Shown: piece by piece, positions 1-64,000 of the stretch | Numbering within the stretch: the stretch's first letter is position 1 | Layout: every line of letters begins with the position of its first letter | Source of the DNA: Mesorhizobium sp. M3A.F.Ca.ET.080.04.2.1 | Lineage (GTDB): Bacteria > Pseudomonadota > Alphaproteobacteria > Rhizobiales > Rhizobiaceae | NCBI RefSeq assembly: GCF_003952525.1 | Contig: NZ_CP034451.1 | Coordinates: 4,154,001-4,218,000 of the forward strand | Reading direction: 5' to 3' | DNA length: 64,000 nucleotides | Made by a program: the position numbers and the translations under genes | Notes under the pieces: generated by a model | Told to the model about the DNA's origin: nothing | The model's input: only the letters and a program-made list of their open reading frames with translations | Database searches by the model: none

Positions 1-115
1 CCTCGACATCATAATCGACGAGCCCTGCTTCCAGGCCTTCCAGCAGCGTCAGATATTCCCGCAGCGAAACGGGAATCCGCGCAGCCTTCAGCTCGAGGAA
101 GAAGGGAATGAACAT
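1..115 (-). CDS. vWA (CoxE-like) domain protein, N-terminal fragment
   Basis: Only the first 38 codons lie in the window; the gene runs off the left edge. The start ATG is at 113-115 on the minus strand and the protein begins MFIPFFLELKAARIPVSLRE. This N-terminus is familiar from rhizobial proteins annotated as VWA-domain CoxE-like, which are usually encoded next to a MoxR ATPase. A MoxR ATPase lies upstream on the same strand (661-1500) with a GNAT gene between them. The pair is inferred to form a MoxR/vWA chaperone-like module. The vWA domain itself is outside the window, so the family call rests on the N-terminus and context. Confidence 0.7.
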   Translation of the reverse strand, partial: MFIPFFLELKAARIPVSLREYLTLLEGLEAGLVDYDVE

Positions 116-121
116 GGTTGT

Positions 122-568
122 TTATAGCAGATCGTACTCGATGAAGCCCGTGCGACGCGCGACATGGTCGTAGAGCCGGCGCGCGGTGGCGTTGGTTTCG
201 TGCGTCATCCAGTAGACGTTCTTGACGCCGATCTTGCCGGCCTCGTCCTGCACCGCTTTGATCAGGGCGGCGCCGACGCCCTTGCCGCGCACTTGCGGGT
301 CGGCGAACAGGTCCTGCAGATAGCAGTTGTTGAGCTGCGACCAGCAGGAGCGGTGATAGAGATAATGGGTGATGCCCACGGCCTTGCCACCGAGCGTGGC
401 AATGAACCCCTTCGGCTCGAATTCGCCTGCCGTGAACAGCCGTTTCCAGGTCTGGTCGTAGACTTCGTCCGGCAGCCTGGTCTCGTAGAAGGTGAGATAG
501 GCGGTCCAAAGCCGCCGCCAGTCGGCGTGGTCGGACTGGGCGAGCGGACGGATGGCGATCTCGGACAT
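122..568 (-). CDS. GNAT family N-acetyltransferase
   Basis: A 148-residue protein with the GNAT fold. The acetyl-CoA pyrophosphate-binding loop is visible as V-R-G-K-G-V-G near residues 93-99, followed by the expected helix AALIKAVQDEA. The C-terminal part (NATARRLYDHVARRTGFIEYDLL) matches the usual GNAT end where a residue after the N-x-x-A motif closes over the substrate. Length is normal for a single-domain GNAT. It sits between a MoxR ATPase gene and a vWA gene, all on the minus strand, and ends only 6 bases before the vWA start, so co-transcription is likely. The acceptor substrate cannot be told from sequence. Confidence 0.9.
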   Translation of the reverse strand: MSEIAIRPLAQSDHADWRRLWTAYLTFYETRLPDEVYDQTWKRLFTAGEFEPKGFIATLGGKAVGITHYLYHRSCWSQLNNCYLQDLFADPQVRGKGVGAALIKAVQDEAGKIGVKNVYWMTHETNATARRLYDHVARRTGFIEYDLL

Positions 569-660
569 TTCTTCTCCCTCGATGCTTTGCTTCCGAAGCT
601 GCGGCCTCGGCCGATTGTCGGCAACGGTCCACAGCTCGGGAAAGTGCTGTTGCTGCGGGC

Positions 661-1500
661 CTATTGCTGGCGTCTGGCCATGAAGGCCAGGCGCTCGAAC
701 AAATGCACGTCCTGCTCGTTCTTCAGCAGCGCGCCGTGCAGCTTCGGCAGCATGTTCTTTGGGTCGGCGCGCAGGTCCTCCGGCGCGATGTCGTCGGCGA
801 CGAGCAGGCGAATCCAGTCGAGCGCTTCCGAGGTCGACGGCTTCTTCTTCAGCCCCGGCACTTCGCGGATTTCGTAGAACTGTGTCAGTGCGGCCCGCAC
901 CAGGTTCTGCTTGATGCCGGGATAGTGCACATCGACGATGCGATGCAGCGTCTCGACGTCGGGGAAGCGGATGTAATGGAAGAAGCAGCGGCGCAGGAAG
1001 GCGTCCGGCAGCTCCTTCTCGTTGTTGGAGGTGATGATGACGATCGGCCTGAAAGCGGCGCGGATCGTCTCGCCTGTCTCATAGACGAAGAATTCCATCC
1101 GATCGAGCTCCTGCAGGAGATCGTTGGGGAATTCGATGTCGGCCTTGTCGATTTCGTCGATCAGCAGCACGACTTTCTTCTGGGCAGCGAAGGCGTCCCA
1201 CAGCTTGCCGCGCTTGATGTAATTGGCGATGTCGTTGAAGCGGTCGTCTCCCAATTGGCTGTCGCGGAGCCGCGAGACGGCGTCGTATTCGTAGAGGCCC
1301 TGCTGCGCCTTGGTGGTGGACTTGACGTTCCATTCGATGAAGTCCAGTTCGAGCGCGGCCGCGACCTGGCGGGCAAGTTCGGTCTTGCCGGTGCCGGGCT
1401 CGCCCTTGACCAGCAGGGGCCGCTCCAGCGCGATCGCGGCGTTCACCGCAACCATCAGATCCTTGTCGGCGACATAGGCCGCAGTGCCTTCGAAACGCAT
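661..1500 (-). CDS. MoxR family AAA+ ATPase
   Basis: A 279-residue AAA+ ATPase. Walker A GEPGTGKT is at residues 33-40, Walker B with V-V-L-L-I-D-E-I-D at about 110-118, and a sensor-1 region I-I-T-S-N-N near 156-160 followed by an arginine-rich L-R-R-C segment. MoxR ATPases act as chaperone-like remodelers, typically with a vWA-domain partner; the partial vWA gene at 1-115 fits that role. The start at 1500 is chosen because an AGGAG ribosome-binding site lies just upstream and because the longer frame to 1545 adds residues that are not family-like. It leads an apparent operon with the GNAT and vWA genes. Confidence 0.93.
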   Translation of the reverse strand: MRFEGTAAYVADKDLMVAVNAAIALERPLLVKGEPGTGKTELARQVAAALELDFIEWNVKSTTKAQQGLYEYDAVSRLRDSQLGDDRFNDIANYIKRGKLWDAFAAQKKVVLLIDEIDKADIEFPNDLLQELDRMEFFVYETGETIRAAFRPIVIITSNNEKELPDAFLRRCFFHYIRFPDVETLHRIVDVHYPGIKQNLVRAALTQFYEIREVPGLKKKPSTSEALDWIRLLVADDIAPEDLRADPKNMLPKLHGALLKNEQDVHLFERLAFMARRQQ

Positions 1501-1611
1501 TCTGTCTCCTGTCCGTGCGGCGGGACCGTAAGGAGCGATGCGCATGCGCGCAAGGCTTAACGGTCGCTCCGTTTCTCTGGCGCTGGGGCAAGCATGGGCC
1601 TATATTGGCAT

Positions 1612-1795
1612 TGGCGGTCTGCGCTTCCCGGCAGGAGAAACTTATCCCCGGGGCCTTATCGATCCTTAGGGAGCTGTCCCTGGGAAGACCCGTGGGTTTT
1701 CTCACACGGCGCCCACCTACTTTGTAGGCACCCGGGATCGACCTCTCCACCGGTTGTGTGGATCGTCACCTCCCGAAAGATTCAAGCGGTTCCGG
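1612..1795 (+). ncRNA. ssrS: 6S RNA (approximate ends)
   Basis: A GC-rich structured segment lies directly upstream of the 5-formyl-THF cyclo-ligase gene, the position where 6S RNA is found in many proteobacteria. A rhizobial-type -10 hexamer CTATAT is at 1600-1605, giving a start near 1612. CGCTT near 1622-1626 can pair with AAGCG near 1784-1788 as a closing stem, GATCC at 1671-1675 with GGATC at 1760-1764, CCCTGGG with CCCGGG, and an apical hairpin CCTAC-TTT-GTAGG caps the fold. 6S RNA binds housekeeping RNA polymerase as a promoter mimic. The ends were not determined; synteny plus a long imperfect hairpin are the evidence. Confidence 0.65.
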
Positions 1796-1899
1796 TGCTC
1801 CTCTGATTGACCGCGACGTCAACTCCAGGCCCTGGACCGGTTTTCCTTGACCTGCGTCCGAAGTTGGGATTTTCCTGCGGCGCCGCAAACGAGTTCCGC

Positions 1900-2484
1900 A
1901 TGACCTCATCCAAGGAATTGAAAAAGCAGCTTCGCAAGGAGGCGTTGGCGCGCCGGGATGCGCTCGACGAATTCTGGCGGGTGGAAATCGCGCTGGAAAT
2001 GGCCGAGACGGCGCGCGACCAAATCGCCGTCGAGCCCGGACAAGTCGTCTCCGGCTTTTGGCCGATGCGCTCCGAGGTCGACGTGCGGCCGCTGATGTTC
2101 GCGTTGCGTGAAAAGGGCGCCAGGCTCTGCCTGCCGGCGATCCTCGACAAGACCACGATTGTCTTTCGCGAGCTGGTGCGCGGGGCGCCGATGGTCGACA
2201 TGGGCTTCGGCACGGTCGGGCCGCATGCAGAGGCCGAAGTGCTCGATCCATCGCTGATGCTGGTGCCGCTTGCCGCTTTCGACGCGCGCGGCCACCGCAT
2301 CGGCTACGGCGCCGGCTACTACGATCGCGCCATCGCCAAGCTGGCCGACAAGGGAATGACACCGAGGCTCATCGGCATTGCTTTCGACTGCCAGGAAGTG
2401 GCGATGGTTCCGGAAGAGAACCACGATGTCATCATCTCGGAAATACTGACCGAGAGCGGGTTGCGAAGGTTCGGCGACCAATAA
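1900..2484 (+). CDS. 5-formyltetrahydrofolate cyclo-ligase
   Basis: A 194-residue member of the 5-FCL (YgfA/Fau) family, which converts 5-formyl-THF to 5,10-methenyl-THF using ATP. The family signature G-Y-G-A-G-Y-Y-D-R is at residues 135-143. The start ATG at 1900 is chosen because MTSSKELKKQLRKEALARRD is the typical N-terminus and because the longer frame beginning at 1807 would run into the tail of the presumed 6S RNA. The arrangement 6S RNA then this gene is conserved in proteobacteria. Length is normal for the family. Confidence 0.95.
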   Translation: MTSSKELKKQLRKEALARRDALDEFWRVEIALEMAETARDQIAVEPGQVVSGFWPMRSEVDVRPLMFALREKGARLCLPAILDKTTIVFRELVRGAPMVDMGFGTVGPHAEAEVLDPSLMLVPLAAFDARGHRIGYGAGYYDRAIAKLADKGMTPRLIGIAFDCQEVAMVPEENHDVIISEILTESGLRRFGDQ

Positions 2485-2552
2485 ATATCCCAGCCGCTTA
2501 ACGTCATTCTAAGACATGCCCAGATAATGTTTCGCTGTGACAATCCAAGTCG

Positions 2553-2996
2553 ATGGCGGCTATGCGTTTAATGCGGTTCCTCCTGATGCCGTTCGCTTTG
2601 ATCGCGGCAGTACTGTTTATCATGGGACTGCACATTTTCGGGACAGGCTTCTATCACCAAGCCTTCTGGATTCAGACGGTCGCTACCGTGACAGAGGTCG
2701 TTCCGTACACTGAAGTGCACAAAAAAGGCTTCACCACCGACGGCATCAATGTTGCCGTTGCCTATCTCGTTGGCGACACGCCGATGACTTGGTCCGGAAA
2801 GGGAAAGATTATCGGTCTTTATAGCGTGAACCCAGGCGACAAGGTTGAATTGTACTACGACCCTGCCGATCCGTCGAACCTCGATACTGCCGCAATGAAG
2901 GGCTGGCGCGGCGGGTTGTTGCTGCTTGCCAGTACCGCCGGTTTCGTCGCCTTCTACGTCTGGTTATTCTGGCTGCGAGCCCGGCGTGCGCACTAG
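2553..2996 (+). CDS. DUF3592 domain membrane protein
   Basis: A 147-residue protein with one hydrophobic segment near residues 8-30 and another near 120-142. Between them is a beta-rich domain resembling DUF3592, including the characteristic tail of V-x-x-G-D-K-V-E-L-Y-Y-D-P-x-x-P. The function of this family is unknown. An alternative start is the ATG at 2562 (MRLMRF). It stands between the cyclo-ligase and the YmdB-like gene on the same strand, with about 70-95 bases on each side, so it may have its own promoter. Codon use is slightly less GC-rich than its neighbours. Confidence 0.8.
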   Translation: MAAMRLMRFLLMPFALIAAVLFIMGLHIFGTGFYHQAFWIQTVATVTEVVPYTEVHKKGFTTDGINVAVAYLVGDTPMTWSGKGKIIGLYSVNPGDKVELYYDPADPSNLDTAAMKGWRGGLLLLASTAGFVAFYVWLFWLRARRAH

Positions 2997-3091
2997 GGGC
3001 TGTTTATGAGGGCAGCGCGTCGCTTCGGCCCGCGTTAAAACCAATCGCGGTGCCGCTTGCCTAGCGTCCATGGCTCTAGATAGAAGTGGGC

Positions 3092-3916
3092 ATGAGACTT
3101 CTTTTCCTCGGCGACATGGTTGGCAAGACGGGACGCACGGCGGTGTGGGAACAACTGCCGGGGCTGATATCGGACTTCAAACTCGACTTCGTCATCGTCA
3201 ACGGCGAGAACGCCGCTGGCGGCTTCGGCATCACCGAAGCGATCTTTCGCGAGACGATCGCCGCCGGCGCAGACGTCGTCACCACCGGCAACCATGTCTG
3301 GGATCAGCGCGACGCGCTGGTCTTCGCGCCGCGCGAGGAGCGCTTCCTGCGCCCGTCGAATTTTCCCAAGGGAACGCCGGGGCGTGGCTCGGGCGTCTAT
3401 ATCGCCCGCAACGGCGCGCGGGTGCTGGTCGCCAATATCATGGGGCGCGTCTTCATGCATCCCGAGCTCGACGATCCGTTCCAGGCCGGCGAGCGCGAGC
3501 TTGCCGCCTGTCCGCTCGGCGAGCAGGCCGATGCGGTTGTCATCGACTTCCATGCCGAGGCGACCTCGGAAAAAATGTGCTTCGCGCATTTCGTGGACGG
3601 CCGCGCCAGCCTGGTGGTCGGCACCCACACGCACCAGCCCACCGCCGATCATCAGATCCTCAATGGCGGCACCGCCTATATTTCGGACGCGGGCATGTGC
3701 GGGGATTACGATTCCTCGCTCGGCATGGACAAGGAGGAGCCGCTCAACCGGTTCCTGTCGAAAGTGCCGAAGGGCCGATTCGAGGCGGCGAGCGGGCCGG
3801 CGACGCTGTGCGGCGTCGGGGTCGACCTTTCCGACCGCACGGGGCTTGCGGAGAAGATCGCGCCGTTTCGTCGCGGGCCGCGGCTGGAAGAAACTGCCCC
3901 ATCTTTCTGGTCGTAA
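3092..3916 (+). CDS. YmdB-like metallophosphoesterase (TIGR00282 family)
   Basis: A 274-residue calcineurin-like phosphoesterase of the YmdB/TIGR00282 group, whose characterised members hydrolyse cyclic nucleotide phosphodiesters. Metal-ligand motifs are visible in order: G-D-M-V-G-K near the N-terminus, V-N-G-E-N, T-T-G-N-H-V-W-D, and G-T-H-T-H-Q-P-T. The ATG at 3092 is preferred over the GTG at 3086 because MRLLFLGD is the family's usual start. In many alphaproteobacteria this gene follows the 5-formyl-THF cyclo-ligase and precedes yebC, as it broadly does here. Cellular role in alphaproteobacteria is not established. Confidence 0.92.
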   Translation: MRLLFLGDMVGKTGRTAVWEQLPGLISDFKLDFVIVNGENAAGGFGITEAIFRETIAAGADVVTTGNHVWDQRDALVFAPREERFLRPSNFPKGTPGRGSGVYIARNGARVLVANIMGRVFMHPELDDPFQAGERELAACPLGEQADAVVIDFHAEATSEKMCFAHFVDGRASLVVGTHTHQPTADHQILNGGTAYISDAGMCGDYDSSLGMDKEEPLNRFLSKVPKGRFEAASGPATLCGVGVDLSDRTGLAEKIAPFRRGPRLEETAPSFWS

Positions 3917-3991
3917 TATTGATATGGGCGCCAGCAATACCTAACTGGCGACGAAACCCGCGAAAACTGCTCCACAAAATTTTGTTTCTAC

Positions 3992-4027
3992 GCAATTCCG
4001 GACGGGAAACCGCGACTGCAATTGCTC
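3992..4027. repeat. short palindromic intergenic repeat, type B (truncated copy)
   Basis: A copy of a palindrome with arms GCAATTCC and the matching GCAATTGC. Relative to the fuller copy at 14553-14599 it lacks the internal ACACTTTT segment. It lies just upstream of the terC gene. Confidence 0.6.
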
Positions 4028-4051
4028 TAGATCTTAAGAGGGGACGACTTC

Positions 4052-4819
4052 ATGCAGCTGATCGAGTTTCTGGCGCCGCACCTTGCCTTTGTCTCCGACC
4101 CGACCGCATGGATCGCGCTGCTGACGCTGGTGGTGCTGGAGGTCGTGCTCGGCATCGACAATCTGATCTTCATTTCGATCCTGACCAACAAGCTTCCGGA
4201 AGCGCAGCGCGCCCGCGCCCGCAGGCTTGGCATCTCGGCGGCGCTGATCATGCGGCTGGTGCTGCTCGCCACCATCTCGATCATCGTGCAACTGACGACG
4301 CCGGTGTTCACCGCGTTCGGGCACGGCTTTTCCTGGCGCGACCTGATCCTGATCGCCGGCGGGCTGTTCCTGGTCTGGAAGGCGACCAAGGAAATCCATC
4401 ACACGGTCGACCCGCAGGACCATCAGGACACGATGATGGGCGAGACGCTGCACATGAGCCTGGCCGGCGCGATCTTCCAGATCCTGCTGCTCGACCTGGT
4501 CTTCTCGATCGATTCGATCATCACTGCCGTCGGCATGACCGACGAGATCGGCATCATGTATATCGCGGTGATCGTGGCGGTAAGCGTGATGATGCTGGCG
4601 GCCGGACCGCTTGCCAATTTCATTGCCAGGAACCCAAGCATCGTGATGCTGGCGCTGGGCTTCCTGCTGATGATCGGCATGACGCTGATCGCCGACGGCA
4701 TGGGCTACCACGTGCCCAAGGGCTACATCTATGCCGCCATGGGGTTCTCGGCGCTGGTCGAGGGGCTCAATATGCTGGCAAGGCGACGCAGGAGGCAGAA
4801 GGCCGGCGGCGAGCATTGA
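4052..4819 (+). CDS. TerC family integral membrane protein
   Basis: A 255-residue polytopic membrane protein of the TerC family (Mn2+ export and metal homeostasis in characterised members). About seven hydrophobic segments alternate with short charged loops. The two family hallmarks with acidic residues inside membrane segments are seen: V-L-G-I-D-N-L-I-F near residues 30-38 and [10 protein letters not shown] near 150-159. A His/Asp-rich loop ([11 protein letters not shown]) separates them. A ribosome-binding GAGGGG precedes the ATG. The protein ends in a basic tail. It is convergent with the SRPBCC gene. Confidence 0.93.
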
Positions 4820-4868
4820 CTAAGCCAACCTGGCCGCCAGCCGAGTGGCTATCCCTGCTGGCCCGGGT

Positions 4869-5351
4869 TCATCTGCTTTCCGACGTCGGCAACTCACCGC
4901 GCATCTCGCTGGGGTAGAACCCTTCACGCAGGTTGATGCCGTATTCGAGGTAGGCCTTCATGCAAGACAGCATTTGCGACCAGCCTTCGCAATTGCCGTA
5001 GGATGATTTGCGGCCAGCCTCATCGTCGCGCCATCCGCTTTCGGCGATGGTAACGAAAGTGCCGCCGTCATCCAGAGCTTCGAAGCTCATCTCGATGCTG
5101 GTCTTGTAGGCCGGCACGACGCCGGGGCCGCTGCCATCCCAACGCAACACGATGCGCTTGTTGGGAACCACTTCCTCGACCTCGACCGGCACCGTCTTCC
5201 ACCATGTCACCGTGGTGCCGGCAACGAGCGGGGCGCTTGCGCCGCCGAGGGTCGTAAAATATCCGCTGAGCTTGGTCGGATTGACGACCGCGTCGAAGAC
5301 TTCGGCGACCGGTTTGCCGATACGCCCGGAAATCTTGAATCCAAGAGACAT
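4869..5351 (-). CDS. SRPBCC (AHSA1-like) domain protein
   Basis: A 160-residue START/Bet-v1-like fold protein of the AHSA1 group. The N-terminus SLGFKISGRIGKPVAEVFDA and the central W-K-T-V-P-V-E-V-E-E-V segment are typical. The start at 5351 follows an AGGGAG ribosome-binding site; the frame extends upstream to 5405 but that would cross the divergent promoter. It is divergent from an ArsR regulator gene with a 52-base gap, a common pairing in which the ArsR protein represses both genes. The ligand is unknown. Confidence 0.9.
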   Translation of the reverse strand: MSLGFKISGRIGKPVAEVFDAVVNPTKLSGYFTTLGGASAPLVAGTTVTWWKTVPVEVEEVVPNKRIVLRWDGSGPGVVPAYKTSIEMSFEALDDGGTFVTIAESGWRDDEAGRKSSYGNCEGWSQMLSCMKAYLEYGINLREGFYPSEMRGELPTSESR

Positions 5352-5385
5352 ATCCACAGCTCCCTTTCTTGCTTGCCCCCACGAT

Positions 5386-5405
5386 ATGTTATAAAAAGAT
5401 AACAT
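5386..5405. promoter_or_regulatory. predicted ArsR operator (perfect inverted repeat)
   Basis: ATGTTAT (5386-5392) and ATAACAT (5399-5405) form a perfect 7-base inverted repeat with a 6-base AT-rich spacer, in the gap between the divergent SRPBCC and ArsR genes. The right arm runs into the ArsR start codon (5404-5406). This is the kind of site bound by dimeric ArsR-type repressors. Binding is inferred. Confidence 0.75.
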
Positions 5406-5727
5406 GTCAACCCGCGCCGGAGATGATCATGTTTTCAAGGCCTTGGCGCATCCGCGCCGGCGCGAGCTGCTCGATCGCCTGAAGGATCAACCGCAGACCA
5501 CCGGCGCGCTCTGCGAGGCGTTCCCCGATATGGACCGCTGCACGGTGATGATGCATCTCAAGGTGCTGGAGCAGGCTGACCTGGTCGTGGCGCGGCGTGA
5601 GGGACGCGAGCGCTGGAACCATCTCAACGCTCTGCCGATCAAGCAGATCCATGATCGCTGGATCAGCCAGTATGCCGGCCACGCGATCAGCATCCTCGAC
5701 CGGCTCAAGTCGGATCTGGAAGGCTGA
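5404..5727 (+). CDS. ArsR family transcriptional regulator
   Basis: A 107-residue winged-helix protein: F-K-A-L-A-H-P-R-R-R-E-L-L-D-R-L at the N-terminus and the recognition region M-D-R-C-T-V-M-M-H-L-K-V-L-E are typical of the ArsR/SmtB fold. It lacks an obvious cysteine metal site of the ArsR type, so it may respond to another signal through its SRPBCC partner. No ribosome-binding site lies before the ATG; the upstream bases are the operator palindrome, suggesting leaderless or weak translation. It is divergent from the SRPBCC gene, which it probably controls. Confidence 0.93.
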   Translation: MSTRAGDDHVFKALAHPRRRELLDRLKDQPQTTGALCEAFPDMDRCTVMMHLKVLEQADLVVARREGRERWNHLNALPIKQIHDRWISQYAGHAISILDRLKSDLEG

Positions 5728-5877
5728 TGGCTTGAGCGTCGCGGCGGCGAAACGGCGCGGCTGGACGAATTGAGCCGATTTATCTATAAGCCGGCCATTC
5801 CGACAGAGAGCGCCGCGCGCCTTCAAAGGCATGGCCCGGGCGTTCTGAAAATTGAATTCGAGCATGTCGCGGATGAC

Positions 5878-5893
5878 GAGGTGATGGCACCTC
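5878..5893 (+). other. hairpin upstream of yebC
   Basis: GAGGTG-ATGG-CACCTC is a perfect 6-base stem with a 4-base loop 37 bases before the yebC ATG, inside a 200-base gap. There is no T-run, so it is not a standard terminator. It could be a leader structure or part of a dispersed repeat. Confidence 0.4.
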
Positions 5894-5930
5894 GCATGCG
5901 AATGCTCTAGCCGAACGCGACAGGGGTGCC

Positions 5931-6680
5931 ATGGCTGGCCATTCACAGTTCAAGAACATCATGCACCGCAAGGGCCGCCAGGACGCGGTGCGGTCGAAAA
6001 TGTTTTCAAAGCTGGCGCGCGAAATCACCGTAGCCGCCAAGACCGGCACCCCGGATCCGGCGATGAATCCACGGTTGCGCCTTGCCGTGCAAAACGCCAA
6101 AGCGGTGTCGATGCCGAAGGACAACATCCAGCGCGCCATCAACAAGGCTTCCGCCGGCGATGCCGAAAACTACGAGGCCGTGCGCTACGAAGGCTACGGC
6201 CCGGGCGGCGTGGCGCTGATCGTCGAGGTGCTGACCGACAACCGCAACCGCTCCGCCTCCAACGTGCGCGCCGCCTTCACCAAGGCCGGCGGTGCGCTCG
6301 GCGAGACCGGCTCGGTCTCCTTCATGTGGGATCGCATCGGCGAGATCTATTATCCGGTCGCGGCCGGCAGTGCCGACAAGGTCATGGAAGCGGCGATCGA
6401 AGCCGGCGCCGACGATGTCGAGTCCGACGAGGAAGGCCATACCATCTACTGCAGCTTCGAGAATCTCGGCGAAGTGTCGAAGTCGCTCGAAGCGTCGCTC
6501 GGCGAGGCGGAATCGGTGAAGCCGATCTGGCGGCCGCAGAACAACGTGCCGGTCGACGAAGAGCGGGCGCAATCGCTGATGAAGCTGGTCGCCACGCTTG
6601 AGGACGATGACGACGTGCAGAGCGTCTATGCCAATTTCGAGGTCGACGAAGAGACGATGGCCAAGCTCAGCGCGGCTTGA
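5931..6680 (+). CDS. YebC/PmpR family protein (TACO1 family)
   Basis: A 249-residue protein starting [20 protein letters not shown], the classic YebC N-terminus. Family members are described as transcription regulators and, more recently, as ribosome-associated factors that ease translation of difficult motifs. The conserved [18 protein letters not shown] block and the acidic C-terminus E-D-D-D-D-V are present. Length is the usual one. In many proteobacteria yebC is the first gene before ruvC; here ruvCAB is some 19 kb away, so that link is broken in this genome. Confidence 0.96.
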
Positions 6681-6773
6681 GTCTCAGACTGTCACGCGGA
6701 AATATATTCAAATGCCATAGCCAAGAACTCTCCGCCCAACGTATAAGTTCGTGTGTTATCGTTGGGAGGGGTG

Positions 6774-7559
6774 ATGATTGGCGAAGGGGTTCAATTTGCC
6801 GATGCGTTGGATTGGCCTCGCCGAGGTGGTTTCTGGCGACGGTGTTTCGCGTCTCTAATCGATTATCTTGTCGTTCTGATACCTGTTTATTCGGTGGTAG
6901 CAAGTTTTTTTCTGCTGACCGACGGTGGGGTGAATGGCCACTTCTGGCTCAACTGGAGAATATGTAGCTCCGCGACGGTGCACGGAAATCCATCGCTTGA
7001 AGCTTACAATTGGCAGGTCTGCAGAACATCTATCTTCGGTTTCCCGGTTACCGAATGGGCAGTTGGCACGCCCATAGATACCCAATCGAGCGCGGCTGAG
7101 GCCGTTTCACTCGATCTTGATTCGAAAGGCAATTTTCGACCTGCCGCATTGGATCTGGGCTTCCTCGAATTGCCCATCCTGGCGCTCTACCTTCTTGCCA
7201 TGGAGATGGCCGCCGGCCAGTCGGTCGGCAAGCGTGCTTTGTCGCTTGTCGTGCATGATGAATACGATTGGCATAGAACCGGCCTGTCCGTGCGAAAAGC
7301 GGTTCGTCGACAAGTGATAAAGTTTCTGGGCGTCGTCCCCGTCACCCTGACTGGGGCGTGGTTTGCTTTCCAGACCTGGGGGAGCATTCCTGGACCTGCG
7401 CCGAGCTATTCCAAGGTGGAAATTGTATGCGCGTTCGCCGCATTTGCTTTAGCGTTGATCTGGCCGGTGTGGATTGGGCTATCGATTGCCTCGGGTAACG
7501 ACCCGATACACGATAGACTAGCCGACACGACCGTCCGCATCAGCGAGACTAACGCATGA
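6774..7559 (+). CDS. RDD family membrane protein
   Basis: A 261-residue protein with an RDD-type domain: a first membrane helix beginning with F-W-R-R-C-F-A-S-L-I-D-Y near residue 22, a long external loop, and a second part with the conserved S-V-G-K-R-A-L-S-L motif near residue 150, then two further membrane helices. The ATG at 6774 follows a GGGAGGGG stretch closely; a GTG at 6753 would add seven residues. RDD proteins have been linked to sodium/proton transport in some bacteria but most are unassigned. The stop overlaps the next start (ATGA), so the two are translationally coupled. Its GC content is lower than that of nearby core genes. Confidence 0.82.
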   Translation: MIGEGVQFADALDWPRRGGFWRRCFASLIDYLVVLIPVYSVVASFFLLTDGGVNGHFWLNWRICSSATVHGNPSLEAYNWQVCRTSIFGFPVTEWAVGTPIDTQSSAAEAVSLDLDSKGNFRPAALDLGFLELPILALYLLAMEMAAGQSVGKRALSLVVHDEYDWHRTGLSVRKAVRRQVIKFLGVVPVTLTGAWFAFQTWGSIPGPAPSYSKVEIVCAFAAFALALIWPVWIGLSIASGNDPIHDRLADTTVRISETNA

Positions 7560-7882
7560 CCCCATTGGAAAAGCCTCGGATCGTCATAACCTACTGCACG
7601 CAATGCCAGTGGCTGCTGCGTGCCGGCTGGATGGCGCAGGAACTGCTCTCGACCTTCGGCGCCGATCTCGGCGAAGTGACACTGGTGCCGGGCACCGGGG
7701 GCATCTTCACCATTTCCTGCAATGAGGTGCTTATCTGGGATCGCAAGCGCGACGGCGGCTTTCCGGATGCGGCGAAGCTGAAGCAGCTGGTCCGCGATGT
7801 CATCGACCCGGATCGCGATCTCGGCCATGCCGACCGCAAGGGCCACACGTCAAAAGAGCAGACGAAAGAAGGCTCTGCCTGA
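7556..7882 (+). CDS. SelT/SelW/SelH family (Rdx) protein
   Basis: A 108-residue thioredoxin-like protein of the bacterial SelT/W/H family. The redox motif C-T-Q-C is at about residues 14-17 after the first beta strand (R-I-V-I-T-Y), and G-G-I-F-T-I matches the family's G-x-F-E-V strand. Bacterial members use Cys in place of selenocysteine; here both are ordinary Cys codons. The ATG overlaps the TGA of the RDD gene by four bases, suggesting a two-gene operon. The physiological substrate is unknown. Confidence 0.88.
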   Translation: MTPLEKPRIVITYCTQCQWLLRAGWMAQELLSTFGADLGEVTLVPGTGGIFTISCNEVLIWDRKRDGGFPDAAKLKQLVRDVIDPDRDLGHADRKGHTSKEQTKEGSA

Positions 7883-7965
7883 GGCGAATTCTTCACCTTA
7901 GTCCACGGATCGGCGGCCGAGGCTAGGGCTTGAGCAGTCGCTGGCTATGGTTTGAGACCTGCAAC

Positions 7966-7993
7966 AAAAAACCCGCCTCGAAGGCGGGTTTTT
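7966..7993 (-). terminator. rho-independent terminator (bidirectional)
   Basis: CCCGCC-TCGAA-GGCGGG flanked by A6 on the left and T5 on the right. It lies between the convergent SelT/W/H-like and rpmE genes and can serve both. Confidence 0.9.
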
Positions 7994-8018
7994 GATCTGC
8001 GACAAAGCAGAGAAAGTC

Positions 8019-8240
8019 TTAAAGGCCGAAACCTTCGAAGCGCTTCTTGAACTTGGACAGGCGGCCGCCGCGGTCGAGCAGGGTCTGCTGGCCGCCGGTC
8101 CAGGCCGGGTGCGTGGTCGGGTCGATGTCGAGGTTCATCGTATCGCCTTCCTTGCCCCAGGTGGAGCGGGTGGTGTACTCGGTGCCGTCGGTCATGACGA
8201 CCTTGATGGTGTGGTAGTCGGGATGAATATCGGCCTTCAT
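8019..8240 (-). CDS. rpmE: 50S ribosomal protein L31
   Basis: A 73-residue L31 beginning [19 protein letters not shown] and ending [10 protein letters not shown], as in other rhizobia. It contains no cysteine at all, so it is of the zinc-free (C-minus) kind, unlike E. coli L31 whose Cys residues bind zinc. The start at 8240 is the family start; the frame extends upstream to 8279 but without similarity. It is followed by a strong terminator. Confidence 0.97.
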
Positions 8241-8445
8241 TGTCGTGTTCCTGGCTTGCCGGCGCCGGTGACGGGCCAATGGCCTGCGTCGATGCGCCCC
8301 TTTTTAAAACTCGAAGCCGCAGCTATTGGAAAGCCACGGCTTCTAAAACGGTCGGCGAGCCTATACATCAGCCGGAATTGAATCACAAGGCCGCGGTAAG
8401 CGCATATTGAAGCGCAAAACCAGCAAGCGGCCGGAGGAAGCGCCC

Positions 8446-10248
8446 ATGGCGGATATCGACGGCAGTGCAGACGCGCGCAGGCGATCGATCCGGCCGCTGA
8501 GAAGCCTCTTTCCCTATGTCACGCGCTACCGGAAACTGGCGGTCGGCGCCCTGATCTCGCTGAGCGTGGCGGCAGCGACGACGCTGGCCTTGCCGATGGC
8601 CGTGCGGCGCATGATCGATCACGGCTTCCAGGCGGCGAGCTCCAGCTTCATCGCCGAGTATTTCGCGGCGCTCGTGGTGATGGCGGCCCTGCTCGCTGCG
8701 GCGTCCGCCAGCCGCTACTATTTCGTCATCACGCTCGGCGAGCGGGTCGTCGCCGATATTCGTCGCGACGTTTTCGCCCATGTCACGACCCTTTCGCCGG
8801 CCTTTTTCGACCGCGCGCAGTCGGGCGAAATCGTGTCGCGGCTTGCCGCCGACACCACGCAGGTGAAATCGGCGGTCGGCGCCACCGCCTCGGTGGCGCT
8901 GCGCAATCTCATTCTCGGGCTCGGCGCCGTCGGCATGATGGTTTTCACCAGCCCGAAACTTTCCGGCCTGGTGCTGGCCGCCATCCCGCTGATCGTGCTG
9001 CCGCTCGTCGCTTTCGGTCGGTCGGTGCGCCGCAAGTCGCGCCAGGCGCAGGATACGCTGGCGGAGGCGACCGCCTATGCCAGCGAGCAGATCGGCGCGG
9101 TGCGCACGCTGCAGGCCTTCACCAACGAGAAGCTGGTCACCGACCGCTTCTCGGCGGCGGTCGAAGCTGCCTTCGACGCGGCGCGCACCTCCGTCTTCGC
9201 CCGTTCCTTCCTCACCTTCTTTGCCATCTTCATGATCTTCTCCTCGGTGGTGGCGGTGCTCTGGTTCGGCTCGCGCGACGTGCTTGTCGGCACGATGTCG
9301 GCCGGCACGCTTGGCCAGTTCCTGCTCTATTCGGTGTTCGCGGCCGGCGCGCTCGGCGCGCTGTCGGAGGTCTGGAGCGAGCTGTCGCAGGCGGCGGGCG
9401 CCGCCGAACGGCTGACCGAGATTCTCGCCGAGCGCCCGGCGATCCAGTCGCCGGTCGATCCCCAGCCGCTGCCGGCCGTCGCCAGAGGCGCAATCGGCTT
9501 CGAGGACGTCTCTTTCTCCTATCCGGCGCGTCCGGACAGGGCTGCCGTGCATGGCCTGAGTTTCCAGGTGAAGCCCGGCGAGACCGTGGCGATCGTCGGG
9601 CCTTCGGGTGCGGGAAAAAGCACCGTCTTTTCACTGATCCTGCGCTTCTACGATCCCGAGAGCGGCCGCATCGTCATCGATGGCGTCGATGTGCGCGGGG
9701 CGGACCCCGCCGCGGTTCGCGAACGCATCGCGATCGTGCCGCAGGACGTCACCGTCTTCGCCGCCAGCGTCCGCGACAATATCGGTTTCGGCCGGCCGGG
9801 CGCCGGCGATGCCGAGATCGAGGCGGCCGCCAAGGCAGCGCTCGCCGACGAGTTCATTCGCAAGCTCGACAGAGGGTACGACAGCCAGGTCGGCGAACGG
9901 GGCGTGACGCTCTCCGGTGGCCAGCGCCAGCGCGTGGCCATCGCCCGCGCCATCCTGCGCGACGCACCGATCCTGCTGCTCGACGAGGCGACGTCGGCGC
10001 TCGATGCCGAAAGCGAGACGCTGGTGCAGACGGCGCTCGAACGGCTGATGCGCGGCCGCACCACCATCGTCATCGCTCACCGGCTGGCGACGGTGCTCAA
10101 GGCCGACCGCATTCTCGTGATGGAAGGCGGGCGCATCGTCGAGGAAGGCACCCACCAAAGCCTCGTCGCCAAGGGCGGCATCTATGCGCGGCTCGCCAAG
10201 CTGCAGTTCGAGACCGGTGCAAACGCCTTCCAGGGCGCGGCGGAATAG
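8446..10248 (+). CDS. ABC transporter, fused permease/ATPase (MsbA/exporter type)
   Basis: A 600-residue half-transporter: an N-terminal six-helix membrane domain (about residues 35-310) and a C-terminal nucleotide-binding domain. Walker A G-P-S-G-A-G-K-S-T is near residue 385, the signature L-S-G-G-Q-R-Q-R-V-A near 488, Walker B I-L-L-L-D-E-A-T-S-A-L-D follows, and the H-loop I-A-H-R-L is present. The ATG at 8446 follows GGAGGA; an upstream in-frame TTG at 8407 is less likely. It resembles the rhizobial exporters grouped near MsbA. The cargo (lipid, drug or peptide) cannot be told. It is divergent from rpmE. Confidence 0.95.
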   Translation: MADIDGSADARRRSIRPLRSLFPYVTRYRKLAVGALISLSVAAATTLALPMAVRRMIDHGFQAASSSFIAEYFAALVVMAALLAAASASRYYFVITLGERVVADIRRDVFAHVTTLSPAFFDRAQSGEIVSRLAADTTQVKSAVGATASVALRNLILGLGAVGMMVFTSPKLSGLVLAAIPLIVLPLVAFGRSVRRKSRQAQDTLAEATAYASEQIGAVRTLQAFTNEKLVTDRFSAAVEAAFDAARTSVFARSFLTFFAIFMIFSSVVAVLWFGSRDVLVGTMSAGTLGQFLLYSVFAAGALGALSEVWSELSQAAGAAERLTEILAERPAIQSPVDPQPLPAVARGAIGFEDVSFSYPARPDRAAVHGLSFQVKPGETVAIVGPSGAGKSTVFSLILRFYDPESGRIVIDGVDVRGADPAAVRERIAIVPQDVTVFAASVRDNIGFGRPGAGDAEIEAAAKAALADEFIRKLDRGYDSQVGERGVTLSGGQRQRVAIARAILRDAPILLLDEATSALDAESETLVQTALERLMRGRTTIVIAHRLATVLKADRILVMEGGRIVEEGTHQSLVAKGGIYARLAKLQFETGANAFQGAAE

Positions 10249-10280
10249 CACCAGCCTTCTCGGCAGGAGCTGCCGTGCGG

Positions 10281-12374
10281 CTATCTGCGCCGGAAGGCCA
10301 TGAAAAGCGGCACGCCTATGAAGATCGAGACCAGCAGCACCCCGGTTATGACCTGTTGTTGCGACCTGTCAGGATCGCTGCTTAGCGGATCTGCGGGCGC
10401 ATCCTGGTAGGTGAAGTCGTATGTCCAGTCGATGTTGTCGCCGACGTCCTTGACCGACCTCAGGTAGTCGGTGATTTCCTTGGCCGGCACCTGCGTCGCC
10501 AACGTCCGGAAATCCCACTGCACCTCGAAAGTTGTCGGTGTATTGCTCCATGACGACTTCAGCGAGAGATAGGGCGTGACGACACTCTTCATCTCCCCGC
10601 CGGAAAACCTCGCCCTCAGATTGCTCACCGTCACGCTGTGCCTGCGATAGACCGGCGATCCCAGCGACACGGGTCCGGCGCGATCCACCACGGTCGGGGT
10701 CGGCAGGTCGGTGCCGAGGTCGGCCGCCTTGAGCGAGAAGTTCTTGGCGAGATCGTTGGCCGCGAGCGCTTCAGCCGGCAGCCGATAGCTCTCCCGTATG
10801 TTGATGATGTCGCCGTCACGATTGTCGAAGATTTCCAGCTTTGCCGCGCTTTCGATGCCGGGGTAGCGCTTGGTGTAGTATTTCAGGTAGGCGTCGGACA
10901 GTTCGCTGACCGACCGGCTGGCGAGCTTGCTGCGCATGTAGTCGGCGTCGGCGCCCTCATGGGTCGACAGCACCGACAGCGTCAACTGGCCACCAGGCTT
11001 GTCGGGAAAGGAAAACTCCTCGGCAACCTTGATACTTGGGCTTTTAAGCTCCCGACTGGGCATCTTCTCCAACTCGCCAGTGCCAAAGACCGGCAAGGCG
11101 AAACCGTAGTCCGGCTGTGGGAAATTGCTGGCGTCGCCGCCCTGCAGGTAATTGGTGGCGTCGAGCCAGTACGTCTTGGCCCCGATCGTCGTCTTGACGA
11201 TGGCATGGTCGAAGTTGCGCAACGCCGGCAGGTGCTGGTCCAGCGCCCGCCCGTGGTCAAGGTCGGCCAGCGCGACCTGGGCCGAAACACCCAGCCGCGC
11301 GAGCGCCGAGGTCAGCAGCAGCGCCTTGTCCTTGCAGTCGCCGAAGCCGCTCTGGATGACCATCGCCGGATCTCGCGGAATGTACGACCCGGAGCCTATC
11401 GAGAGGCTGACATAGCGTATCTCGTCCTGGACGAGGCGCATCGCCTGGATCATCCGATCCTCTGGCAGAGGGTGCCTGGCCGCGATCTCGTCGAGCTTGG
11501 CGGCAAAGGCGGGCGGAAAGGCCGTCGCCGGTTTGTAGTAAGGCTGAACGGCGTCGATCACGCTTTGCCAACTGGCGGTGGACGAGACGTCGATCGATCC
11601 CCAGGCCGGGAAATCCGTCGGCACGTTCTCCTCCACCTTGACAGGCTTCGGATTGGCAATCTGCCAAAGATAGACGGAGTCCGTTCCCGAGGCGGAGATG
11701 GTGGGCTTGATCTCGGTGCCTCGCGGCTTGATCGCGAGCGGCTGCGAGGCCGGCCAGGTGATGCTGGTGCGGATCAGCCCCACCGGGTCTTCCCACTCGG
11801 TGGAGAAGCTGTAGAAGAACAGGCCTTTGCCGACGAGCGGTGTGATCTCATAGGTCTCGCCGTAGTCGACTATGTCGCCGACACGCACGTCGTCAATGTT
11901 GACATGAGCGGTCAGCCAGCCGTCATAGACGCCCTTCTCGGCGTCCTTCTCCTGCCGGAAAATGTCGAACTTTACGTCATCGAGCCGGTCCAGCACGGCG
12001 CCGTCGCGGATGATGCGCAGATGGTTGAGCGTGACCTTGTGTCTCGACGGATCGAACTCGAGGTCGATGCTCGCGCCCTGCTCAAGACCGGGACGGTCGA
12101 CAATTCTGTAGACCGTGCGCGAATAGTCGTCATAGCCATAGTCGCGATGGATGATCTGCTCATCCGCTAGCAGCCAGGATATCCCGTTCTTGATCTGATC
12201 GGCCCGCGCCGGATCGGCCACCGGGACATCGACCGACTTGATCCAGCCCGCCTCCGGTCCTTTGAGCACGATCTCATCAGCACCGGCTGGAAGGATCGGA
12301 GCGGCCAGTACGGCCAAAATCACAACGAGGCAACGGAACGGCGCAACCTGACGAAAACTGCCACCCACCAACAT
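10281..12374 (-). CDS. DUF3857/transglutaminase-like envelope protein
   Basis: A 697-residue protein with an N-terminal signal peptide ending near A-G-A-D-E, a DUF3857 domain, a transglutaminase-like core, and a single membrane helix at the C-terminus (V-I-T-G-V-L-L-V-S-I-F-I-G-V). The transglutaminase Cys is in the motif G-F-G-D-C-K-D-K, and a later F-D-H-A-I-V-K-T supplies the His. The catalytic triad therefore looks intact. Such proteins are common in proteobacterial envelopes but their substrates are unknown. It stands alone between convergent and same-strand genes, with a 32-base gap to the ABC exporter. Confidence 0.88.
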   Translation of the reverse strand: MLVGGSFRQVAPFRCLVVILAVLAAPILPAGADEIVLKGPEAGWIKSVDVPVADPARADQIKNGISWLLADEQIIHRDYGYDDYSRTVYRIVDRPGLEQGASIDLEFDPSRHKVTLNHLRIIRDGAVLDRLDDVKFDIFRQEKDAEKGVYDGWLTAHVNIDDVRVGDIVDYGETYEITPLVGKGLFFYSFSTEWEDPVGLIRTSITWPASQPLAIKPRGTEIKPTISASGTDSVYLWQIANPKPVKVEENVPTDFPAWGSIDVSSTASWQSVIDAVQPYYKPATAFPPAFAAKLDEIAARHPLPEDRMIQAMRLVQDEIRYVSLSIGSGSYIPRDPAMVIQSGFGDCKDKALLLTSALARLGVSAQVALADLDHGRALDQHLPALRNFDHAIVKTTIGAKTYWLDATNYLQGGDASNFPQPDYGFALPVFGTGELEKMPSRELKSPSIKVAEEFSFPDKPGGQLTLSVLSTHEGADADYMRSKLASRSVSELSDAYLKYYTKRYPGIESAAKLEIFDNRDGDIINIRESYRLPAEALAANDLAKNFSLKAADLGTDLPTPTVVDRAGPVSLGSPVYRRHSVTVSNLRARFSGGEMKSVVTPYLSLKSSWSNTPTTFEVQWDFRTLATQVPAKEITDYLRSVKDVGDNIDWTYDFTYQDAPADPLSSDPDRSQQQVITGVLLVSIFIGVPLFMAFRRR

Positions 12375-12483
12375 TCAAGCCCACTGAAGCAAGGAACGCC
12401 CTTTGTCAGAGTCTTTCCCGCCAAAGTAAAGGGTCGATAACGCATCTTTCGCGCCGGTCGGCCTGGTGGTTCGCGAAGCCGCT

Positions 12484-13968
12484 TCAGTCGCCGTAGCGCC
12501 TGCGCAGATGTTGGGTGAAATAGGCGGCGTTGAGCTTCTCGCCGGTGGCGCGTTCGAGCAGGTCGGGTGTCGACCAGCGCGAGCCCTGCGACCAGATCTT
12601 GTCGCGGCGCCAATCGTTGATGGCGCTGAAATCGCCTTTCGCGAGATCCTCATCCGCCGACGGGTGCTGACTGGTCAGGGCGGCCCATTGCTGCGCCGCC
12701 ATCATGGCGCCCAGCGTGTAGGACGGAAAATAGCCGAAGGCGGCACTGGGCCAGTGCACGTCCTGCATCGGCCCATCGGCCGGGTTGTCGATGGTCGACA
12801 GGCCGAGATAGTCGCGCATCCTGGCGTCCCAAGCCTCGGGCAGGTCGGCGGCCTCCAGCCGGCCGGAGACCAGTTCCTGCTCGAGCTCGTAACGCAGGAT
12901 GACATGCAGCGGATAGGTGACCTCGTCGGCATCGACCCGGATCAGCCCGCGCTCGACATGGTGGACATGCGGCAGGATATCGTCGAGCGACCAGGCTTCG
13001 CCAAGATGCTTTTCGACCGCCGGCAAAGCCCAGCGCCAGAAGCCGGGGTTGCGGCCGATCTGCTTTTCGACGAACAGGCTCTGGCTCTCATGCACGGCCA
13101 TGCCGCGCGCCTTGCCGAGCGGCCAGTGCGACCAGGCTTTCGGAAGGTTCTGCTCGTAGAGCGCGTGGCCGGTTTCGTGCAGCACGCCCATCAGCGCGGA
13201 CAGGAAATCGGAGGTCTTGTAGCGGGTGGTGATGCGCACATCGCTCGGCACCCCGCCGCAGAATGGATGGTGCGACACCGACAGCGAGCCGTGGGTGAGG
13301 TCGAAACCGACCGCCGTCATCATCGCGAGGCCGAGCTCGTGCTGTCTGTCGATTGCGTAGCTGCCGGAGAGCGGCTTCAGCGGATGCTTCGCCAGCCGGG
13401 CGTCCTGCACGGCCAGCGCATGCGGCAGGAAATCCTTCAGGAATACCTTCAGCTCGGCAAACACCGGCGTGATGTCGGCGGCGCGATTGCCGGGGTCGTA
13501 TTGTTCCATCAGCGAGTCATAAGGGTCCAGACCAAGCACGTCGGCGCGCAGAGCCGCTTCTTCACGGACCAGCGCCACAATGCCTTCCAGCGCCGGCAGG
13601 AAGCCGGCCCAGTCGTTCTTGGCGCGCAGATCGCGCCAGAGCTGCTCGGAGCGCATGCGCGCCGTCGTCTGCCGCTCGACGAATTCGACCGGCAGGCAGG
13701 TCAGGTTGGTGTATTGCCGGCGCAGTTCCGTGACCGCCGCCTGCTGTTCCTCGTTCAGCGGCTCTGCCTCGGCAGCGGCGATCCAGTCGGCGATCTCCGG
13801 CGCCGTCGCGCGGGCGTGCAGCATGCCGGCAAGCGCCGACATGGCCTCGGCGCGTTTCTCGCCGCCGCCGACCGCCATGTGGGTCGCCTCGTCGGCACCG
13901 AGGATGGCAAGCGCGTGCTCCAGCGCTTCGAGCTTGCGGCCGAGATCGTCGAGTTTCTGGAAAGACAT
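12484..13968 (-). CDS. M32 family metallocarboxypeptidase
   Basis: A 494-residue carboxypeptidase of the M32 (Taq/Pfu) family, which removes C-terminal amino acids in the cytoplasm. The zinc motif HETGH is at residues 264-268, in the context V-L-H-E-T-G-H-A-L-Y-E-Q. The I-N-R-P-like and E-S-Q-S-L-F-V-E blocks of the family are seen (H-E-S-Q-S-L-F-V-E-K-Q). The start at 13968 (MSFQKLDDLGRKL) is family-like; the longer frame to 14028 is not. Length is normal. Confidence 0.95.
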   Translation of the reverse strand: MSFQKLDDLGRKLEALEHALAILGADEATHMAVGGGEKRAEAMSALAGMLHARATAPEIADWIAAAEAEPLNEEQQAAVTELRRQYTNLTCLPVEFVERQTTARMRSEQLWRDLRAKNDWAGFLPALEGIVALVREEAALRADVLGLDPYDSLMEQYDPGNRAADITPVFAELKVFLKDFLPHALAVQDARLAKHPLKPLSGSYAIDRQHELGLAMMTAVGFDLTHGSLSVSHHPFCGGVPSDVRITTRYKTSDFLSALMGVLHETGHALYEQNLPKAWSHWPLGKARGMAVHESQSLFVEKQIGRNPGFWRWALPAVEKHLGEAWSLDDILPHVHHVERGLIRVDADEVTYPLHVILRYELEQELVSGRLEAADLPEAWDARMRDYLGLSTIDNPADGPMQDVHWPSAAFGYFPSYTLGAMMAAQQWAALTSQHPSADEDLAKGDFSAINDWRRDKIWSQGSRWSTPDLLERATGEKLNAAYFTQHLRRRYGD

Positions 13969-14115
13969 GATGGATCCCAACTGGAAATTGGCTGGCGGGA
14001 AAAGATACCAATGCACAGAGCTTGGCAACCCTGATCGCAGCGGTTCGGATCAGGCCGTCTTGCCTGGCCATGGCGATGCGTGATCAATGCTTCAACCGGA
14101 GGCGCGGAGGAGACA

Positions 14116-14469
14116 ATGATCGGCAGTATCCTGGTCGGGCTGGTGGCTTTGATCCATTGCTGCATCGTCTATCTGGAGATAGTGCTTTGGGACACGCCGC
14201 GCGGCCACAAGGCATTCAAGCTGAAGCCGGATTTCGCCAGCGCCTCAAAAGTACTCGCCGCCAACCAGGGGCTCTATAACGGCTTTCTCGCTGCCGGCCT
14301 GATCTGGGGACTCTATCTCGGCGCCGCCGGGTTCCAGATCGAGATCTTCTTCCTGCTTAGCGTTGCCGTCGCCGGCCTCTACGGCGCGGCGACCGTCAGC
14401 CGGAAGATTCTCCTCATCCAGACGGTGCCGGCGGTGCTCGCAATCGTCGCCCTGTGGCTGGGTTGGTGA
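14116..14469 (+). CDS. DUF1304 family membrane protein
   Basis: A 117-residue protein with four predicted membrane helices, matching DUF1304 (COG3759): the first helix contains A-L-I-H-C-C-I-V-Y-L-E and is followed by F-A-S-A-S-K-V-L-A-A-N-Q-G-L-Y-N-G-F-L-A, the most conserved family stretch. GGAGGAGA precedes the ATG at 14116. Function unknown. It is divergent from the carboxypeptidase gene and convergent with the next gene. Confidence 0.9.
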   Translation: MIGSILVGLVALIHCCIVYLEIVLWDTPRGHKAFKLKPDFASASKVLAANQGLYNGFLAAGLIWGLYLGAAGFQIEIFFLLSVAVAGLYGAATVSRKILLIQTVPAVLAIVALWLGW

Positions 14470-14508
14470 CAAAAAAGGACGCCCATGGGGCCAGGTCCCT
14501 CGGGCGTC
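14470..14508 (-). terminator. rho-independent terminator
   Basis: On the minus strand GACGCCC pairs with GGGCGTC around a 17-base loop and is followed by CCTTTTTT. It lies about 90 bases after the stop of the secreted protein gene at 14598-15023, just past the end of the convergent DUF1304 gene. Confidence 0.7.
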
Positions 14509-14552
14509 AGGTGGTCCCTTCCGTTCCTCCGAAGAGTTGCTCTTGCTCTGGC

Positions 14553-14599
14553 GGCAGTTCCGGACGGAAGGCCGCTTCACACTTTTCCTGGAATTGCTC
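14553..14599. repeat. short palindromic intergenic repeat, type B
   Basis: A palindrome with arms around AGTTCC/GGAATT and the core CCGCTTCACACTTTTCC. It abuts the stop codon of the minus-strand gene at 14598. A shorter relative is at 3992-4027. The core is shared with the type A repeats (15325, 17581, 29572). Confidence 0.65.
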
Positions 14600-15023
14600 A
14601 GCCGTTCGGGTAGTGACCGCCGTCGGCGCCATCGCCCATCAGGAAGCTGCTGCCGGTATCGAGCATCAGCTTTTGGTCGACATTGTCGAGCCGGCGCAAC
14701 AGGTCGTGATATTGCGCGGCAGGGATTCTGCCATGATCCGAAGCAGCGACCTTCTCGGCTGCCAGGCTGATGTGATTGGCACGCATGCGCAGCGACTGCG
14801 CCTCGGCGGCCGAGATGGTGTTGGCTTCCCGTGCCTCCTTGATGCCCTGGTCGACGCCTTGAATCTGATCGATGAGGCTGGTCACACGCGGCCCGGTGAG
14901 GTCGGTCGGCTCGGTCGCGTCGAGCGCGCCCTTGTGATGCCCAGCGGCATAGGCGCCGGCAAGCGGAGCGGCGACAAGGAACGCGGCGATGGTTGCAGTC
15001 TTGAGAGATGCTGAAGTGCGCAT
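14598..15023 (-). CDS. small secreted protein of unknown function
   Basis: A 141-residue protein with a clear signal peptide (basic start MRTSASLKTA, hydrophobic core, cleavage near A-Y-A-A-G-H). The mature part is helical and charged with no family I recognise; D-L-T-G-P-R-V-T-S-L-I-D-Q-I-Q begins an amphipathic segment. It ends in a Gly/Asp-rich tail (G-D-G-A-D-G-G-H-Y-P-N-G). The start at 15023 follows a GGAGG ribosome-binding site on the minus strand. Probably periplasmic. The end overlaps a palindromic repeat by two bases. Confidence 0.75.
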   Translation of the reverse strand: MRTSASLKTATIAAFLVAAPLAGAYAAGHHKGALDATEPTDLTGPRVTSLIDQIQGVDQGIKEAREANTISAAEAQSLRMRANHISLAAEKVAASDHGRIPAAQYHDLLRRLDNVDQKLMLDTGSSFLMGDGADGGHYPNG

Positions 15024-15324
15024 GACGGCGCCTCCTTTTGCTGGGAAGTGAGCGGCCCTGCCGCTTCGCCTTCCGACCGTTTGGGCCGTCCGGTTCCGTC
15101 GCGTCGCGATGGGAGGCATCGCCGGCGGTTCTCGGCCCGCACGGCAAATTAGGAGTGCCCGCGCAGGATGTGTAATTAAAAAAAGATAATGTTTTCAGGC
15201 CTTGCCGGCAGCCTGTTGCGCCCTAGAGTTGCGCCGGCGAACAAATTCGCGTGAACTCGCGTGATGTTGATGCGTGTCGCAATCCTTCAGATTCGCTGCA
15301 TGCGTCTTAGGGTTTTGATTCCAC
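15024..15324. other. intergenic region with probable promoter of the secreted protein gene
   Basis: About 300 bases without a convincing gene. The right part holds an AT-rich stretch (AATTAAAAAAAGATAATG near 15173-15190) that may be promoter or UP-element DNA for the minus-strand gene at 14598. Nothing else is recognised. Confidence 0.4.
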
Positions 15325-15369
15325 GCATGTCTTTGTCCCGAGGCCGGTTCCCACTTTCGCGAGACATGC
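15325..15369. repeat. short palindromic intergenic repeat, type A (copy 1)
   Basis: A 45-base palindrome starting GCATGTCT and ending GACATGC, with a central GGCCGGTTCCCACTTTCGC. It lies 6 bases from the stop codon of the minus-strand OmpA-like gene. Related copies are at 17581-17625, 29572-29616 and 36675-36718. Confidence 0.7.
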
Positions 15370-15375
15370 TTCACA

Positions 15376-16404
15376 TCAACGTTCGGTGAGCTTCAGTTCG
15401 ATGCGCCGGTTCTTGCTGCGCGCTTCGTCCGTGTCGGCCGGATCGAGCGGCTGGAACTCGCCGAAGCCGGCGGCGACCAGCCGGTTGGCCGGCACGCCGT
15501 TCTCGATCAGGAACTTCACCACCGAGGTCGCGCGCGCCGTCGACAATTCCCAATTGTCGCGATAGCGGCCGGTGCCCGACAGCGGCTTGTTGTCGGTGTG
15601 GCCGTCGACGCGCAGCACCCAGTTGATCTCCGGCGGGATCTCTTTCTGCAATTCGATGATGGCGTCGGCCAGCTTCTTCATCTCGACCTTGCCGGCATCG
15701 TTGATCACCTCGGAACCGGTCGGGAACAGCACCTCGGACTGGAAGACGAAGCGGTCGCCGACGATGCGGATGTTTTCACGGTCGGCGAGGATTTCGCGCA
15801 GGCGGCCGAAGAAGTCCGACCGGTAGCGGTTGAGTTCCTGCACGCGCTGCGCAAGCGCCACGTTCAGGCGGCGGCCGAGATCGGCGATCTTGGTGTTGGA
15901 GTCGCGGTCGCGCTGTTCGGAGACGTTGAGCGCGTCCTCGAGCGCGCCGATCTGCTTGCGCAGTGCCGCGATCTGCTGGTTCAGGATCTCGACCTGGCTC
16001 AGCGCCTGCTGGCTGATCTGGCGCTGGTTGCTGAGTTCGCCGGACAGAGCTTCCGCGCGCTGATTGGCGGCATCGCCGGCGCCGGCGCCCTGCGCCAGCA
16101 ATTGCTGCAGACGGCTCTTTTCAGCTTCGGCCGCCGACAGCGAGGCTTGCAGGTTGGCGAGCGAGTCTTCCTTGTCCTGCGTGTTCGAACGCTCCAGCGC
16201 CAGCAGTTGGGTCAATTCGTTGATTTGCGAATTCAGCCGGTTGAGAACCGCGTCCTTGCCGGAAATCTCGCGGCTGAGCAGGAACTGCGCCAGCACGAAG
16301 ACGGTGAGCAGGAACATGATCGCGAGCAGCAGCGTCGACAGCGCGTCGACGAAACCCGGCCAATAGTCGATGCGGCGATCGGCGCGCCGCCTTGCCAGCG
16401 CCAC
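15376..16404 (-). CDS. MotB/OmpA-like peptidoglycan-binding protein
   Basis: A 342-residue protein with one N-terminal membrane helix (near residues 18-44, L-L-L-A-I-M-F-L-L-T-V-F-V-L-A) preceded by an acidic W-P-G-F-V-D-A-L-S-T motif, as in MotB/ExbD-type stators. A long coiled coil of about 130 residues follows, then a C-terminal OmpA/MotB domain with D-G-H-T-D-N-K-P-L-S-G and the end R-S-K-N-R-R-I-E-L-K. The membrane Asp at about residue 20 may be the proton-binding residue. It begins with GTG at 16402-16404, one base after the TGA of the MotA-like gene, so the pair is an operon. No flagellar genes are nearby. Confidence 0.9.
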   Translation of the reverse strand: MALARRRADRRIDYWPGFVDALSTLLLAIMFLLTVFVLAQFLLSREISGKDAVLNRLNSQINELTQLLALERSNTQDKEDSLANLQASLSAAEAEKSRLQQLLAQGAGAGDAANQRAEALSGELSNQRQISQQALSQVEILNQQIAALRKQIGALEDALNVSEQRDRDSNTKIADLGRRLNVALAQRVQELNRYRSDFFGRLREILADRENIRIVGDRFVFQSEVLFPTGSEVINDAGKVEMKKLADAIIELQKEIPPEINWVLRVDGHTDNKPLSGTGRYRDNWELSTARATSVVKFLIENGVPANRLVAAGFGEFQPLDPADTDEARSKNRRIELKLTER

Positions 16405-16405
16405 G

Positions 16406-17428
16406 TCAGTGGACCCCTTGCTTCTTCAGCGCGTCGGCGATCTTCTCCAGCGTGTTGCGCATGGCCTTCTGCTCGTCGGACTGGGCCTCGACCCAGTCGC
16501 GCATGATCTGCTGCTCGGAACGCATGTTCTTGACCAGGCCGGAGATGCCGTCGGCGAGATTGGCCATGGCGGTGGCCACGCGGGGGTTGGAGCCGCCGCC
16601 ATTTTCCTGCAGGCTGCGCAGCCGCTCCGACAGCACGCGAATTTCCTCGGACGGCTCGGTCCGGGCCGGATGGTCGGAGACGACGATGTCGGATGAAAGA
16701 TCGGTGACCGAGGACAGCCAGTTTTCGAGCTCGGTGTAGAAGCGAGTCTGGGCTCGGCCGGCCTGCAGGTCGAGGAAACCGAGCACCAGCGAGCCCGAAA
16801 GACCGAACAGCGAGGACGAGAAGGCGGTGCCCATGCCGGCGAGCGGCGCCGACAGGCCCTGCTTCAGCGCGTCGAGCACGGCGGCCGCGTCTCCCGTGCC
16901 GGGGTCGAGCGCCTCGATGGTCTCGCGGATCGAGGCGATGGTGTTGAGCAGGCCCCAAAAGGTGCCGAGCAGGCCGAGGAACACCAGCAGGCCGACCAGG
17001 TAGCGCGAGGTGTCGCGGGTCTCGTCGAGGCGGGTGGCGATCGAATCGAGCATGGTGCGCATCGACGAGGTCGAAAACGCCATCGACGACGAGCGGCCGA
17101 TCATCGCCTTCATCGGGGCCAGCAGGACGGGCTCGGTGGTCTCCGAGCCGGCACGGAAGGAATTGACCCAGCGCACCTCGCGAAAGAGCCGGCCGACCTG
17201 GACGAAGGCAAGCAGGATGCCGATGCCGAGCACACCGACGATCAGTCCATTGAGTCCGGGATTGGAGCCGAAGGCGCTCGAGATCTGGCGGGTCAGGATG
17301 GCGGCGATGAAGGCGACGATGACCAGGAAGATCACCATGGTCAGCAGGAAGACCTGCGGGCTCGATAGCTTGTGCGGATCATAGACCAGGACATCCGAGC
17401 GCCTGCCGAAGGATCTGAGAAAAGCCAT
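16406..17428 (-). CDS. MotA/TolQ/ExbB-like stator protein
   Basis: A 340-residue membrane protein with helices near residues 27-50, 60-80, about 145-170 and 185-210. The central part F-L-G-L-L-G-T-F-W-G-L-L-N-T-I-A-S-I and L-A-G-M-G-T-A-F-S-S-S-L-F-G-L-S-G-S resemble the proton-channel core of the MotA/TolQ/ExbB superfamily. A soluble helical tail of about 110 residues follows. With the adjacent MotB/OmpA-like gene it should form a proton-driven, peptidoglycan-anchored complex distinct from the Tol system encoded at 30466-35335. Its job is unknown. Upstream is a 198-base gap. Confidence 0.88.
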   Translation of the reverse strand: MAFLRSFGRRSDVLVYDPHKLSSPQVFLLTMVIFLVIVAFIAAILTRQISSAFGSNPGLNGLIVGVLGIGILLAFVQVGRLFREVRWVNSFRAGSETTEPVLLAPMKAMIGRSSSMAFSTSSMRTMLDSIATRLDETRDTSRYLVGLLVFLGLLGTFWGLLNTIASIRETIEALDPGTGDAAAVLDALKQGLSAPLAGMGTAFSSSLFGLSGSLVLGFLDLQAGRAQTRFYTELENWLSSVTDLSSDIVVSDHPARTEPSEEIRVLSERLRSLQENGGGSNPRVATAMANLADGISGLVKNMRSEQQIMRDWVEAQSDEQKAMRNTLEKIADALKKQGVH

Positions 17429-17580
17429 CCGTGCCCCGTTTCCGATGCCACCGCCGCAGAATTCACGCGACTCTAAACGGAATTGTGACCAAATTGAATG
17501 GCGCTTGGCAATATGGCCAGCGCCGGTCGCCTCGACGCGGATCGCGCTGAAACGGATTCAGGCAGCGTGTTTTGTTTGAT

Positions 17581-17625
17581 GCATGCCATCGTCCCTGAAG
17601 CGCTGCACACTTCCGGGCGACAACC
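17581..17625. repeat. short palindromic intergenic repeat, type A (copy 2)
   Basis: Starts GCATGCCATCGTCCC, contains the core CGCTGCACACTTCCGGGCGAC, but its right end (CAACC) has diverged from GACATGC. It abuts the stop codon of the hemolysin III gene. Confidence 0.6.
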
Positions 17626-17626
17626 A

Positions 17627-18319
17627 TCAGAAGCGGCTTACGACCAGGCAGTCGACCATGGCCGCCAGGTGCAAGCCGGCGCCGGTGACGACGAAGCCAT
17701 GCCAGACGGCGTTGTGGAAGCGCATGCCCTTCCAGGCGAAGAAGACCACGCCCAGCGAATAGACGACGCCGCCGGCGACGAGCAGGGCGATCGAGGCTGT
17801 CGGCAGCGTATCGAGCAGCGGCCCGGCCAGCACGACGCCGCTCCAGCCGATGGCGAGATAGAAGACGATCGCCAACCGGTCATAGCGCCCTGGCAGGAGC
17901 ATCTTGATCGCGATGCCCAGCGCGGCGGCGGTCCAGACCACCACGATCATGGGCACGGCAAGCGTCGAATTGTGGAGCTGGGCGAGAAAAGGCGTGTAGG
18001 TCGACGCGATCAGCAGATAGATCGCGGCATGATCGAAACGGCGCAATATCCATTTCGCCGGCCACGCCACCGGCCACAGATTATAGGCCAGCGACACCGA
18101 AAGCACGGTGAGCAGCGAGATGACGTAGAAGACCGCGGCGAAATATTCGCCGGGCCCTGAATGGAAGGCGGCTAAAGCCAGAAAGGCCGAACCGGCGGCG
18201 ATCGCCAGCACGATGCCCACGGCATGCACGATGCCATCCGCGATCATCTCGGCGCGGGAGTAATGCCAGCGCCCGATGAACGGGATCTCGATCTGGGTTT
18301 CTTGACGGGCTTTGCTCAT
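17627..18319 (-). CDS. hemolysin III family (PAQR-like) membrane protein
   Basis: A 230-residue seven-helix membrane protein. The family blocks are visible: R-A-E-M-I-A-D-G-I-V-H-A-V-G at the first helix, R-R-F-D-H-A-A-I-Y-L-L-I-A-S-T-Y-T-P-F in the middle, and W-H-G-F-V-V-T-G-A-G-L-H-L-A-A-M near the end, giving the conserved His/Asp set of the PAQR/hemolysin III superfamily. The name comes from a Bacillus cereus protein; the role in rhizobia is unknown. The start MSKARQETQIEIP at 18319 is preferred to the longer frame. Confidence 0.92.
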   Translation of the reverse strand: MSKARQETQIEIPFIGRWHYSRAEMIADGIVHAVGIVLAIAAGSAFLALAAFHSGPGEYFAAVFYVISLLTVLSVSLAYNLWPVAWPAKWILRRFDHAAIYLLIASTYTPFLAQLHNSTLAVPMIVVVWTAAALGIAIKMLLPGRYDRLAIVFYLAIGWSGVVLAGPLLDTLPTASIALLVAGGVVYSLGVVFFAWKGMRFHNAVWHGFVVTGAGLHLAAMVDCLVVSRF

Positions 18320-18479
18320 AAATGGTCCTGCAGACCTTATCTGGGCAGCTGCGAACCAGTATTTCAAGCTTCGGTTGCGGTTTTGCGACCACGAGCGCGT
18401 CCTTTCGACGCGCAAAGGACGCTGCCGCATTTTCATTTGCGCACGCTCTGGCGCGTCGTGCCTGCGGCGCGACCTGCGA

Positions 18480-19280
18480 TCAACGGGACGCGAGCGGCTT
18501 CCTGACGGTCTTGAGCAGCGCGCGCTGGATGACCTCGTTGCCGGCGACGACCGAGCCGCGCTCCAGCATTTCCTGTCCGCCCTCGAAGTCGGAGACGAAG
18601 CCGCCCGCCTCCCGGATCAGCAATAGGCCGGCGGCGATATCCCAAGCGGAGAGCCCGATCTCCCAGAACCCGTCCATGCGGCCGGCGGCGACGTAGGCGA
18701 GGTCGAGGGAGGCGGAGCCGAGGCGGCGAACGCCCGACACTTCCGCCATGACGTTGCGGAGCTCGATCAGGAAGTTGCCGTGCTGGCCGCGTCCGAGATG
18801 CGGCACGCCGCAGCCGATCACCGCATCGGTCAGCTTGGCGCGACCGGCGACCCGCAGCCTGCGGTCGTTCATGAAGGCACCGCCGCCGCGCTCGGCGGTG
18901 TAGAGTTCGTCCATCGCCGGATTGTAGACGACGCCGGCGACGATCTGGCCCTGCCGCTCGAGCGCGATCGAGACAGCGAACAGCGGGATGCCATGCAGGA
19001 AATTGGTGGTGCCGTCGAGCGGATCGACGATCCAGCGGTGCTGGTCGTCGTCGCCCTCGACGGCGCCGCGCTCTTCCATCAGGAAGGCATAGCCCGGCCG
19101 CGCCTTGGACAGCTCGGCAAAGACGATTTCTTCCGCCTTGCGATCGGCCTGGCTGACATAGTCGCCGGGGCCCTTCATCGACACCTGCAGGTTCTGCACT
19201 TCGCCGAAATCGCGCGACAGCGAGCGCCCGGCCTTCATCGCCGCCTGGACCATGACATTGAGGATCGCGGAACGCGCCAT
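18480..19280 (-). CDS. inositol monophosphatase family protein (SuhB-like)
   Basis: A 266-residue Mg2+-dependent phosphatase of the IMPase family. Metal-binding residues are visible: E-E near residues 69-70, motif A W-I-V-D-P-L-D-G-T-T-N-F at about 83-94, and motif B W-D-I-A-A-G-L-L-L-I-R-E-A-G-G near the C-terminal third. The family includes inositol-1-phosphatases and SuhB, an RNA-polymerase-associated factor; sequence alone does not separate these. It follows efp on the same strand with a gap of 38 bases and is likely in one operon with it. Confidence 0.94.
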   Translation of the reverse strand: MARSAILNVMVQAAMKAGRSLSRDFGEVQNLQVSMKGPGDYVSQADRKAEEIVFAELSKARPGYAFLMEERGAVEGDDDQHRWIVDPLDGTTNFLHGIPLFAVSIALERQGQIVAGVVYNPAMDELYTAERGGGAFMNDRRLRVAGRAKLTDAVIGCGVPHLGRGQHGNFLIELRNVMAEVSGVRRLGSASLDLAYVAAGRMDGFWEIGLSAWDIAAGLLLIREAGGFVSDFEGGQEMLERGSVVAGNEVIQRALLKTVRKPLASR

Positions 19281-19318
19281 TTCTTCTTCCTGCTGCCCTT
19301 CTTCCCGCTGCTCGCCGC

Positions 19319-19885
19319 CTATTCCGCGCGGCGCACGTATGTGATTTCGTTGGTGTCGACGATGATGCGCTCGCCCGCCGCGATGAAGGGCGGCACAAGC
19401 ACGCGGATGCCGTTCTCCAGCACCGCCGGCTTGTAGGAGGAGGCGGCCGTCTGGCCCTTCACCACCGGGTCAGCCTCGGTGATGGTGAGCGTCACCTGGT
19501 CGGGCAGCGAGATGCCGATCGGCCGTTCCTCGTAAAGCTGGACCGTCACCATCATGCCGTCCTGCAGGAAGGCGGCACGGTCGCCGACGAAGTCCTTCTG
19601 CAGTTCGAGCTGCTCGTAGCTTTCGGTGTCCATGAACACCAGCGCGTCACCCTGTTCGTAAAGGAAGGAAAAGTCCTTCATTTCCAGCCTGATCTGCTCG
19701 ACCGTTTCGGCCGAGCGGAAGCGCTCGTTGAGCTTGGTGCCGTTGATCAGGTTCTTCAGCTCGACCTGGTTGTAGGCGCCGCCCTTGCCGGGCTTGACGG
19801 TGTTGGTCTTGACCGCCACCCACAGGCCGCCGTCGTGCTCGATGACATAGCCTGGACGGATTTCGCTGCCACTGATCTTGGCCAT
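19319..19885 (-). CDS. efp: elongation factor P
   Basis: A 188-residue EF-P, the translation factor that relieves stalling at polyproline. It has the three-beta-barrel sequence, starting [20 protein letters not shown]. The tip loop reads K-P-G-K-G-G-A-Y with Lys at position 34, the residue that EpmA/EpmB modify by beta-lysylation in E. coli. The start at 19885 is the universal family start; the upstream extension in frame is not homologous. Length is exact for the family. Confidence 0.97.
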
Positions 19886-19989
19886 GATGAACTGATCCGG
19901 AATGAGATTTTTGGCGCAGCCCGCGCGTGTGGCGCCTCCAAGACCACAAATCGCGCACAGTGGCAAGGGAGGGCGGGCAAGGGAGACCT

Positions 19990-21066
19990 TCAGGGCAGGC
20001 GGTTGGCCTTCTGCAGCGCCTGCCTGGTCTGTTCGTCGTCGAGCCCTTGCAGGAAATCATCCATCTCGGCATCGATCAGTCCGGCGCGGCGGGCAACAAT
20101 GTACCAGGCGCCGGCGAGGATCACGTCCGGATCGGTGCCGATGCCGCCCATGTAAAGCTTGGCCAGCCGGTTCTGGGCGGCGACGTTGCCGCCCTCGGCG
20201 GCCCGTTTCATCCAGGCGAAGCCCGACTTCAGGTCGCGCGCGCCGCCGCGCCCCTCGATCATCCAGGCCGCAAGGTCGATCTGCGCGGTGTCGTAGTTCT
20301 GACGCGCGGCCTGCGCGAGCAGGATGCGCGCCCGGGCATCGTCGTGCGGCTTGCCGCCGACGCCGTTGGCGTAGATCTGCGCCAATGCGTATTGCGCATC
20401 CGCAAGGCCCGTGGCGGCGGCGCGTTCATAGTAGGCCGCCGCCTTGGCAAGCCCGGCGTCGCCCGGATCCTGCTGGACGAGCAGTTGTGCGAAGTTGAAC
20501 TGCGCCAGCCGATTGCCGGCCTCGGCGGCGGCCTGCATCAGCGCGAAAGCCGCCTTCTCGTCCTTCTTCACATAGCGCCCGTCGAGCAGCATCAGGGCGT
20601 ACTGGAACTGTGCTTCCGGAACGCCCTGCTCGGCGGCAAGCCCATACCACTTCGCCGCCTCGGCGGCGTTGAGCGGCACGCCCAGCCCGCGCGACAGTAT
20701 CTCGGCCACCAGCGTCTGGGCCGCCGGATCGCCATTCTTGGCCCGCACCATCGCGAGGTTGTAGGCGGTCTTGTAGAGCCCGCGCTGGAAGGCGCCATAG
20801 GCGGCGTCCGGAGGCCTCGCGCCAAAGCGGTCGGGATTGATGCTGTCGGCCGAGGGCGGCGCAAGCGTGGCCGGCTGCGGCAGCGGTTTGTCGATCGCCT
20901 TGTCGGCATGCACCCGATTTTCATGCGCACCGGCAGCGGGCTTGCTGGGATCCGGCGCGCTCGCAGCCGGCTTGGGCTGCGGCATCGGCACGGGTTCGGC
21001 TGCAGCCGCGGCCTGGATCGCAAGGGCGGCAGCCAGGGCCGCGAAGGGGAGCCGGGGCAGGCGCAC
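19990..21066 (-). CDS. Sel1-repeat (tetratricopeptide-like) secreted protein
   Basis: A 358-residue protein with a signal peptide (hydrophobic [16 protein letters not shown]) and a Pro/Lys/Ala-rich linker, then at least four to five Sel1-type repeats from about residue 110 to 330, visible as [30 protein letters not shown] and similar. These form helical solenoids for protein contacts. The GTG at 21064-21066 is chosen as start because it falls one base after the ThiE stop codon; an ATG at 21108 inside thiE is an alternative. No function is assigned. Confidence 0.8.
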
Positions 21067-21067
21067 G

Positions 21068-21715
21068 TCAGTCCTCGAAGCGGGGCGCGGTCTGGTCGAG
21101 CAGCGCATTGGCCGCGGCGACCGCCGCGCGCGGGTCCAGCCCGTCGGCGAAGACCGCGCTGGACAGCGCCACGAACTCGGCGCCTGTCGCCGCGACGGCT
21201 TCCACCGACCCGAGATCGGATCCGCCCATGACGACGCAGGGAATCTGGATCATCTGCGCCCACCATTCGCCAAGCGAGAGGTTGCGGGGATGCGGCTCAG
21301 ACTTGTTGTCGTAGCCGAAGCGGCCGAAGAAAATATAGTCCGGGCGCTCCTCGCCAAGGTCCAGCGCGTCGTCGCGGGTCTTGGCGCCGCCAGCGCCGAC
21401 CATCATCTTGCCTTGCAGGCGCTCGATCGTCTCGGCGAGATCATTGCGGCCCGCCTCGACATGGATGCCGTCGGCGTGAACGCGACCGGCAATGCGGCTG
21501 TCGCCCGCGATGACGACAGCGACGCCGGCGGCCTGGGCGATCGGCACGATCTTCTCGGCGAAGGCCTGGAAAGCCGCATCGTCCATGCCGTTTTCAGGCA
21601 GGATCAGCGAGGCGACGTCGCCGCCCTCGAATGCCGCGCAGATATGTTCAGCCGTCGCAAGCGGCGGCGCAATCAAAACGATGCGGCAGCGGTTGGGCGG
21701 CGTGGCTTCATTCAT
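21068..21715 (-). CDS. thiE: thiamine phosphate synthase (ThiE-like)
   Basis: A 215-residue TIM-barrel protein of the TMP synthase/TenI group, which joins the thiazole and pyrimidine halves of thiamine. Features seen are D-G-I-H-V-E-A-G after G-R-V-H-A, the glycine-rich M-M-V-G-A-G-G-A-K-T, the D-Y-I-F-F-G-R-F strand and V-V-M-G-G near the phosphate site. It is a divergent member: the classic V-G-Q-D-D and G-x-S-x-H motifs are altered, so TenI-like function is possible. It is not near the other thiamine genes of this window (55000-59500) but precedes a Sel1 gene closely. Confidence 0.75.
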   Translation of the reverse strand: MNEATPPNRCRIVLIAPPLATAEHICAAFEGGDVASLILPENGMDDAAFQAFAEKIVPIAQAAGVAVVIAGDSRIAGRVHADGIHVEAGRNDLAETIERLQGKMMVGAGGAKTRDDALDLGEERPDYIFFGRFGYDNKSEPHPRNLSLGEWWAQMIQIPCVVMGGSDLGSVEAVAATGAEFVALSSAVFADGLDPRAAVAAANALLDQTAPRFED

Positions 21716-21857
21716 CGGTCTTCGATCCCGGTTTTCGCCTATGCCGGGCGAAGATGGTTGCATTGCGGCATAGAGCAAACCGGGCGGCTTGAACAGCCGG
21801 CTATGCGGCCGGCGCGGATCGATGGTCCGAACGGAGGCGGTGTCGGGCCACCTCCAT

Positions 21858-22316
21858 TTACAGCGCCAGCTTGTAGCCGAGGTGGCTTCCCTTGAAGCCG
21901 AGCCGTTCGTAGAAGCGGTGCGCGTCGAGGCGGCTTCTGTTGGTCGTTAGCTGCACCACCCTGCAGCCCCGCTCGCGGCACTTTTCGATCGCCCATTCGA
22001 ACATGCGCTGTCCAAGCCTTTCGCCGCGCCGGTCCGCCGCGACGCGGACGGCCTCGATCTGGCCGCGCCAGGCGCCCTGCAGCGACAGGCCGGCAAGGAA
22101 GCTGATCTGCAGCGTGCCGACGACGTCGGCGCCGTCAGTCATGACAGCAAGGAATTGGTTCGGGTCACGGTCGACCGCGGCGAAGGCATCCAGATAGGCC
22201 CGCGCCAAAGGCAGTCGCGTATCCTCGCGGGCGCTGCCAAGCTCATCGTCGGCGAGCATCGCGACGATCGTCGGGAGATCGGCTTCGGTCGCGCGGCGGA
22301 TCGCGATTTTGCTCAT
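21858..22316 (-). CDS. GNAT family N-acetyltransferase
   Basis: A 152-residue single-domain GNAT. The acetyl-CoA loop is R-R-G-E-R-L-G-Q-R-M near residues 96-105, and the C-terminus N-R-S-R-L-D-A-H-R-F-Y-E-R-L-G-F-K-G-S-H is a textbook GNAT end. The N-terminal I-R-R-A-T-E-A-D-L-P-T-I-V-A-M-L is also typical. Acceptor unknown. It is divergent from the TauE/SafE transporter gene with a gap of 188 bases. Confidence 0.92.
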   Translation of the reverse strand: MSKIAIRRATEADLPTIVAMLADDELGSAREDTRLPLARAYLDAFAAVDRDPNQFLAVMTDGADVVGTLQISFLAGLSLQGAWRGQIEAVRVAADRRGERLGQRMFEWAIEKCRERGCRVVQLTTNRSRLDAHRFYERLGFKGSHLGYKLAL

Positions 22317-22504
22317 TGTCAGAACCTCTGCTGGGTCGAGGAGTTATGCATGGCCGGCGCGATTGCCGCAAACCGCAAAGGCCGGGTTACGGACAATTGA
22401 TCGTGCCGTCCGGTTGTCCGGCCACATTGGCTATCGCGACAGTTCGCATTCTGGTCTATTGCAGGACCTCCTGCCGACCTCATCTCCCAGCCGCTCTCTT
22501 CTCA

Positions 22505-23275
22505 ATGTCAGGCCTGCCCAGCGACCCGTGGTTCTACGCCGCCGCCATTCCGGCGGTCATCCTCGTCGGCCTGTCGAAAGGCGGCTTCGGCGGTGCCGTC
22601 GGCTTCGTCGGCGTGCCGTTGATGGCGCTGACCATCCCGCCGGTGCAGGCCGCCGCCATCCTGCTGCCGATCCTGTGCCTGATGGATATCGTTTCGGTAT
22701 GGACCTGGTGGGGCATCTATGACCGCAAGATGCTGGTCGAGATGATGCCGGGCGCCATCGTCGGTATCGGCCTCGGCTGGCTGACGGCGGCTCTGGTGAC
22801 CGAGGAGATGGTGCGGCTGATCGTCGGCGCGGTGGCGCTGATTTTCGTGCTGCGCTGGCTCTATCTGCAATTGCGTCATGGTGCCGACCACGCGGCCGAG
22901 CCGAACCGCACGGCGGCCGCATTCTGGGGCACGGTTGCCGGCTTCACCAGCTTCGTCGCCCATGTCGGCGGCCCGCCCTTCCAGGTCTATGCACTGCCGA
23001 TACGGCTCGACCCGAAGGTGCTTTCGGGAACGGCGACGATCTTCTTCGCCGCCACCAATGCGCTGAAGCTCGTTCCCTATTTCGCGCTCGGACAGTTCGA
23101 CACCACCAACCTCACCGCTTCGGCGGTGCTGATGCCGCTGGCGCCGCTCGCCACGATCGCAGGCGCGTGGCTGGTGCGGCGCATGCGGCCGGAGGTGTTC
23201 TATCCGTTCACATACGCAACCGTCGCGGTGGTGGCGGTCAAGCTTTTGTGGGACGGTATCGCCGGCCTCATGTAA
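22505..23275 (+). CDS. sulfite exporter TauE/SafE family protein
   Basis: A 256-residue membrane protein with about seven to eight helices. The family signatures G-L-S-K-G-G-F-G-G near residue 22 and the second-half repeat F-V-A-H-V-G-G-P-P-F-Q-V-Y are clear. TauE/SafE proteins export sulfite or organic sulfonates, though many members are unassigned. The start MSGLPSDPWFYAA at 22505 is chosen; the frame extends to 22316 but the extra residues are not family-like. The stop is followed by an inverted repeat without a T-run. Confidence 0.92.
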   Translation: MSGLPSDPWFYAAAIPAVILVGLSKGGFGGAVGFVGVPLMALTIPPVQAAAILLPILCLMDIVSVWTWWGIYDRKMLVEMMPGAIVGIGLGWLTAALVTEEMVRLIVGAVALIFVLRWLYLQLRHGADHAAEPNRTAAAFWGTVAGFTSFVAHVGGPPFQVYALPIRLDPKVLSGTATIFFAATNALKLVPYFALGQFDTTNLTASAVLMPLAPLATIAGAWLVRRMRPEVFYPFTYATVAVVAVKLLWDGIAGLM

Positions 23276-23306
23276 GGAGGAGGGCGGCCTGCCGCCGCCC
23301 TTGCCG

Positions 23307-23858
23307 TCAGGCAGCGCTCGGCACCATCTGACGGCCGCCGCCGACGGCGAGTGCCGCGCCCACTACCACGACCAGCGCCATGCCGGCGAGCATGCCGACA
23401 TCATGCACAGTCGGCTTCAGGACCATGTCGGCGATGATCACCAGCATGACGGCATAGTCGAGGCGTGCCCAACTCATCATGCGCTGGCCGATGGCGAGAA
23501 CCGCGGGCGTGACGCCGTCCTTGGCGATCATGGCGCCCATTCGCTCGCCGGTCGGCTTGAAGACGAGCATGCCAATCGAGAAGGTGGTGACGTAACCGGC
23601 GAGGCCGATGATGATCCACAGGTCGGAGAAGCCGACCCAGAAGCCGCACATGATAAGCCCGAAGATCAGGGTCAGCATCGACATCGGGGCGAAGTACTTG
23701 CCGCCGAGCTGACCGCTTGCGCGCATCGCCTGCAGCTTATCCTCGATGTTGCCGGCGCGCTGGGCAAGCACACCGAGCAGGAACAGGACGAATCCACCGC
23801 CGACCCACAGAATGGCCGAGACGACGTGGAGGAATTTGACGATCGAGTACCAGTCCAT
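23307..23858 (-). CDS. DUF2269 family integral membrane protein
   Basis: A 183-residue protein with four predicted membrane helices. The N-terminus M-D-W-Y-S-I-V-K-F-L-H-V-V-S-A-I-L-W-V-G-G-G carries the His typical of DUF2269 and related CopD/heme-like families. Function is unknown. It is convergent with the TauE/SafE gene, the two stops lying 31 bases apart. An alternative upstream start is at 23878. Confidence 0.85.
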   Translation of the reverse strand: MDWYSIVKFLHVVSAILWVGGGFVLFLLGVLAQRAGNIEDKLQAMRASGQLGGKYFAPMSMLTLIFGLIMCGFWVGFSDLWIIIGLAGYVTTFSIGMLVFKPTGERMGAMIAKDGVTPAVLAIGQRMMSWARLDYAVMLVIIADMVLKPTVHDVGMLAGMALVVVVGAALAVGGGRQMVPSAA

Positions 23859-24094
23859 GCTTTGCTCCTGGAATGCATTTTTATGTCGCGGCGGCGCGAA
23901 TTCGCGCCCGCCCCCTCAGAGAAGCGGGCCTTTAGCGTGCGGGCTGTATCGGAACGATGTCGCGCCGGCGGCCGGTATGTTTCGGCGCTGCGAATCGCGA
24001 GGGAAGGTCAGCCGCCGCCGAAAATCGGGATCGCGATGCAGCCTGTCCTGTTCCGGCACAGAAGAGCTCAATCGGTCAAAAAATCCGCCCGGCG

Positions 24095-24109
24095 TTAAGG
24101 CTTCGTTAA
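24095..24109 (+). promoter_or_regulatory. predicted CtrA-binding site before the candidate sRNA
   Basis: TTAA-GGCTTCG-TTAA, an exact match to the alphaproteobacterial CtrA consensus TTAA-N7-TTAA. A possible -10 element TACTAT is at 24124-24129, so the site sits near the -35 position, where CtrA activates in Caulobacter. Binding is inferred. Confidence 0.6.
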
Positions 24110-24127
24110 GCTTTACAGGTGTTTACT

Positions 24128-24232
24128 ATGCACATCCAGTTTTGCTGGATTCTTACCGAGTGGTTGGAGCCACTTTGTTTGACGCCTCCCTGTTAAACTC
24201 CTGAGAGCCGCCTTATCCGCGGCTCTTTTTTT
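24128..24232 (+). ncRNA. candidate small RNA with anti-Shine-Dalgarno loop
   Basis: Four hairpins follow in about 100 bases: ATCCAG/CTGGAT (24134-24150), AGTGG/CCACT (24159-24174), GTTTGAC/GTTAAAC with one G-T pair (24177-24198) whose 8-base loop is GCCTCCCT, and a terminator (24205-24232). The loop is complementary to a Shine-Dalgarno sequence, as in several alphaproteobacterial sRNA groups (alpha-r14 and the cuckoo RNAs carry CCUCCUCCC). An alternative reading is a 22-codon ORF from ATG 24128 to TAA 24196 (MHIQFCWILTEWLEPLCLTPPC, shown in two parts: MHIQFCWILTE and WLEPLCLTPPC), so a leader peptide or dual-function RNA is possible. Start point is approximate. Confidence 0.6.
24205..24232 (+). 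terminator. rho-independent terminator
   Basis: GAGCCGC-CTTATCC-GCGGCTC followed by T7. Strong. It ends the candidate small RNA and lies 163 bases before rcdA, so rcdA needs its own promoter. Confidence 0.9.
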
Positions 24233-24266
24233 GTCCCCGGCAGGCCGGCCGGTGGCAGGGTTTGCG

Positions 24267-24281
24267 TTAACCGTTTGTTAA
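24267..24281 (+). promoter_or_regulatory. predicted CtrA-binding site upstream of rcdA
   Basis: TTAA-CCGTTTG-TTAA, a full CtrA consensus 114 bases before the rcdA start and downstream of the preceding terminator. RcdA promotes CtrA degradation, so this would close a feedback loop. Binding is inferred. Confidence 0.7.
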
Positions 24282-24394
24282 ACATGCGCTTGCCTTCATG
24301 GGCGCCTAAGCGCATTTTCAAGCCTCAGTCGTTTAGGGTGCAGACGCGTCGGCAAGAATGCCGAATCGGCTTGCGGCAGTGCAGGGGCGTATCA

Positions 24395-24922
24395 ATGACC
24401 GAGCCTTCGAAAGGCAGCGCGAAAACCATCAAGCTCGCGGAGCGCCGGGTCTTTTCCCAATCCTTCAAGCCGCTCTACCAGGAGGGTATGGGACTGGTCG
24501 AACAGGCCGCCGAATATCTCGACGGCAAGGGCAGAGCCGAGGCGAAGAAGCTGTCGCGCGCGGCGGCGACGCTCTATGCGGCCGAATCGATGCGGCTGAC
24601 CACAAGGCTGATGCAGGTTGCGTCCTGGCTGCTTCTGCAGCGCGCGGCGAATTCCGGCGAGATGACGCGCGACCAGGTCGCCTCCGAGAAGTCAAAGGTG
24701 CGCCTCGACACGGCGTCCGCGCATGACGAAGCAGCCGGATGGAGCGAACTGCCGAAGGAGTTTCTGGAACTCGTGAGCCGGTCGCTGCGCCTGCAGGCGC
24801 TGGTGCGCCGCATGGACGAGGAAATCTATGGCTCGATCTACGACACGCCGGCCGTCAGCCGCCGCGCCAACCCGGTCTCCGACCAGATCAGCCTGCTGAA
24901 CACGGCTTTCGCCCGCGGCTGA
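24395..24922 (+). CDS. rcdA: RcdA (DUF1465), regulator of CtrA degradation
   Basis: A 175-residue helical protein of the DUF1465 family, the family of Caulobacter RcdA (about 174 residues), an adaptor helping ClpXP degrade CtrA during the cell cycle. The conserved R-V-F-S-Q-S-F-K-P-L-Y-Q-E-G-M-G-L-V and A-E-S-M-R-L-T-T-R-L-M-Q-V-A-S-W-L-L-L-Q-R-A blocks are present. The ATG at 24395 is chosen as family start; upstream frame to 24275 would cross the CtrA box region. Sits just before ruvCAB on the same strand. Confidence 0.9.
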   Translation: MTEPSKGSAKTIKLAERRVFSQSFKPLYQEGMGLVEQAAEYLDGKGRAEAKKLSRAAATLYAAESMRLTTRLMQVASWLLLQRAANSGEMTRDQVASEKSKVRLDTASAHDEAAGWSELPKEFLELVSRSLRLQALVRRMDEEIYGSIYDTPAVSRRANPVSDQISLLNTAFARG

Positions 24923-25027
24923 TCCGGCTGCTTAGCCAAAATCCGAGCAGCCTGTTTCCCCCTTGAATCGTTTCTGGTTTGTTCACATTTCGCTGGCATC
25001 GCTTGCCGCCACGGGTAAAGTTGGCGC

Positions 25028-25537
25028 ATGGGGGAAGCGATTCGCATCATCGGCATCGATCCGGGGCTGAGGCGCACCGGCTGGGGCATCGTCGAGAGCC
25101 TTGGCAATTCGCTGCGCTTCGTCGCTTCCGGTACCGTGCGCTCGGACGACAAGGCGCCGCTCGCAGCAAGACTCTGCCAATTGCATGACGGACTGGCCGA
25201 GGTGCTGCACCAAGCCATGCCGCACGAGGCAGCGGTCGAGCAGACCTTCGTCAACAAGGATGCGACCGCGACGCTGAAGCTCGGCCAGGCGCGCGGCATT
25301 GCCATGCTGGTGCCGGCGCGCGCCGGATTGGTCGTTGCCGAATACGCCCCCAACGCCGTCAAGAAGGCGGTGATCGGCGTCGGCCACGGCGAGAAGAAGC
25401 AGATCCACATGATGGTGAAGGTGCTGATGCCGAAGGCCATCTTCGACACGGACGATGCCGCCGATGCGCTGGCCATCGCCATCTGCCATGCGCATCATCG
25501 CCAGAGCGTCGCCTATCGGATGGCGGCTTTGGCATGA
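25028..25537 (+). CDS. ruvC: Holliday junction resolvase RuvC
   Basis: A 169-residue RuvC endonuclease, which cuts Holliday junctions symmetrically. Catalytic acidic residues are visible: D11 in [15 protein letters not shown] in A-A-V-E-Q-T-F-V-N, and the pair in [11 protein letters not shown] near the C-terminus. The conserved [17 protein letters not shown] segment is intact. It is the first gene of ruvC-ruvA-ruvB, with 10 bases to ruvA. The start codon is ATG. Confidence 0.98.
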
Positions 25538-25547
25538 GAGGAATGCC

Positions 25548-26168
25548 ATGATCGGCAAGCTGAAAGGCACGCTGGACGAGATCGACGAGGATTCTTGTCT
25601 CGTCGACGTGCATGGCGTCGGCTATGTCGCCTATTGCTCGGCGCGCACGCTGGCTTCCCTGCCGGGGCCCGGCGAGGCGGTGGTGCTGTTCATCGAGACC
25701 TATGTGCGCGAGGACATGATCCGGCTCTACGGCTTCCAGACAGCACTCGAGCGCGAATGGTTCCGCCTGCTGATGAACAATGTGCAGGGCGTCGGCGCCA
25801 AGGTGGCGCTGGCGGTGCTGTCGACATTGGCCCCGGCCGATCTCGCCAATGCGATCGCGCTGCGCGACATCGCCATGGTCAGCCGAGCGCCCGGCGTCGG
25901 CAAGAAAGTGGCCGAGCGCATCGTCACCGAGTTGAAGGCCAAGGCGCCCGCCTATGCGGGCGCTGCCACCGGCACGATCGGACTCAAGCAGGAGCTCGGC
26001 GCGGGCGTGGCGGCAGCACCGATCACCGACGCGGTCTCGGCGCTGGTCAATCTCGGCTATTCGCGCGACATCGCCGCCAATGCGGTGGCGGCGGCGCTGA
26101 AGGCGGCCGGCGAGGGTGCCGATGCCTCGAAGCTGATCCGCTTCGGATTGAAGGAACTGGCGCGGTGA
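25548..26168 (+). CDS. ruvA: Holliday junction branch migration protein RuvA
   Basis: A 206-residue RuvA, the tetrameric junction-binding partner of RuvB. Domain I is the OB fold ([12 protein letters not shown]), domain II carries two helix-hairpin-helix motifs ([13 protein letters not shown] and [12 protein letters not shown]), and domain III (about 150-206) binds RuvB. The ATG follows an AGAGGAA ribosome-binding site. The gene lies 10 bases after ruvC and 43 bases before ruvB, so all three are one operon. Confidence 0.98.
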
Positions 26169-26211
26169 CGCGGCGCTTGTCCAGTTTGTTGGCGTATGCA
26201 AGGAAGGCGGC

Positions 26212-27249
26212 ATGAACCTTTCGCCCCGCCTCATTGCTCCCGACAAGCGCGGCGAGGATGCCGACCAGACCTTGCGCCCGCAGTCGCTCGACGAGTTCGT
26301 CGGCCAAGCGGCGGTCAGGGCCAACCTCAAGGTTTTCGTCGACGCCGCCAAGAACCGCGGCGAGGCGCTCGACCATGTGCTGTTCGTCGGGCCGCCAGGC
26401 CTCGGCAAGACGACGCTGGCGCAGATCATGGCACGCGAGCTCGGGGTCAATTTCCGCTCGACCTCGGGGCCGGTCATCGCCAAGGCCGGCGACCTTGCAG
26501 CACTTCTCACCAATCTCGAGGACCGCGACGTCCTCTTCATCGACGAGATCCACCGCCTCAATCCGGCGGTGGAGGAAATCCTCTATCCGGCGATGGAGGA
26601 TTTCCAGCTCGACCTGATCATCGGCGAGGGGCCGGCGGCGCGTTCGGTCAAGATCGACCTTGCCCGCTTCACGCTGGTTGCTGCAACGACGCGACTCGGG
26701 CTGCTGACCAATCCGCTGCGCGACCGTTTCGGCATTCCGGTCAGGCTCAATTTCTATACGGTCGAGGAGTTGGAGCAGATCGTGCGCCGCGGCGCCCGCA
26801 TCCTCTCGATGCCGCTCGGCGACGACGGCGCGCTGGAGATCGCGCGCCGCGCCCGCGGCACACCGCGCATCGCCGGCCGGCTGTTGCGACGGGTGCGCGA
26901 TTTCGCCTCCGTCGCCGGAGACGGCCATGTCGACAAACGCATCGCCGACGAGGCGCTGACCAGGCTGGAGGTGGACGGTCTCGGACTCGACGCGCTCGAC
27001 CGCCGATATCTTTCGATGATCGCGCGCAATTTCGGCGGCGGGCCGGTCGGCATCGAAACGATCGCGGCGGGGCTTTCCGAGCCGCGCGACGCGATCGAAG
27101 ACATCATCGAGCCCTATTTGATCCAGCAGGGCTTCATCCAGCGCACGCCGCGCGGCCGCGTGCTGACAGCCAATGCCTGGCGGCATCTCGGTCTCGATGC
27201 GCCAAAGGACCTTGCTCAGCAGCAGATCAGCCTGTTCCAGGAAGAGTAA
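26212..27249 (+). CDS. ruvB: Holliday junction branch migration helicase RuvB
   Basis: A 345-residue AAA+ motor. Walker A G-P-P-G-L-G-K-T is at residues 60-67, Walker [10 protein letters not shown] follows, and [15 protein letters not shown] is the RuvB sensor/arginine-finger region. The C-terminal winged helix R-T-P-R-G-R is intact. It drives branch migration with RuvA. In many proteobacteria ybgC and the tol genes follow directly; here two unrelated genes (27390-29549) intervene. Confidence 0.98.
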
Positions 27250-27389
27250 TGTGATTTGGTCGCCCGCTGCCGGGTGACGGCTTATCTGCGCAAAATCTCC
27301 TCGCCTCGGCCAAGCCGAAGGCGCAATTGCGGCCTCTAAGACAGGGGTGGATTGATGCAATTGCCGTTGCCCGGGCCAGGGACTTATCG

Positions 27390-28292
27390 ATGATCACCAG
27401 ACGTGGTTTCCTGCGGCTCGTCGGCGGCTCGTTCTTCTCCTTGGTGTCGCTCGGCGCCTATGCGGTCGGCATCGAGCCGATGCTGCTCACCCATGTCAAG
27501 CGCTACGCGCTGACGCCGCCGCATTGGCCGGCCGGGCTCAAGCTCCGCATCGTGGCGCTCGCAGACATCCATGCCTGCCGGCCCTGGATGACGCCGGAGC
27601 GCGTCGCCTCGCTGGCCGAGGAGGCGAACGCACTGCAGCCGGATCTGATTGTGCTGCTCGGCGACTATGTTGCCGGTATGCGCCTGGTCACGGAGCAGGT
27701 GTCGGCGGCGGAATGGGCTTCGGCCCTGTCCGGACTGAAGGCGCCGCTCGGGGTGCTGTCGATCCTCGGCAATCACGACTGGTGGCACGATGTTGCCGCG
27801 CAAGAGGCCGGGGCCGGGCCGACGATTTCGCGCAAGGCACTGGAAGGCGTCGGCATTCCAGTGCTGGAAAACGATGTCGTGCGCCTGGAAAAGGATGGAC
27901 AAGGCTTCTGGATAGCCGGGCTCGCAGACCAGCTTGCACTGCGTCCGGGTCGTGCCTGGGGCCGGTCCAGCTTCAAGGGGCTGGACGATCTCAAAGGCAC
28001 GCTCGCCAAGGTGAGCGACAACGCGCCCATCATCCTGCTTGCGCATGAGCCCGACATCTTTCCCGAAGTGCCGTGGCGGGTTTCACTGACGCTGTCCGGC
28101 CACACGCATGGCGGGCAGGTGCGGCTGTTCGGCTATTCGCCGGTCGTGCCGTCCGTGTTCGGCAACCGCTACGCCTATGGCCATGTGGTGGAAAACGACC
28201 GTCACCTGATCGTCTCCGGTGGGCTCGGCTTCAGCATCATGCCGGTGCGTTTCGGCGTGCGGCCGGAAATTTTGCATATCGAGCTGGGCTGA
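27390..28292 (+). CDS. Tat-type calcineurin-like metallophosphoesterase (YkuE-like)
   Basis: A 300-residue metallophosphoesterase. It begins with a twin-arginine-like signal or anchor (M-I-T-R-R-G-F-L-R-L-V-G-G followed by a hydrophobic stretch), so export in folded form is likely. Metal motifs in order: A-D-I-H-A near residue 58, G-D-Y near 92, G-N-H-D-W-W near 129, A-H-E-P-D and G-H-T-H-G-G-Q-V near 230-245. These match the YkuE group of periplasmic phosphoesterases; the substrate is unknown. The start is ATG 27390. It is convergent with the GH5 gene. Confidence 0.9.
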   Translation: MITRRGFLRLVGGSFFSLVSLGAYAVGIEPMLLTHVKRYALTPPHWPAGLKLRIVALADIHACRPWMTPERVASLAEEANALQPDLIVLLGDYVAGMRLVTEQVSAAEWASALSGLKAPLGVLSILGNHDWWHDVAAQEAGAGPTISRKALEGVGIPVLENDVVRLEKDGQGFWIAGLADQLALRPGRAWGRSSFKGLDDLKGTLAKVSDNAPIILLAHEPDIFPEVPWRVSLTLSGHTHGGQVRLFGYSPVVPSVFGNRYAYGHVVENDRHLIVSGGLGFSIMPVRFGVRPEILHIELG

Positions 28293-28298
28293 AACCAA

Positions 28299-29549
28299 TC
28301 AGTGAAGTGACCTGATCAGATCCATCACTTCCGGCTCCGCCTTCTCGCCATCGAAGCCGTCGACGATGCCGAAGGCGCCGCCGTAGCTCCAGACCGACCA
28401 GGAAAAGCCATGCGTTTCGGCGCGGGCGATCATGTCGCCGACGTAAGCGGCGCGGTATTCGGCCGGCATGGCATAGGCGTTGCCATACTCCTTGCGGATC
28501 ATGCCGAACTCGCCAAGCGTGATGTTTTCCGGCTTGATCCCGTTGGCTTTCGCCCAGGCGTCGACTGTCTTGAACGGCGCGTCCATGGCCGCGAGCAGCT
28601 TCTCGGGGCTGTCGAGACCAGCCACCTGTTCGTCGAGATAGGCCAGCAGACCGCTTTGCCGCGCCCATGGCGCCTCGGCTTTGATCCGGTCGCGGATCGT
28701 GTCCAGCGTCACGTCGAGCTGCGCACGTGACACGGCTGTCAGCGGATAGGGCAGGCCGGTGACATACTGAATGAAATCACCGGCCCAGGTCGCGCCCTGA
28801 TGGGTAAGGAGGAACGGGTCGTAGGAATGGAAGGTCCAGATGACGTTGTCATCGGGGATCGCCTTCGGGTCGATCCTGGCCAGAGATTCAGCATTCGAAT
28901 AGCAGCCGCCGGTGAGGATCAACGTCAGCCTGGTCGCCGAAGATCGCGCGGCCGCGAACAGTTTCTTCTGGCGGTCCGGCCAAAGGCTCGTGGCGCTGCC
29001 GTCGCAATCGACGATCGGTTCATTCATCAGTTCGAGCGCGACCTGGCCCGGTTCTTCGGCGGCGAGCGTGCGCGCCATTTTGCGCACCAGTTCGAGGTAA
29101 GCGTCGAAGGTGGCGGGGTCGCCCATCACCTCGCCCATGCCGATCGTGCGGTTGCCGCCGGCCGGGATCAGATGCAGATCGACGATGACCTTGAGGCCGG
29201 CGCGGTTGATCAGGCGCGCCGAGTCCAGCACGCTGGCATAGAGGTCGTCGCGCAGCGCCGGCGTCCGCTCGGACAGGAAAGGCGAGGGATCGACCGGCAT
29301 GCGCAGGAAGTCGAAGCCGGCGTCCTTGAGCGCCTTGAGGTCATCTTCCTTGAGGAACTTGCGCCACTCCGGATAAGGCAGGATCGCCGCGCGATCGCCC
29401 CATTTGTCTTCAGCCGGCCAGGTGACCCACTGGTCGAGGTTGAGGCCGCGCTTCATGGTGAAGGCCGCCGCTTCAACTGGCTGAGCGAGCGCAAAGAGCG
29501 CCAGCAGTGCCGCCATCAAGGTCTTGATCATGCCGCCCAACAGTGCCAT
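28299..29549 (-). CDS. secreted glycoside hydrolase family 5 protein (cellulase-like)
   Basis: A 416-residue protein with a signal peptide (L-M-A-A-L-L-A-L-F-A-L-A-Q-P-V-E-A) and one GH5 domain. Both catalytic glutamates are seen in standard motifs: the acid/base in E-L-M-N-E-P and the nucleophile in L-G-E-F-G-M-I. The supporting F-D-F-L-R-M-P and W-T-F-H-S-Y motifs fit. GH5 enzymes cut beta-1,4-glucans and related sugars; in rhizobia such enzymes act on plant or own cellulose. Start at 29549 or 29531 is uncertain; the longer frame to 29750 overlaps ybgC and is rejected. It is inserted between ruvB and ybgC. Confidence 0.88.
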   Translation of the reverse strand: MALLGGMIKTLMAALLALFALAQPVEAAAFTMKRGLNLDQWVTWPAEDKWGDRAAILPYPEWRKFLKEDDLKALKDAGFDFLRMPVDPSPFLSERTPALRDDLYASVLDSARLINRAGLKVIVDLHLIPAGGNRTIGMGEVMGDPATFDAYLELVRKMARTLAAEEPGQVALELMNEPIVDCDGSATSLWPDRQKKLFAAARSSATRLTLILTGGCYSNAESLARIDPKAIPDDNVIWTFHSYDPFLLTHQGATWAGDFIQYVTGLPYPLTAVSRAQLDVTLDTIRDRIKAEAPWARQSGLLAYLDEQVAGLDSPEKLLAAMDAPFKTVDAWAKANGIKPENITLGEFGMIRKEYGNAYAMPAEYRAAYVGDMIARAETHGFSWSVWSYGGAFGIVDGFDGEKAEPEVMDLIRSLH

Positions 29550-29571
29550 CCGGTTCCCGCGCGGGAACAGT

Positions 29572-29616
29572 GCGTGTCGCCCAAAAGTGCGCAGCGGTTT
29601 TGGGACAACGACACGC
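29572..29616. repeat. short palindromic intergenic repeat, type A (copy 3)
   Basis: A 45-base palindrome with arms GCGTGTCG and CGACACGC and the pair CCCAAAA/TTTTGGG inside. It lies in the divergent gap between the GH5 gene and ybgC. Arm bases differ from copies 1 and 4, but in a compensating way (GTGTC/GACAC against CATGTC/GACATG). Confidence 0.7.
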
Positions 29617-29681
29617 AAAAGGAAAATGCCTAAAGCCCGCCGGGCGTTAGGTGCCCGTTCGGGGCCGAAAAGGAAAGCGCG

Positions 29682-30152
29682 ATGGACGATCATGGTGAAT
29701 CGGCGACGCTCAGCGCCGGGCTTTCCGGGGCGCTGACCGAGTTCGGCCATCGCCTGATGGCTCGGGTCTACTATGCCGACACCGACTTCTCAGGCGTCGT
29801 CTACCATGCGCGCTACCTCGAGTTCTTCGAGCGCGGCCGGTCCGACTATCTGCGGCTCGCCGGCGTCCATCACACCGAGCTTGCCGACGGCAAGCATGGC
29901 GAGCGCATCGTCTGGGTGGTGCGCCGCATGGTGATCGACTTTCGCTCACCGGCCCGCATGGACGATATTCTCACTGTCGAAACACGCACGGAAGATATTT
30001 CCGGCGCCCGCATCTTCATGGCGCAGCAACTGAAGCGCGGCGCCGAGGTGCTGGTCGAAGCCAAGGTCGAGGCGGCGATCGTCGGCGAGGGCGGGAGACC
30101 AAGGCGCTTTCCAAAAGAGTGGATATCAGCCTTCATGCCCAAGGGACGGTGA
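29682..30152 (+). CDS. ybgC: Tol-Pal system-associated acyl-CoA thioesterase YbgC
   Basis: A 156-residue hotdog-fold thioesterase. The catalytic region Y-Y-A-D-T-D-F-S-G-V-V-Y-H is at about residues 30-42, followed by A-R-Y-L-E-F-F-E-R-G-R-S-D-Y-L-R, the YbgC signature. It is usually the first gene of the tol-pal cluster and is thought to act on phospholipid-linked acyl-CoA. Here 313 bases with a terminator separate it from tolQ, so tolQRAB may have its own promoter. Confidence 0.95.
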   Translation: MDDHGESATLSAGLSGALTEFGHRLMARVYYADTDFSGVVYHARYLEFFERGRSDYLRLAGVHHTELADGKHGERIVWVVRRMVIDFRSPARMDDILTVETRTEDISGARIFMAQQLKRGAEVLVEAKVEAAIVGEGGRPRRFPKEWISAFMPKGR

Positions 30153-30226
30153 CATTCAGGTGAGCCCTGGCTGACATGAATTTCAACGCAACTTGATCTC
30201 GGTGGCGCCGAAGCGTTCAGCGCCAG

Positions 30227-30249
30227 GCGCGGCAATGCGCCGCGCTTTT
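30227..30249 (+). terminator. rho-independent terminator after ybgC
   Basis: GCGCGGC-AATGC-GCCGCGC followed by TTTT, 75 bases after the ybgC stop. A shorter inverted repeat (GGCGC/GCGCC) lies just before it. Confidence 0.75.
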
Positions 30250-30465
30250 GGATCCTAACCCATCCTTAACCATAACGGTTCATGAAGGAATTGGCGAAGA
30301 TTGGCGCAATTCCTGCGCCTTCCTTTCACCAAGATTTGCCCCGAAAAGGCCGCGAAACGGTGCATTCGGGGCTTGTCCCGCAAGCTTCAAGCTTCGCGCG
30401 ATCGGACCAAAGGGATGCCCATGGGCCACGCCAGCGATGCCCGGAAATTCTTAAGGACTTAAGTC
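30250..30465 (+). promoter_or_regulatory. tolQ upstream region
   Basis: A 216-base gap after the ybgC terminator, with AT-rich DNA at 30254-30282 (CTAACCCATCCTTAACCATA) that may contain the tolQ promoter. No gene is seen. CTTAAGGACTTAAG near 30451-30464 lies immediately before the tolQ ATG and supplies AAGGA as ribosome-binding site. Confidence 0.4.
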
Positions 30466-31176
<711 letters not shown>

Positions 31177-31185
31177 GGATCGATC

Positions 31186-31647
31186 ATGGGGATGTCTGCT
31201 GCAGGCGCAGGTGGCATGGGGCGAGGCGGACGCGGCCATAGGCGGCGTGGGCGCCATCACGGCCTGATGTCGGAAATCAACGTCACGCCGATGGTCGACG
31301 TGATGCTGGTGCTGTTGATCATCTTCATGGTCGCGGCGCCGCTGCTCACCGTCGGCGTGCCTATCGACCTGCCTGACACGCAGGCAAAGGCGATGAATGT
31401 CGACACCCAGCCGATCACCGTGTCGATCAACTCCGCCGGCCAGATCTATCTGCAGGAAACCGAGATCCCGATCGAGGAACTGGTGGCCAAGCTGCAGGCG
31501 ATCTCGAAGACCGGCTATGACGAGCGCATCTTCATCCGCGGCGATAAGATGACCGACTACGGCACGGCGATGAAGGTCATGGCCCGCATTTCGGCCGCGG
31601 GCTACAAGAACATCGGCCTGGTCTCTCTGCAGGAACAGGACCAGTAG
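31186..31647 (+). CDS. tolR: Tol-Pal system protein TolR
   Basis: A 153-residue ExbD/TolR-family protein. A Gly/Arg-rich N-terminal tail precedes a single membrane helix, with the functional Asp at residue 38 (S-E-I-N-V-T-P-M-V-D-V-M-L-V-L-L), matching E. coli TolR Asp23. The periplasmic domain (about 60-153) is intact. The N-terminal extension of about 28 residues (GMSAAGAGGMGRGGRGHRRR) is longer than in enterobacteria. Confidence 0.96.
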   Translation: MGMSAAGAGGMGRGGRGHRRRGRHHGLMSEINVTPMVDVMLVLLIIFMVAAPLLTVGVPIDLPDTQAKAMNVDTQPITVSINSAGQIYLQETEIPIEELVAKLQAISKTGYDERIFIRGDKMTDYGTAMKVMARISAAGYKNIGLVSLQEQDQ

Positions 31648-31655
31648 ACACGAAG

Positions 31656-32813
31656 ATGAGGACCGGCCTCACCACATCGGTCATCTTGCATGCGACGGCG
31701 ATCGCCTTCGGGCTGTTCACGTTGTCCACGCCGCCGGCCATGCCCGCCGCCGACGTTGAGTCGGTGGCGGTCGACATCGTGCCGATGGAAGCTGTCGCGC
31801 AGTCGCTGCAAGGCGACAAGAAAGCGGTCATGCATGACAAGCCGGCGCCGCTGCCGACGAAGCGTCCGGATATCGTTCCCGATGCCCAGAAGGTCGGCGA
31901 GAACAGCGTCGACACCGACAAGCCGGTGACGGACGAGGCGAAGCCGAAGCCGGTCGAGAAGACTTCGGCGCCGCCGCCGGCGCCGACGCCGAAAGAGAAG
32001 CAGGCTGCCGAGGACGTGCCGAAGCCGCAGGAAAAGCCGAAGCCGGTGCCGGCCACCGAAGTGGCGCCGACGCCTGCGCCGAAGGAAGAGGTCAAGCCCG
32101 AGCCGGTCAAGCAGACGGATCCCAAGCCGGCGCCGGCCAAGGAGCCGACGCCCGCGCCGACAAAGGACACGACCGCAGCCATCCAGCCGAAGGAAGAGGT
32201 CAAGCCGGACGCTGTGGCCGAGGCGATCGCCAAGCAACAGCCGACCGAGGAGGCGAAGCTTCCGGATTCGGCGCCGGCGCCGGCGGCGCGGCCGAAGCCG
32301 CAGCCTGCTCCGGCCGCGAGCGCCAAGGCGCCGGACCGCAAGGATGCCGAAAAGCCGGTCAAGGAAGCCTCGTCCAAGCCGAAGTCGGATGAGAAGCAGT
32401 TCAATGCCGATGAGATCTCGGCGCTGCTCGACAAGCAGAAGCCGTCAGGCGGTGGCGCCAAGCGCTCGACCCAGCAGTCGTCGCTCGGCGGTGAAAAGGA
32501 CCAGGGCCAGAAGCTGTCGAAGTCTGAGCAGGGGGCGCTGGAAAATCAGCTTGGAGGCTGCTGGACCTTGCCTGTCGGGCTGGAAGGTTCAGAGAATTTC
32601 GTCGTGGTGGTCCGGTTCAATCTCGACACCAACGGCAAGCTCGACGGCCGCCCGTCGGTCGAGCAGTCGAGCGGCAATCGGCAATTCGACGAAAGCGCGG
32701 TGCGCGCGGTGCAGAAATGCGACGTGGCCGGCCTGCAGGTTCCCGCCGGCAAGCAGGACATCTGGAACGACATCCGGGTCACGTTCGATCCACGGGAGAT
32801 GCTCGGCCTGTAG
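31656..32813 (+). CDS. tolA: Tol-Pal system protein TolA
   Basis: A 385-residue protein with an N-terminal membrane anchor (T-S-V-I-L-H-A-T-A-I-A-F-G-L-F), a long Pro/Lys/Glu/Ala-rich spacer (about residues 55-260) and a C-terminal globular domain with two Cys (G-G-C-W-T-L-P and Q-K-C-D-V-A-G-L-Q), the typical TolA domain III in alphaproteobacteria. It spans the periplasm to contact TolB and Pal. The long spacer has repeated P-K-P-x-P motifs and is likely an extended rod rather than the Ala-rich helix of E. coli. Confidence 0.93.
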   Translation: MRTGLTTSVILHATAIAFGLFTLSTPPAMPAADVESVAVDIVPMEAVAQSLQGDKKAVMHDKPAPLPTKRPDIVPDAQKVGENSVDTDKPVTDEAKPKPVEKTSAPPPAPTPKEKQAAEDVPKPQEKPKPVPATEVAPTPAPKEEVKPEPVKQTDPKPAPAKEPTPAPTKDTTAAIQPKEEVKPDAVAEAIAKQQPTEEAKLPDSAPAPAARPKPQPAPAASAKAPDRKDAEKPVKEASSKPKSDEKQFNADEISALLDKQKPSGGGAKRSTQQSSLGGEKDQGQKLSKSEQGALENQLGGCWTLPVGLEGSENFVVVVRFNLDTNGKLDGRPSVEQSSGNRQFDESAVRAVQKCDVAGLQVPAGKQDIWNDIRVTFDPREMLGL

Positions 32814-32853
32814 GGCCGGCGTCCAAACCATCTAAGAAGAGAAGCGAGAAGAC

Positions 32854-34164
32854 ATGAGATCTTTCCTCAAGCCGCTCCTGACGATTGCAGCCATGGCGCT
32901 GGGCATGACGGCAGGCGCCACACTGCCGGCCTGGGCCCTCGTCGAGCTCAACGTCAACAAGGGCAATGTCGAGCCGCTGCCGATCGCGATCACGGACTTC
33001 CAGTCCAACGATGCGCTGGGCGCCCAGATCACGCAGATCGTGACGGCCGACCTGAAACGCTCCGGCCTGTTCGCCCCGATCGACAAAAGCGCCTTCATCG
33101 AAAAGATCTCGGGCCCGGACGCCACGCCGCGCTTCGAGGACTGGAAGGTGATCAACGCACAGGCGCTGGTCACCGGCAGCGTCGGCAAGGAAGCCGACGG
33201 CCGCATCCGCGCCCAGTACCGGCTGTGGGACACGTTCGCCGGCCAGCAGATGGCGGGCGAGCAGTTTTTCGCCAATGACGCCAACACCAGGCGCGTCGCC
33301 CACATCATTGCCGATGCGATCTATGAGCGGCTGACCGGGGAGAAGGGTTACTTCGACACGCGCGTCGTCTTCGTTGACGAGTCCGGAGCCAAGAACGCGC
33401 GCAAGAAGCGGCTCGCCATCATGGACCAGGACGGCGCCAATGTGCGCTATCTCTCGGACGGCCGCTCGATCGTGCTGACACCGCGCTTCTCGCCGAACCG
33501 GCAGGAAATCACCTACATGTCCTATGAGAGCGGGCAGCCCAAGGTCTATCTGCTGCAGATCGAGACCGGGCAGCGCGAATTGGTCGGCAACTTCCCCGGC
33601 ATGACGTTCGCGCCCCGCTTCTCGCCCGACGGCCAGAAGGTGATCATGAGCCTGCTGCGCGACGATGGCAATTCCAACATCTTCGCCATGGATTTGAGGA
33701 GCCGCTCGACCACGCGGCTCACCAATTCGCCTGCCATCGACACCTCGCCGTCCTATTCTCCCGACGGCAGCAAGATCGTCTTCACCTCGGATCGCGGCGG
33801 CCGCGCGCAGATCTATGTGATGGGCGCCGACGGCTCGGGCCAGACCCGCATTTCCTTCGGTGACGGCGTCTATTCGACGCCGGTATGGTCGCCGCGCGGC
33901 GACCTCATCGCTTTCACCAAGCAGACCGGCGGCGAGTTCCAGATCGGCGTCATGCGCACCGACGGCTCGGGCGAGCGCATCCTTTCCTCCGGCTTCCAGC
34001 AGGAAGGCCCGACCTGGGCGCCGAACGGCCGCGTGTTGATGTTCTTCCGCGACTCCGCCGGCGGTCCGAAACTGGTTTCGGTCGATCTCACCGGCCGCAA
34101 CGAGCAGCCGATACCGACGGCGAACTTCGCCTCGGATCCGGCGTGGTCGCCGTTGCTTGAGTAG
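32854..34164 (+). CDS. tolB: Tol-Pal system beta-propeller protein TolB
   Basis: A 436-residue periplasmic protein: signal peptide ending near P-A-W-A, an N-terminal alpha/beta domain, and a six-bladed propeller recognisable from repeated P-R-F-S-P-D-G-x-x-V and [13 protein letters not shown] motifs. It binds Pal and TolA. Its TAG stop at 34162-34164 is directly followed by the left octamer array of the four-helix-bundle cassette, so tolB and pal are no longer adjacent. Confidence 0.97.
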
Positions 34165-34204
34165 GAACTGAAGAACTGAGGAACTGAGGAACTGAGGAAC
34201 TGAG
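34165..34204 (+). repeat. octamer tandem array, left (GAACTGAG x5)
   Basis: Five head-to-tail 8-base units: GAACTGAA then four GAACTGAG, starting at the base after the tolB stop codon. A sixth degenerate unit (GAATGG) supplies the ATG of the following gene. The GAGGA formed at each unit junction is a ribosome-binding site; the one at 34194-34198 is 8 bases before the ATG. Confidence 0.95.
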
Positions 34205-34206
34205 GA

Positions 34207-34581
34207 ATGGAGAAGCCAGGGCGCTTCGTTGAGCGCGCGAGAGACCTGGGAGTCTACCAGCGCGCCTATGCAGTTTCTCTCGAGATGCACCCCACCCTTG
34301 GTTTTCCGAAAATTGAGCAATACGCGCTGGCCGATCAATTGCGCCGCTCGAGTAAAGCGATTTGCGCCAATCTGGCCGAGGGATTTGCCAAGCAGAGCCA
34401 CTCCAAAGCCGAATTTGCTCGTTTCGTTTCGATGGCGATCGGCTCGTGCAGCGAAGTGGAGACCTGGATATCCTACGCGTTCGACCTTGAGTACATCACA
34501 CCGGACCAACTCGATGCGTGGCGGCAGTCTTACGCCCTCGTTCATGGGATGCTTGTGAACTTGAGGGAAAAGCTGACGTAA
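34207..34581 (+). CDS. four-helix bundle protein (TIGR02436, 23S rRNA IVP-like)
   Basis: A 124-residue protein of the four-helix-bundle family first found in 23S rRNA intervening sequences. The hallmarks are present: D-L-G-V-Y-Q-R-A-Y in helix 1, L-A-D-Q-L-R-R-S-S-K-A-I-C-A-N-L-A-E-G-F near residues 40-59, and F-V-S-M-A-I-G-S-C-S-E-V-E-T-W in helix 3. Function is unknown; related proteins serve as accessory (bAvd) factors of diversity-generating retroelements, but no reverse transcriptase is present. It is inserted between tolB and pal, framed by inverted octamer arrays, and its GC content is lower than its neighbours. This suggests a mobile or recently acquired cassette. Confidence 0.9.
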   Translation: MEKPGRFVERARDLGVYQRAYAVSLEMHPTLGFPKIEQYALADQLRRSSKAICANLAEGFAKQSHSKAEFARFVSMAIGSCSEVETWISYAFDLEYITPDQLDAWRQSYALVHGMLVNLREKLT

Positions 34582-34589
34582 TTTTTTCC

Positions 34590-34645
34590 CTCAGTTCCTC
34601 AGTTCCTCAGTTCCTCAGTTCCTCAATTCTTCAGTTCTTCAATTC
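34590..34645 (+). repeat. octamer tandem array, right (CTCAGTTC x4 plus 3 degenerate)
   Basis: Seven head-to-tail 8-base units, four perfect CTCAGTTC then CTCAATTC, TTCAGTTC and TTCAATTC, starting 8 bases after the four-helix-bundle stop codon. The unit is the exact reverse complement of the left array (GAACTGAG). A C-then-T run (CCCCTTTTTT) follows. Confidence 0.95.
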
Positions 34646-34828
34646 CCCCTTTTTTCATGTTTTGGCCGCATTTCCGCCTACGGTCCGCGCGCATCGTGGC
34701 GCCCTCGCGAGAATGGCCGAGGACGGCGGCCTGAAACCAAATATTAACCGTGTTTCTTGAATGCCGGTTAACCCAAACGTGGTTACTGGGTGATCAACGA
34801 AATCACTCGAATGCGAAGGAGAGGCGGC

Positions 34829-35335
34829 ATGGGCCGTATCGCAGCACTTACCAGAAACCCGGCGATGATCGCGCTGGTGGCAGCGCTTGCCATCACCGGT
34901 TGCGCCTCGAAGAAGACGCCCAACAGCGCGGCCGATCTCGGCCTGAACGGCGCCGGCGCCGCCACGCCCGGCTCGGCGCAGGACTTCACCGTCAACATCG
35001 GCGACCGCATCTTCTTCGACACCGACTCCTCGTCGATCCGCGCCGACGCGCAGACCACGCTGTCGCGCCAGGCGCAGTGGCTCAACCAGTACAGGCAGTA
35101 TGCCATCGTCATCGAAGGCCATGCCGACGAGCGCGGCACGCGCGAATACAACCTGGCCCTGGGTGCCCGCCGCGCCGCCGCCACCCGCGACTTCCTGGTC
35201 TCGAAGGGCGTTGCCGCGAACCGCCTCAAGACGATCTCCTACGGTAAGGAGCGTCCGGTCGCGGTCTGCGACGACATCTCCTGCTGGTCGCAGAACCGCC
35301 GCGCCGTCACCACGCTTTCCGGCGCCGGTTCCTGA
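34829..35335 (+). CDS. pal: peptidoglycan-associated lipoprotein Pal
   Basis: A 168-residue outer-membrane lipoprotein. The signal sequence ends in the lipobox L-A-I-T-G-C with the lipidated Cys at residue 25. The OmpA-like domain shows I-F-F-D-T-D-S-S-S-I-R and E-G-H-A-D-E-R-G-T-R-E-Y-N-L-A-L-G-A-R-R-A, which binds peptidoglycan. Two Cys near the C-terminus (V-C-D-D-I-S-C-W) are typical for rhizobial Pal. ATG 34829 is chosen for the AAGGAGAGG site; ATG 34811 is an alternative. A terminator follows. Confidence 0.97.
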   Translation: MGRIAALTRNPAMIALVAALAITGCASKKTPNSAADLGLNGAGAATPGSAQDFTVNIGDRIFFDTDSSSIRADAQTTLSRQAQWLNQYRQYAIVIEGHADERGTREYNLALGARRAAATRDFLVSKGVAANRLKTISYGKERPVAVCDDISCWSQNRRAVTTLSGAGS

Positions 35336-35374
35336 CGCATCGCATCGGCGGCAAAAATACAACATCTCCTCACG

Positions 35375-35400
35375 AAAGGCGGCCTCAGGGCCGCCTTTTT
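35375..35400 (+). terminator. rho-independent terminator after pal
   Basis: AAGGCGGCC-TCAG-GGCCGCCTT followed by T4, 40 bases after the pal stop. Confidence 0.88.
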
Positions 35401-35527
35401 CGCATGCGACAGGCTGAAACAAAATTTGGCCGAAGTCTCGCGTCCTGCTATGAGCGCGACGGCGCTTCCTCCCATTCCGATTTGGAAAGGCGCATCAGGC
35501 CAACAGATTTCACGGCGAGAGACATAA

Positions 35528-36664
35528 ATGCATTTCAGAACGGTCCTGAGCGGCACGCTTGCGCTGCTGCTCGCATCAAGCATCTCAAGCGTCGCCGCCC
35601 CGGCAGGCAGCACCGCGCAATCGCCAGACAGCGGATTCACCTTCCATCTGCCGACACTCGGGATCTTCGGCGACAAGACGAAGCCAGAGCAGGCGCAGGT
35701 CGCGCAGCAGGACGGCGCCGGGGCGACCGGGCTGGAAGATCAGCTTCGCCAGATGAACGGCAAGATCGAGGAACTCAACTTCCAGATCCTCCAAATGCAG
35801 GAGCAGATGCGCAAGCAGCAGGAAGACAACGAGTTCCGCTTCCAGCAGCTCGAGGGCGGCTCCCAAGGCGCTAAACCGACGGGCCAGAAGAAGTCCGAGG
35901 CCGCGCCCCAGAACGGCGATGCGAATGGTGGCGATGCGGGCATGGCTGATGCCGGCGCCGACACCAACGTCGCCGATGCTCCGCCGACGCAGGCTCCGGC
36001 CGCTGCCGGCACGCAGAGCGGCGGCAAGAGCGTCAGCGAGGTCATCGTGGAGTCGCAGACCGGCGATCCGGGCAAGGTGATCACCGGCGCGCCGCCGAAG
36101 ACCTTCGGCACCATTACGGTCGACAAGAACGGCAATGTCGTCAATGCCGAGACCGATCCGCAGGCCAGCGCGCCAGCGGGAGCTCCGGCGGCGACGGCGA
36201 GCGCTCCGACCGCCGAGACGCCGGCCAAGAGCGGCAAGACCAAGTCGGGCGGCACGGTCATGGCTTCTCTGCCCTCGACCAACGACCCGGACGAACTCTA
36301 CCGCAACTCCTACCAGTTCATCCTGTCGGGCGACTATCCGACCGCCGAGCAGGGTTTTCGCGACCATATCTCCCGCTTCCCCAAGGATGCCAAGGCTGCG
36401 GATGCGCATTACTGGCTGGGCGAGTCGCTGCTCGGCCAGCAGAAATACCGCGACGCGGCAGAGGTCTTCCTTGGCGCCAGCAAGGATTATCCGAAGGCCA
36501 AGAAGGCTCCCGACATGCTGCTCAAGCTCGGCGTAGCGCTGGTCGGCCTGAAGCAGAACGACGTGGCCTGCGCCACCTTCAGCGAGATCGGGAAGCGCTA
36601 TCCCGATGTTTCCGGCGCGCTCAAGGAACGCATCAAGCAGGAGAAGGCGCTGGCGTCGTGCTAG
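35528..36664 (+). CDS. cpoB: Tol-Pal system protein CpoB (YbgF)
   Basis: A 378-residue periplasmic protein: a signal peptide (A-L-L-L-A-S-S-I-S-S-V-A-A), a coiled coil at about residues 68-100 (L-R-Q-M-N-G-K-I-E-E-L-N-F-Q-I-L-Q-M), an Ala/Pro/Gly-rich linker, and three TPR-like repeats at the C-terminus (Y-R-N-S-Y-Q-F-I-L-S-G-D-Y-P-T-A, Y-W-L-G-E-S-L-L). CpoB links Tol-Pal to peptidoglycan synthesis during division. It follows pal after a terminator, so it may be transcribed separately. Linker is longer than in E. coli. Confidence 0.94.
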   Translation: MHFRTVLSGTLALLLASSISSVAAPAGSTAQSPDSGFTFHLPTLGIFGDKTKPEQAQVAQQDGAGATGLEDQLRQMNGKIEELNFQILQMQEQMRKQQEDNEFRFQQLEGGSQGAKPTGQKKSEAAPQNGDANGGDAGMADAGADTNVADAPPTQAPAAAGTQSGGKSVSEVIVESQTGDPGKVITGAPPKTFGTITVDKNGNVVNAETDPQASAPAGAPAATASAPTAETPAKSGKTKSGGTVMASLPSTNDPDELYRNSYQFILSGDYPTAEQGFRDHISRFPKDAKAADAHYWLGESLLGQQKYRDAAEVFLGASKDYPKAKKAPDMLLKLGVALVGLKQNDVACATFSEIGKRYPDVSGALKERIKQEKALASC

Positions 36665-36674
36665 CTTTTCTCTC

Positions 36675-36718
36675 GCATGTGGTTGCTCCACAAGCGGGAC
36701 CGTTTCCGCGCGACATGC
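36675..36718. repeat. short palindromic intergenic repeat, type A (copy 4)
   Basis: Starts GCATGTGGTTG and ends GCGCGACATGC, 44 bases, in the 58-base gap between cpoB and tilS. It ends 4 bases before the tilS ATG and so occupies the place of its ribosome-binding site. Confidence 0.65.
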
Positions 36719-36722
36719 AGTA

Positions 36723-38114
36723 ATGCCCGGCACTGAGCCTGAGTTTTCGGGCCGCCTTTTTTCAGATTTCGATTTTTCCAGCGGCGCCGTTGCAGCCGTG
36801 TCCGGCGGCAGCGACTCGACCGCCCTGCTTCTTCTCCTCAAAGACCGCCTCGATCGAGACGCGCCCGCGGCAAGGCTGCTGGCGGTAACCATCGATCATG
36901 CCCTGCGGCCGAATTCGGCAGCGGAAGCGCGCGCCGTGGCGGAACTCTGCGCCGCTCATGGCATCGCGCATCGCACCCTGATCTGGTCCGGACCCAAGCC
37001 GGCGACCGGCCTGCCCGCCGCGGCGCGCGAAGCCCGCTACCGGCTGCTGGCCGAGGCGGCTGAAGGGGAAAGCATCGGCCTGATCCTGACCGGCCATACC
37101 GCCGACGACCAAGCCGAGACCGTGCTGATGCGACAGGCGCGCGACGCCGGAACTCGCGACGGAGACGATGACGGGCGCGGCCTGGCGGGCATGGCGCCTG
37201 CCACGCTCTATGGCTGGCGGACCTGGATCGGAAGGCCGCTGCTCGGCACGCGGCGGGCGGTGCTGCGTCAGTTTCTCAAGCGGCGAAACATCGGCTGGAT
37301 CGAGGATCCGACCAATGTCGACCAGCGTTTCGAGCGCCCGCGGATGCGGGCGGCGCTCTCGGGCGGCGAGGGCGAGGCTCGCTTCGCCGCGGCGATCGCA
37401 GAGGCCGGGCAGGCCGCCGCCGCGCGCGAAGAACTCGGCAGCCGCGCCGCCATTCTGATCGGGGCCTTCGCCAGCCGGCCGGCTTCCGGACTTGTCCGCC
37501 TTGATCCCGCCTTTGCCGCCAGCGAGGACGGCGAGGCCGCGACCTACGCGCTGCGCATCCTGCTCGCCACGATGGGGGGCACATCGTTTCTCGCGGACGA
37601 GGCGCGCTCGCGTCGCCTGTTCGAGAGACTGCGTTCCGGTTCGCTTTGCGCCACATTGTCGCGGAGCGTGGTGGATGCGCGTCGAAGCGGCATCTTTCTC
37701 CACCGCGAGAGCCGAAATCTGCCGGCACCCGCTCCGGCCGAGGACCACAACTGCTGGGACGGTCGGCGGCGGATCACATTGGGCGACAAATCGGACGGGT
37801 TGGTGATCGCCCCGTTGGGAGTGGCCGCCGCCAAACGCGCTTGCGCCGACGAAGCTGCGCCCGCCGGCATAGTGCGCAAGGCGCTTGCCAGCGAACCCGC
37901 GCTGTGGCGCGATGACGAACGCCTTGATTCTGCTGGCGGCGGCGGCTTGCGGCCGCCAATCGCGGCGGCCCCATTGGTGTCGCCGTTCGCACGCTTCCTG
38001 CCGTGCTTCGATTTGCTGCCCGCCGCCGCCGTGGCCCGGCTGATCGGCGCAGCGCAGCCGCCGGCTTCGCCCTTTCGCGGCCATGATCGCGGCCGACCAT
38101 GGTCGAAAGCTTAA
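36723..38114 (+). CDS. tilS: tRNA(Ile)-lysidine synthetase TilS
   Basis: A 463-residue N-type ATP pyrophosphatase that converts C34 of tRNA-Ile(CAU) to lysidine. The P-loop S-G-G-S-D-S is at residues 27-32, and the conserved T-I-D-H-A-L-R and G-H-T-A-D-D-Q-A-E-T-V-L-M-R motifs follow. The C-terminal half is variable, as usual in alphaproteobacteria. ATG 36723 is chosen; a good ribosome-binding site is lacking because a palindromic repeat (36675-36718) sits directly before it. The order cpoB-tilS-ftsH is conserved in Rhizobiales. Confidence 0.95.
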   Translation: MPGTEPEFSGRLFSDFDFSSGAVAAVSGGSDSTALLLLLKDRLDRDAPAARLLAVTIDHALRPNSAAEARAVAELCAAHGIAHRTLIWSGPKPATGLPAAAREARYRLLAEAAEGESIGLILTGHTADDQAETVLMRQARDAGTRDGDDDGRGLAGMAPATLYGWRTWIGRPLLGTRRAVLRQFLKRRNIGWIEDPTNVDQRFERPRMRAALSGGEGEARFAAAIAEAGQAAAAREELGSRAAILIGAFASRPASGLVRLDPAFAASEDGEAATYALRILLATMGGTSFLADEARSRRLFERLRSGSLCATLSRSVVDARRSGIFLHRESRNLPAPAPAEDHNCWDGRRRITLGDKSDGLVIAPLGVAAAKRACADEAAPAGIVRKALASEPALWRDDERLDSAGGGGLRPPIAAAPLVSPFARFLPCFDLLPAAAVARLIGAAQPPASPFRGHDRGRPWSKA

Positions 38115-38218
38115 CCGACCCGTGCTGTTCTGCTTGGCAAGGAGAGGCGCTCTCCCTATGTTAGGCTCAAGCTTCCTCCATCATCGTGGTCCCCGCGCGG
38201 ACGCCAACAGGACAATAG

Positions 38219-40153
<1,935 letters not shown>

Positions 40154-40176
40154 TCTGGAAACACCGATCGAACGAG

Positions 40177-40202
40177 CGCCGCGGCCTTGCCGCGGCGTTT
40201 TT
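40177..40202 (+). terminator. rho-independent terminator after ftsH
   Basis: CGCCGCGGC-CTT-GCCGCGGCG followed by T5, 24 bases after the ftsH stop. Confidence 0.92.
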
Positions 40203-40262
40203 GCTTTGAAGAGCCGGAGGTCGGGCCTACACGCCGGCGATTGTCGAAAGCCGGCGCGACAG

Positions 40263-40501
40263 CCAATCTCCCCCCTCCTGGGGCCCTCCTGGGGGAGATG
40301 CCCGGCAGGGCAGAGAGGGGCGCTGTCCCGCCGGCATGTCGAGCGTGGCTTTGCGCCCGTTAATAAGTCCCCGCCGGGTCTCGGCCTGCCGAGCCGCACC
40401 TTCGTGAGCAAACCAAGTAGGATGAAGGAAGCGATCCTTCGCGCCCCCCTCTGTCCTGCCGGACATCTCCCCCACGCGGGCCCCTCGAGGGGGGAGATTG
40501 G
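40263..40501. repeat. composite inverted repeat, RIME-like, pair 1
   Basis: Two 61-base units in opposite orientation: 40263-40323 (starts CCAATCTCCCCC, ends GAGGGGCGC) and 40441-40501 (starts GCGCCCCCCTCTG, ends GGGAGATTGG). Each unit is itself palindromic around its CCCCC/GGGGG arms. 117 bases lie between them and hold no gene. They resemble rhizobial intergenic mosaic elements. The same unit occurs twice at 56923-57082. The rest of the ftsH-to-40616 gap shows nothing else. Confidence 0.85.
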
Positions 40502-40615
40502 CAGCGTCGTCGTCGGCGCTTCGCCAACAGCGCAGACACAGTCTCGATGATCTCCAGCAAAAGGTCCGCGCATCCGGCGACGCGCGGGCCTTCATCTGGA
40601 GAGTCTGTGCTGAAA

Positions 40616-41479
40616 TCAGCTCTTCAGCTTGGCATTGCACAGGCTGTAGAAGCCGCCGCCCTTCTGGATCCACTTCAGGCCGTTGAGCGTGTTGGCGTCC
40701 TTGTTGGCGTAGTACTGCTCGAGGCAGGTGTGCATGCGGGCCTTGGCCGGGGTCTCGTTGGCGAATTTCGACGAGATGGCGGTCGGGAAGGTGACGCCCT
40801 TCGGCGCGGCTGCGGTCGGCTTTGCCGGCTCCTTGGTGTAGGTCGCTTCCGTCGGGGCCGGGACAGTGTCGTCGTCGGCGGCGCCTGTGCCGCACTCGGC
40901 CTTGCGGAAGTCGTTCCACTTCATGCCGTTGAGCTTGTTGGCCGTCTTGGCTGCCTGATACTTGCTGCTGCATTCAGCCATGGTGAGGCCCTTGGAGCCT
41001 TCGGCGGCTTCGGTCGAGGTCTTGGCCGCAGCCGGCTTGGTCTCGGCCGCGGCGGTCGCGCCTGCACCGCATTCGGTCTTGCGGAAGTCGTTCCACTTCA
41101 TGCCGTTCAGCGTGCCGGCGGCCTTCGCGGCCTGGTACTTGGCACTGCATTCCTTGGCGGTCAGGCCCTTGGCCGAGCTGTCCGCTGCTGCGGTGGGCTC
41201 CTTCGCCTTCTTGGCCGGCTTGGTCTCGGCCGCCTCGGTGTTGGTCTTGGTGTCAGTGGCTTTGGTGTCCGTCGCCTTGGTATCGGTCGTGGCCGAGGCC
41301 TCGCTGCCGCACTGGGCCTTGCGGAACTGATTCCAGGTCTGGCCGTTGAGCGTTCCGGCGTCCTTGGCCGTGTTGTACTTGGTGCTGCACTCGGCCATGG
41401 TCAGCGCGCTCGCCGGCGCCGCCACGAAAAAGGCTGCCACGGCGAGGCCCGTCACTGTTGCAAGTCTATGAATAAGCAT
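40616..41479 (-). CDS. secreted protein with four cysteine-paired repeats
   Basis: A 287-residue protein with a signal peptide (cleavage near A-S-A-L) and four copies of a module of about 32 residues: C31-C57, C111-C137, C170-C196 and C252-C281. The first three have exactly 25 residues between cysteines and share the pattern E-C-x-x-K-Y-x-x-A-K, L-N-G-x-x-W-N-x-F-R-K and C-G. The last is diverged with an insertion (W-I-Q-K-G-G-G-F-Y-S-L-C). Lys/Thr/Ala-rich linkers join them. I recognise no named domain; each module likely forms one disulfide. A good AAGGGAGAG site precedes the ATG. Probably periplasmic. Confidence 0.85.
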   Translation of the reverse strand: MLIHRLATVTGLAVAAFFVAAPASALTMAECSTKYNTAKDAGTLNGQTWNQFRKAQCGSEASATTDTKATDTKATDTKTNTEAAETKPAKKAKEPTAAADSSAKGLTAKECSAKYQAAKAAGTLNGMKWNDFRKTECGAGATAAAETKPAAAKTSTEAAEGSKGLTMAECSSKYQAAKTANKLNGMKWNDFRKAECGTGAADDDTVPAPTEATYTKEPAKPTAAAPKGVTFPTAISSKFANETPAKARMHTCLEQYYANKDANTLNGLKWIQKGGGFYSLCNAKLKS

Positions 41480-41845
41480 GGCGTCTCTCCCTTGTTGCCG
41501 TCAGGTTGTGTCCCTATGCCAAATCAATAACTCTCAATGTCGGGTTGCGCCAGATGCTTCCATTGCGAACCCCGTCACAAAGTGTGTTCCTCCCGATAAG
41601 GTGATGAATTGCTTACGATTCTCCAGGCAAGCAAGGTCGGATATGCGCTTTGAACGGAAAAAGCTCGTCTCGGCTGCTATATTGCCGTTACAATGAGAGG
41701 TCGTGGCAGGGACGCCGAATCATTTGAATCCGCCGCCACAATGATTTTCTAAGGGAATGGTAATATATAATCGCGAAACGTGATGATCGGATGCGGCCCA
41801 ATTATGGCAATACGGGCCGCTGAAACCGACGGGGACCTAATAAAC
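41480..41845. other. divergent intergenic region before glmM
   Basis: A 366-base gap between the Cys-repeat gene and glmM. It is more AT-rich than the coding DNA. Possible -10 elements for glmM are CTATAT at 41677-41682 and TATAAT at 41766-41771, but neither has a good -35 at 17 bases. No small gene or RNA is recognised. Confidence 0.35.
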
Positions 41846-43198
41846 ATGGCAGGGCAATATTTCGGCACCGACGGCATCCGCGGACGCGCCAACAAGTTTC
41901 CGATGACGGCCGAGGTCGCCATGAGGGTTGGCATGGCGGCCGGACTCTCCTTCCAGCGCGGCAACCATCGCCACCGCGTGGTGCTCGGCAAGGACACCCG
42001 GCTTTCCGGCTACATGATCGAGAACGCGATGGTGTCCGGCCTGTGCGCCGCCGGAATGGATGTATTCCTGCTCGGCCCGATCCCAACACCGGCAGTCGCC
42101 ATGCTGGTGCGCTCGCTGCGCGCCGACATCGGCGTGATGATCTCGGCCTCGCACAATCCCTACTACGACAACGGCATCAAACTGTTCGGTCCTGACGGCT
42201 ACAAGCTTTCCGACGAGATCGAAGAGCGCATCGAGGGAATGCTCGACAAGGACATCGAGCTGGCGCTTGCCGATTCGGACGGCCTCGGCCGCGCCAAGCG
42301 CGTCGATGGTGTCCATGACCGCTATATCGAATTCGCCAAGCGCACCCTGCCGCGTTCGATGTCGCTTTCGGGGCTGCGCATCGTCGTCGACTGCGCGAAT
42401 GGCGCCTCCTACAAGGTGGCGCCCGAGGCGCTGTGGGAGCTCGGCGCCGAGGTCGTTGCCATCAATGTCGAGCCGAACGGCTTCAACATCAACAAGGAGT
42501 GCGGCTCGACCCATCCGGCCGGGCTGCAGAAGAAGGTGCATGAGGTGCGCGCCGACATCGGCATCGCGCTCGACGGTGACGCCGACCGCGTGGTCATCGT
42601 CGACGAGAACGGCGCCATCGTCGATGGCGACCAGATCATGGCGCTGATCGCCGAATCCTGGCACCAGAGCGGCCGGCTCGCCGGCGGCGGCGTCGTCTCG
42701 ACGGTGATGTCCAATCTCGGTCTCGAGCGCTTCCTCGGCGACATGAAGCTGCAACTGCACCGCACCAAGGTCGGCGACCGCTATGTGGTCGAGCACATGC
42801 GCGCGCACGGGCTCAATGTCGGCGGCGAGCAGTCCGGCCACATCGTGCTCTCCGATTTCTCGACCACCGGCGACGGCCTCGTCTCGGCGCTGCAGGTGCT
42901 GGCCTGCATCAAGCGGCAGAACCGGCCGGTCAGCGAGCTGTCGAGGAAATTCGAGCCGGTGCCGCAGCTTCTGAAGAACGTGCGCATCGCCGGCGGCAAG
43001 CCGCTGGAGGAGGCCCCCGTCAAGGCGGCGATCGAGGATGCGCGCAACCGGCTGGGCAAGAGCGGGCGCCTCGTCATTCGGCCCTCGGGCACCGAGCCGC
43101 TGATCCGCGTCATGGCCGAAGGCGACGACCCGCAACTGGTCGAAGCCGTCGTCAACGACATCGTCGGGATCATTTCGGAAACCCGCAGCGCCGCCTGA
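41846..43198 (+). CDS. glmM: phosphoglucosamine mutase GlmM
   Basis: A 450-residue phosphohexomutase making glucosamine-1-phosphate for UDP-GlcNAc, hence peptidoglycan and lipid A. The phosphoserine loop [14 protein letters not shown] is near residue 100, the metal loop D-G-D-A-D-R near 245, the sugar-binding G-E-Q-S-G-H and the phosphate loop [10 protein letters not shown] near the end. ATG 41846 ([17 protein letters not shown]) is the family start; the frame upstream to 41780 is not homologous. Often next to ftsH in proteobacteria; here the Cys-repeat gene and a mosaic element separate them. Confidence 0.97.
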
Positions 43199-43226
43199 CG
43201 CCCGCCGCCGCGTCCGACATCCCGGA

Positions 43227-43249
43227 GCCCGCCAGCAGGCGGGCTTTTT
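43227..43249 (+). terminator. rho-independent terminator after glmM
   Basis: GCCCGCC-AGCA-GGCGGGC followed by T5, 28 bases after the glmM stop. Confidence 0.92.
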
Positions 43250-43320
43250 GCTGCGACCGCGCCGCCATGGACATGGCTTTGCCATCTAGAATTGCATAGA
43301 TTCGTGGTTAATCGGTACGG

Positions 43321-43335
43321 TTAAACGGCCTTTAA
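43321..43335 (+). promoter_or_regulatory. predicted CtrA-binding site before the first outer-membrane barrel gene
   Basis: TTAA-ACGGCCT-TTAA followed by C, matching TTAA-N7-TTAAC exactly, 74 bases before the ATG at 43409. A GANTC (CcrM) site GATTC is at 43299-43303. Binding is inferred. Confidence 0.65.
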
Positions 43336-43408
43336 CCTTTGCAATTCATTATCCACCCGAGGCAACCATCTTCGGGCGTCGTCCCGAGGCTTCTTAGGGG
43401 TGACAGTC

Positions 43409-44224
43409 ATGTTCAATACAGCAAGAATGGCGGCGTTTGCCGCGCTGTTCGCAGGGGCAGCCGGACCGGTCTTCGCGGCCGATATGGTGGAGCCGATGGT
43501 CGAGCAGGCACCGCCGCCTGTCGTCGAGGCGCAGCCGGCGGATGTCGGCGGCTGGTATATCCGCGGCGACATCGACTACCACCAGTCGGATCTGGATAGC
43601 ATCGACTACATTACATACGGCCCCCCGCCCGGCACCAACGATTTCGATTTCGGCGACCTCAAGGGTGGATTCTCGCTGGGCGCCGGCGTCGGCTACAAGG
43701 TCAACGACTACTTCCGCACCGATCTGACTGCCGATTACTGGTTCAAGTCAGACTTCAACGGCCAGACCTCCGACCTCGTCACGACGTCGACCGAGGTCTC
43801 AAAAATGAGCGCCTTCCTCCTGCTCGCCAATGCATATGTCGATCTCGGCACCTATCATGGGATCACGCCTTACGTCGGCGCCGGCATCGGCGGCGCGCGT
43901 GTCAAATGGGACGACGTCAGGGACCCGAACACCACCGAGTTCAACCCCGGCGTATCCAGCTGGCGTTTCGCATACGCTCTTATGGCCGGCGCTTCCTACT
44001 GCTTGACCGACAAATTGATCTTGGATGCGGGCTATCGCTTCTCCCATATCCAGGGAGGCCGCATGTTTGAGTTCGATACGAGCAGCTCCGGGCCAGGTTT
44101 CGACCATGGCATCGATACGCACGAGGTGCGCGGCGGCCTGCGCTATCAATTCGGCGGCAACAATGGGTGTGCCGCGCCGGTCGTGGCCTATCAGCCCGAA
44201 CCTGAGCCCATCTATACCAAGTAG
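43409..44224 (+). CDS. Omp25/31-like outer-membrane beta-barrel protein
   Basis: A 271-residue protein with a signal peptide (M-A-A-F-A-A-L-F-A-G-A-A-G-P-V-F-A-A-D), a Pro/Glu-rich linker, and an eight-strand barrel of the rhizobial Omp25/31/RopB type. Strand patterns such as G-W-Y-I-R-G-D-I-D-Y, F-S-L-G-A-G-V-G-Y-K, Y-V-G-A-G-I-G-G-A-R-V and V-R-G-G-L-R-Y-Q-F are seen; it does not end in the terminal Phe but in a short tail E-P-I-Y-T-K. ATG 43409 follows AGGGG; the in-frame GTG at 43400 is less likely. The next gene is a paralogue. Confidence 0.88.
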   Translation: MFNTARMAAFAALFAGAAGPVFAADMVEPMVEQAPPPVVEAQPADVGGWYIRGDIDYHQSDLDSIDYITYGPPPGTNDFDFGDLKGGFSLGAGVGYKVNDYFRTDLTADYWFKSDFNGQTSDLVTTSTEVSKMSAFLLLANAYVDLGTYHGITPYVGAGIGGARVKWDDVRDPNTTEFNPGVSSWRFAYALMAGASYCLTDKLILDAGYRFSHIQGGRMFEFDTSSSGPGFDHGIDTHEVRGGLRYQFGGNNGCAAPVVAYQPEPEPIYTK

Positions 44225-44250
44225 GCGTCCATTTTTCGAGGCATTGCGAA

Positions 44251-44277
44251 CCGCCCGGCGATCCGCCGGGCGGTTTT
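44251..44277 (+). terminator. rho-independent terminator
   Basis: CCGCCCGGCG-ATC-CGCCGGGCGG followed by TTTT, 27 bases after the stop of the first barrel gene. Confidence 0.92.
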
Positions 44278-44336
44278 CCTTTGTCAAGCGTTGGGCAAAA
44301 GTCGATCGAAATCAATTCGGTAACTGACTGTTATCC

Positions 44337-44351
44337 TTAACCGGCACTTAA
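44337..44351 (+). promoter_or_regulatory. predicted CtrA-binding site before the second outer-membrane barrel gene
   Basis: TTAA-CCGGCAC-TTAA followed by CC, exact CtrA consensus, 82 bases before the ATG at 44433. Another TTAA follows at 44361-44364 (spacing 9). Binding is inferred. Confidence 0.65.
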
Positions 44352-44432
44352 CCACTATGGTTAACAATGCATCCTGGAAACGGCAGCTGTGCTCGCGTTC
44401 GCGACTGGCGCCACCTTCAGGAGCCGGGGACC

Positions 44433-45206
44433 ATGATATCAAAATCGCGTATTGCACTGGTGCTCGCCGCAATCGTGCTGACGCCGGCGACGCAGGCGCT
44501 GTCGGCCGACTACGACCCGCCGATCTATGTCGACCAGGCGCCGGACTATCAGCCGGTCGAGGTGGGCTCCGGCTGGTACCTGCGCGGTGATGTCTCCTAC
44601 CTGGTAGACAAGAGCTTCAAGGACCAGAATTTCAGCTCCACCCCCACCAGCTTCAGCGAGAGTGAAGATCCGATCTTTGCAAGCATCGGCTTTGGCTACC
44701 ACTTCAACGACTATCTGCGCGCCGATCTCAACCTCGGCTATCTGCCGGGCAACGAGGTCAGTGTCAGCTACGATGATTCAACGACTGTGATACCGCCGGC
44801 AACGGCGACCGTGGCTTCCGCGACCCTCAAGAACAATGCCATCTCCGGCATACTCAACGGCTATGTCGATCTTGGCACCTATGTTGGGGTCACGCCCTAT
44901 GTCGGCGCCGGTGTCGGCATCGTTCGAAGCAAATATAGCCTTTCGGCTAGCTATTTTACCGACAACTTGGACCCTACCGATGACTTTGTCGTAAGTGACA
45001 ACAAGACGAAATATTCCCTGGCATATACTTTGAATGCAGGTTTTGCCTACCAGGTAACGAAGAATGTAGTGATTGACCTCGGATATCAGTATTTCTCGGC
45101 GCCTGATGCCGAGTACGCCACGGCCGACAGTCTGAATTCCTATTCCATCCACAAGGGGATCAGCAACAACCAGGTCAAGCTGGGTCTTCGCTACGACCTC
45201 TGGTGA
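44433..45206 (+). CDS. outer-membrane beta-barrel protein (paralogue)
   Basis: A 257-residue barrel protein with a signal peptide (A-L-V-L-A-A-I-V-L-T-P-A-T-Q-A-L-S-A) and the same mature start plan as its neighbour (Y-D-P-P-I-Y-V-D-Q-A-P-D, then G-S-G-W-Y-L-R-G-D-V-S-Y). Shared strand motifs are G-Y-V-D-L-G-T-Y-V-G-V-T-P-Y-V-G-A-G and V-K-L-G-L-R-Y-D-L-W; it ends in an aromatic residue, as barrels usually do. AGGAG precedes the ATG. Its GC content falls in the middle (around 44930-45130), suggesting a faster-evolving surface-loop region. It probably arose by tandem duplication. Confidence 0.88.
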   Translation: MISKSRIALVLAAIVLTPATQALSADYDPPIYVDQAPDYQPVEVGSGWYLRGDVSYLVDKSFKDQNFSSTPTSFSESEDPIFASIGFGYHFNDYLRADLNLGYLPGNEVSVSYDDSTTVIPPATATVASATLKNNAISGILNGYVDLGTYVGVTPYVGAGVGIVRSKYSLSASYFTDNLDPTDDFVVSDNKTKYSLAYTLNAGFAYQVTKNVVIDLGYQYFSAPDAEYATADSLNSYSIHKGISNNQVKLGLRYDLW

Positions 45207-45224
45207 GCAGCGCAACTCCTGAAA

Positions 45225-45261
45225 CGCGAAACGGCGGATCCACTGATCCGCCGTCGTTTCG
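45225..45261 (+). terminator. hairpin, probable terminator
   Basis: ACGGCGGATC-CACT-GATCCGCCGT, extended by GCGAA/TTTCGC, 19 bases after the barrel gene. The T-run is only three, so termination may be partial. Confidence 0.55.
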
Positions 45262-45312
45262 CCGTGTAGTGAAAAACCTGACGAATATCCCGCCAGCGAC
45301 AAAAACTTTGCT

Positions 45313-45341
45313 CTTGACGCCGGAAGGCTGACAGCATATCG
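45313..45341 (+). promoter_or_regulatory. probable serC promoter
   Basis: CTTGAC at 45313-45318 matches the rhizobial -35 and CATATC or ATATCG at 45335-45341 serves as -10, giving a start near 45347, the first base of the leader RNA. Confidence 0.5.
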
Positions 45342-45346
45342 CCGTC

Positions 45347-45398
45347 CGTGGGCCACCCCTCCCCAACGAGGGGCCACTATCTGGAAGGATAGACCACG
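45347..45398 (+). promoter_or_regulatory. serC leader RNA (serC motif)
   Basis: A compact 52-base leader: CGTGG (45347-45351) pairs with CCACG (45394-45398), enclosing hairpins CCCCT/AGGGG and CTATC/GATAG. It ends at the base before the serC ATG, and the ribosome-binding GGAAGG (45383-45388) is part of the second hairpin. The alphaproteobacterial serC motif (described from comparative genomics upstream of serC-serA) has this position; its ligand is not known to me. Confidence 0.75.
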
Positions 45399-46574
45399 AT
45401 GACGACGCTTACCAAGCCCGGACTCCGTCCGGCAAATCCCAATTTTTCCTCAGGTCCCTGCGCAAAACGCCCCGGCTGGTCGGTCGAGGCGCTGAAGGCT
45501 GCCGCGCTCGGACGTTCCCATCGTGCCAAGATCGGCAAGAGCAAGCTCGAGCAGGCGATCGAGCTGACGCGCGAGATCCTGCAGGTGCCGGCCGACTATC
45601 GCATCGGCATCGTGCCGGCGTCGGACACCGGCGCGGTCGAAATGGCGCTGTGGTCGCTGCTCGGCGCGCGCGGCGTCGACATGGTCGCCTGGGAAAGCTT
45701 CGGTTCCGGCTGGGTGACCGATGTCGTCAAGCAGCTCAAGCTCGCCGACGTGCGCAGGTTCGAGGCCGACTATGGTGCGTTGCCTGATCTGGCGCAGATC
45801 GATTTCGATCGCGACGTGGTCTTCACCTGGAACGGCACCACCTCGGGCGTGCGCGTGCCGAACGGCGATTTCATTCCGGCTGGGCGCAAGGGGCTGACCA
45901 TCTGCGACGCGACGTCGGCGGCGTTCGCGCAAAGGCTCGATTTCGAAAAGCTCGATGTCGTCACCTTCTCCTGGCAGAAGGTGCTGGGCGGCGAGGGCGC
46001 GCACGGCATGCTGATCCTCAGCCCACGCGCCGTCGAGCGGTTGGAGACCTACAAGCCGGCCTGGCCGCTGCCGAAGATCTTCCGGCTGACCTCCGGCGGC
46101 AAGCTGATCGAGGGCATCTTCAAGGGCGAGACCATCAACACGCCGTCGATGCTGTGCGTCGAGGACTATCTCGATGCGCTCAACTGGGCGAAGTCGATCG
46201 GCGGCCTGGACGCGCTGATCGCCCGCGCCGATGCCAATGCCGCGGTGCTCGACCGGTTCGTGGCGCAATCGCCGTGGCTCGGCCACTTGGCGATCGACCC
46301 AGCGACGCGCTCGAACACGTCCGTGTGCCTCTCCTTCAGAGATGCGGACGTGGCGGTGCTCGATGCCGACGGCCAGGCGGCCTTCGCCAAAGCCATCGTC
46401 TCGGTGCTCGACAAGGAGGCTGTGGCCTACGACATCGGCGCCTATCGCGATGCGCCTCCGGGGCTGCGCATCTGGTGCGGGGCCACGGTCGAGACGTCCG
46501 ACCTCGAAGCGCTGCTGCCCTGGCTCGACTGGGCCTTTGCCACGCAGAAGGCGTCGCTGAAAGCAGCGGCCTGA
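45399..46574 (+). CDS. serC: phosphoserine transaminase
   Basis: A 391-residue PLP enzyme converting 3-phosphohydroxypyruvate and glutamate to phosphoserine. It is of the rhizobial SerC subgroup, beginning with [16 protein letters not shown]. The PLP lysine is K194 in [14 protein letters not shown]. The [12 protein letters not shown] block near residue 70 is the phosphate-binding region. It is followed by serA after 71 bases, forming the two-gene serine operon behind the leader RNA. Confidence 0.96.
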
Positions 46575-46645
46575 AATCCATTCGCGGCGGCCCGCGAGCC
46601 GCCGATCCCCAAACGGATCAAATCCCATTTTCGAAGGAGGTCGCC

Positions 46646-48244
46646 ATGGCGCCCCGCGTTCTCGTTTCCGATAAACTTTCTCCCACAGCCGTGCAGATAT
46701 TCAAGGATCGCGGCGTCGACGTCGACTATCTGCCCGATCTCGGCAAGGACAAGGAAAAGCTGCTCGAGGTGATCGGCCAGTATGACGGCCTCGCCATTCG
46801 CTCGGCGACCAAGGTCACCGAGAAGCTGATCAATGCCGCCCCGAAGCTGAAGGTCGTCGGCCGCGCCGGCATCGGGGTCGACAATGTCGATATCCCCGCC
46901 GCCAGCCGCAAGGGCATCATCGTGATGAACACGCCCTTCGGCAATTCGATCACCACTGCCGAGCACGCGGTTGCCATGATCTTCGCGCTGGCGCGCCAGA
47001 TCCCGGAGGCCAACGCCTCGACGCATGCCGGCAAGTGGGAAAAGAACCGCTTCATGGGCATCGAGATCACCGGCAAGACGTTGGGTGTCGTCGGCTGCGG
47101 CAATATCGGCTCGATCGTCGCGACACGCGGAGTCGGCCTGAAGATGCATGTCATCGCCTTCGACCCGTTCCTGTCGGACAGTCGCGCCGAAGAGCTCGGC
47201 GTCGAGAAGGTCGAGCTCGACGAGCTCTTCGCCCGCGCCGATTTCATCACGCTGCACACGCCGCTGACCGACAAGACGCGCAACATCATCAATGCGGCCG
47301 CGATCGCCAAGATGAAGTCCGGCGTGCGCATCATCAATTGCGCCCGCGGCGGGCTGATCGTCGAGGCCGACCTGGTGGCGGCGCTGAAGAGCGGCAAGGT
47401 GGCCGGCGCCGGCATCGACGTGTTCGAGACCGAGCCGGCGGAGAACAATGAATTGTTCGGCCTGGAGAATGTCGTGGCGACGCCGCATCTCGGCGCCTCC
47501 ACCGCCGAGGCACAAGAGAATGTCGCGCTGCAGGTCGCCGAGCAGATGTCGGACTATCTGATCAAGGGCGCCGTCTCCAACGCCATCAACATGCCTTCGA
47601 TCACCGCCGAGGAAGCGCCGAGGCTGAAGCCCTTCGTCAAGCTTGCCGAAGTGCTCGGCGCCTTCGTCGGCCAGGTCACCGAGGATCCGATCAAGGAGGT
47701 CGAGATCCTCTTCGACGGCTCGACAGCGTCGATGAACACGCGGGCGCTGATCAGCGCCACGCTTGCCGGCCTGATCCGGCCGCAGGTCTCGGACGTCAAC
47801 ATGGTGTCGGCGCCGATCTTGGTGAAGGAACGCGGCATCATCGTCGCCGAGGTGAAGCGCGACAAGTCGGGCGTGTTCGACGGCTATATCAAGCTGACGG
47901 TCAAGACCGAGCACAGGACGCGTTCGATCGCCGGCACCTGCTTCTCGGACGGCAAGCCGCGCTTCATCCAGATCAAGGGCATCAACCTCGACGCCGAAGT
48001 CGGACAGCACATGCTCTACACCACCAATGCCGACGTGCCCGGCATCATCGGCCTGCTCGGCACCGTCTGCGGCGAGAACGGCGTCAACATCGCCAACTTC
48101 CAGCTCGGGCGCAACCGGCCCGGCGGTGACGCCATTGCGTTGCTCTATCTCGACGCGCCCTTCCCGGAGAAGGTCCTGGATCAGCTGCGGGCGCACAAGT
48201 CGATCGATTCGGCCAAGCGGCTGCGGTTCGACGTAGGCGATTGA
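46646..48244 (+). CDS. serA: D-3-phosphoglycerate dehydrogenase
   Basis: A 532-residue long-form SerA, the first enzyme of serine synthesis. The NAD site G-V-V-G-C-G-N-I-G-S-I-V, N-C-A-R-G-G, the catalytic His in P-H-L-G-A-S-T, and G-R-A-G-I-G-V-D-N-V-D are present. An intervening domain (about 320-455) and a C-terminal ACT domain (455-532, V-P-G-I-I-G-L-L-G-T) would allow regulation by serine. ATG 46646 follows a strong AAGGAGG; the frame open upstream to 46154 runs inside serC and is ignored. Confidence 0.97.
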   Translation: MAPRVLVSDKLSPTAVQIFKDRGVDVDYLPDLGKDKEKLLEVIGQYDGLAIRSATKVTEKLINAAPKLKVVGRAGIGVDNVDIPAASRKGIIVMNTPFGNSITTAEHAVAMIFALARQIPEANASTHAGKWEKNRFMGIEITGKTLGVVGCGNIGSIVATRGVGLKMHVIAFDPFLSDSRAEELGVEKVELDELFARADFITLHTPLTDKTRNIINAAAIAKMKSGVRIINCARGGLIVEADLVAALKSGKVAGAGIDVFETEPAENNELFGLENVVATPHLGASTAEAQENVALQVAEQMSDYLIKGAVSNAINMPSITAEEAPRLKPFVKLAEVLGAFVGQVTEDPIKEVEILFDGSTASMNTRALISATLAGLIRPQVSDVNMVSAPILVKERGIIVAEVKRDKSGVFDGYIKLTVKTEHRTRSIAGTCFSDGKPRFIQIKGINLDAEVGQHMLYTTNADVPGIIGLLGTVCGENGVNIANFQLGRNRPGGDAIALLYLDAPFPEKVLDQLRAHKSIDSAKRLRFDVGD

Positions 48245-48260
48245 GACACGCCATTGGGAA

Positions 48261-48293
48261 TGCCCCGCATCGCTTCGGCAAGCGGGGCATTTT
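48261..48293 (+). terminator. rho-independent terminator after serA
   Basis: TGCCCCGC/GCGGGGCA with a 13-base loop that holds a smaller TCGCTTCGGC fold, followed by TTTT. It lies between convergent serA and the EamA gene. Confidence 0.8.
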
Positions 48294-48302
48294 GGTGCCG
48301 CT

Positions 48303-49193
48303 CTACAGGGCAGCCTTTCGGCCGCTGTATTCGGCGAGGGCAATGCCGCCGAGCACCAGCACAAGCGCAAGACCTTGATAGAGCTGGAATTTCTCGCCGA
48401 CGATGAGCACCGAGAGCAGCGTGCCGAAGATCGGCACAAGGTTGATGAACAGCCCGGCCCGGTTGGCGCCGATCAGTTCATTGCCCCTGATGTAGAAGAT
48501 CTGCGAGACCACAGAGGCACCGAGCGCGGTGTAGGCCGCGATCGCCCATCCGCGCGCGTCCGGGACGATGACACGTCCCGCCGCGACCTCCCAGACAAAG
48601 AAGGGCAGCGAGGTCAAAAGCGCGGCTAAAGACAAGGCCAGTATCAGGCTTTGCCAGCGGATCGCCGGCTTCAAGCGCAAACCCACCGAATAGAGGCTGT
48701 AGCAGAGCACCGCGACCAGCATGATCGCGTCGCCATAGTTGAGACCGAGCTTCAGCAACTGGGCCAGATCGCCGTGGCTCGCGGTGAGTGCGACACCCAT
48801 GATGGTCAGCGCGACGCCGACGATCTGCAAGTGGCGCACACGCAGCCGGAACAGCGCGAAATTGGCAATGATGATGACGATCGGTATGGCGGCCTGCTCG
48901 ATCGAGACATTGATGGCGGTGGTGTAGTTCAACGCCGTGTAGAAGATGACATTGAAGAATGTGAAGCCGCAGGCGCCGAGGCCGGCGAGCAACAGCCAAT
49001 GCCGGCGCACCTGCGGCCAGTCCTCGCGCAACGCCCGCCAGCCGATGGGCAGCAGGATCATCACCGCCATCACCCAGCGCAGGAACACCAGCGTCATGGG
49101 CGAGACGTGGCCGACAGCCAGCTTGCCGGCCACGGAATTGCCGCCCCATAGCAGGGTGGTGAGGAAAAGGAACAGGTAGGCGTTCCGATGCAT
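48303..49193 (-). CDS. DMT family (EamA) transporter
   Basis: A 296-residue protein with ten membrane helices in two EamA repeats. The first repeat starts with F-L-F-L-T-T-L-L-W-G-G-N-S-V-A-G-K-L-A and R-W-V-M-A-V, and the second contains A-L-G-A-S-V-V-S-Q-I-F-Y and L-V-P-I-F-G-T-L-L-S-V. DMT transporters export metabolites; the substrate is unknown. It is convergent with serA and divergent from purA. Confidence 0.92.
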   Translation of the reverse strand: MHRNAYLFLFLTTLLWGGNSVAGKLAVGHVSPMTLVFLRWVMAVMILLPIGWRALREDWPQVRRHWLLLAGLGACGFTFFNVIFYTALNYTTAINVSIEQAAIPIVIIIANFALFRLRVRHLQIVGVALTIMGVALTASHGDLAQLLKLGLNYGDAIMLVAVLCYSLYSVGLRLKPAIRWQSLILALSLAALLTSLPFFVWEVAAGRVIVPDARGWAIAAYTALGASVVSQIFYIRGNELIGANRAGLFINLVPIFGTLLSVLIVGEKFQLYQGLALVLVLGGIALAEYSGRKAAL

Positions 49194-49395
49194 CGCTGAT
49201 TCCGAAGTGAAGGATGGTTCGACCTGCGGGCCGGCCTATTGCGCAAGCCGACCCAAGTAAATGATGCGAAAGCCGGAATCGGTTGTGCCTCGGACTGTTC
49301 CCGCGCGGCAAAGAAAGGGTCGCATCGGCGTGCACATGAGGCTATAGAGGCCTGTCGTTTCAAGCCGCCAGGGCGGCATCTCAAGGGAAAAGAAC

Positions 49396-50694
<1,299 letters not shown>

Positions 50695-50764
50695 TTTCAC
50701 AGCCCTTCCCGGCGCTGCGACTGATTTGCGGTCGCCCGGGGAAAGAATGCAGGTCAACTGACGC

Positions 50765-52468
50765 ATGGCGGATTTCGTTAGTGTTCTGAAAAAGTCGCTT
50801 GAGAAGCACGGCGAACCGTCGTCCGAGCTGCGCAAGCGGACGTACGAGAATGCTCGTGCGGCACTGGCGAAGAAGCTTGCGGATTATTCCCCGCCGCTCA
50901 CGGCCGATGTCATAGCCAAGCAGAAGCGTTCGCTGGAAGAGGCCATTTCCAGCGTCGAGCGGGAATATGCCAAGCCGGCCCCGGCAGAAGATCCGCTGGC
51001 GGAGCTGGAGCATATTTTCTCGTCGATCGACCGCAACAAGAACCAGCCGAGCCATGTCCGGCAGCCGCTGGCCAAACCGGAGCCGGCCAGGCCCGTGCCC
51101 CCCAAACCGGCACCGGCGCCCGCAAAAGCGGAACCGGCGTGGCAAAGTGCGACGAAGAAGCCTGAACCCAGCTGGCCCCCGCCGCCGATGCCGTCGCCGC
51201 GCGACGACGACATCGGTCATGCCGCAACGGCACCGGCCGAAGCCGACGATGGCAGCGACGTCTTCGCCAATGACGAACAGCCGGCGGCCGAGAGCTTCCA
51301 GCGGGTGCGCCCGCCAGCGCGCAGGCGCAGCTATGGCGGGTTGACCGCCGCCGTCGTCGCGCTTCTGGTTCTGGCTGGCGGCGGCTACGGCATCTGGCTG
51401 AACAAGGCTGCGTTCGGCTCGCTGTTCGGCCTGGCTGGAGAGAGCAAGACCGTCGCGACCGAGCCGCTGGTCAAGCCGGCTCCGGCAAAACCGGCTTCCG
51501 AGACGGCGGCTGCCCCGCCGGCCGCGGGCACCAATGCGGCCGGTGCCAATGAACCGGCCGAAACAGCCAAGTTCACCCAACGCCTGACCCCGGAAGGCAA
51601 GGAGACCGATCCTGGCCCCGCCGGCGGACAGGCCACGATCGGCGAAGGCGAATCCGTCGCTGCGCTGACCACGCCGCCGACCGTCACGCCGGCGCCGACC
51701 ATTCCGCCGGCTGCATCCGGCGCTGCTCCGGCGGCGCCAGCGCCGGGGGCACCGCCTGCCGGAACACCGGCGCCGTCCGCCGATGCCGCCAATCCACCTG
51801 CGACGGCCGCCGGGACCGCGCCGCCCGCCGCCGGGACCACACCGCCGGCGGCCGCCCCGACGCCACCCGCTGCCGGCGCTGCGCCTACGCCCGCGACGGC
51901 CGAAGCGACCGTGCCTGTTGGGCAGAAGGCGATCTTCTACGAGGAACGAACCAGCACGCAGCAGGGCACGGCTGAGCCCGGCAGCATCGTCTGGTCGCTG
52001 GTGCAGGAATCGCCGGGCGGCGACCTGCCGCCGGAGCCGGCGATCCGCGCCGAGGCGACGATCCCGGGCAAGGACATCCAGCTGCGCATGACGATCCGGC
52101 GCAACACCGACCAGACGCTGCCGGCCAGCCATATCATCGAGATGATCTTCCTGACACCGGAAGGATTTGACGGCGGCGGTGTCGACAACATCCTGCGCAT
52201 CGCCATGAAGAGCTCGGAACAGGATGCCGGCAGCCCGCTGATCGGCATCCCGGCCAAGATCGCCGACGGGTTCTTCCTCGTGGCGCTCAACGACACCAAG
52301 GCCGATGAGGACGCCAATTTGACGCTGCTCAGGGGCCAGGCCTGGATCGACGTGCCGGTGGTCTACAAGACCGGACGACGGGCGTTGCTCACGATGGAAA
52401 AGGGCATTCCGGGCGAGAAAGTGTTTGATGAGGCGCTGAAGGCCTGGGCGACGAAGACGTCGGGGTGA
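50765..52468 (+). CDS. Pro/Ala-rich membrane protein of unknown function
   Basis: A 567-residue protein with four parts: an N-terminal helical cytoplasmic segment (1-80, F-V-S-V-L-K-K-S-L-E-K-H), a Pro/Ala-rich stretch, a single membrane helix near residues 190-210 (L-T-A-A-V-V-A-L-L-V-L-A-G-G-G-Y-G), a second long Pro/Ala/Gly linker (about 215-385), and a compact C-terminal domain (390-567, ending K-V-F-D-E-A-L-K-A-W-A-T-K). The C-terminal domain probably lies in the periplasm. I do not recognise the family; I recall similar proteins beside purA in rhizobia. No signal peptidase site is evident. Confidence 0.8.
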   Translation: MADFVSVLKKSLEKHGEPSSELRKRTYENARAALAKKLADYSPPLTADVIAKQKRSLEEAISSVEREYAKPAPAEDPLAELEHIFSSIDRNKNQPSHVRQPLAKPEPARPVPPKPAPAPAKAEPAWQSATKKPEPSWPPPPMPSPRDDDIGHAATAPAEADDGSDVFANDEQPAAESFQRVRPPARRRSYGGLTAAVVALLVLAGGGYGIWLNKAAFGSLFGLAGESKTVATEPLVKPAPAKPASETAAAPPAAGTNAAGANEPAETAKFTQRLTPEGKETDPGPAGGQATIGEGESVAALTTPPTVTPAPTIPPAASGAAPAAPAPGAPPAGTPAPSADAANPPATAAGTAPPAAGTTPPAAAPTPPAAGAAPTPATAEATVPVGQKAIFYEERTSTQQGTAEPGSIVWSLVQESPGGDLPPEPAIRAEATIPGKDIQLRMTIRRNTDQTLPASHIIEMIFLTPEGFDGGGVDNILRIAMKSSEQDAGSPLIGIPAKIADGFFLVALNDTKADEDANLTLLRGQAWIDVPVVYKTGRRALLTMEKGIPGEKVFDEALKAWATKTSG

Positions 52469-52492
52469 GAAAACGGGTGGCGGCCCCGACGT

Positions 52493-52795
52493 TCAGAAGC
52501 CTTGAAACAGCATATCCAGCGCAGCGACGATCTCGTCGTGGTGTCGTGTCAGGTTAAGCCGGCTTTCGCCCAATTCCGTCGTCGAGACCGTTGCGATCAA
52601 CTGCGTCGCCATCACCACTTTGCGTCCGTTGATCTCGAAGACGGGATGGAGCTTGCGCATCGGGGGCGGGGCCGAAGCCATAGGCAGAAGCGGGACAACG
52701 ACCCGCGTCTTGAAATGATCGAGCAAGTCGGATTGGACGTCCAGAAGGTAGACGCCTTCGGAGCCGCTGGAGGCGAAGACGTCATAGCGCGCCAT
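52493..52795 (-). CDS. ccdB: CcdB family toxin
   Basis: A 100-residue CcdB-like protein (M-A-R-Y-D-V-F at the N-terminus, Y-L-L-D-V-Q-S-D-L-L, V-V-V-P-L-L-P in the middle, L-I-A-T-V-S-T near residue 67). CcdB poisons DNA gyrase. E. coli CcdB ends with Trp-Gly-Ile, which contacts GyrA; here the end is M-L-F-Q-G-F, keeping an aromatic and a Gly but not identical. The start overlaps the ccdA stop by one base (TGATG on the minus strand), a standard translational coupling. Activity is untested. Confidence 0.9.
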   Translation of the reverse strand: MARYDVFASSGSEGVYLLDVQSDLLDHFKTRVVVPLLPMASAPPPMRKLHPVFEINGRKVVMATQLIATVSTTELGESRLNLTRHHDEIVAALDMLFQGF

Positions 52796-53037
52796 CAGAA
52801 CTGCCGATGTTCCTCAAGCGGAATGCCATGCCTTTCGACATAGTCATTCCAGGAGTCCATCGTGTCGCGGTTCTCAAGCTTCCAGAGACGCGTCTTCTCG
52901 GCGGCCACGGCTTCCGCGATCCCGGCCTCGGCGGCACGGGACACGTTTACATTGAGACCTTTCGCTTCCTTCATGAGCTGTGAATCGATCGACAGATTTG
53001 CAGGCTGACGGACCGCGTTTGCAGCAATCTTGCGCAT
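52795..53037 (-). CDS. ccdA: CcdA family antitoxin
   Basis: An 80-residue antitoxin. The N-terminal half (R-Q-P-A-N-L-S-I-D-S-Q-L-M-K-E-A-K-G-L-N-V-N-V-S-R) is a ribbon-helix-helix-type DNA-binding segment and the C-terminal half (W-N-D-Y-V-E-R-H-G-I-P-L-E-E-H-R-Q-F) is the toxin-neutralising tail, with the W-x-x-Y-V-x-x-x-G-L/I-P-L of the CcdA family. It is the first gene of the pair. A GGAGG site lies before the ATG at 53037. Confidence 0.92.
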   Translation of the reverse strand: MRKIAANAVRQPANLSIDSQLMKEAKGLNVNVSRAAEAGIAEAVAAEKTRLWKLENRDTMDSWNDYVERHGIPLEEHRQF

Positions 53038-53054
53038 AATGGCCTCCGCAACAT

Positions 53055-53089
53055 GCGTATACCATATGCGCTTTTCCTCGCTAAAACAA
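53055..53089 (-). promoter_or_regulatory. ccdAB promoter with overlapping palindrome
   Basis: On the minus strand TTGTTT (53084-53089) and TATGGT (53061-53066) are spaced by exactly 17 bases. An imperfect palindrome GCG-ATA-TAT-CGC (53055-53071; mismatches at two symmetric positions) covers the -10 element, 18 bases before the ccdA start. It is the expected place for CcdAB autorepression. Confidence 0.6.
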
Positions 53090-53108
53090 CGAGCAGACTG
53101 TTCGGCGC

Positions 53109-54923
<1,815 letters not shown>

Positions 54924-54924
54924 G

Positions 54925-55572
54925 TCAGCTTTCGGGAAGAGGATAGGGGTGGGCGAGAAGCAGAGCCCGGCCACGTTCGAGCGCAATGCCGAGCCGCCCC
55001 CTGACCTCGTTTGATATGGTGAGCGAGGAGCCGAACGCCACCTCGACGCGATCCAGCGGCCATTTGGCGCCGGTGACCGTCAGGCCGGCGAGATCGGAAA
55101 AGCCGAGCACCGAGAACAGAGTGCCGTCGGCATAGTCGAAACCGGCTGCTTTGCCGGGCAGGATTGGCACGCCTTCCTGCGCGCCGCTGGTCAGCAGCAG
55201 GTCCGTGCCCGCGTCCGCCAGTCGAAGCGCAAGCGCCAGATGCAAAAAGGCATGGTCGGCCCGCTTGCCGCCGAAGGCGCCGGCCAGCACCAGGCTGGTG
55301 GCGCCGCGCTGGAGGGCCTCGGCGATGGCGAGTTCGCCGTCCGTCATGTCTTTTTCGGTCGGAAAGATCTTTCGCGGCACGGCGGCCAGGTCGTCCGGCA
55401 GGTCCGCCGGCACCGAATCGAAATCGCCGACCCAGAGCTCCGGCACGAGGCCGAGCATGCGGGCATGGCCGATGCCGGCGTCGGCGGCGATAAGGCGCGA
55501 GCCTTCGATCTGGCGCTCGAGCCGCGGCGTGCGGACAAGCTCGCCGCCAAGCAGGATGGTGAATGTGCCCAT
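54925..55572 (-). CDS. thiN: thiamine diphosphokinase
   Basis: A 215-residue thiamine pyrophosphokinase. The conserved I-A-A-D-A-G-I-G-H-A, W-V-G-D-F-D-S-V near residue 65, F-P-T-E-K-D-M-T-D-G-E-L-A near 88 and G-A-F-G-G-K-R-A-D-H near 118 are clear. It makes the cofactor TPP from thiamine brought in by ThiBPQ. It lies divergent from the riboswitch-controlled thiBPQ genes, which makes a thiamine salvage locus. The start MGTFTILLGGEL at 55572 is preferred to the longer frame. Confidence 0.94.
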   Translation of the reverse strand: MGTFTILLGGELVRTPRLERQIEGSRLIAADAGIGHARMLGLVPELWVGDFDSVPADLPDDLAAVPRKIFPTEKDMTDGELAIAEALQRGATSLVLAGAFGGKRADHAFLHLALALRLADAGTDLLLTSGAQEGVPILPGKAAGFDYADGTLFSVLGFSDLAGLTVTGAKWPLDRVEVAFGSSLTISNEVRGRLGIALERGRALLLAHPYPLPES

Positions 55573-55720
55573 GGGTGTCGCCCTTACCAGCCCGGCCCGC
55601 GAAACGGAAGCCGGGCGCATCCAAACGGAACGGCGCTCGTTTTAGAATGAACCGTGATGCATTGGAGGCCCGGCAAACTTCCGCTTGCGCGCCGTTTCGG
55701 CCGGGCCTATGTCTGCAGCC

Positions 55721-55820
55721 GCTCTAACGGGGTGCCGGACGCTGTTTTCGCGGCCGGCTGAGAGGCAGACAAGCCAACCCGCTGAACCTGATCCGGTTTG
55801 TACCGGCGGAGGGATTAGAC
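55721..55820 (+). promoter_or_regulatory. TPP riboswitch (thi box)
   Basis: The thi-box signatures are present in order: ACGGGGTGCC, then GGCTGAGAGGCAGACA (J2-3 and following), ACCCGCTGAACCTGATCCGG, and the 3' closing CGGCGGAGGGATTAGA. The aptamer is upstream of thiB on the same strand. In proteobacteria it mostly represses translation on binding TPP. The thiB ribosome-binding AAGGAGG is at 55862-55868, 42 bases after the aptamer. Confidence 0.97.
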
Positions 55821-55874
55821 GTTTCGGACCATCCGGCGCCTCAATTCCTTGTCACACCAACGAAGGAGGCGCCG

Positions 55875-56885
55875 ATGCGCTCACTGCTGTCCCGGCTTAT
55901 TTTCGCAACAGGTCTTGTTTCGCTGCTGACAGGCGTCGGCGCTGCCGAGGCGAAAGACAAGCTCACCATCTATACTTATGAGAGCTTCACCGCCGAGTGG
56001 GGCCCCGGCCCGGCGGTGAAGAAGGAATTCGAGGCCGAATGCGGCTGCGATCTCGAGTTCGTCTCGGTCGCCGACGGCGTGGCCTTGCTCAACCGCGTCA
56101 AGCTCGAAGGCGCCGGCACCAAGGCCGATGTCGTGCTCGGTCTCGACACCAACCTGACGGCAGAGGCGAAGGCGAGCGGTCTGTTCGCGCCGCACGGCGC
56201 CGTAGCCGATGCGAATGTGCCCGGCGGCTGGAAGGACGACACTTTCGTGCCCTTCGACTACGGCTATTTCGCCGTGGTCTATGACACCGAAAAGCTGAAG
56301 AGCCCGCCGAAGAGCCTGAAGGAACTCGTCGAGGGTAGCGCCACCGACAAGATCGTCATCCAGGATCCGCGCACCTCGACGCCGGGCCTCGGCCTGCTTT
56401 TGTGGGTGAAGTCGGTCTATGGCGACAAGGCGCCGGAAGCCTGGGCCAAGCTCAAGACCAAGGTGCTCACCGTCACGCCGGGCTGGAGCGAAGCCTACGG
56501 CCTGTTCACCAAGGGCGAGGCGCCGATGGTGCTGTCCTACACCACCTCGCCCGCCTACCACATGGTTGCCGAGAACACCGAGCGTTACCAGGCTGCCTCG
56601 TTCGAAGAGGGCGAATACCTGCAGATCGAGGTTGCGGGCATCACGACCACGGGCGCGAAGAATCCGCTCGCGGAGAAGTTCATCGCCTTCATGACCGGGT
56701 CGAAATTCCAGGACATCATCCCTGAGACCAACTGGATGTTCCCGGCCGGCAAGACCGACAAGCCGCTCAACCCGGCCTTCGACAAGCTGGTCAAGCCGAC
56801 CAAGACTTTGCTGTTCAGCCCCGAGGAAGTGGCAGCCAACCGCAAGGCCTGGGTGGACGAGTGGCTTGCGGTGATGAGCAAGTAG
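55875..56885 (+). CDS. thiB: thiamine ABC transporter, substrate-binding protein
   Basis: A 336-residue periplasmic binding protein (class with TbpA/ThiB). The signal peptide ends near G-A-A-E-A-K. The mature start [17 protein letters not shown] and V-L-G-L-D-T-N-L motifs match ThiB. Ligand specificity is supported by the TPP riboswitch directly upstream and by thiP and thiQ downstream. The thiB-thiP gap of 243 bases is unusually long and is occupied by a palindromic element. Confidence 0.96.
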
Positions 56886-56922
56886 CTGGTCTTGGCTAGC
56901 CTTCTGAGATGAGTGTTCTACG

Positions 56923-57082
56923 GCGCCCCCCTCTGTCCTACCGGACATCTCCCCCACGAGGGGGGAGATTGGCTGTCATCGGCGATTTCGCCAATCTTAA
57001 ACGTTGCGGGACCGGGCGGGGCGCCCGAACTTCCAATCTCCCCCCTGGAGGGGGAGATGTCCGGCAGGACAGAGGGGGGCGC
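56923..57082. repeat. composite inverted repeat, RIME-like, pair 2
   Basis: Two 50-base units in opposite orientation: 56923-56972 (starts GCGCCCCCC, ends GAGATTGG) and 57033-57082 (starts CCAATCTCC, ends GGGGGGCGC), separated by 60 bases, so the whole can fold into one long hairpin. It lies between thiB and thiP, inside the presumed thiBPQ transcript. The pair is arranged the other way round from the pair at 40263-40501. Confidence 0.88.
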
Positions 57083-57128
57083 GAAGGATCGCGGCATTCG
57101 CCAGCCAGCCCTGCCCACATGGTGCAGC

Positions 57129-58748
57129 GTGCAGTCCGCCGCGCGCTCTGAGGCCCGCGTCGTCGCCGGCGTCCTGGCCCTCGCGGCAATCGCCTTGCTC
57201 ATCGGCGGCGCCTTCGCCGGCCTCATCTTCGAAGGCATCCACGATCCGTCCGGCGCATTCGCTGCCTTCGATGGCTATCTCTTCCGCGTCGCCCGCTTCA
57301 CGCTGTGGCAGGCGCTGCTGTCGACGCTGCTGTCAGTCGCACCGGCGCTTCTGGTCGCGCGGGCGCTGTCCACGCACCCGCGCTTTCCCGGCCGAAATAT
57401 GATGCTCAGGCTGTTCACCGTGCCGCTGGCGCTGCCGGCCATCGTCGCGGCGCTCGGCATATTGGCGCTCTATGGACGCGCCGGCTATTTCGCCGGCGTC
57501 CTGGGCAAGCTCGGCGGCCAGGAATGGCCGGGCATTTACGGCCTGTCCGGCATTCTTGTCGCGCATGTGTTCTTCAACCTGCCTTTGGCGACGCGGCTGT
57601 TCCTCGAAGCGCTGGGCACCATAGCGCCCGACCAGTGGCGGCTGGCAAGCCAGCTTGGCATGGGGGGCTGGCCGGCCTTGCGGCTGATCGAGTGGCCGGC
57701 ATTGCGCGCGGCATTGCCGAGCGTCGCCGGACTGGTCTTCATGCTGTGCATCACATCCTTCACCATCGTGCTGACGCTGGGCGGCGGGCCGGCGGCCACG
57801 ACACTCGAGGTCGCTATCTACCAGGCGCTGCGCTTCGATTTCGATCCGGCCCGCGCGGTGGTGCTGACGCTGCTGCAGATCGCCCTGACCGTCCTCGTCA
57901 TCGCCGTGCTCTCGCGGCTCGGCGCCAATACGGTCGGCGACGCCAATCTGCCGGTGGCGCGGCGCCGGTATCTCTCGTCAGGCAAAACCGAAACGGTGCT
58001 GAACGCCTGCCTGATCGCGCTTGCGCTGCTGTTCGTCGCCGGGCCGATGGCGGCGACCGTTTTGGCGGGGCTGCAGGCGGATCTCGGTCGGCTGGCGGGC
58101 GAAGACGCGGTGCGCCGCGCGACGCTCACCAGCGCCGGGCTCTCATTCCTTTCGGGGCTGCTTGCCGTGGCGCTCTCGCTGGCGCTGGTTGCGGCGCGGC
58201 GGGCGCTTGCCCTGCGGCGGCGCGGCGGCGCCATGAGCCTGCTCGAACATGCCGCCGACACCGGCGCCGGCTTCGTGCTGGTCGTGCCGCCGATCGTGAT
58301 CGGCGCAGGCTGGTTCCTGGCGCTGCGCGGCGTCACCGACGTCTTCGCCATTGCGCCCGTGATGGTCGTCGCCGTCAACGCAATGATGGCGATGCCGTTC
58401 GTCCTCCGCGCCGTCCGCCCCGCCTATGATTCCGCCAGCGAACGCCACGAGCGGCTTTGCCTGGCGCTCGGCATTTCCGGATGGCACCGGCTGCACCTGA
58501 TCGACTGGCCGGCGCTCCGGCGGCCACTGGCCACCGGCTTTGCCTTTGCCATGGCGCTCTCGCTCGGGGATCTCGGCGTGATTGCGCTGTTCGGCAGCGA
58601 CTCGGTGCAGACCCTGCCCTATCTCCTGTTCGCACGCATGGGCAGCTACCGGACCGCCGATGCAGCGGGGCTCGCCTTGCTGCTCGGCCTCGTCTGCCTG
58701 ATGCTGGTTGTTGCCGCCGACTGGCTGGGGCGGGAAGAAAGGTCATGA
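57129..58748 (+). CDS. thiP: thiamine ABC transporter, permease ThiP
   Basis: A 539-residue fused permease with two BPD-type membrane domains of six helices each, the ThiP architecture. EAA-like loops are seen near [16 protein letters not shown] and [13 protein letters not shown]. The reading frame is open through the upstream repeat to 56913; a GTG at 57129 just before the membrane-proximal [12 protein letters not shown] is taken as start for length, though it has no clear ribosome-binding site. An in-frame ATG inside the repeat (57056) is the main alternative. The stop overlaps thiQ (ATGA). Confidence 0.88.
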
Positions 58749-59530
58749 CCATGGCCACCACCGGCATTCAGGCGGGGAAAGGCTCGGCCGTGCGGCTGGA
58801 CAGCGTCTCGTTCAGCTATGGCGAGGCGATCTTCCGCTTTGATGCCGAGTTCGAGGCCGGCAGGATCACGGCGATCATGGGGCCGAGCGGCTCCGGCAAG
58901 TCGACGCTGCTCAATCTGGTGGCCGGCTTCGAATCGCCCGGAGCGGGCAGGGTTCTGATCGGCGGGGTGGATGTCGGGGATGTGCCGCCCTCGCTTCGTC
59001 CGGTGTCGATGGTGTTCCAGGAAAACAACCTCTTCGCCCATCTTTCGGTCGAAGCCAATGTCGGGCTCGGGCGTTCGCCTTCGCTCCGGCTGACAGATGG
59101 AGATCACGCCGCAGTCGCGGAGGCGCTGGCGCGTGTCGGCCTGGGCGGCAAGGAAAGACGGCTGCCGCGCGAGCTTTCCGGCGGCGAGCGGCAGCGCGTC
59201 GCGCTGGCGAGGGTCCTGTTGCGCAACCGGCCGGTGCTTCTGCTGGACGAGCCTTTCGCGTCGCTCGGCCCCGCATTGCGCGACGACATGCTGGATCTTG
59301 TGGCCGCCATCCATGCCGAGCGGCAAATGACGGTGCTTTTCGTCACCCATCAGCCGCAAGACGCGCGCCGAATCAGCCAGAATGTGGCCTTTGTCGACGC
59401 GGGTAAGGTCGCAGCCACAGGGCCGGCCGAAGATTTCTTCGATCGTGCTGGACCTGAAGCTTTCCGGCGTTATATCGGGAGCGAAGGCGCGGGCAACGGA
59501 TCACAGGATATTGCCCGGAAGCGGACATAA
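58745..59530 (+). CDS. thiQ: thiamine ABC transporter, ATP-binding protein
   Basis: A 261-residue ABC ATPase. Walker [10 protein letters not shown] is at residues 46-54, the signature [10 protein letters not shown] and Walker [10 protein letters not shown] follow, with the H-loop V-T-H-Q-P. The [24 protein letters not shown] region is typical for ThiQ. It overlaps thiP by four bases. A second ATG at 58751 is possible. It completes the ThiBPQ importer. Confidence 0.95.
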
Positions 59531-59678
59531 TTTACGCCCAAACCGTCAGGGTGCGATGCGGCGTTTGCTTGCCTTGTCAGGAGGAGTGTGGCTAGGTCCG
59601 GCCACACTGGTCCGGCATAGGCCGTGATTTGCCGAGAGATTTGGAACGGAGGCCGATCTGCCGACCGGCATCGAGAAA

Positions 59679-61154
59679 GTGCGGACGAAGCCGCTGGCGC
59701 GATTCCTTGCGCTGGCCAGCTTTGCCGTGGCGCTGGCGAGCTGCCAGATGTTCACGCCGCCGGATGTGCAGGAATCCGGATTCCAGCCTTCCGACAAGCC
59801 GATCACGGTCGACAATGTCGTCGCCAATGCCAAGCTGGCGGAAATGGCGAAGGCGCAGCATCCGCGCATCCTGGCCACCTATGGCGGCGAATATTCGGAT
59901 CCGAAGCTCGAGCGGATGGTGGCCAAGGTCGTCGGCAACCTGACCGTGGTGTCAGCCAACCCGACCCAGACCTACCGCATCACCATCCTCAATTCGCCCA
60001 ACGTCAATGCCTTCGCGCTGCCGGGCGGCTATCTCTATGTCACGCGCGGCCTGTTGGCGCTGGCCAATGATTCCTCGGAACTCGCCGCCGTCATCGCGCA
60101 TGAGATGGGCCACGTCACCGCGAATCACGGACTGCAGCGGCAGCAGCTCGAGGCCGAGGAGGGGCTGGCCACCAAGGTCGTCTCCGACGTGCTCGGCGAC
60201 AGCCCGACCGCCAAGGCCGCGCTGATCCGCGGCAAGCTGAAGCTGGCGCAGTTCTCGCGCAACCAGGAACTGCAGGCCGATGCGATCGGCATCAAATCGA
60301 TCGGCGAGGCGGGCTATGACCCCTATGCCGCCGGCCGTTTCCTGCAGTCGATGTCGGCCTATACGGATTTCCGTTCGGTCAGCGGCGCCACCGATGCCAG
60401 CCTCGACTTCCTGGCCACGCATCCCAACACGCCGCAGCGCATCGAACTGGCGCAGCGTCTTGCCCGCAATTTCGGCCCGCCGGGCGTGGGCACTCGTGAC
60501 CGCGACGCCTTTCTTGCCGGCATAGACGGCCTGCTCTACGGCGACACGCCGGAAGAGGGCTATGTGCGTGGCCAGACCTTCCTGCATCCTGGCCTTGGCG
60601 TGTCGTTTTCGGTGCCGGACGGCTTCGTGATCGACAATTCGGCCGCCGCCGTGACCGCCACAGGGCCTGGGGACATCGCGATCCGCTTCGACGGCGTGGC
60701 GATCGACAAATCGGTTTCATTGACCGATTACATCCGCAGCGGCTGGGTTGCCGGCCTCGAGGACGCAAGCGTCCGCCAGGAATCGATCAATGGCAATGAA
60801 GCGGCGATGGCGCATGCCGTCGCTCAAGGATGGCAATTCGACATCGCGGTGATCCGCGCCGGCGGCCAGGTCTACCGGCTGCTCACCGCCGCACCCTCGG
60901 CCAGCACGGCGCTGGAGCCGGTCGCGCGCTCCGTCAGCGGTTCGTTCCGCATCCTGAGCGCGGCCGAGAAGGCGGCGCTGAAGCCGCTGCATATCCGGGT
61001 GGTGACCGTGCAAGCCGGCCAGACCATGGGCTCGCTCGCCGCGCAGATGATCGGCGTCGACCGTAAGCTCGATCTGTTCCGGGTGCTCAACGCGATGTCA
61101 CCGGGGGCCACGGTGTCGGCCGGCGACAAGGTCAAGATCGTCACCGACAGATAA
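59679..61154 (+). CDS. M48 family metalloprotease lipoprotein
   Basis: A 491-residue BepA/YfgC-like periplasmic metalloprotease. A lipobox L-A-S-C near residue 22 follows a signal peptide (L-A-R-F-L-A-L-A-S-F-A-V-A). The zinc motif HEMGH is near residue 140 in A-V-I-A-H-E-M-G-H-V-T-A-N-H-G. The second half has a LysM-like C-terminal piece (V-V-T-V-Q-A-G-Q-T-M-G-S-L-A-A-Q). The start is GTG at 59679; an in-frame CTG at 59658 has the better GGAGG site, so the true start is uncertain. Such proteins act on outer-membrane assembly. Confidence 0.92.
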   Translation: MRTKPLARFLALASFAVALASCQMFTPPDVQESGFQPSDKPITVDNVVANAKLAEMAKAQHPRILATYGGEYSDPKLERMVAKVVGNLTVVSANPTQTYRITILNSPNVNAFALPGGYLYVTRGLLALANDSSELAAVIAHEMGHVTANHGLQRQQLEAEEGLATKVVSDVLGDSPTAKAALIRGKLKLAQFSRNQELQADAIGIKSIGEAGYDPYAAGRFLQSMSAYTDFRSVSGATDASLDFLATHPNTPQRIELAQRLARNFGPPGVGTRDRDAFLAGIDGLLYGDTPEEGYVRGQTFLHPGLGVSFSVPDGFVIDNSAAAVTATGPGDIAIRFDGVAIDKSVSLTDYIRSGWVAGLEDASVRQESINGNEAAMAHAVAQGWQFDIAVIRAGGQVYRLLTAAPSASTALEPVARSVSGSFRILSAAEKAALKPLHIRVVTVQAGQTMGSLAAQMIGVDRKLDLFRVLNAMSPGATVSAGDKVKIVTDR

Positions 61155-61224
61155 AGCCCGGCTCCGCGTTCCGGCCGCTTCCGCCAGGATTGGCTCCGGC
61201 GGCCCGGGCATGCCGTCGCCGCTG

Positions 61225-63618
61225 CTACCCGGGGCTGCCGCTGACGGTGTCAAAGCCACCGCCGGTCCCGCTATCAGTGCTGCCGGTCGTGCCGCCGTCG
61301 GTGCCGCCAGTGGTGCCGCCGTCCGTGCCGCCGGTGCTGCCGCCGTCAGTGCCGTCAGTGTTGCCGCCGCCTTCGGAGGGACCTGGGCGGTCGCCGCCAT
61401 TATTGCCACTCCAAGTAGCCCGCCCGGGTTCGTCCTGCACTGGTTTCACCGGTCTGACGACTCTCGGCGGCTTTGGCGCGGGTACGCGGATCACCTTTAT
61501 CTTGGTTATTATTTTCGGCACGATCTTGGGCGTGCACACAGCGAGCGTCTGGAGGTTGCGCCCGCCAGGAGCGAGAGCGCTCGTCGAAAAGTTGCCTTGC
61601 CGCTCGATGCCGGCTCTGAGAAAGGCCATGGCGCGAACCGGATCGGCGGGCATGCCATTGCGGCCTTCCGTGAAGATCACCGCAAGATCGTTCATGGCAT
61701 CGACATGCCCCATCGCCGCCGCCTTGAGCAGCAGGTCCAAGCCCTTGCCGGTATCGCGCTGGACGCCGAGGCCATTGAACAAGGCACGCCCCCAAGCGGC
61801 CATGGCGTAGGGATCTCCCCTGTCGGACGCTTGTGAATAGAAGGTGTTCGCTTTCGCAGGATCCGCCGCCGTCCCGGTGCCGGACGACGCGATATAGCCG
61901 AGCTCGAAGCCGGCGCGGACATGGCCCTTGTCGGCAGCAGCTTGGATGACCTTCCTGGCCTCGTCGACCTTGCTTGCCGCCAGCAGCGCCCGCCCGAGCT
62001 CGTAGCGGAAGCGGGCGACATCGGGGTAGGCCTTCACCGCCGCCTCGCAGGCCTCCACCGCCTGGCCGCCGATCTCATTCGGCAACCGGCCCGGGACGAC
62101 GCCCTGCAGGTCGAGCGGAGCGCCCGCCGCCTGATCGCAAGGGTCGATGCTTGGCGACAGCTTCATCGTCGCCTGCTTGGACGATTTGCTGGCGCGGATT
62201 TGGAAGCCGACCTCGACAGGAACTGCCGAGCCGATCTGCGGCTCGTAGCGAAGATCGCCGACTTCCTTGGCCATCAGACTCGATTGAGGCGACAGAATGC
62301 GATCCGGCAGGGACAATGTTCCGGTCGCCGGATAACTCGCAAGCTTCAGGCTGATCGCCGGATCCTTGGTCGGGAAGTCCAGCTTCAATGGAACCGGGCC
62401 AACGCCGACAGGAATCGTGACGTCGCGGTTCTCGATCACCTTGACCGCGCCGGTGATATGGAGGCCGCGCTCCACGACCTGCTCCTTCTGCGAAGCCACG
62501 ATCTGCCGACCCTCGGCGCCGCCGCCGCTCTTGATCCGCAGCACCAGAATGCCCTGGGATTGGCCGCCCCACTCGTCACGTGTGGTATAGGCCAACGTTT
62601 CCACCTGTTCCTGCGCGTCGATCGTCTTGGCCACCTCCATGCGCAGGCGTGGCAGATCCTTGCCCTGTATCGGTTCGGTTACGGCGACAGGTCGGCCGTC
62701 CAATGTCAGGCGCCCGAGCGTCGGAAGCGTTTCAATGCTGACGGTAACTGCGCCGCCGTCGACGTCGACCGGCTGTGGCAAGTCGAGGGCGACCGGGCCG
62801 ACGCCCGACGGCACGACCTTCTCCAGCACCGGCGGCAGCGAGGGCCGGGTCGCCCGGCGCATCAGCACCACGTCGTCGATCAGCGAGGAGTTTTCCCAGG
62901 GAACCTGCTTGCCGTCGGTCGCCCGCACCACATCGCGGCGCACGGCGGCCATGACGGTGCGTATCTCCTGGTTCGGCGCCAGCGCACGGCGGGAAAAGGC
63001 GGATGAAAACGGGCTGAGGCTGCCGGTCCCGTCAAAGGCAACAGCGCCAGGCTCGGTAGCGAAGGCGATCAATGTGTTCTGCGAGCTTTTCACCTGCGCC
63101 AGGCCGGTGCCGCTTGCGGTGATCAACTGGTCGCGCAGCCAATAGTCCTTGCGTGGGAACGGATTGTTGCGGCAGGCATCGAGGATGATCACCTGGATCT
63201 TCGATTTCGAGCGCAATTGCTGCAGCACGTCGTCGAGCTTGATTGCCTGGACCTCGATATCGGCCGCATCCTTCAGGGAGGCATCGACGGGGATAAGAAA
63301 GTTCTCGCCGCCGATCTGAAAGCCATGGCCCGAATAATAGACGACCGCCAGATCGGCGCCGTCCGCCGCGGCCAGATAATTGCGGAACTGTTGTTCGAAC
63401 TGCAGCTTGGTCAAGTCCTTGGCGACGAACACGTCGAAGCCGGCCAGCCGGAACGTGTTCGCCACGTCCTGAGCATCCTTGTCAGGGTTCTTGAGCGCAG
63501 GGATCTCTCGGTATTCTGAATTGCCGATTACAAGGGCAACCCGTCGATCGGCGCGAGCTTCGAACGTCGCGAAACCCACGAGGATCAAGGCTGCAAGGAA
63601 CGCGCAGCATCGCAGCAT
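61225..63618 (-). CDS. caspase-like (peptidase C14) protein with Sel1 repeats
   Basis: A 797-residue secreted protein. The signal peptide ends near E-A-R-A-D. The caspase-fold domain (about 25-240) has the catalytic dyad His98 (Y-Y-S-G-H-G-F) and Cys149 (I-L-D-A-C-R-N-N-P-F). A central beta-rich region follows (280-500), then Sel1-type repeats (about 540-690, G-Y-I-A-S-S-G-T-G-T, A-M-A-A-W-G-R-A-L-F). The last 55 residues are a low-complexity G-G-T-D-G-G-T-T tail. Similar metacaspase-like proteins are common in rhizobia with unknown substrates. It is convergent with the M48 gene. Confidence 0.9.
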   Translation of the reverse strand: MLRCCAFLAALILVGFATFEARADRRVALVIGNSEYREIPALKNPDKDAQDVANTFRLAGFDVFVAKDLTKLQFEQQFRNYLAAADGADLAVVYYSGHGFQIGGENFLIPVDASLKDAADIEVQAIKLDDVLQQLRSKSKIQVIILDACRNNPFPRKDYWLRDQLITASGTGLAQVKSSQNTLIAFATEPGAVAFDGTGSLSPFSSAFSRRALAPNQEIRTVMAAVRRDVVRATDGKQVPWENSSLIDDVVLMRRATRPSLPPVLEKVVPSGVGPVALDLPQPVDVDGGAVTVSIETLPTLGRLTLDGRPVAVTEPIQGKDLPRLRMEVAKTIDAQEQVETLAYTTRDEWGGQSQGILVLRIKSGGGAEGRQIVASQKEQVVERGLHITGAVKVIENRDVTIPVGVGPVPLKLDFPTKDPAISLKLASYPATGTLSLPDRILSPQSSLMAKEVGDLRYEPQIGSAVPVEVGFQIRASKSSKQATMKLSPSIDPCDQAAGAPLDLQGVVPGRLPNEIGGQAVEACEAAVKAYPDVARFRYELGRALLAASKVDEARKVIQAAADKGHVRAGFELGYIASSGTGTAADPAKANTFYSQASDRGDPYAMAAWGRALFNGLGVQRDTGKGLDLLLKAAAMGHVDAMNDLAVIFTEGRNGMPADPVRAMAFLRAGIERQGNFSTSALAPGGRNLQTLAVCTPKIVPKIITKIKVIRVPAPKPPRVVRPVKPVQDEPGRATWSGNNGGDRPGPSEGGGNTDGTDGGSTGGTDGGTTGGTDGGTTGSTDSGTGGGFDTVSGSPG

Positions 63619-63789
63619 CGCAAATCCTCACCCGCTATCGTCTGTCGGCTTCATGAAAGGCCAGTCGGCGCGCGCGGTCTGTTAAAGAATTCACAATCCG
63701 CAGATAGTTAAGAACAAATCCGCCCCGATGGCGAGATATTCTTATTTAGTAATTTTTTAAATTGGCAAATGCGAGTCGCCGCATAGCTC

Positions 63790-64000
63790 TCAGGCTGCCT
63801 CCGCGAGGAATGCGGGGTTCTGTTTGACCAGCGCCACCTTGAGTTTTTCCATGGCCCGCGCTTCGATCTGGCGCACGCGCTCCTTGGAGATGCCGAGTTG
63901 CTCGCCCAGCGATTCCAGCGTGGCGCCATCGTCGCTCAGCCGGCGCTCCTCGATGATTCTGAGCTCGCGTTCATTGAGCGCGCCGAGCGCGCCCTTCAAC
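63790..64000 (-). CDS. rpoH: RNA polymerase sigma-32 factor, C-terminal part
   Basis: The 3' end of a sigma-factor gene cut by the right edge of the window. The visible 69 residues contain sigma region 4: L-N-E-R-E-L-R-I-I-E-E-R-R-L, then L-G-I-S-K-E-R-V-R-Q-I-E-A-R-A-M-E-K-L, and the tail N-P-A-F-L-A-E-A-A typical of alphaproteobacterial RpoH. The 172 bases between it and the caspase-like gene are AT-rich with no feature recognised. Confidence 0.93.
   Translation of the reverse strand, partial: LKGALGALNERELRIIEERRLSDDGATLESLGEQLGISKERVRQIEARAMEKLKVALVKQNPAFLAEAA

Follow-up and report, generated by a model that had tools for sequence, protein, structure and literature searches.

A four-helix-bundle gene framed by inverted octamer arrays between tolB and pal, and its intervening-sequence-type relatives in bacteria

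RESULTS

Anatomy of the element between tolB and pal

The window, the whole stretch of 64,000 nucleotides that was analyzed, belongs to a source genome of 6.17 Mb, whose closest named protein matches are from Mesorhizobium, and carries a four-helix-bundle gene with an octamer array on either side between tolB and pal (Table 1). The right-arm units were, in order, four exact copies of CTCAGTTC followed by CTCAATTC, TTCAGTTC, and TTCAATTC, beginning 8 nt behind the stop codon of the gene. An earlier note on this DNA had placed five units directly after the tolB stop, and the start codon within a degenerate sixth unit with GAGGA at 8-nt spacing; the sequence bore out both points. Its description of the right-arm units as exact reverse complements held for four of the seven, the other three being variants. 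TRF scored the two arrays at 83 and 88, and the pattern GAAYTGRRGAAYTGRRGAAYTG had 15 matches in the source genome, as against 0 for the backwards control.

Table 1. Features at the tolB-pal junction (positions in the window)
Feature	Position	Strand	Basis or remark
tolB	32854..34164	+	TAG stop 34162-34164, directly abutting the left arm
Left arm, five 8-mers: GAACTGAA then four of GAACTGAG	34165..34204	+	Sequence, TRF, arm alignment, genome pattern search
GAGGA within the left array, 8 nt 5' of the ATG, possible ribosome-binding site	34194..34198	+	Sequence
Degenerate sixth unit GAATGGAG, containing the start codon (ATG at 34207)	34205..34212	+	Sequence
Four-helix-bundle gene, 23S rRNA intervening-sequence protein family (IVP/S23p), 124 aa	34207..34581	+	PF05635, TIGR02436
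Right arm, seven 8-mers, reverse complement of the left arm (four exact, three variant)	34590..34645	+	Sequence, TRF, alignment, fold
pal, downstream of the element	34829..35335	+	Open frame 34790-35335; ATG 34829 taken as landmark

Alignment of the two arms gave 42 columns with one mismatch, and in the predicted RNA fold the arms paired as one long stem around the gene (z = -10.0), so that by both alignment and predicted fold the element has the long terminal inverted repeat typical of rRNA intervening sequences (IVSs). The pairing of the mRNA ends over 40 bases that had been proposed earlier is thus predicted, but selection on a sense-RNA stem was not seen, since G.U mismatches did not exceed A.C mismatches (see below). 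No sigma-70 promoter or ordinary short terminator was found in 34100-34900. There was no Rfam match to a known RNA family in 32000-37000, which places the element outside a 23S rRNA helix and between tolB and pal.

Profile searches with the encoded protein (IVP) returned PF05635 at 98.8 bits and TIGR02436 at 93.1 bits, confirming the four-helix-bundle identity (TIGR02436) given in the earlier note. Pfam had no match beyond PF05635, and NCBIfam had two PRK12275-type models below the cut-off. The solved relatives in the PDB are 2gsc (XCC0516 of Xanthomonas campestris) and 2rld, and the X. campestris S23p is described as a homopentamer (PMC4990558). No transposase, HUH-type/Y1, or other catalytic domain was matched in the IVP by Pfam or NCBIfam, and the window element held no transposase, polymerase, or other enzyme. 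The source genome has two IVP genes. No reverse transcriptase stands beside the IVP gene, whose neighbors are tolB and pal; the single RVT_1 match of the source genome is at 1,290,568, approximately 2.9 Mb from the window element at 4,188,252. That match (1290568-1291008, minus strand) falls in a 630-aa open frame that is unlinked to the IVP genes.

Inverted arms around IVP genes across bacteria

To score arms, the 350 nt before a gene were aligned with the reverse complement of the 400 nt behind it, with a threshold of 16. The 167 IVP loci comprised 62 from relatives, the best 80 of 458 relatives in a contig scan, and 25 from 299 phylum genomes, with at least two places counted twice (L001/L062 and L047/L065). 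An IVP match was present in 32 of the 61 relatives, source genome included; 29 of these were among the 37 genus genomes and 3 among the 24 others.

Scores of at least 16 were obtained for 122 of the 167 IVP loci versus 5 of 441 control genes taken from these loci. By subset, these were 56 of 62 loci from relatives, 51 of 80 from the contig scan (the best 80 of 458), and 15 of 25 from the phylum genomes. The maximum score in same-locus control regions at least 650 nt away (n = 153) was 14.0. When all loci were taken together, genus included, own arms scored at least 20 in 84 of 167 cases and swapped arms in 40 of 996 draws. The best repeat period among the 122 loci was 7 in 46, 14 in 31, 8 in 31, 15-16 in 11, and another value in 3, and these loci came from Pseudomonadota, Bacillota, Bacteroidota, Chloroflexota, Acidobacteriota, Nitrospirota, Planctomycetota, Cyanobacteriota, and candidate phyla. 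The remaining 45 loci scored below 16; when ten of them were inspected by eye, L155 and L148 had array-like words on both sides and most others on one side. Twenty further regions included 19 with an IVP gene, of which 10 scored at least 16 and 9 scored below, and one that had been chosen for its array.

Within the genus, IVP genes were flanked by inverted arrays made mostly of other units, namely GGCAGTA, GCGAATA, GTGAATG, GTAGTGA, and the 8-mers GGGGAGTA and GGGCAGTA. The expectation of the earlier note that GAACTGAG-type arrays would frame IVP genes at unrelated loci was therefore rejected, as different 7- and 8-mers were found there. Inverted arrays of degenerate 7- to 8-mers are the general build of most sampled IVP genes in many phyla, both inside and outside 23S rRNA, and the repeat unit is not the same at every place, although the left and right arms of any given element match each other.

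Relation to the intervening sequences of 23S rRNA

Twenty loci, chosen for score and diversity and not at random, were scanned with Rfam, and ten of them lay inside bacterial 23S rRNA (L068, L070, L072, L076-L080, L090, and L091). The arm score was at least 16 in all ten of these and in seven of the other ten. Since like arms frame IVP genes in 23S rRNA, the window element looks like an rRNA "intervening sequence" in a protein operon. The rRNA IVSs have been known for decades, and one account of them describes the function of IVP/S23p and the mode of spreading as unexplained (PMC4990558); an IVP has also been described in the rRNA insertions of CPR bacteria (PMC11270868). According to the same account, the Coxiella IVS carries GACAGAT heptamers in two or three copies, has a terminal stem of 28 bp, and is cut by RNase III (PMC4990558).

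The window element shares with the 23S rRNA IVSs of Coxiella, Leptospira, and others the protein family and a terminal inverted repeat able to form a long stem, and with the Coxiella IVS also the tandem repeat words, there heptamers, before the start codon (PMC4990558). It differs in standing between protein genes, in having 8-mer arms, in having gene-less relatives in its own genome, and in units that turn over between species. One test heptamer pattern had 0 matches in two genomes that host rRNA IVSs (G440 and G441).

Gene-less hairpins and array load

The pattern NSARTRG x3 had 144 matches in the source genome, of which the 100 listed fall in about 21 loci, and 0 in the backwards control. 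In 20 array regions examined by script, 10 were gene-less inverted pairs with at least three units per arm and arms 16-121 nt apart; in the other 10 one side only passed, some having a weaker partner by eye. The source genome thus contains dispersed short inverted repeats of the kind seen in REPIN/RAYT systems. Two gene-less octamer pairs (at 3,530,361 and 4,453,116) carried the unit of the window element. Many arrays stood at the 3' ends of open frames; since the 7-mers of such arrays close all frames, frame ends alone are no proof of natural stops.

The heptamer pattern was found in 36 of 37 genus genomes and in 3 of 24 others, the backwards control giving 10 matches across all 61. Genus genomes with an IVP had a median of 58 heptamer matches versus 13 in those without (P = 3e-4, relatedness not controlled), and outside the genus the two-by-two count of arrays and IVP was 2, 1, 1, and 20 (P = 0.03). 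No IVP was detected in 8 of the 37 genus genomes, and six of these eight still had more than one array match, which indicates that arrays persist without IVP. Octamer load, examined by eye, was not tied to the tolB-pal IVP: two genomes (G011 and G016) had that IVP and zero octamer matches, and a third (G017) had 42 octamer matches and no tolB-pal IVP among the relatives searched.

Eleven genomes that carry IVP loci of other groups were also searched with one heptamer pattern, which had matches in nine, with 243 in Desmonostoc (control, 9), 57 in a Chloroflexi bin (0), 39 in an Acidobacteria bin (10), 27 in Planctomycetales (0), and 13 or fewer in each of the remaining genomes. GGGAATC x3, searched in the 299 phylum genomes, was present in three (G178, G209, and G338), of which G209 and G338 had an IVP match and G178 did not. 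The IVP of G338 was flanked by accB and accC and enclosed by GGGATTC-type arms (score, 21.5). That of G209, apparently broken, followed accB and had GGGAATC as the unit of its left arm (score, 24.0); the gene names are our reading of the flanks. These two elements tie the Xanthomonas-type heptamers, as described in PMC4692102, to IVP. A GGGAATC array of more than 600 nt was also seen in G338 (contig C1, at approximately 326.9 kb), where the IVP element is built of a similar unit.

Occupied and empty sites, IVP tree, and unit turnover

The 72 IVP loci that were assigned to sites (70 of the genus plus L152 and L156 of a neighboring genus, one place being counted twice) fell into only five sites, named here from a reading of the flanks: tolB-pal (20), nuoC-nuoD (16), a glutamine-synthetase-like/oxidoreductase junction (15), an acyl-CoA dehydrogenase/hydroxyisobutyrate dehydrogenase junction (14), and a fifth site (7). 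At all five junctions the genus elements stand behind the upstream gene.

The TolB protein was found in 119 of 119 genus genomes and the tolB-pal junction in 90 of these, where it was filled in 28 (526-819 nt, some broken), short in 61, and not parsed in 1. By eye, 39 of the short junctions were array-free and 22 had arrays but no intact gene; gene pieces remained in at least three of these 22. The two nearest relatives by TolB (98%) had tolB-pal arrays and lacked the IVP gene. Empty tolB-pal sites in relatives, for which the earlier note had proposed a search, exist as the 39 array-free junctions. In array-free junctions such as L171 and L215, a terminator-like hairpin (GGGGCCGTTTCGGCCCC then T) was seen by eye at the place of the element, and in other species this hairpin may have been displaced by the element or by its gene-less counterpart.

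The nuoC-nuoD junction was recovered in 30 of 58 genomes with a match and was empty in 17 (-1 to 9 nt), held an IVP in 12 (453-478 nt), and held another open reading frame in 1. The last (G007) had 372 nt with short GGCAGTAG-like words, an unrelated small secreted-protein-like open reading frame, and no IVP. Empty and filled junctions had edges that coincided to a few bases; by eye, no more than 2-3 bases could be shared, and this comparison revealed no clear target-site duplication and no fixed length of one.

In a tree built from 58 IVP rows and 108 columns, in which many forks were weak, the tolB-pal IVPs formed one clade apart (100/100), indicating that the tolB-pal copy is inherited and has not recently moved. 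The nuoC-nuoD IVPs were not one clade and showed four label changes, two of them forced; two independent occupations of nuoC-nuoD were considered as forced and dropped, as the two changes could be one gain and one loss. L157, a nuoC-nuoD locus, grouped with the IVPs of the fifth site (97/95) and carried their unit GCGAATA, a pattern that we read as joint movement of gene and arms in either direction. The tree thus implies that an element changed site at least once between nuoC-nuoD and another junction, in either direction. IVPs formed one side of a tree branch at three of the five sites and, at a fourth, did so with the exception of L157, consistent with movement being rare. Taken together, the mobile cassette proposed in the earlier note survives in part: a discrete cassette is apparent from the filled tolB-pal junctions (28 of 89 parsed, with 39 array-free), the clean empty nuoC-nuoD sites, and the site change in the tree, but the tolB-pal copy itself is old, vertically inherited, and often decayed.

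When 13 array sites of the source genome were followed in six other genomes (50 loci), most of the places found were filled, often with other units that were the same in both arms; four of the sites (L296, L298, L300, and L303) also had array-free alternatives. One orthologous site had 7-mers in the source genome and 8-mers in two others. Conserved sites can therefore hold hairpins of different units in different species, with both arms changed together. In G404, the orthologue of L296 had another palindromic repeat, two near-copies around ACCATGATC...GGGATCATGGTC, where other species have a heptamer hairpin.

Matching of the two arms

For the 90 loci outside the genus, the mean left-arm score was 17.7 with the own right arm and 9.5 with swapped arms; scores of at least 16 were reached by 53 of 90 own pairs versus 160 of 8,010 swapped pairs, and the own right arm was the best partner in 45 of 90. 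Own arms also fitted better across the 28 filled tolB-pal junctions (696 versus 638.7 for swapped arms; standard deviation, 15.3; phylogeny not controlled). Selection for pairing of the sense-strand RNA would predict more G.U than A.C mismatches. Such an excess was not seen, the counts being 49 versus 50 in 54 non-genus loci and 29 versus 63 at tolB-pal, and from this strand symmetry we infer that the arms are copied at the DNA level.

Unit spectra were compared over 36 elements, or over 25 elements from six genomes once the source genome was left out. With all 36, the similarity was 0.469 for own arms, 0.392 for the same genome at another site, 0.162 for the same site in another genome, and 0.169 for neither; without the source genome, the corresponding values were 0.442, 0.241, 0.265, and 0.256. 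Genome-wide homogenization of units was therefore rejected as a general law, as it rests on the source genome versus six others. Arm matching is robust, and since same-genome pairs (0.241) did not exceed same-site pairs (0.265) without the source genome, the spread of one unit through a genome is clear only there.

DISCUSSION

The tolB-pal element belongs to a broad group of IVS-type hairpins; it is old and often decayed, and is not a recent octamer-specific cassette. We consider it probable that it is a small IVS-type hairpin element in a protein operon, with arms matched by DNA-level copying and an IVP that likely helps in rare movement. Insertion behind a stop codon would be tolerated because the arms close every reading frame and the stem could be processed, presumably by RNase III as in the rRNA IVSs. 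The arms might be recopied from each other at the DNA level, by template switching or repair between arms, and also from other elements, by conversion between elements. The IVP, as a relative of the retroelement factor Avd, would be a likely helper of rare movement, and the gene-less hairpins could be nonautonomous or decayed relatives.

Several known systems resemble this arrangement in part. REPIN/RAYT systems combine dispersed short inverted repeats with a rare gene that may keep them, the RAYT being a Y1 transposase. The first two features are found here too, whereas the IVP has no Y1 domain and the arms are tandem 7- or 8-mers with no fixed REP. Unlike insertion sequences and MITEs, the IVP element contains no transposase or homology to one. 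Diversity-generating retroelements share the four-helix-bundle homology of Avd and PF05635 (PMC10053308) but have a reverse transcriptase, which is not found next to the window IVP gene. Intergenic heptamer arrays have been reported in Xanthomonas (GGGAATC) and Nostoc [GGGGA(C/T)T], with 70-75 convergent inverted heptamer pairs per Xanthomonas genome (PMC4692102), and in Beggiatoaceae (TAACTGA) (PMC4679880). The source genome likewise has many tandem intergenic 7-mers, often as inverted pairs (10 of 20), but the arms of the window element are 8-mers. These two papers treat heptamer arrays as repeats, regulatory sites, or G-quadruplex formers, and term searches of their text returned no mention of a four-helix or intervening-sequence protein. 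In open-licence PMC, no literature linking IVP genes to inverted heptamer arms outside rRNA was found.

Two alternatives concern how the arrays arise or are kept. The arrays may be passive, with slippage, quasi-palindrome correction, and ordinary gene conversion making and matching the arms and the IVP a trapped passenger. Strand-symmetric mismatches (49 versus 50) are what such a DNA process predicts, and the persistence of arrays in genomes with no detected IVP, vertical inheritance at most sites, and the lack of an enzyme in the element all agree with it. Against this, arms frame most IVP genes across phyla and rarely other genes (122 of 167 versus 5 of 441), array load follows IVP presence in the genus, L157 couples a site change with the same unit, and clean empty sites exist, and we regard purely passive arrays as unlikely. 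A pair resembling REPIN/RAYT, in which a vertically kept low-copy gene maintains dispersed short hairpins with IVP in place of the RAYT transposase, is a tentative option. The source genome has two IVP genes and many array loci, its nuoC-nuoD IVP has GTGAATG, the unit of most arrays among the matches listed, and array load correlates with IVP; the IVP, however, has no HUH-type or other catalytic domain, some array-bearing genomes have no IVP, and no movement was caught in the act.

The other two alternatives operate through RNA. In a domesticated switch, base pairing between the arrays of the mRNA would conceal the ribosome-binding site, and the number of units would set the expression level of IVP, tolB, or pal. 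Such a switch would suit the predicted fold with paired arrays (z = -10.0), the GAGGA supplied by the array at a fitting distance, and the terminator-like hairpin seen by eye at the place of the element in some array-free junctions (e.g., L171). It is nevertheless improbable, given that G.U-type mismatches were not favored over A.C-type, that the tolB-pal gene is missing or broken in most genomes examined, and that many hairpins have no gene. Least probable is retro-copying, in which the IVP, in the manner of Avd, would work with a reverse transcriptase from another locus to copy the hairpin RNA into like sites: the homology of PF05635 with Avd (PMC10053308) and the one RVT_1 protein of the source genome would allow it, but the gene for that protein has no linkage to the IVP genes and the arm mismatches have no strand bias.

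The reading of the window element as an IVS-type hairpin with DNA-copied arms can be extended, tentatively and with considerable doubt, to a bacteria-wide class of small selfish elements. Such elements would combine an Avd-like protein with partner hairpins built from short tandem words; these words would be rewritten in both arms simultaneously, driven by the IVP, and could spread through a genome. In this view, rRNA IVSs would be the rRNA-borne branch, and the heptamer arrays of cyanobacteria, xanthomonads, and others would be gene-less hairpins. The same design with a varying repeat word around the IVP family in many bacteria points to a little-noticed kind of small mobile element. The literature on the intergenic heptamer arrays of cyanobacteria and xanthomonads, as represented by the papers cited above, gives no account of their origin. 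Bringing these arrays together with the rRNA IVSs makes it possible to test which protein copies the arms, how the two change in step, and whether the hairpins are parasites or useful 3' ends.

Eighteen IVP genes have been reported in cas loci (PMC3936711), and these may be further landing sites of the same elements. Elsewhere in the window, positions 61268-61369 hold a tandem repeat of 12/24/48 bases that is rich in GCCGCC and probably coding.
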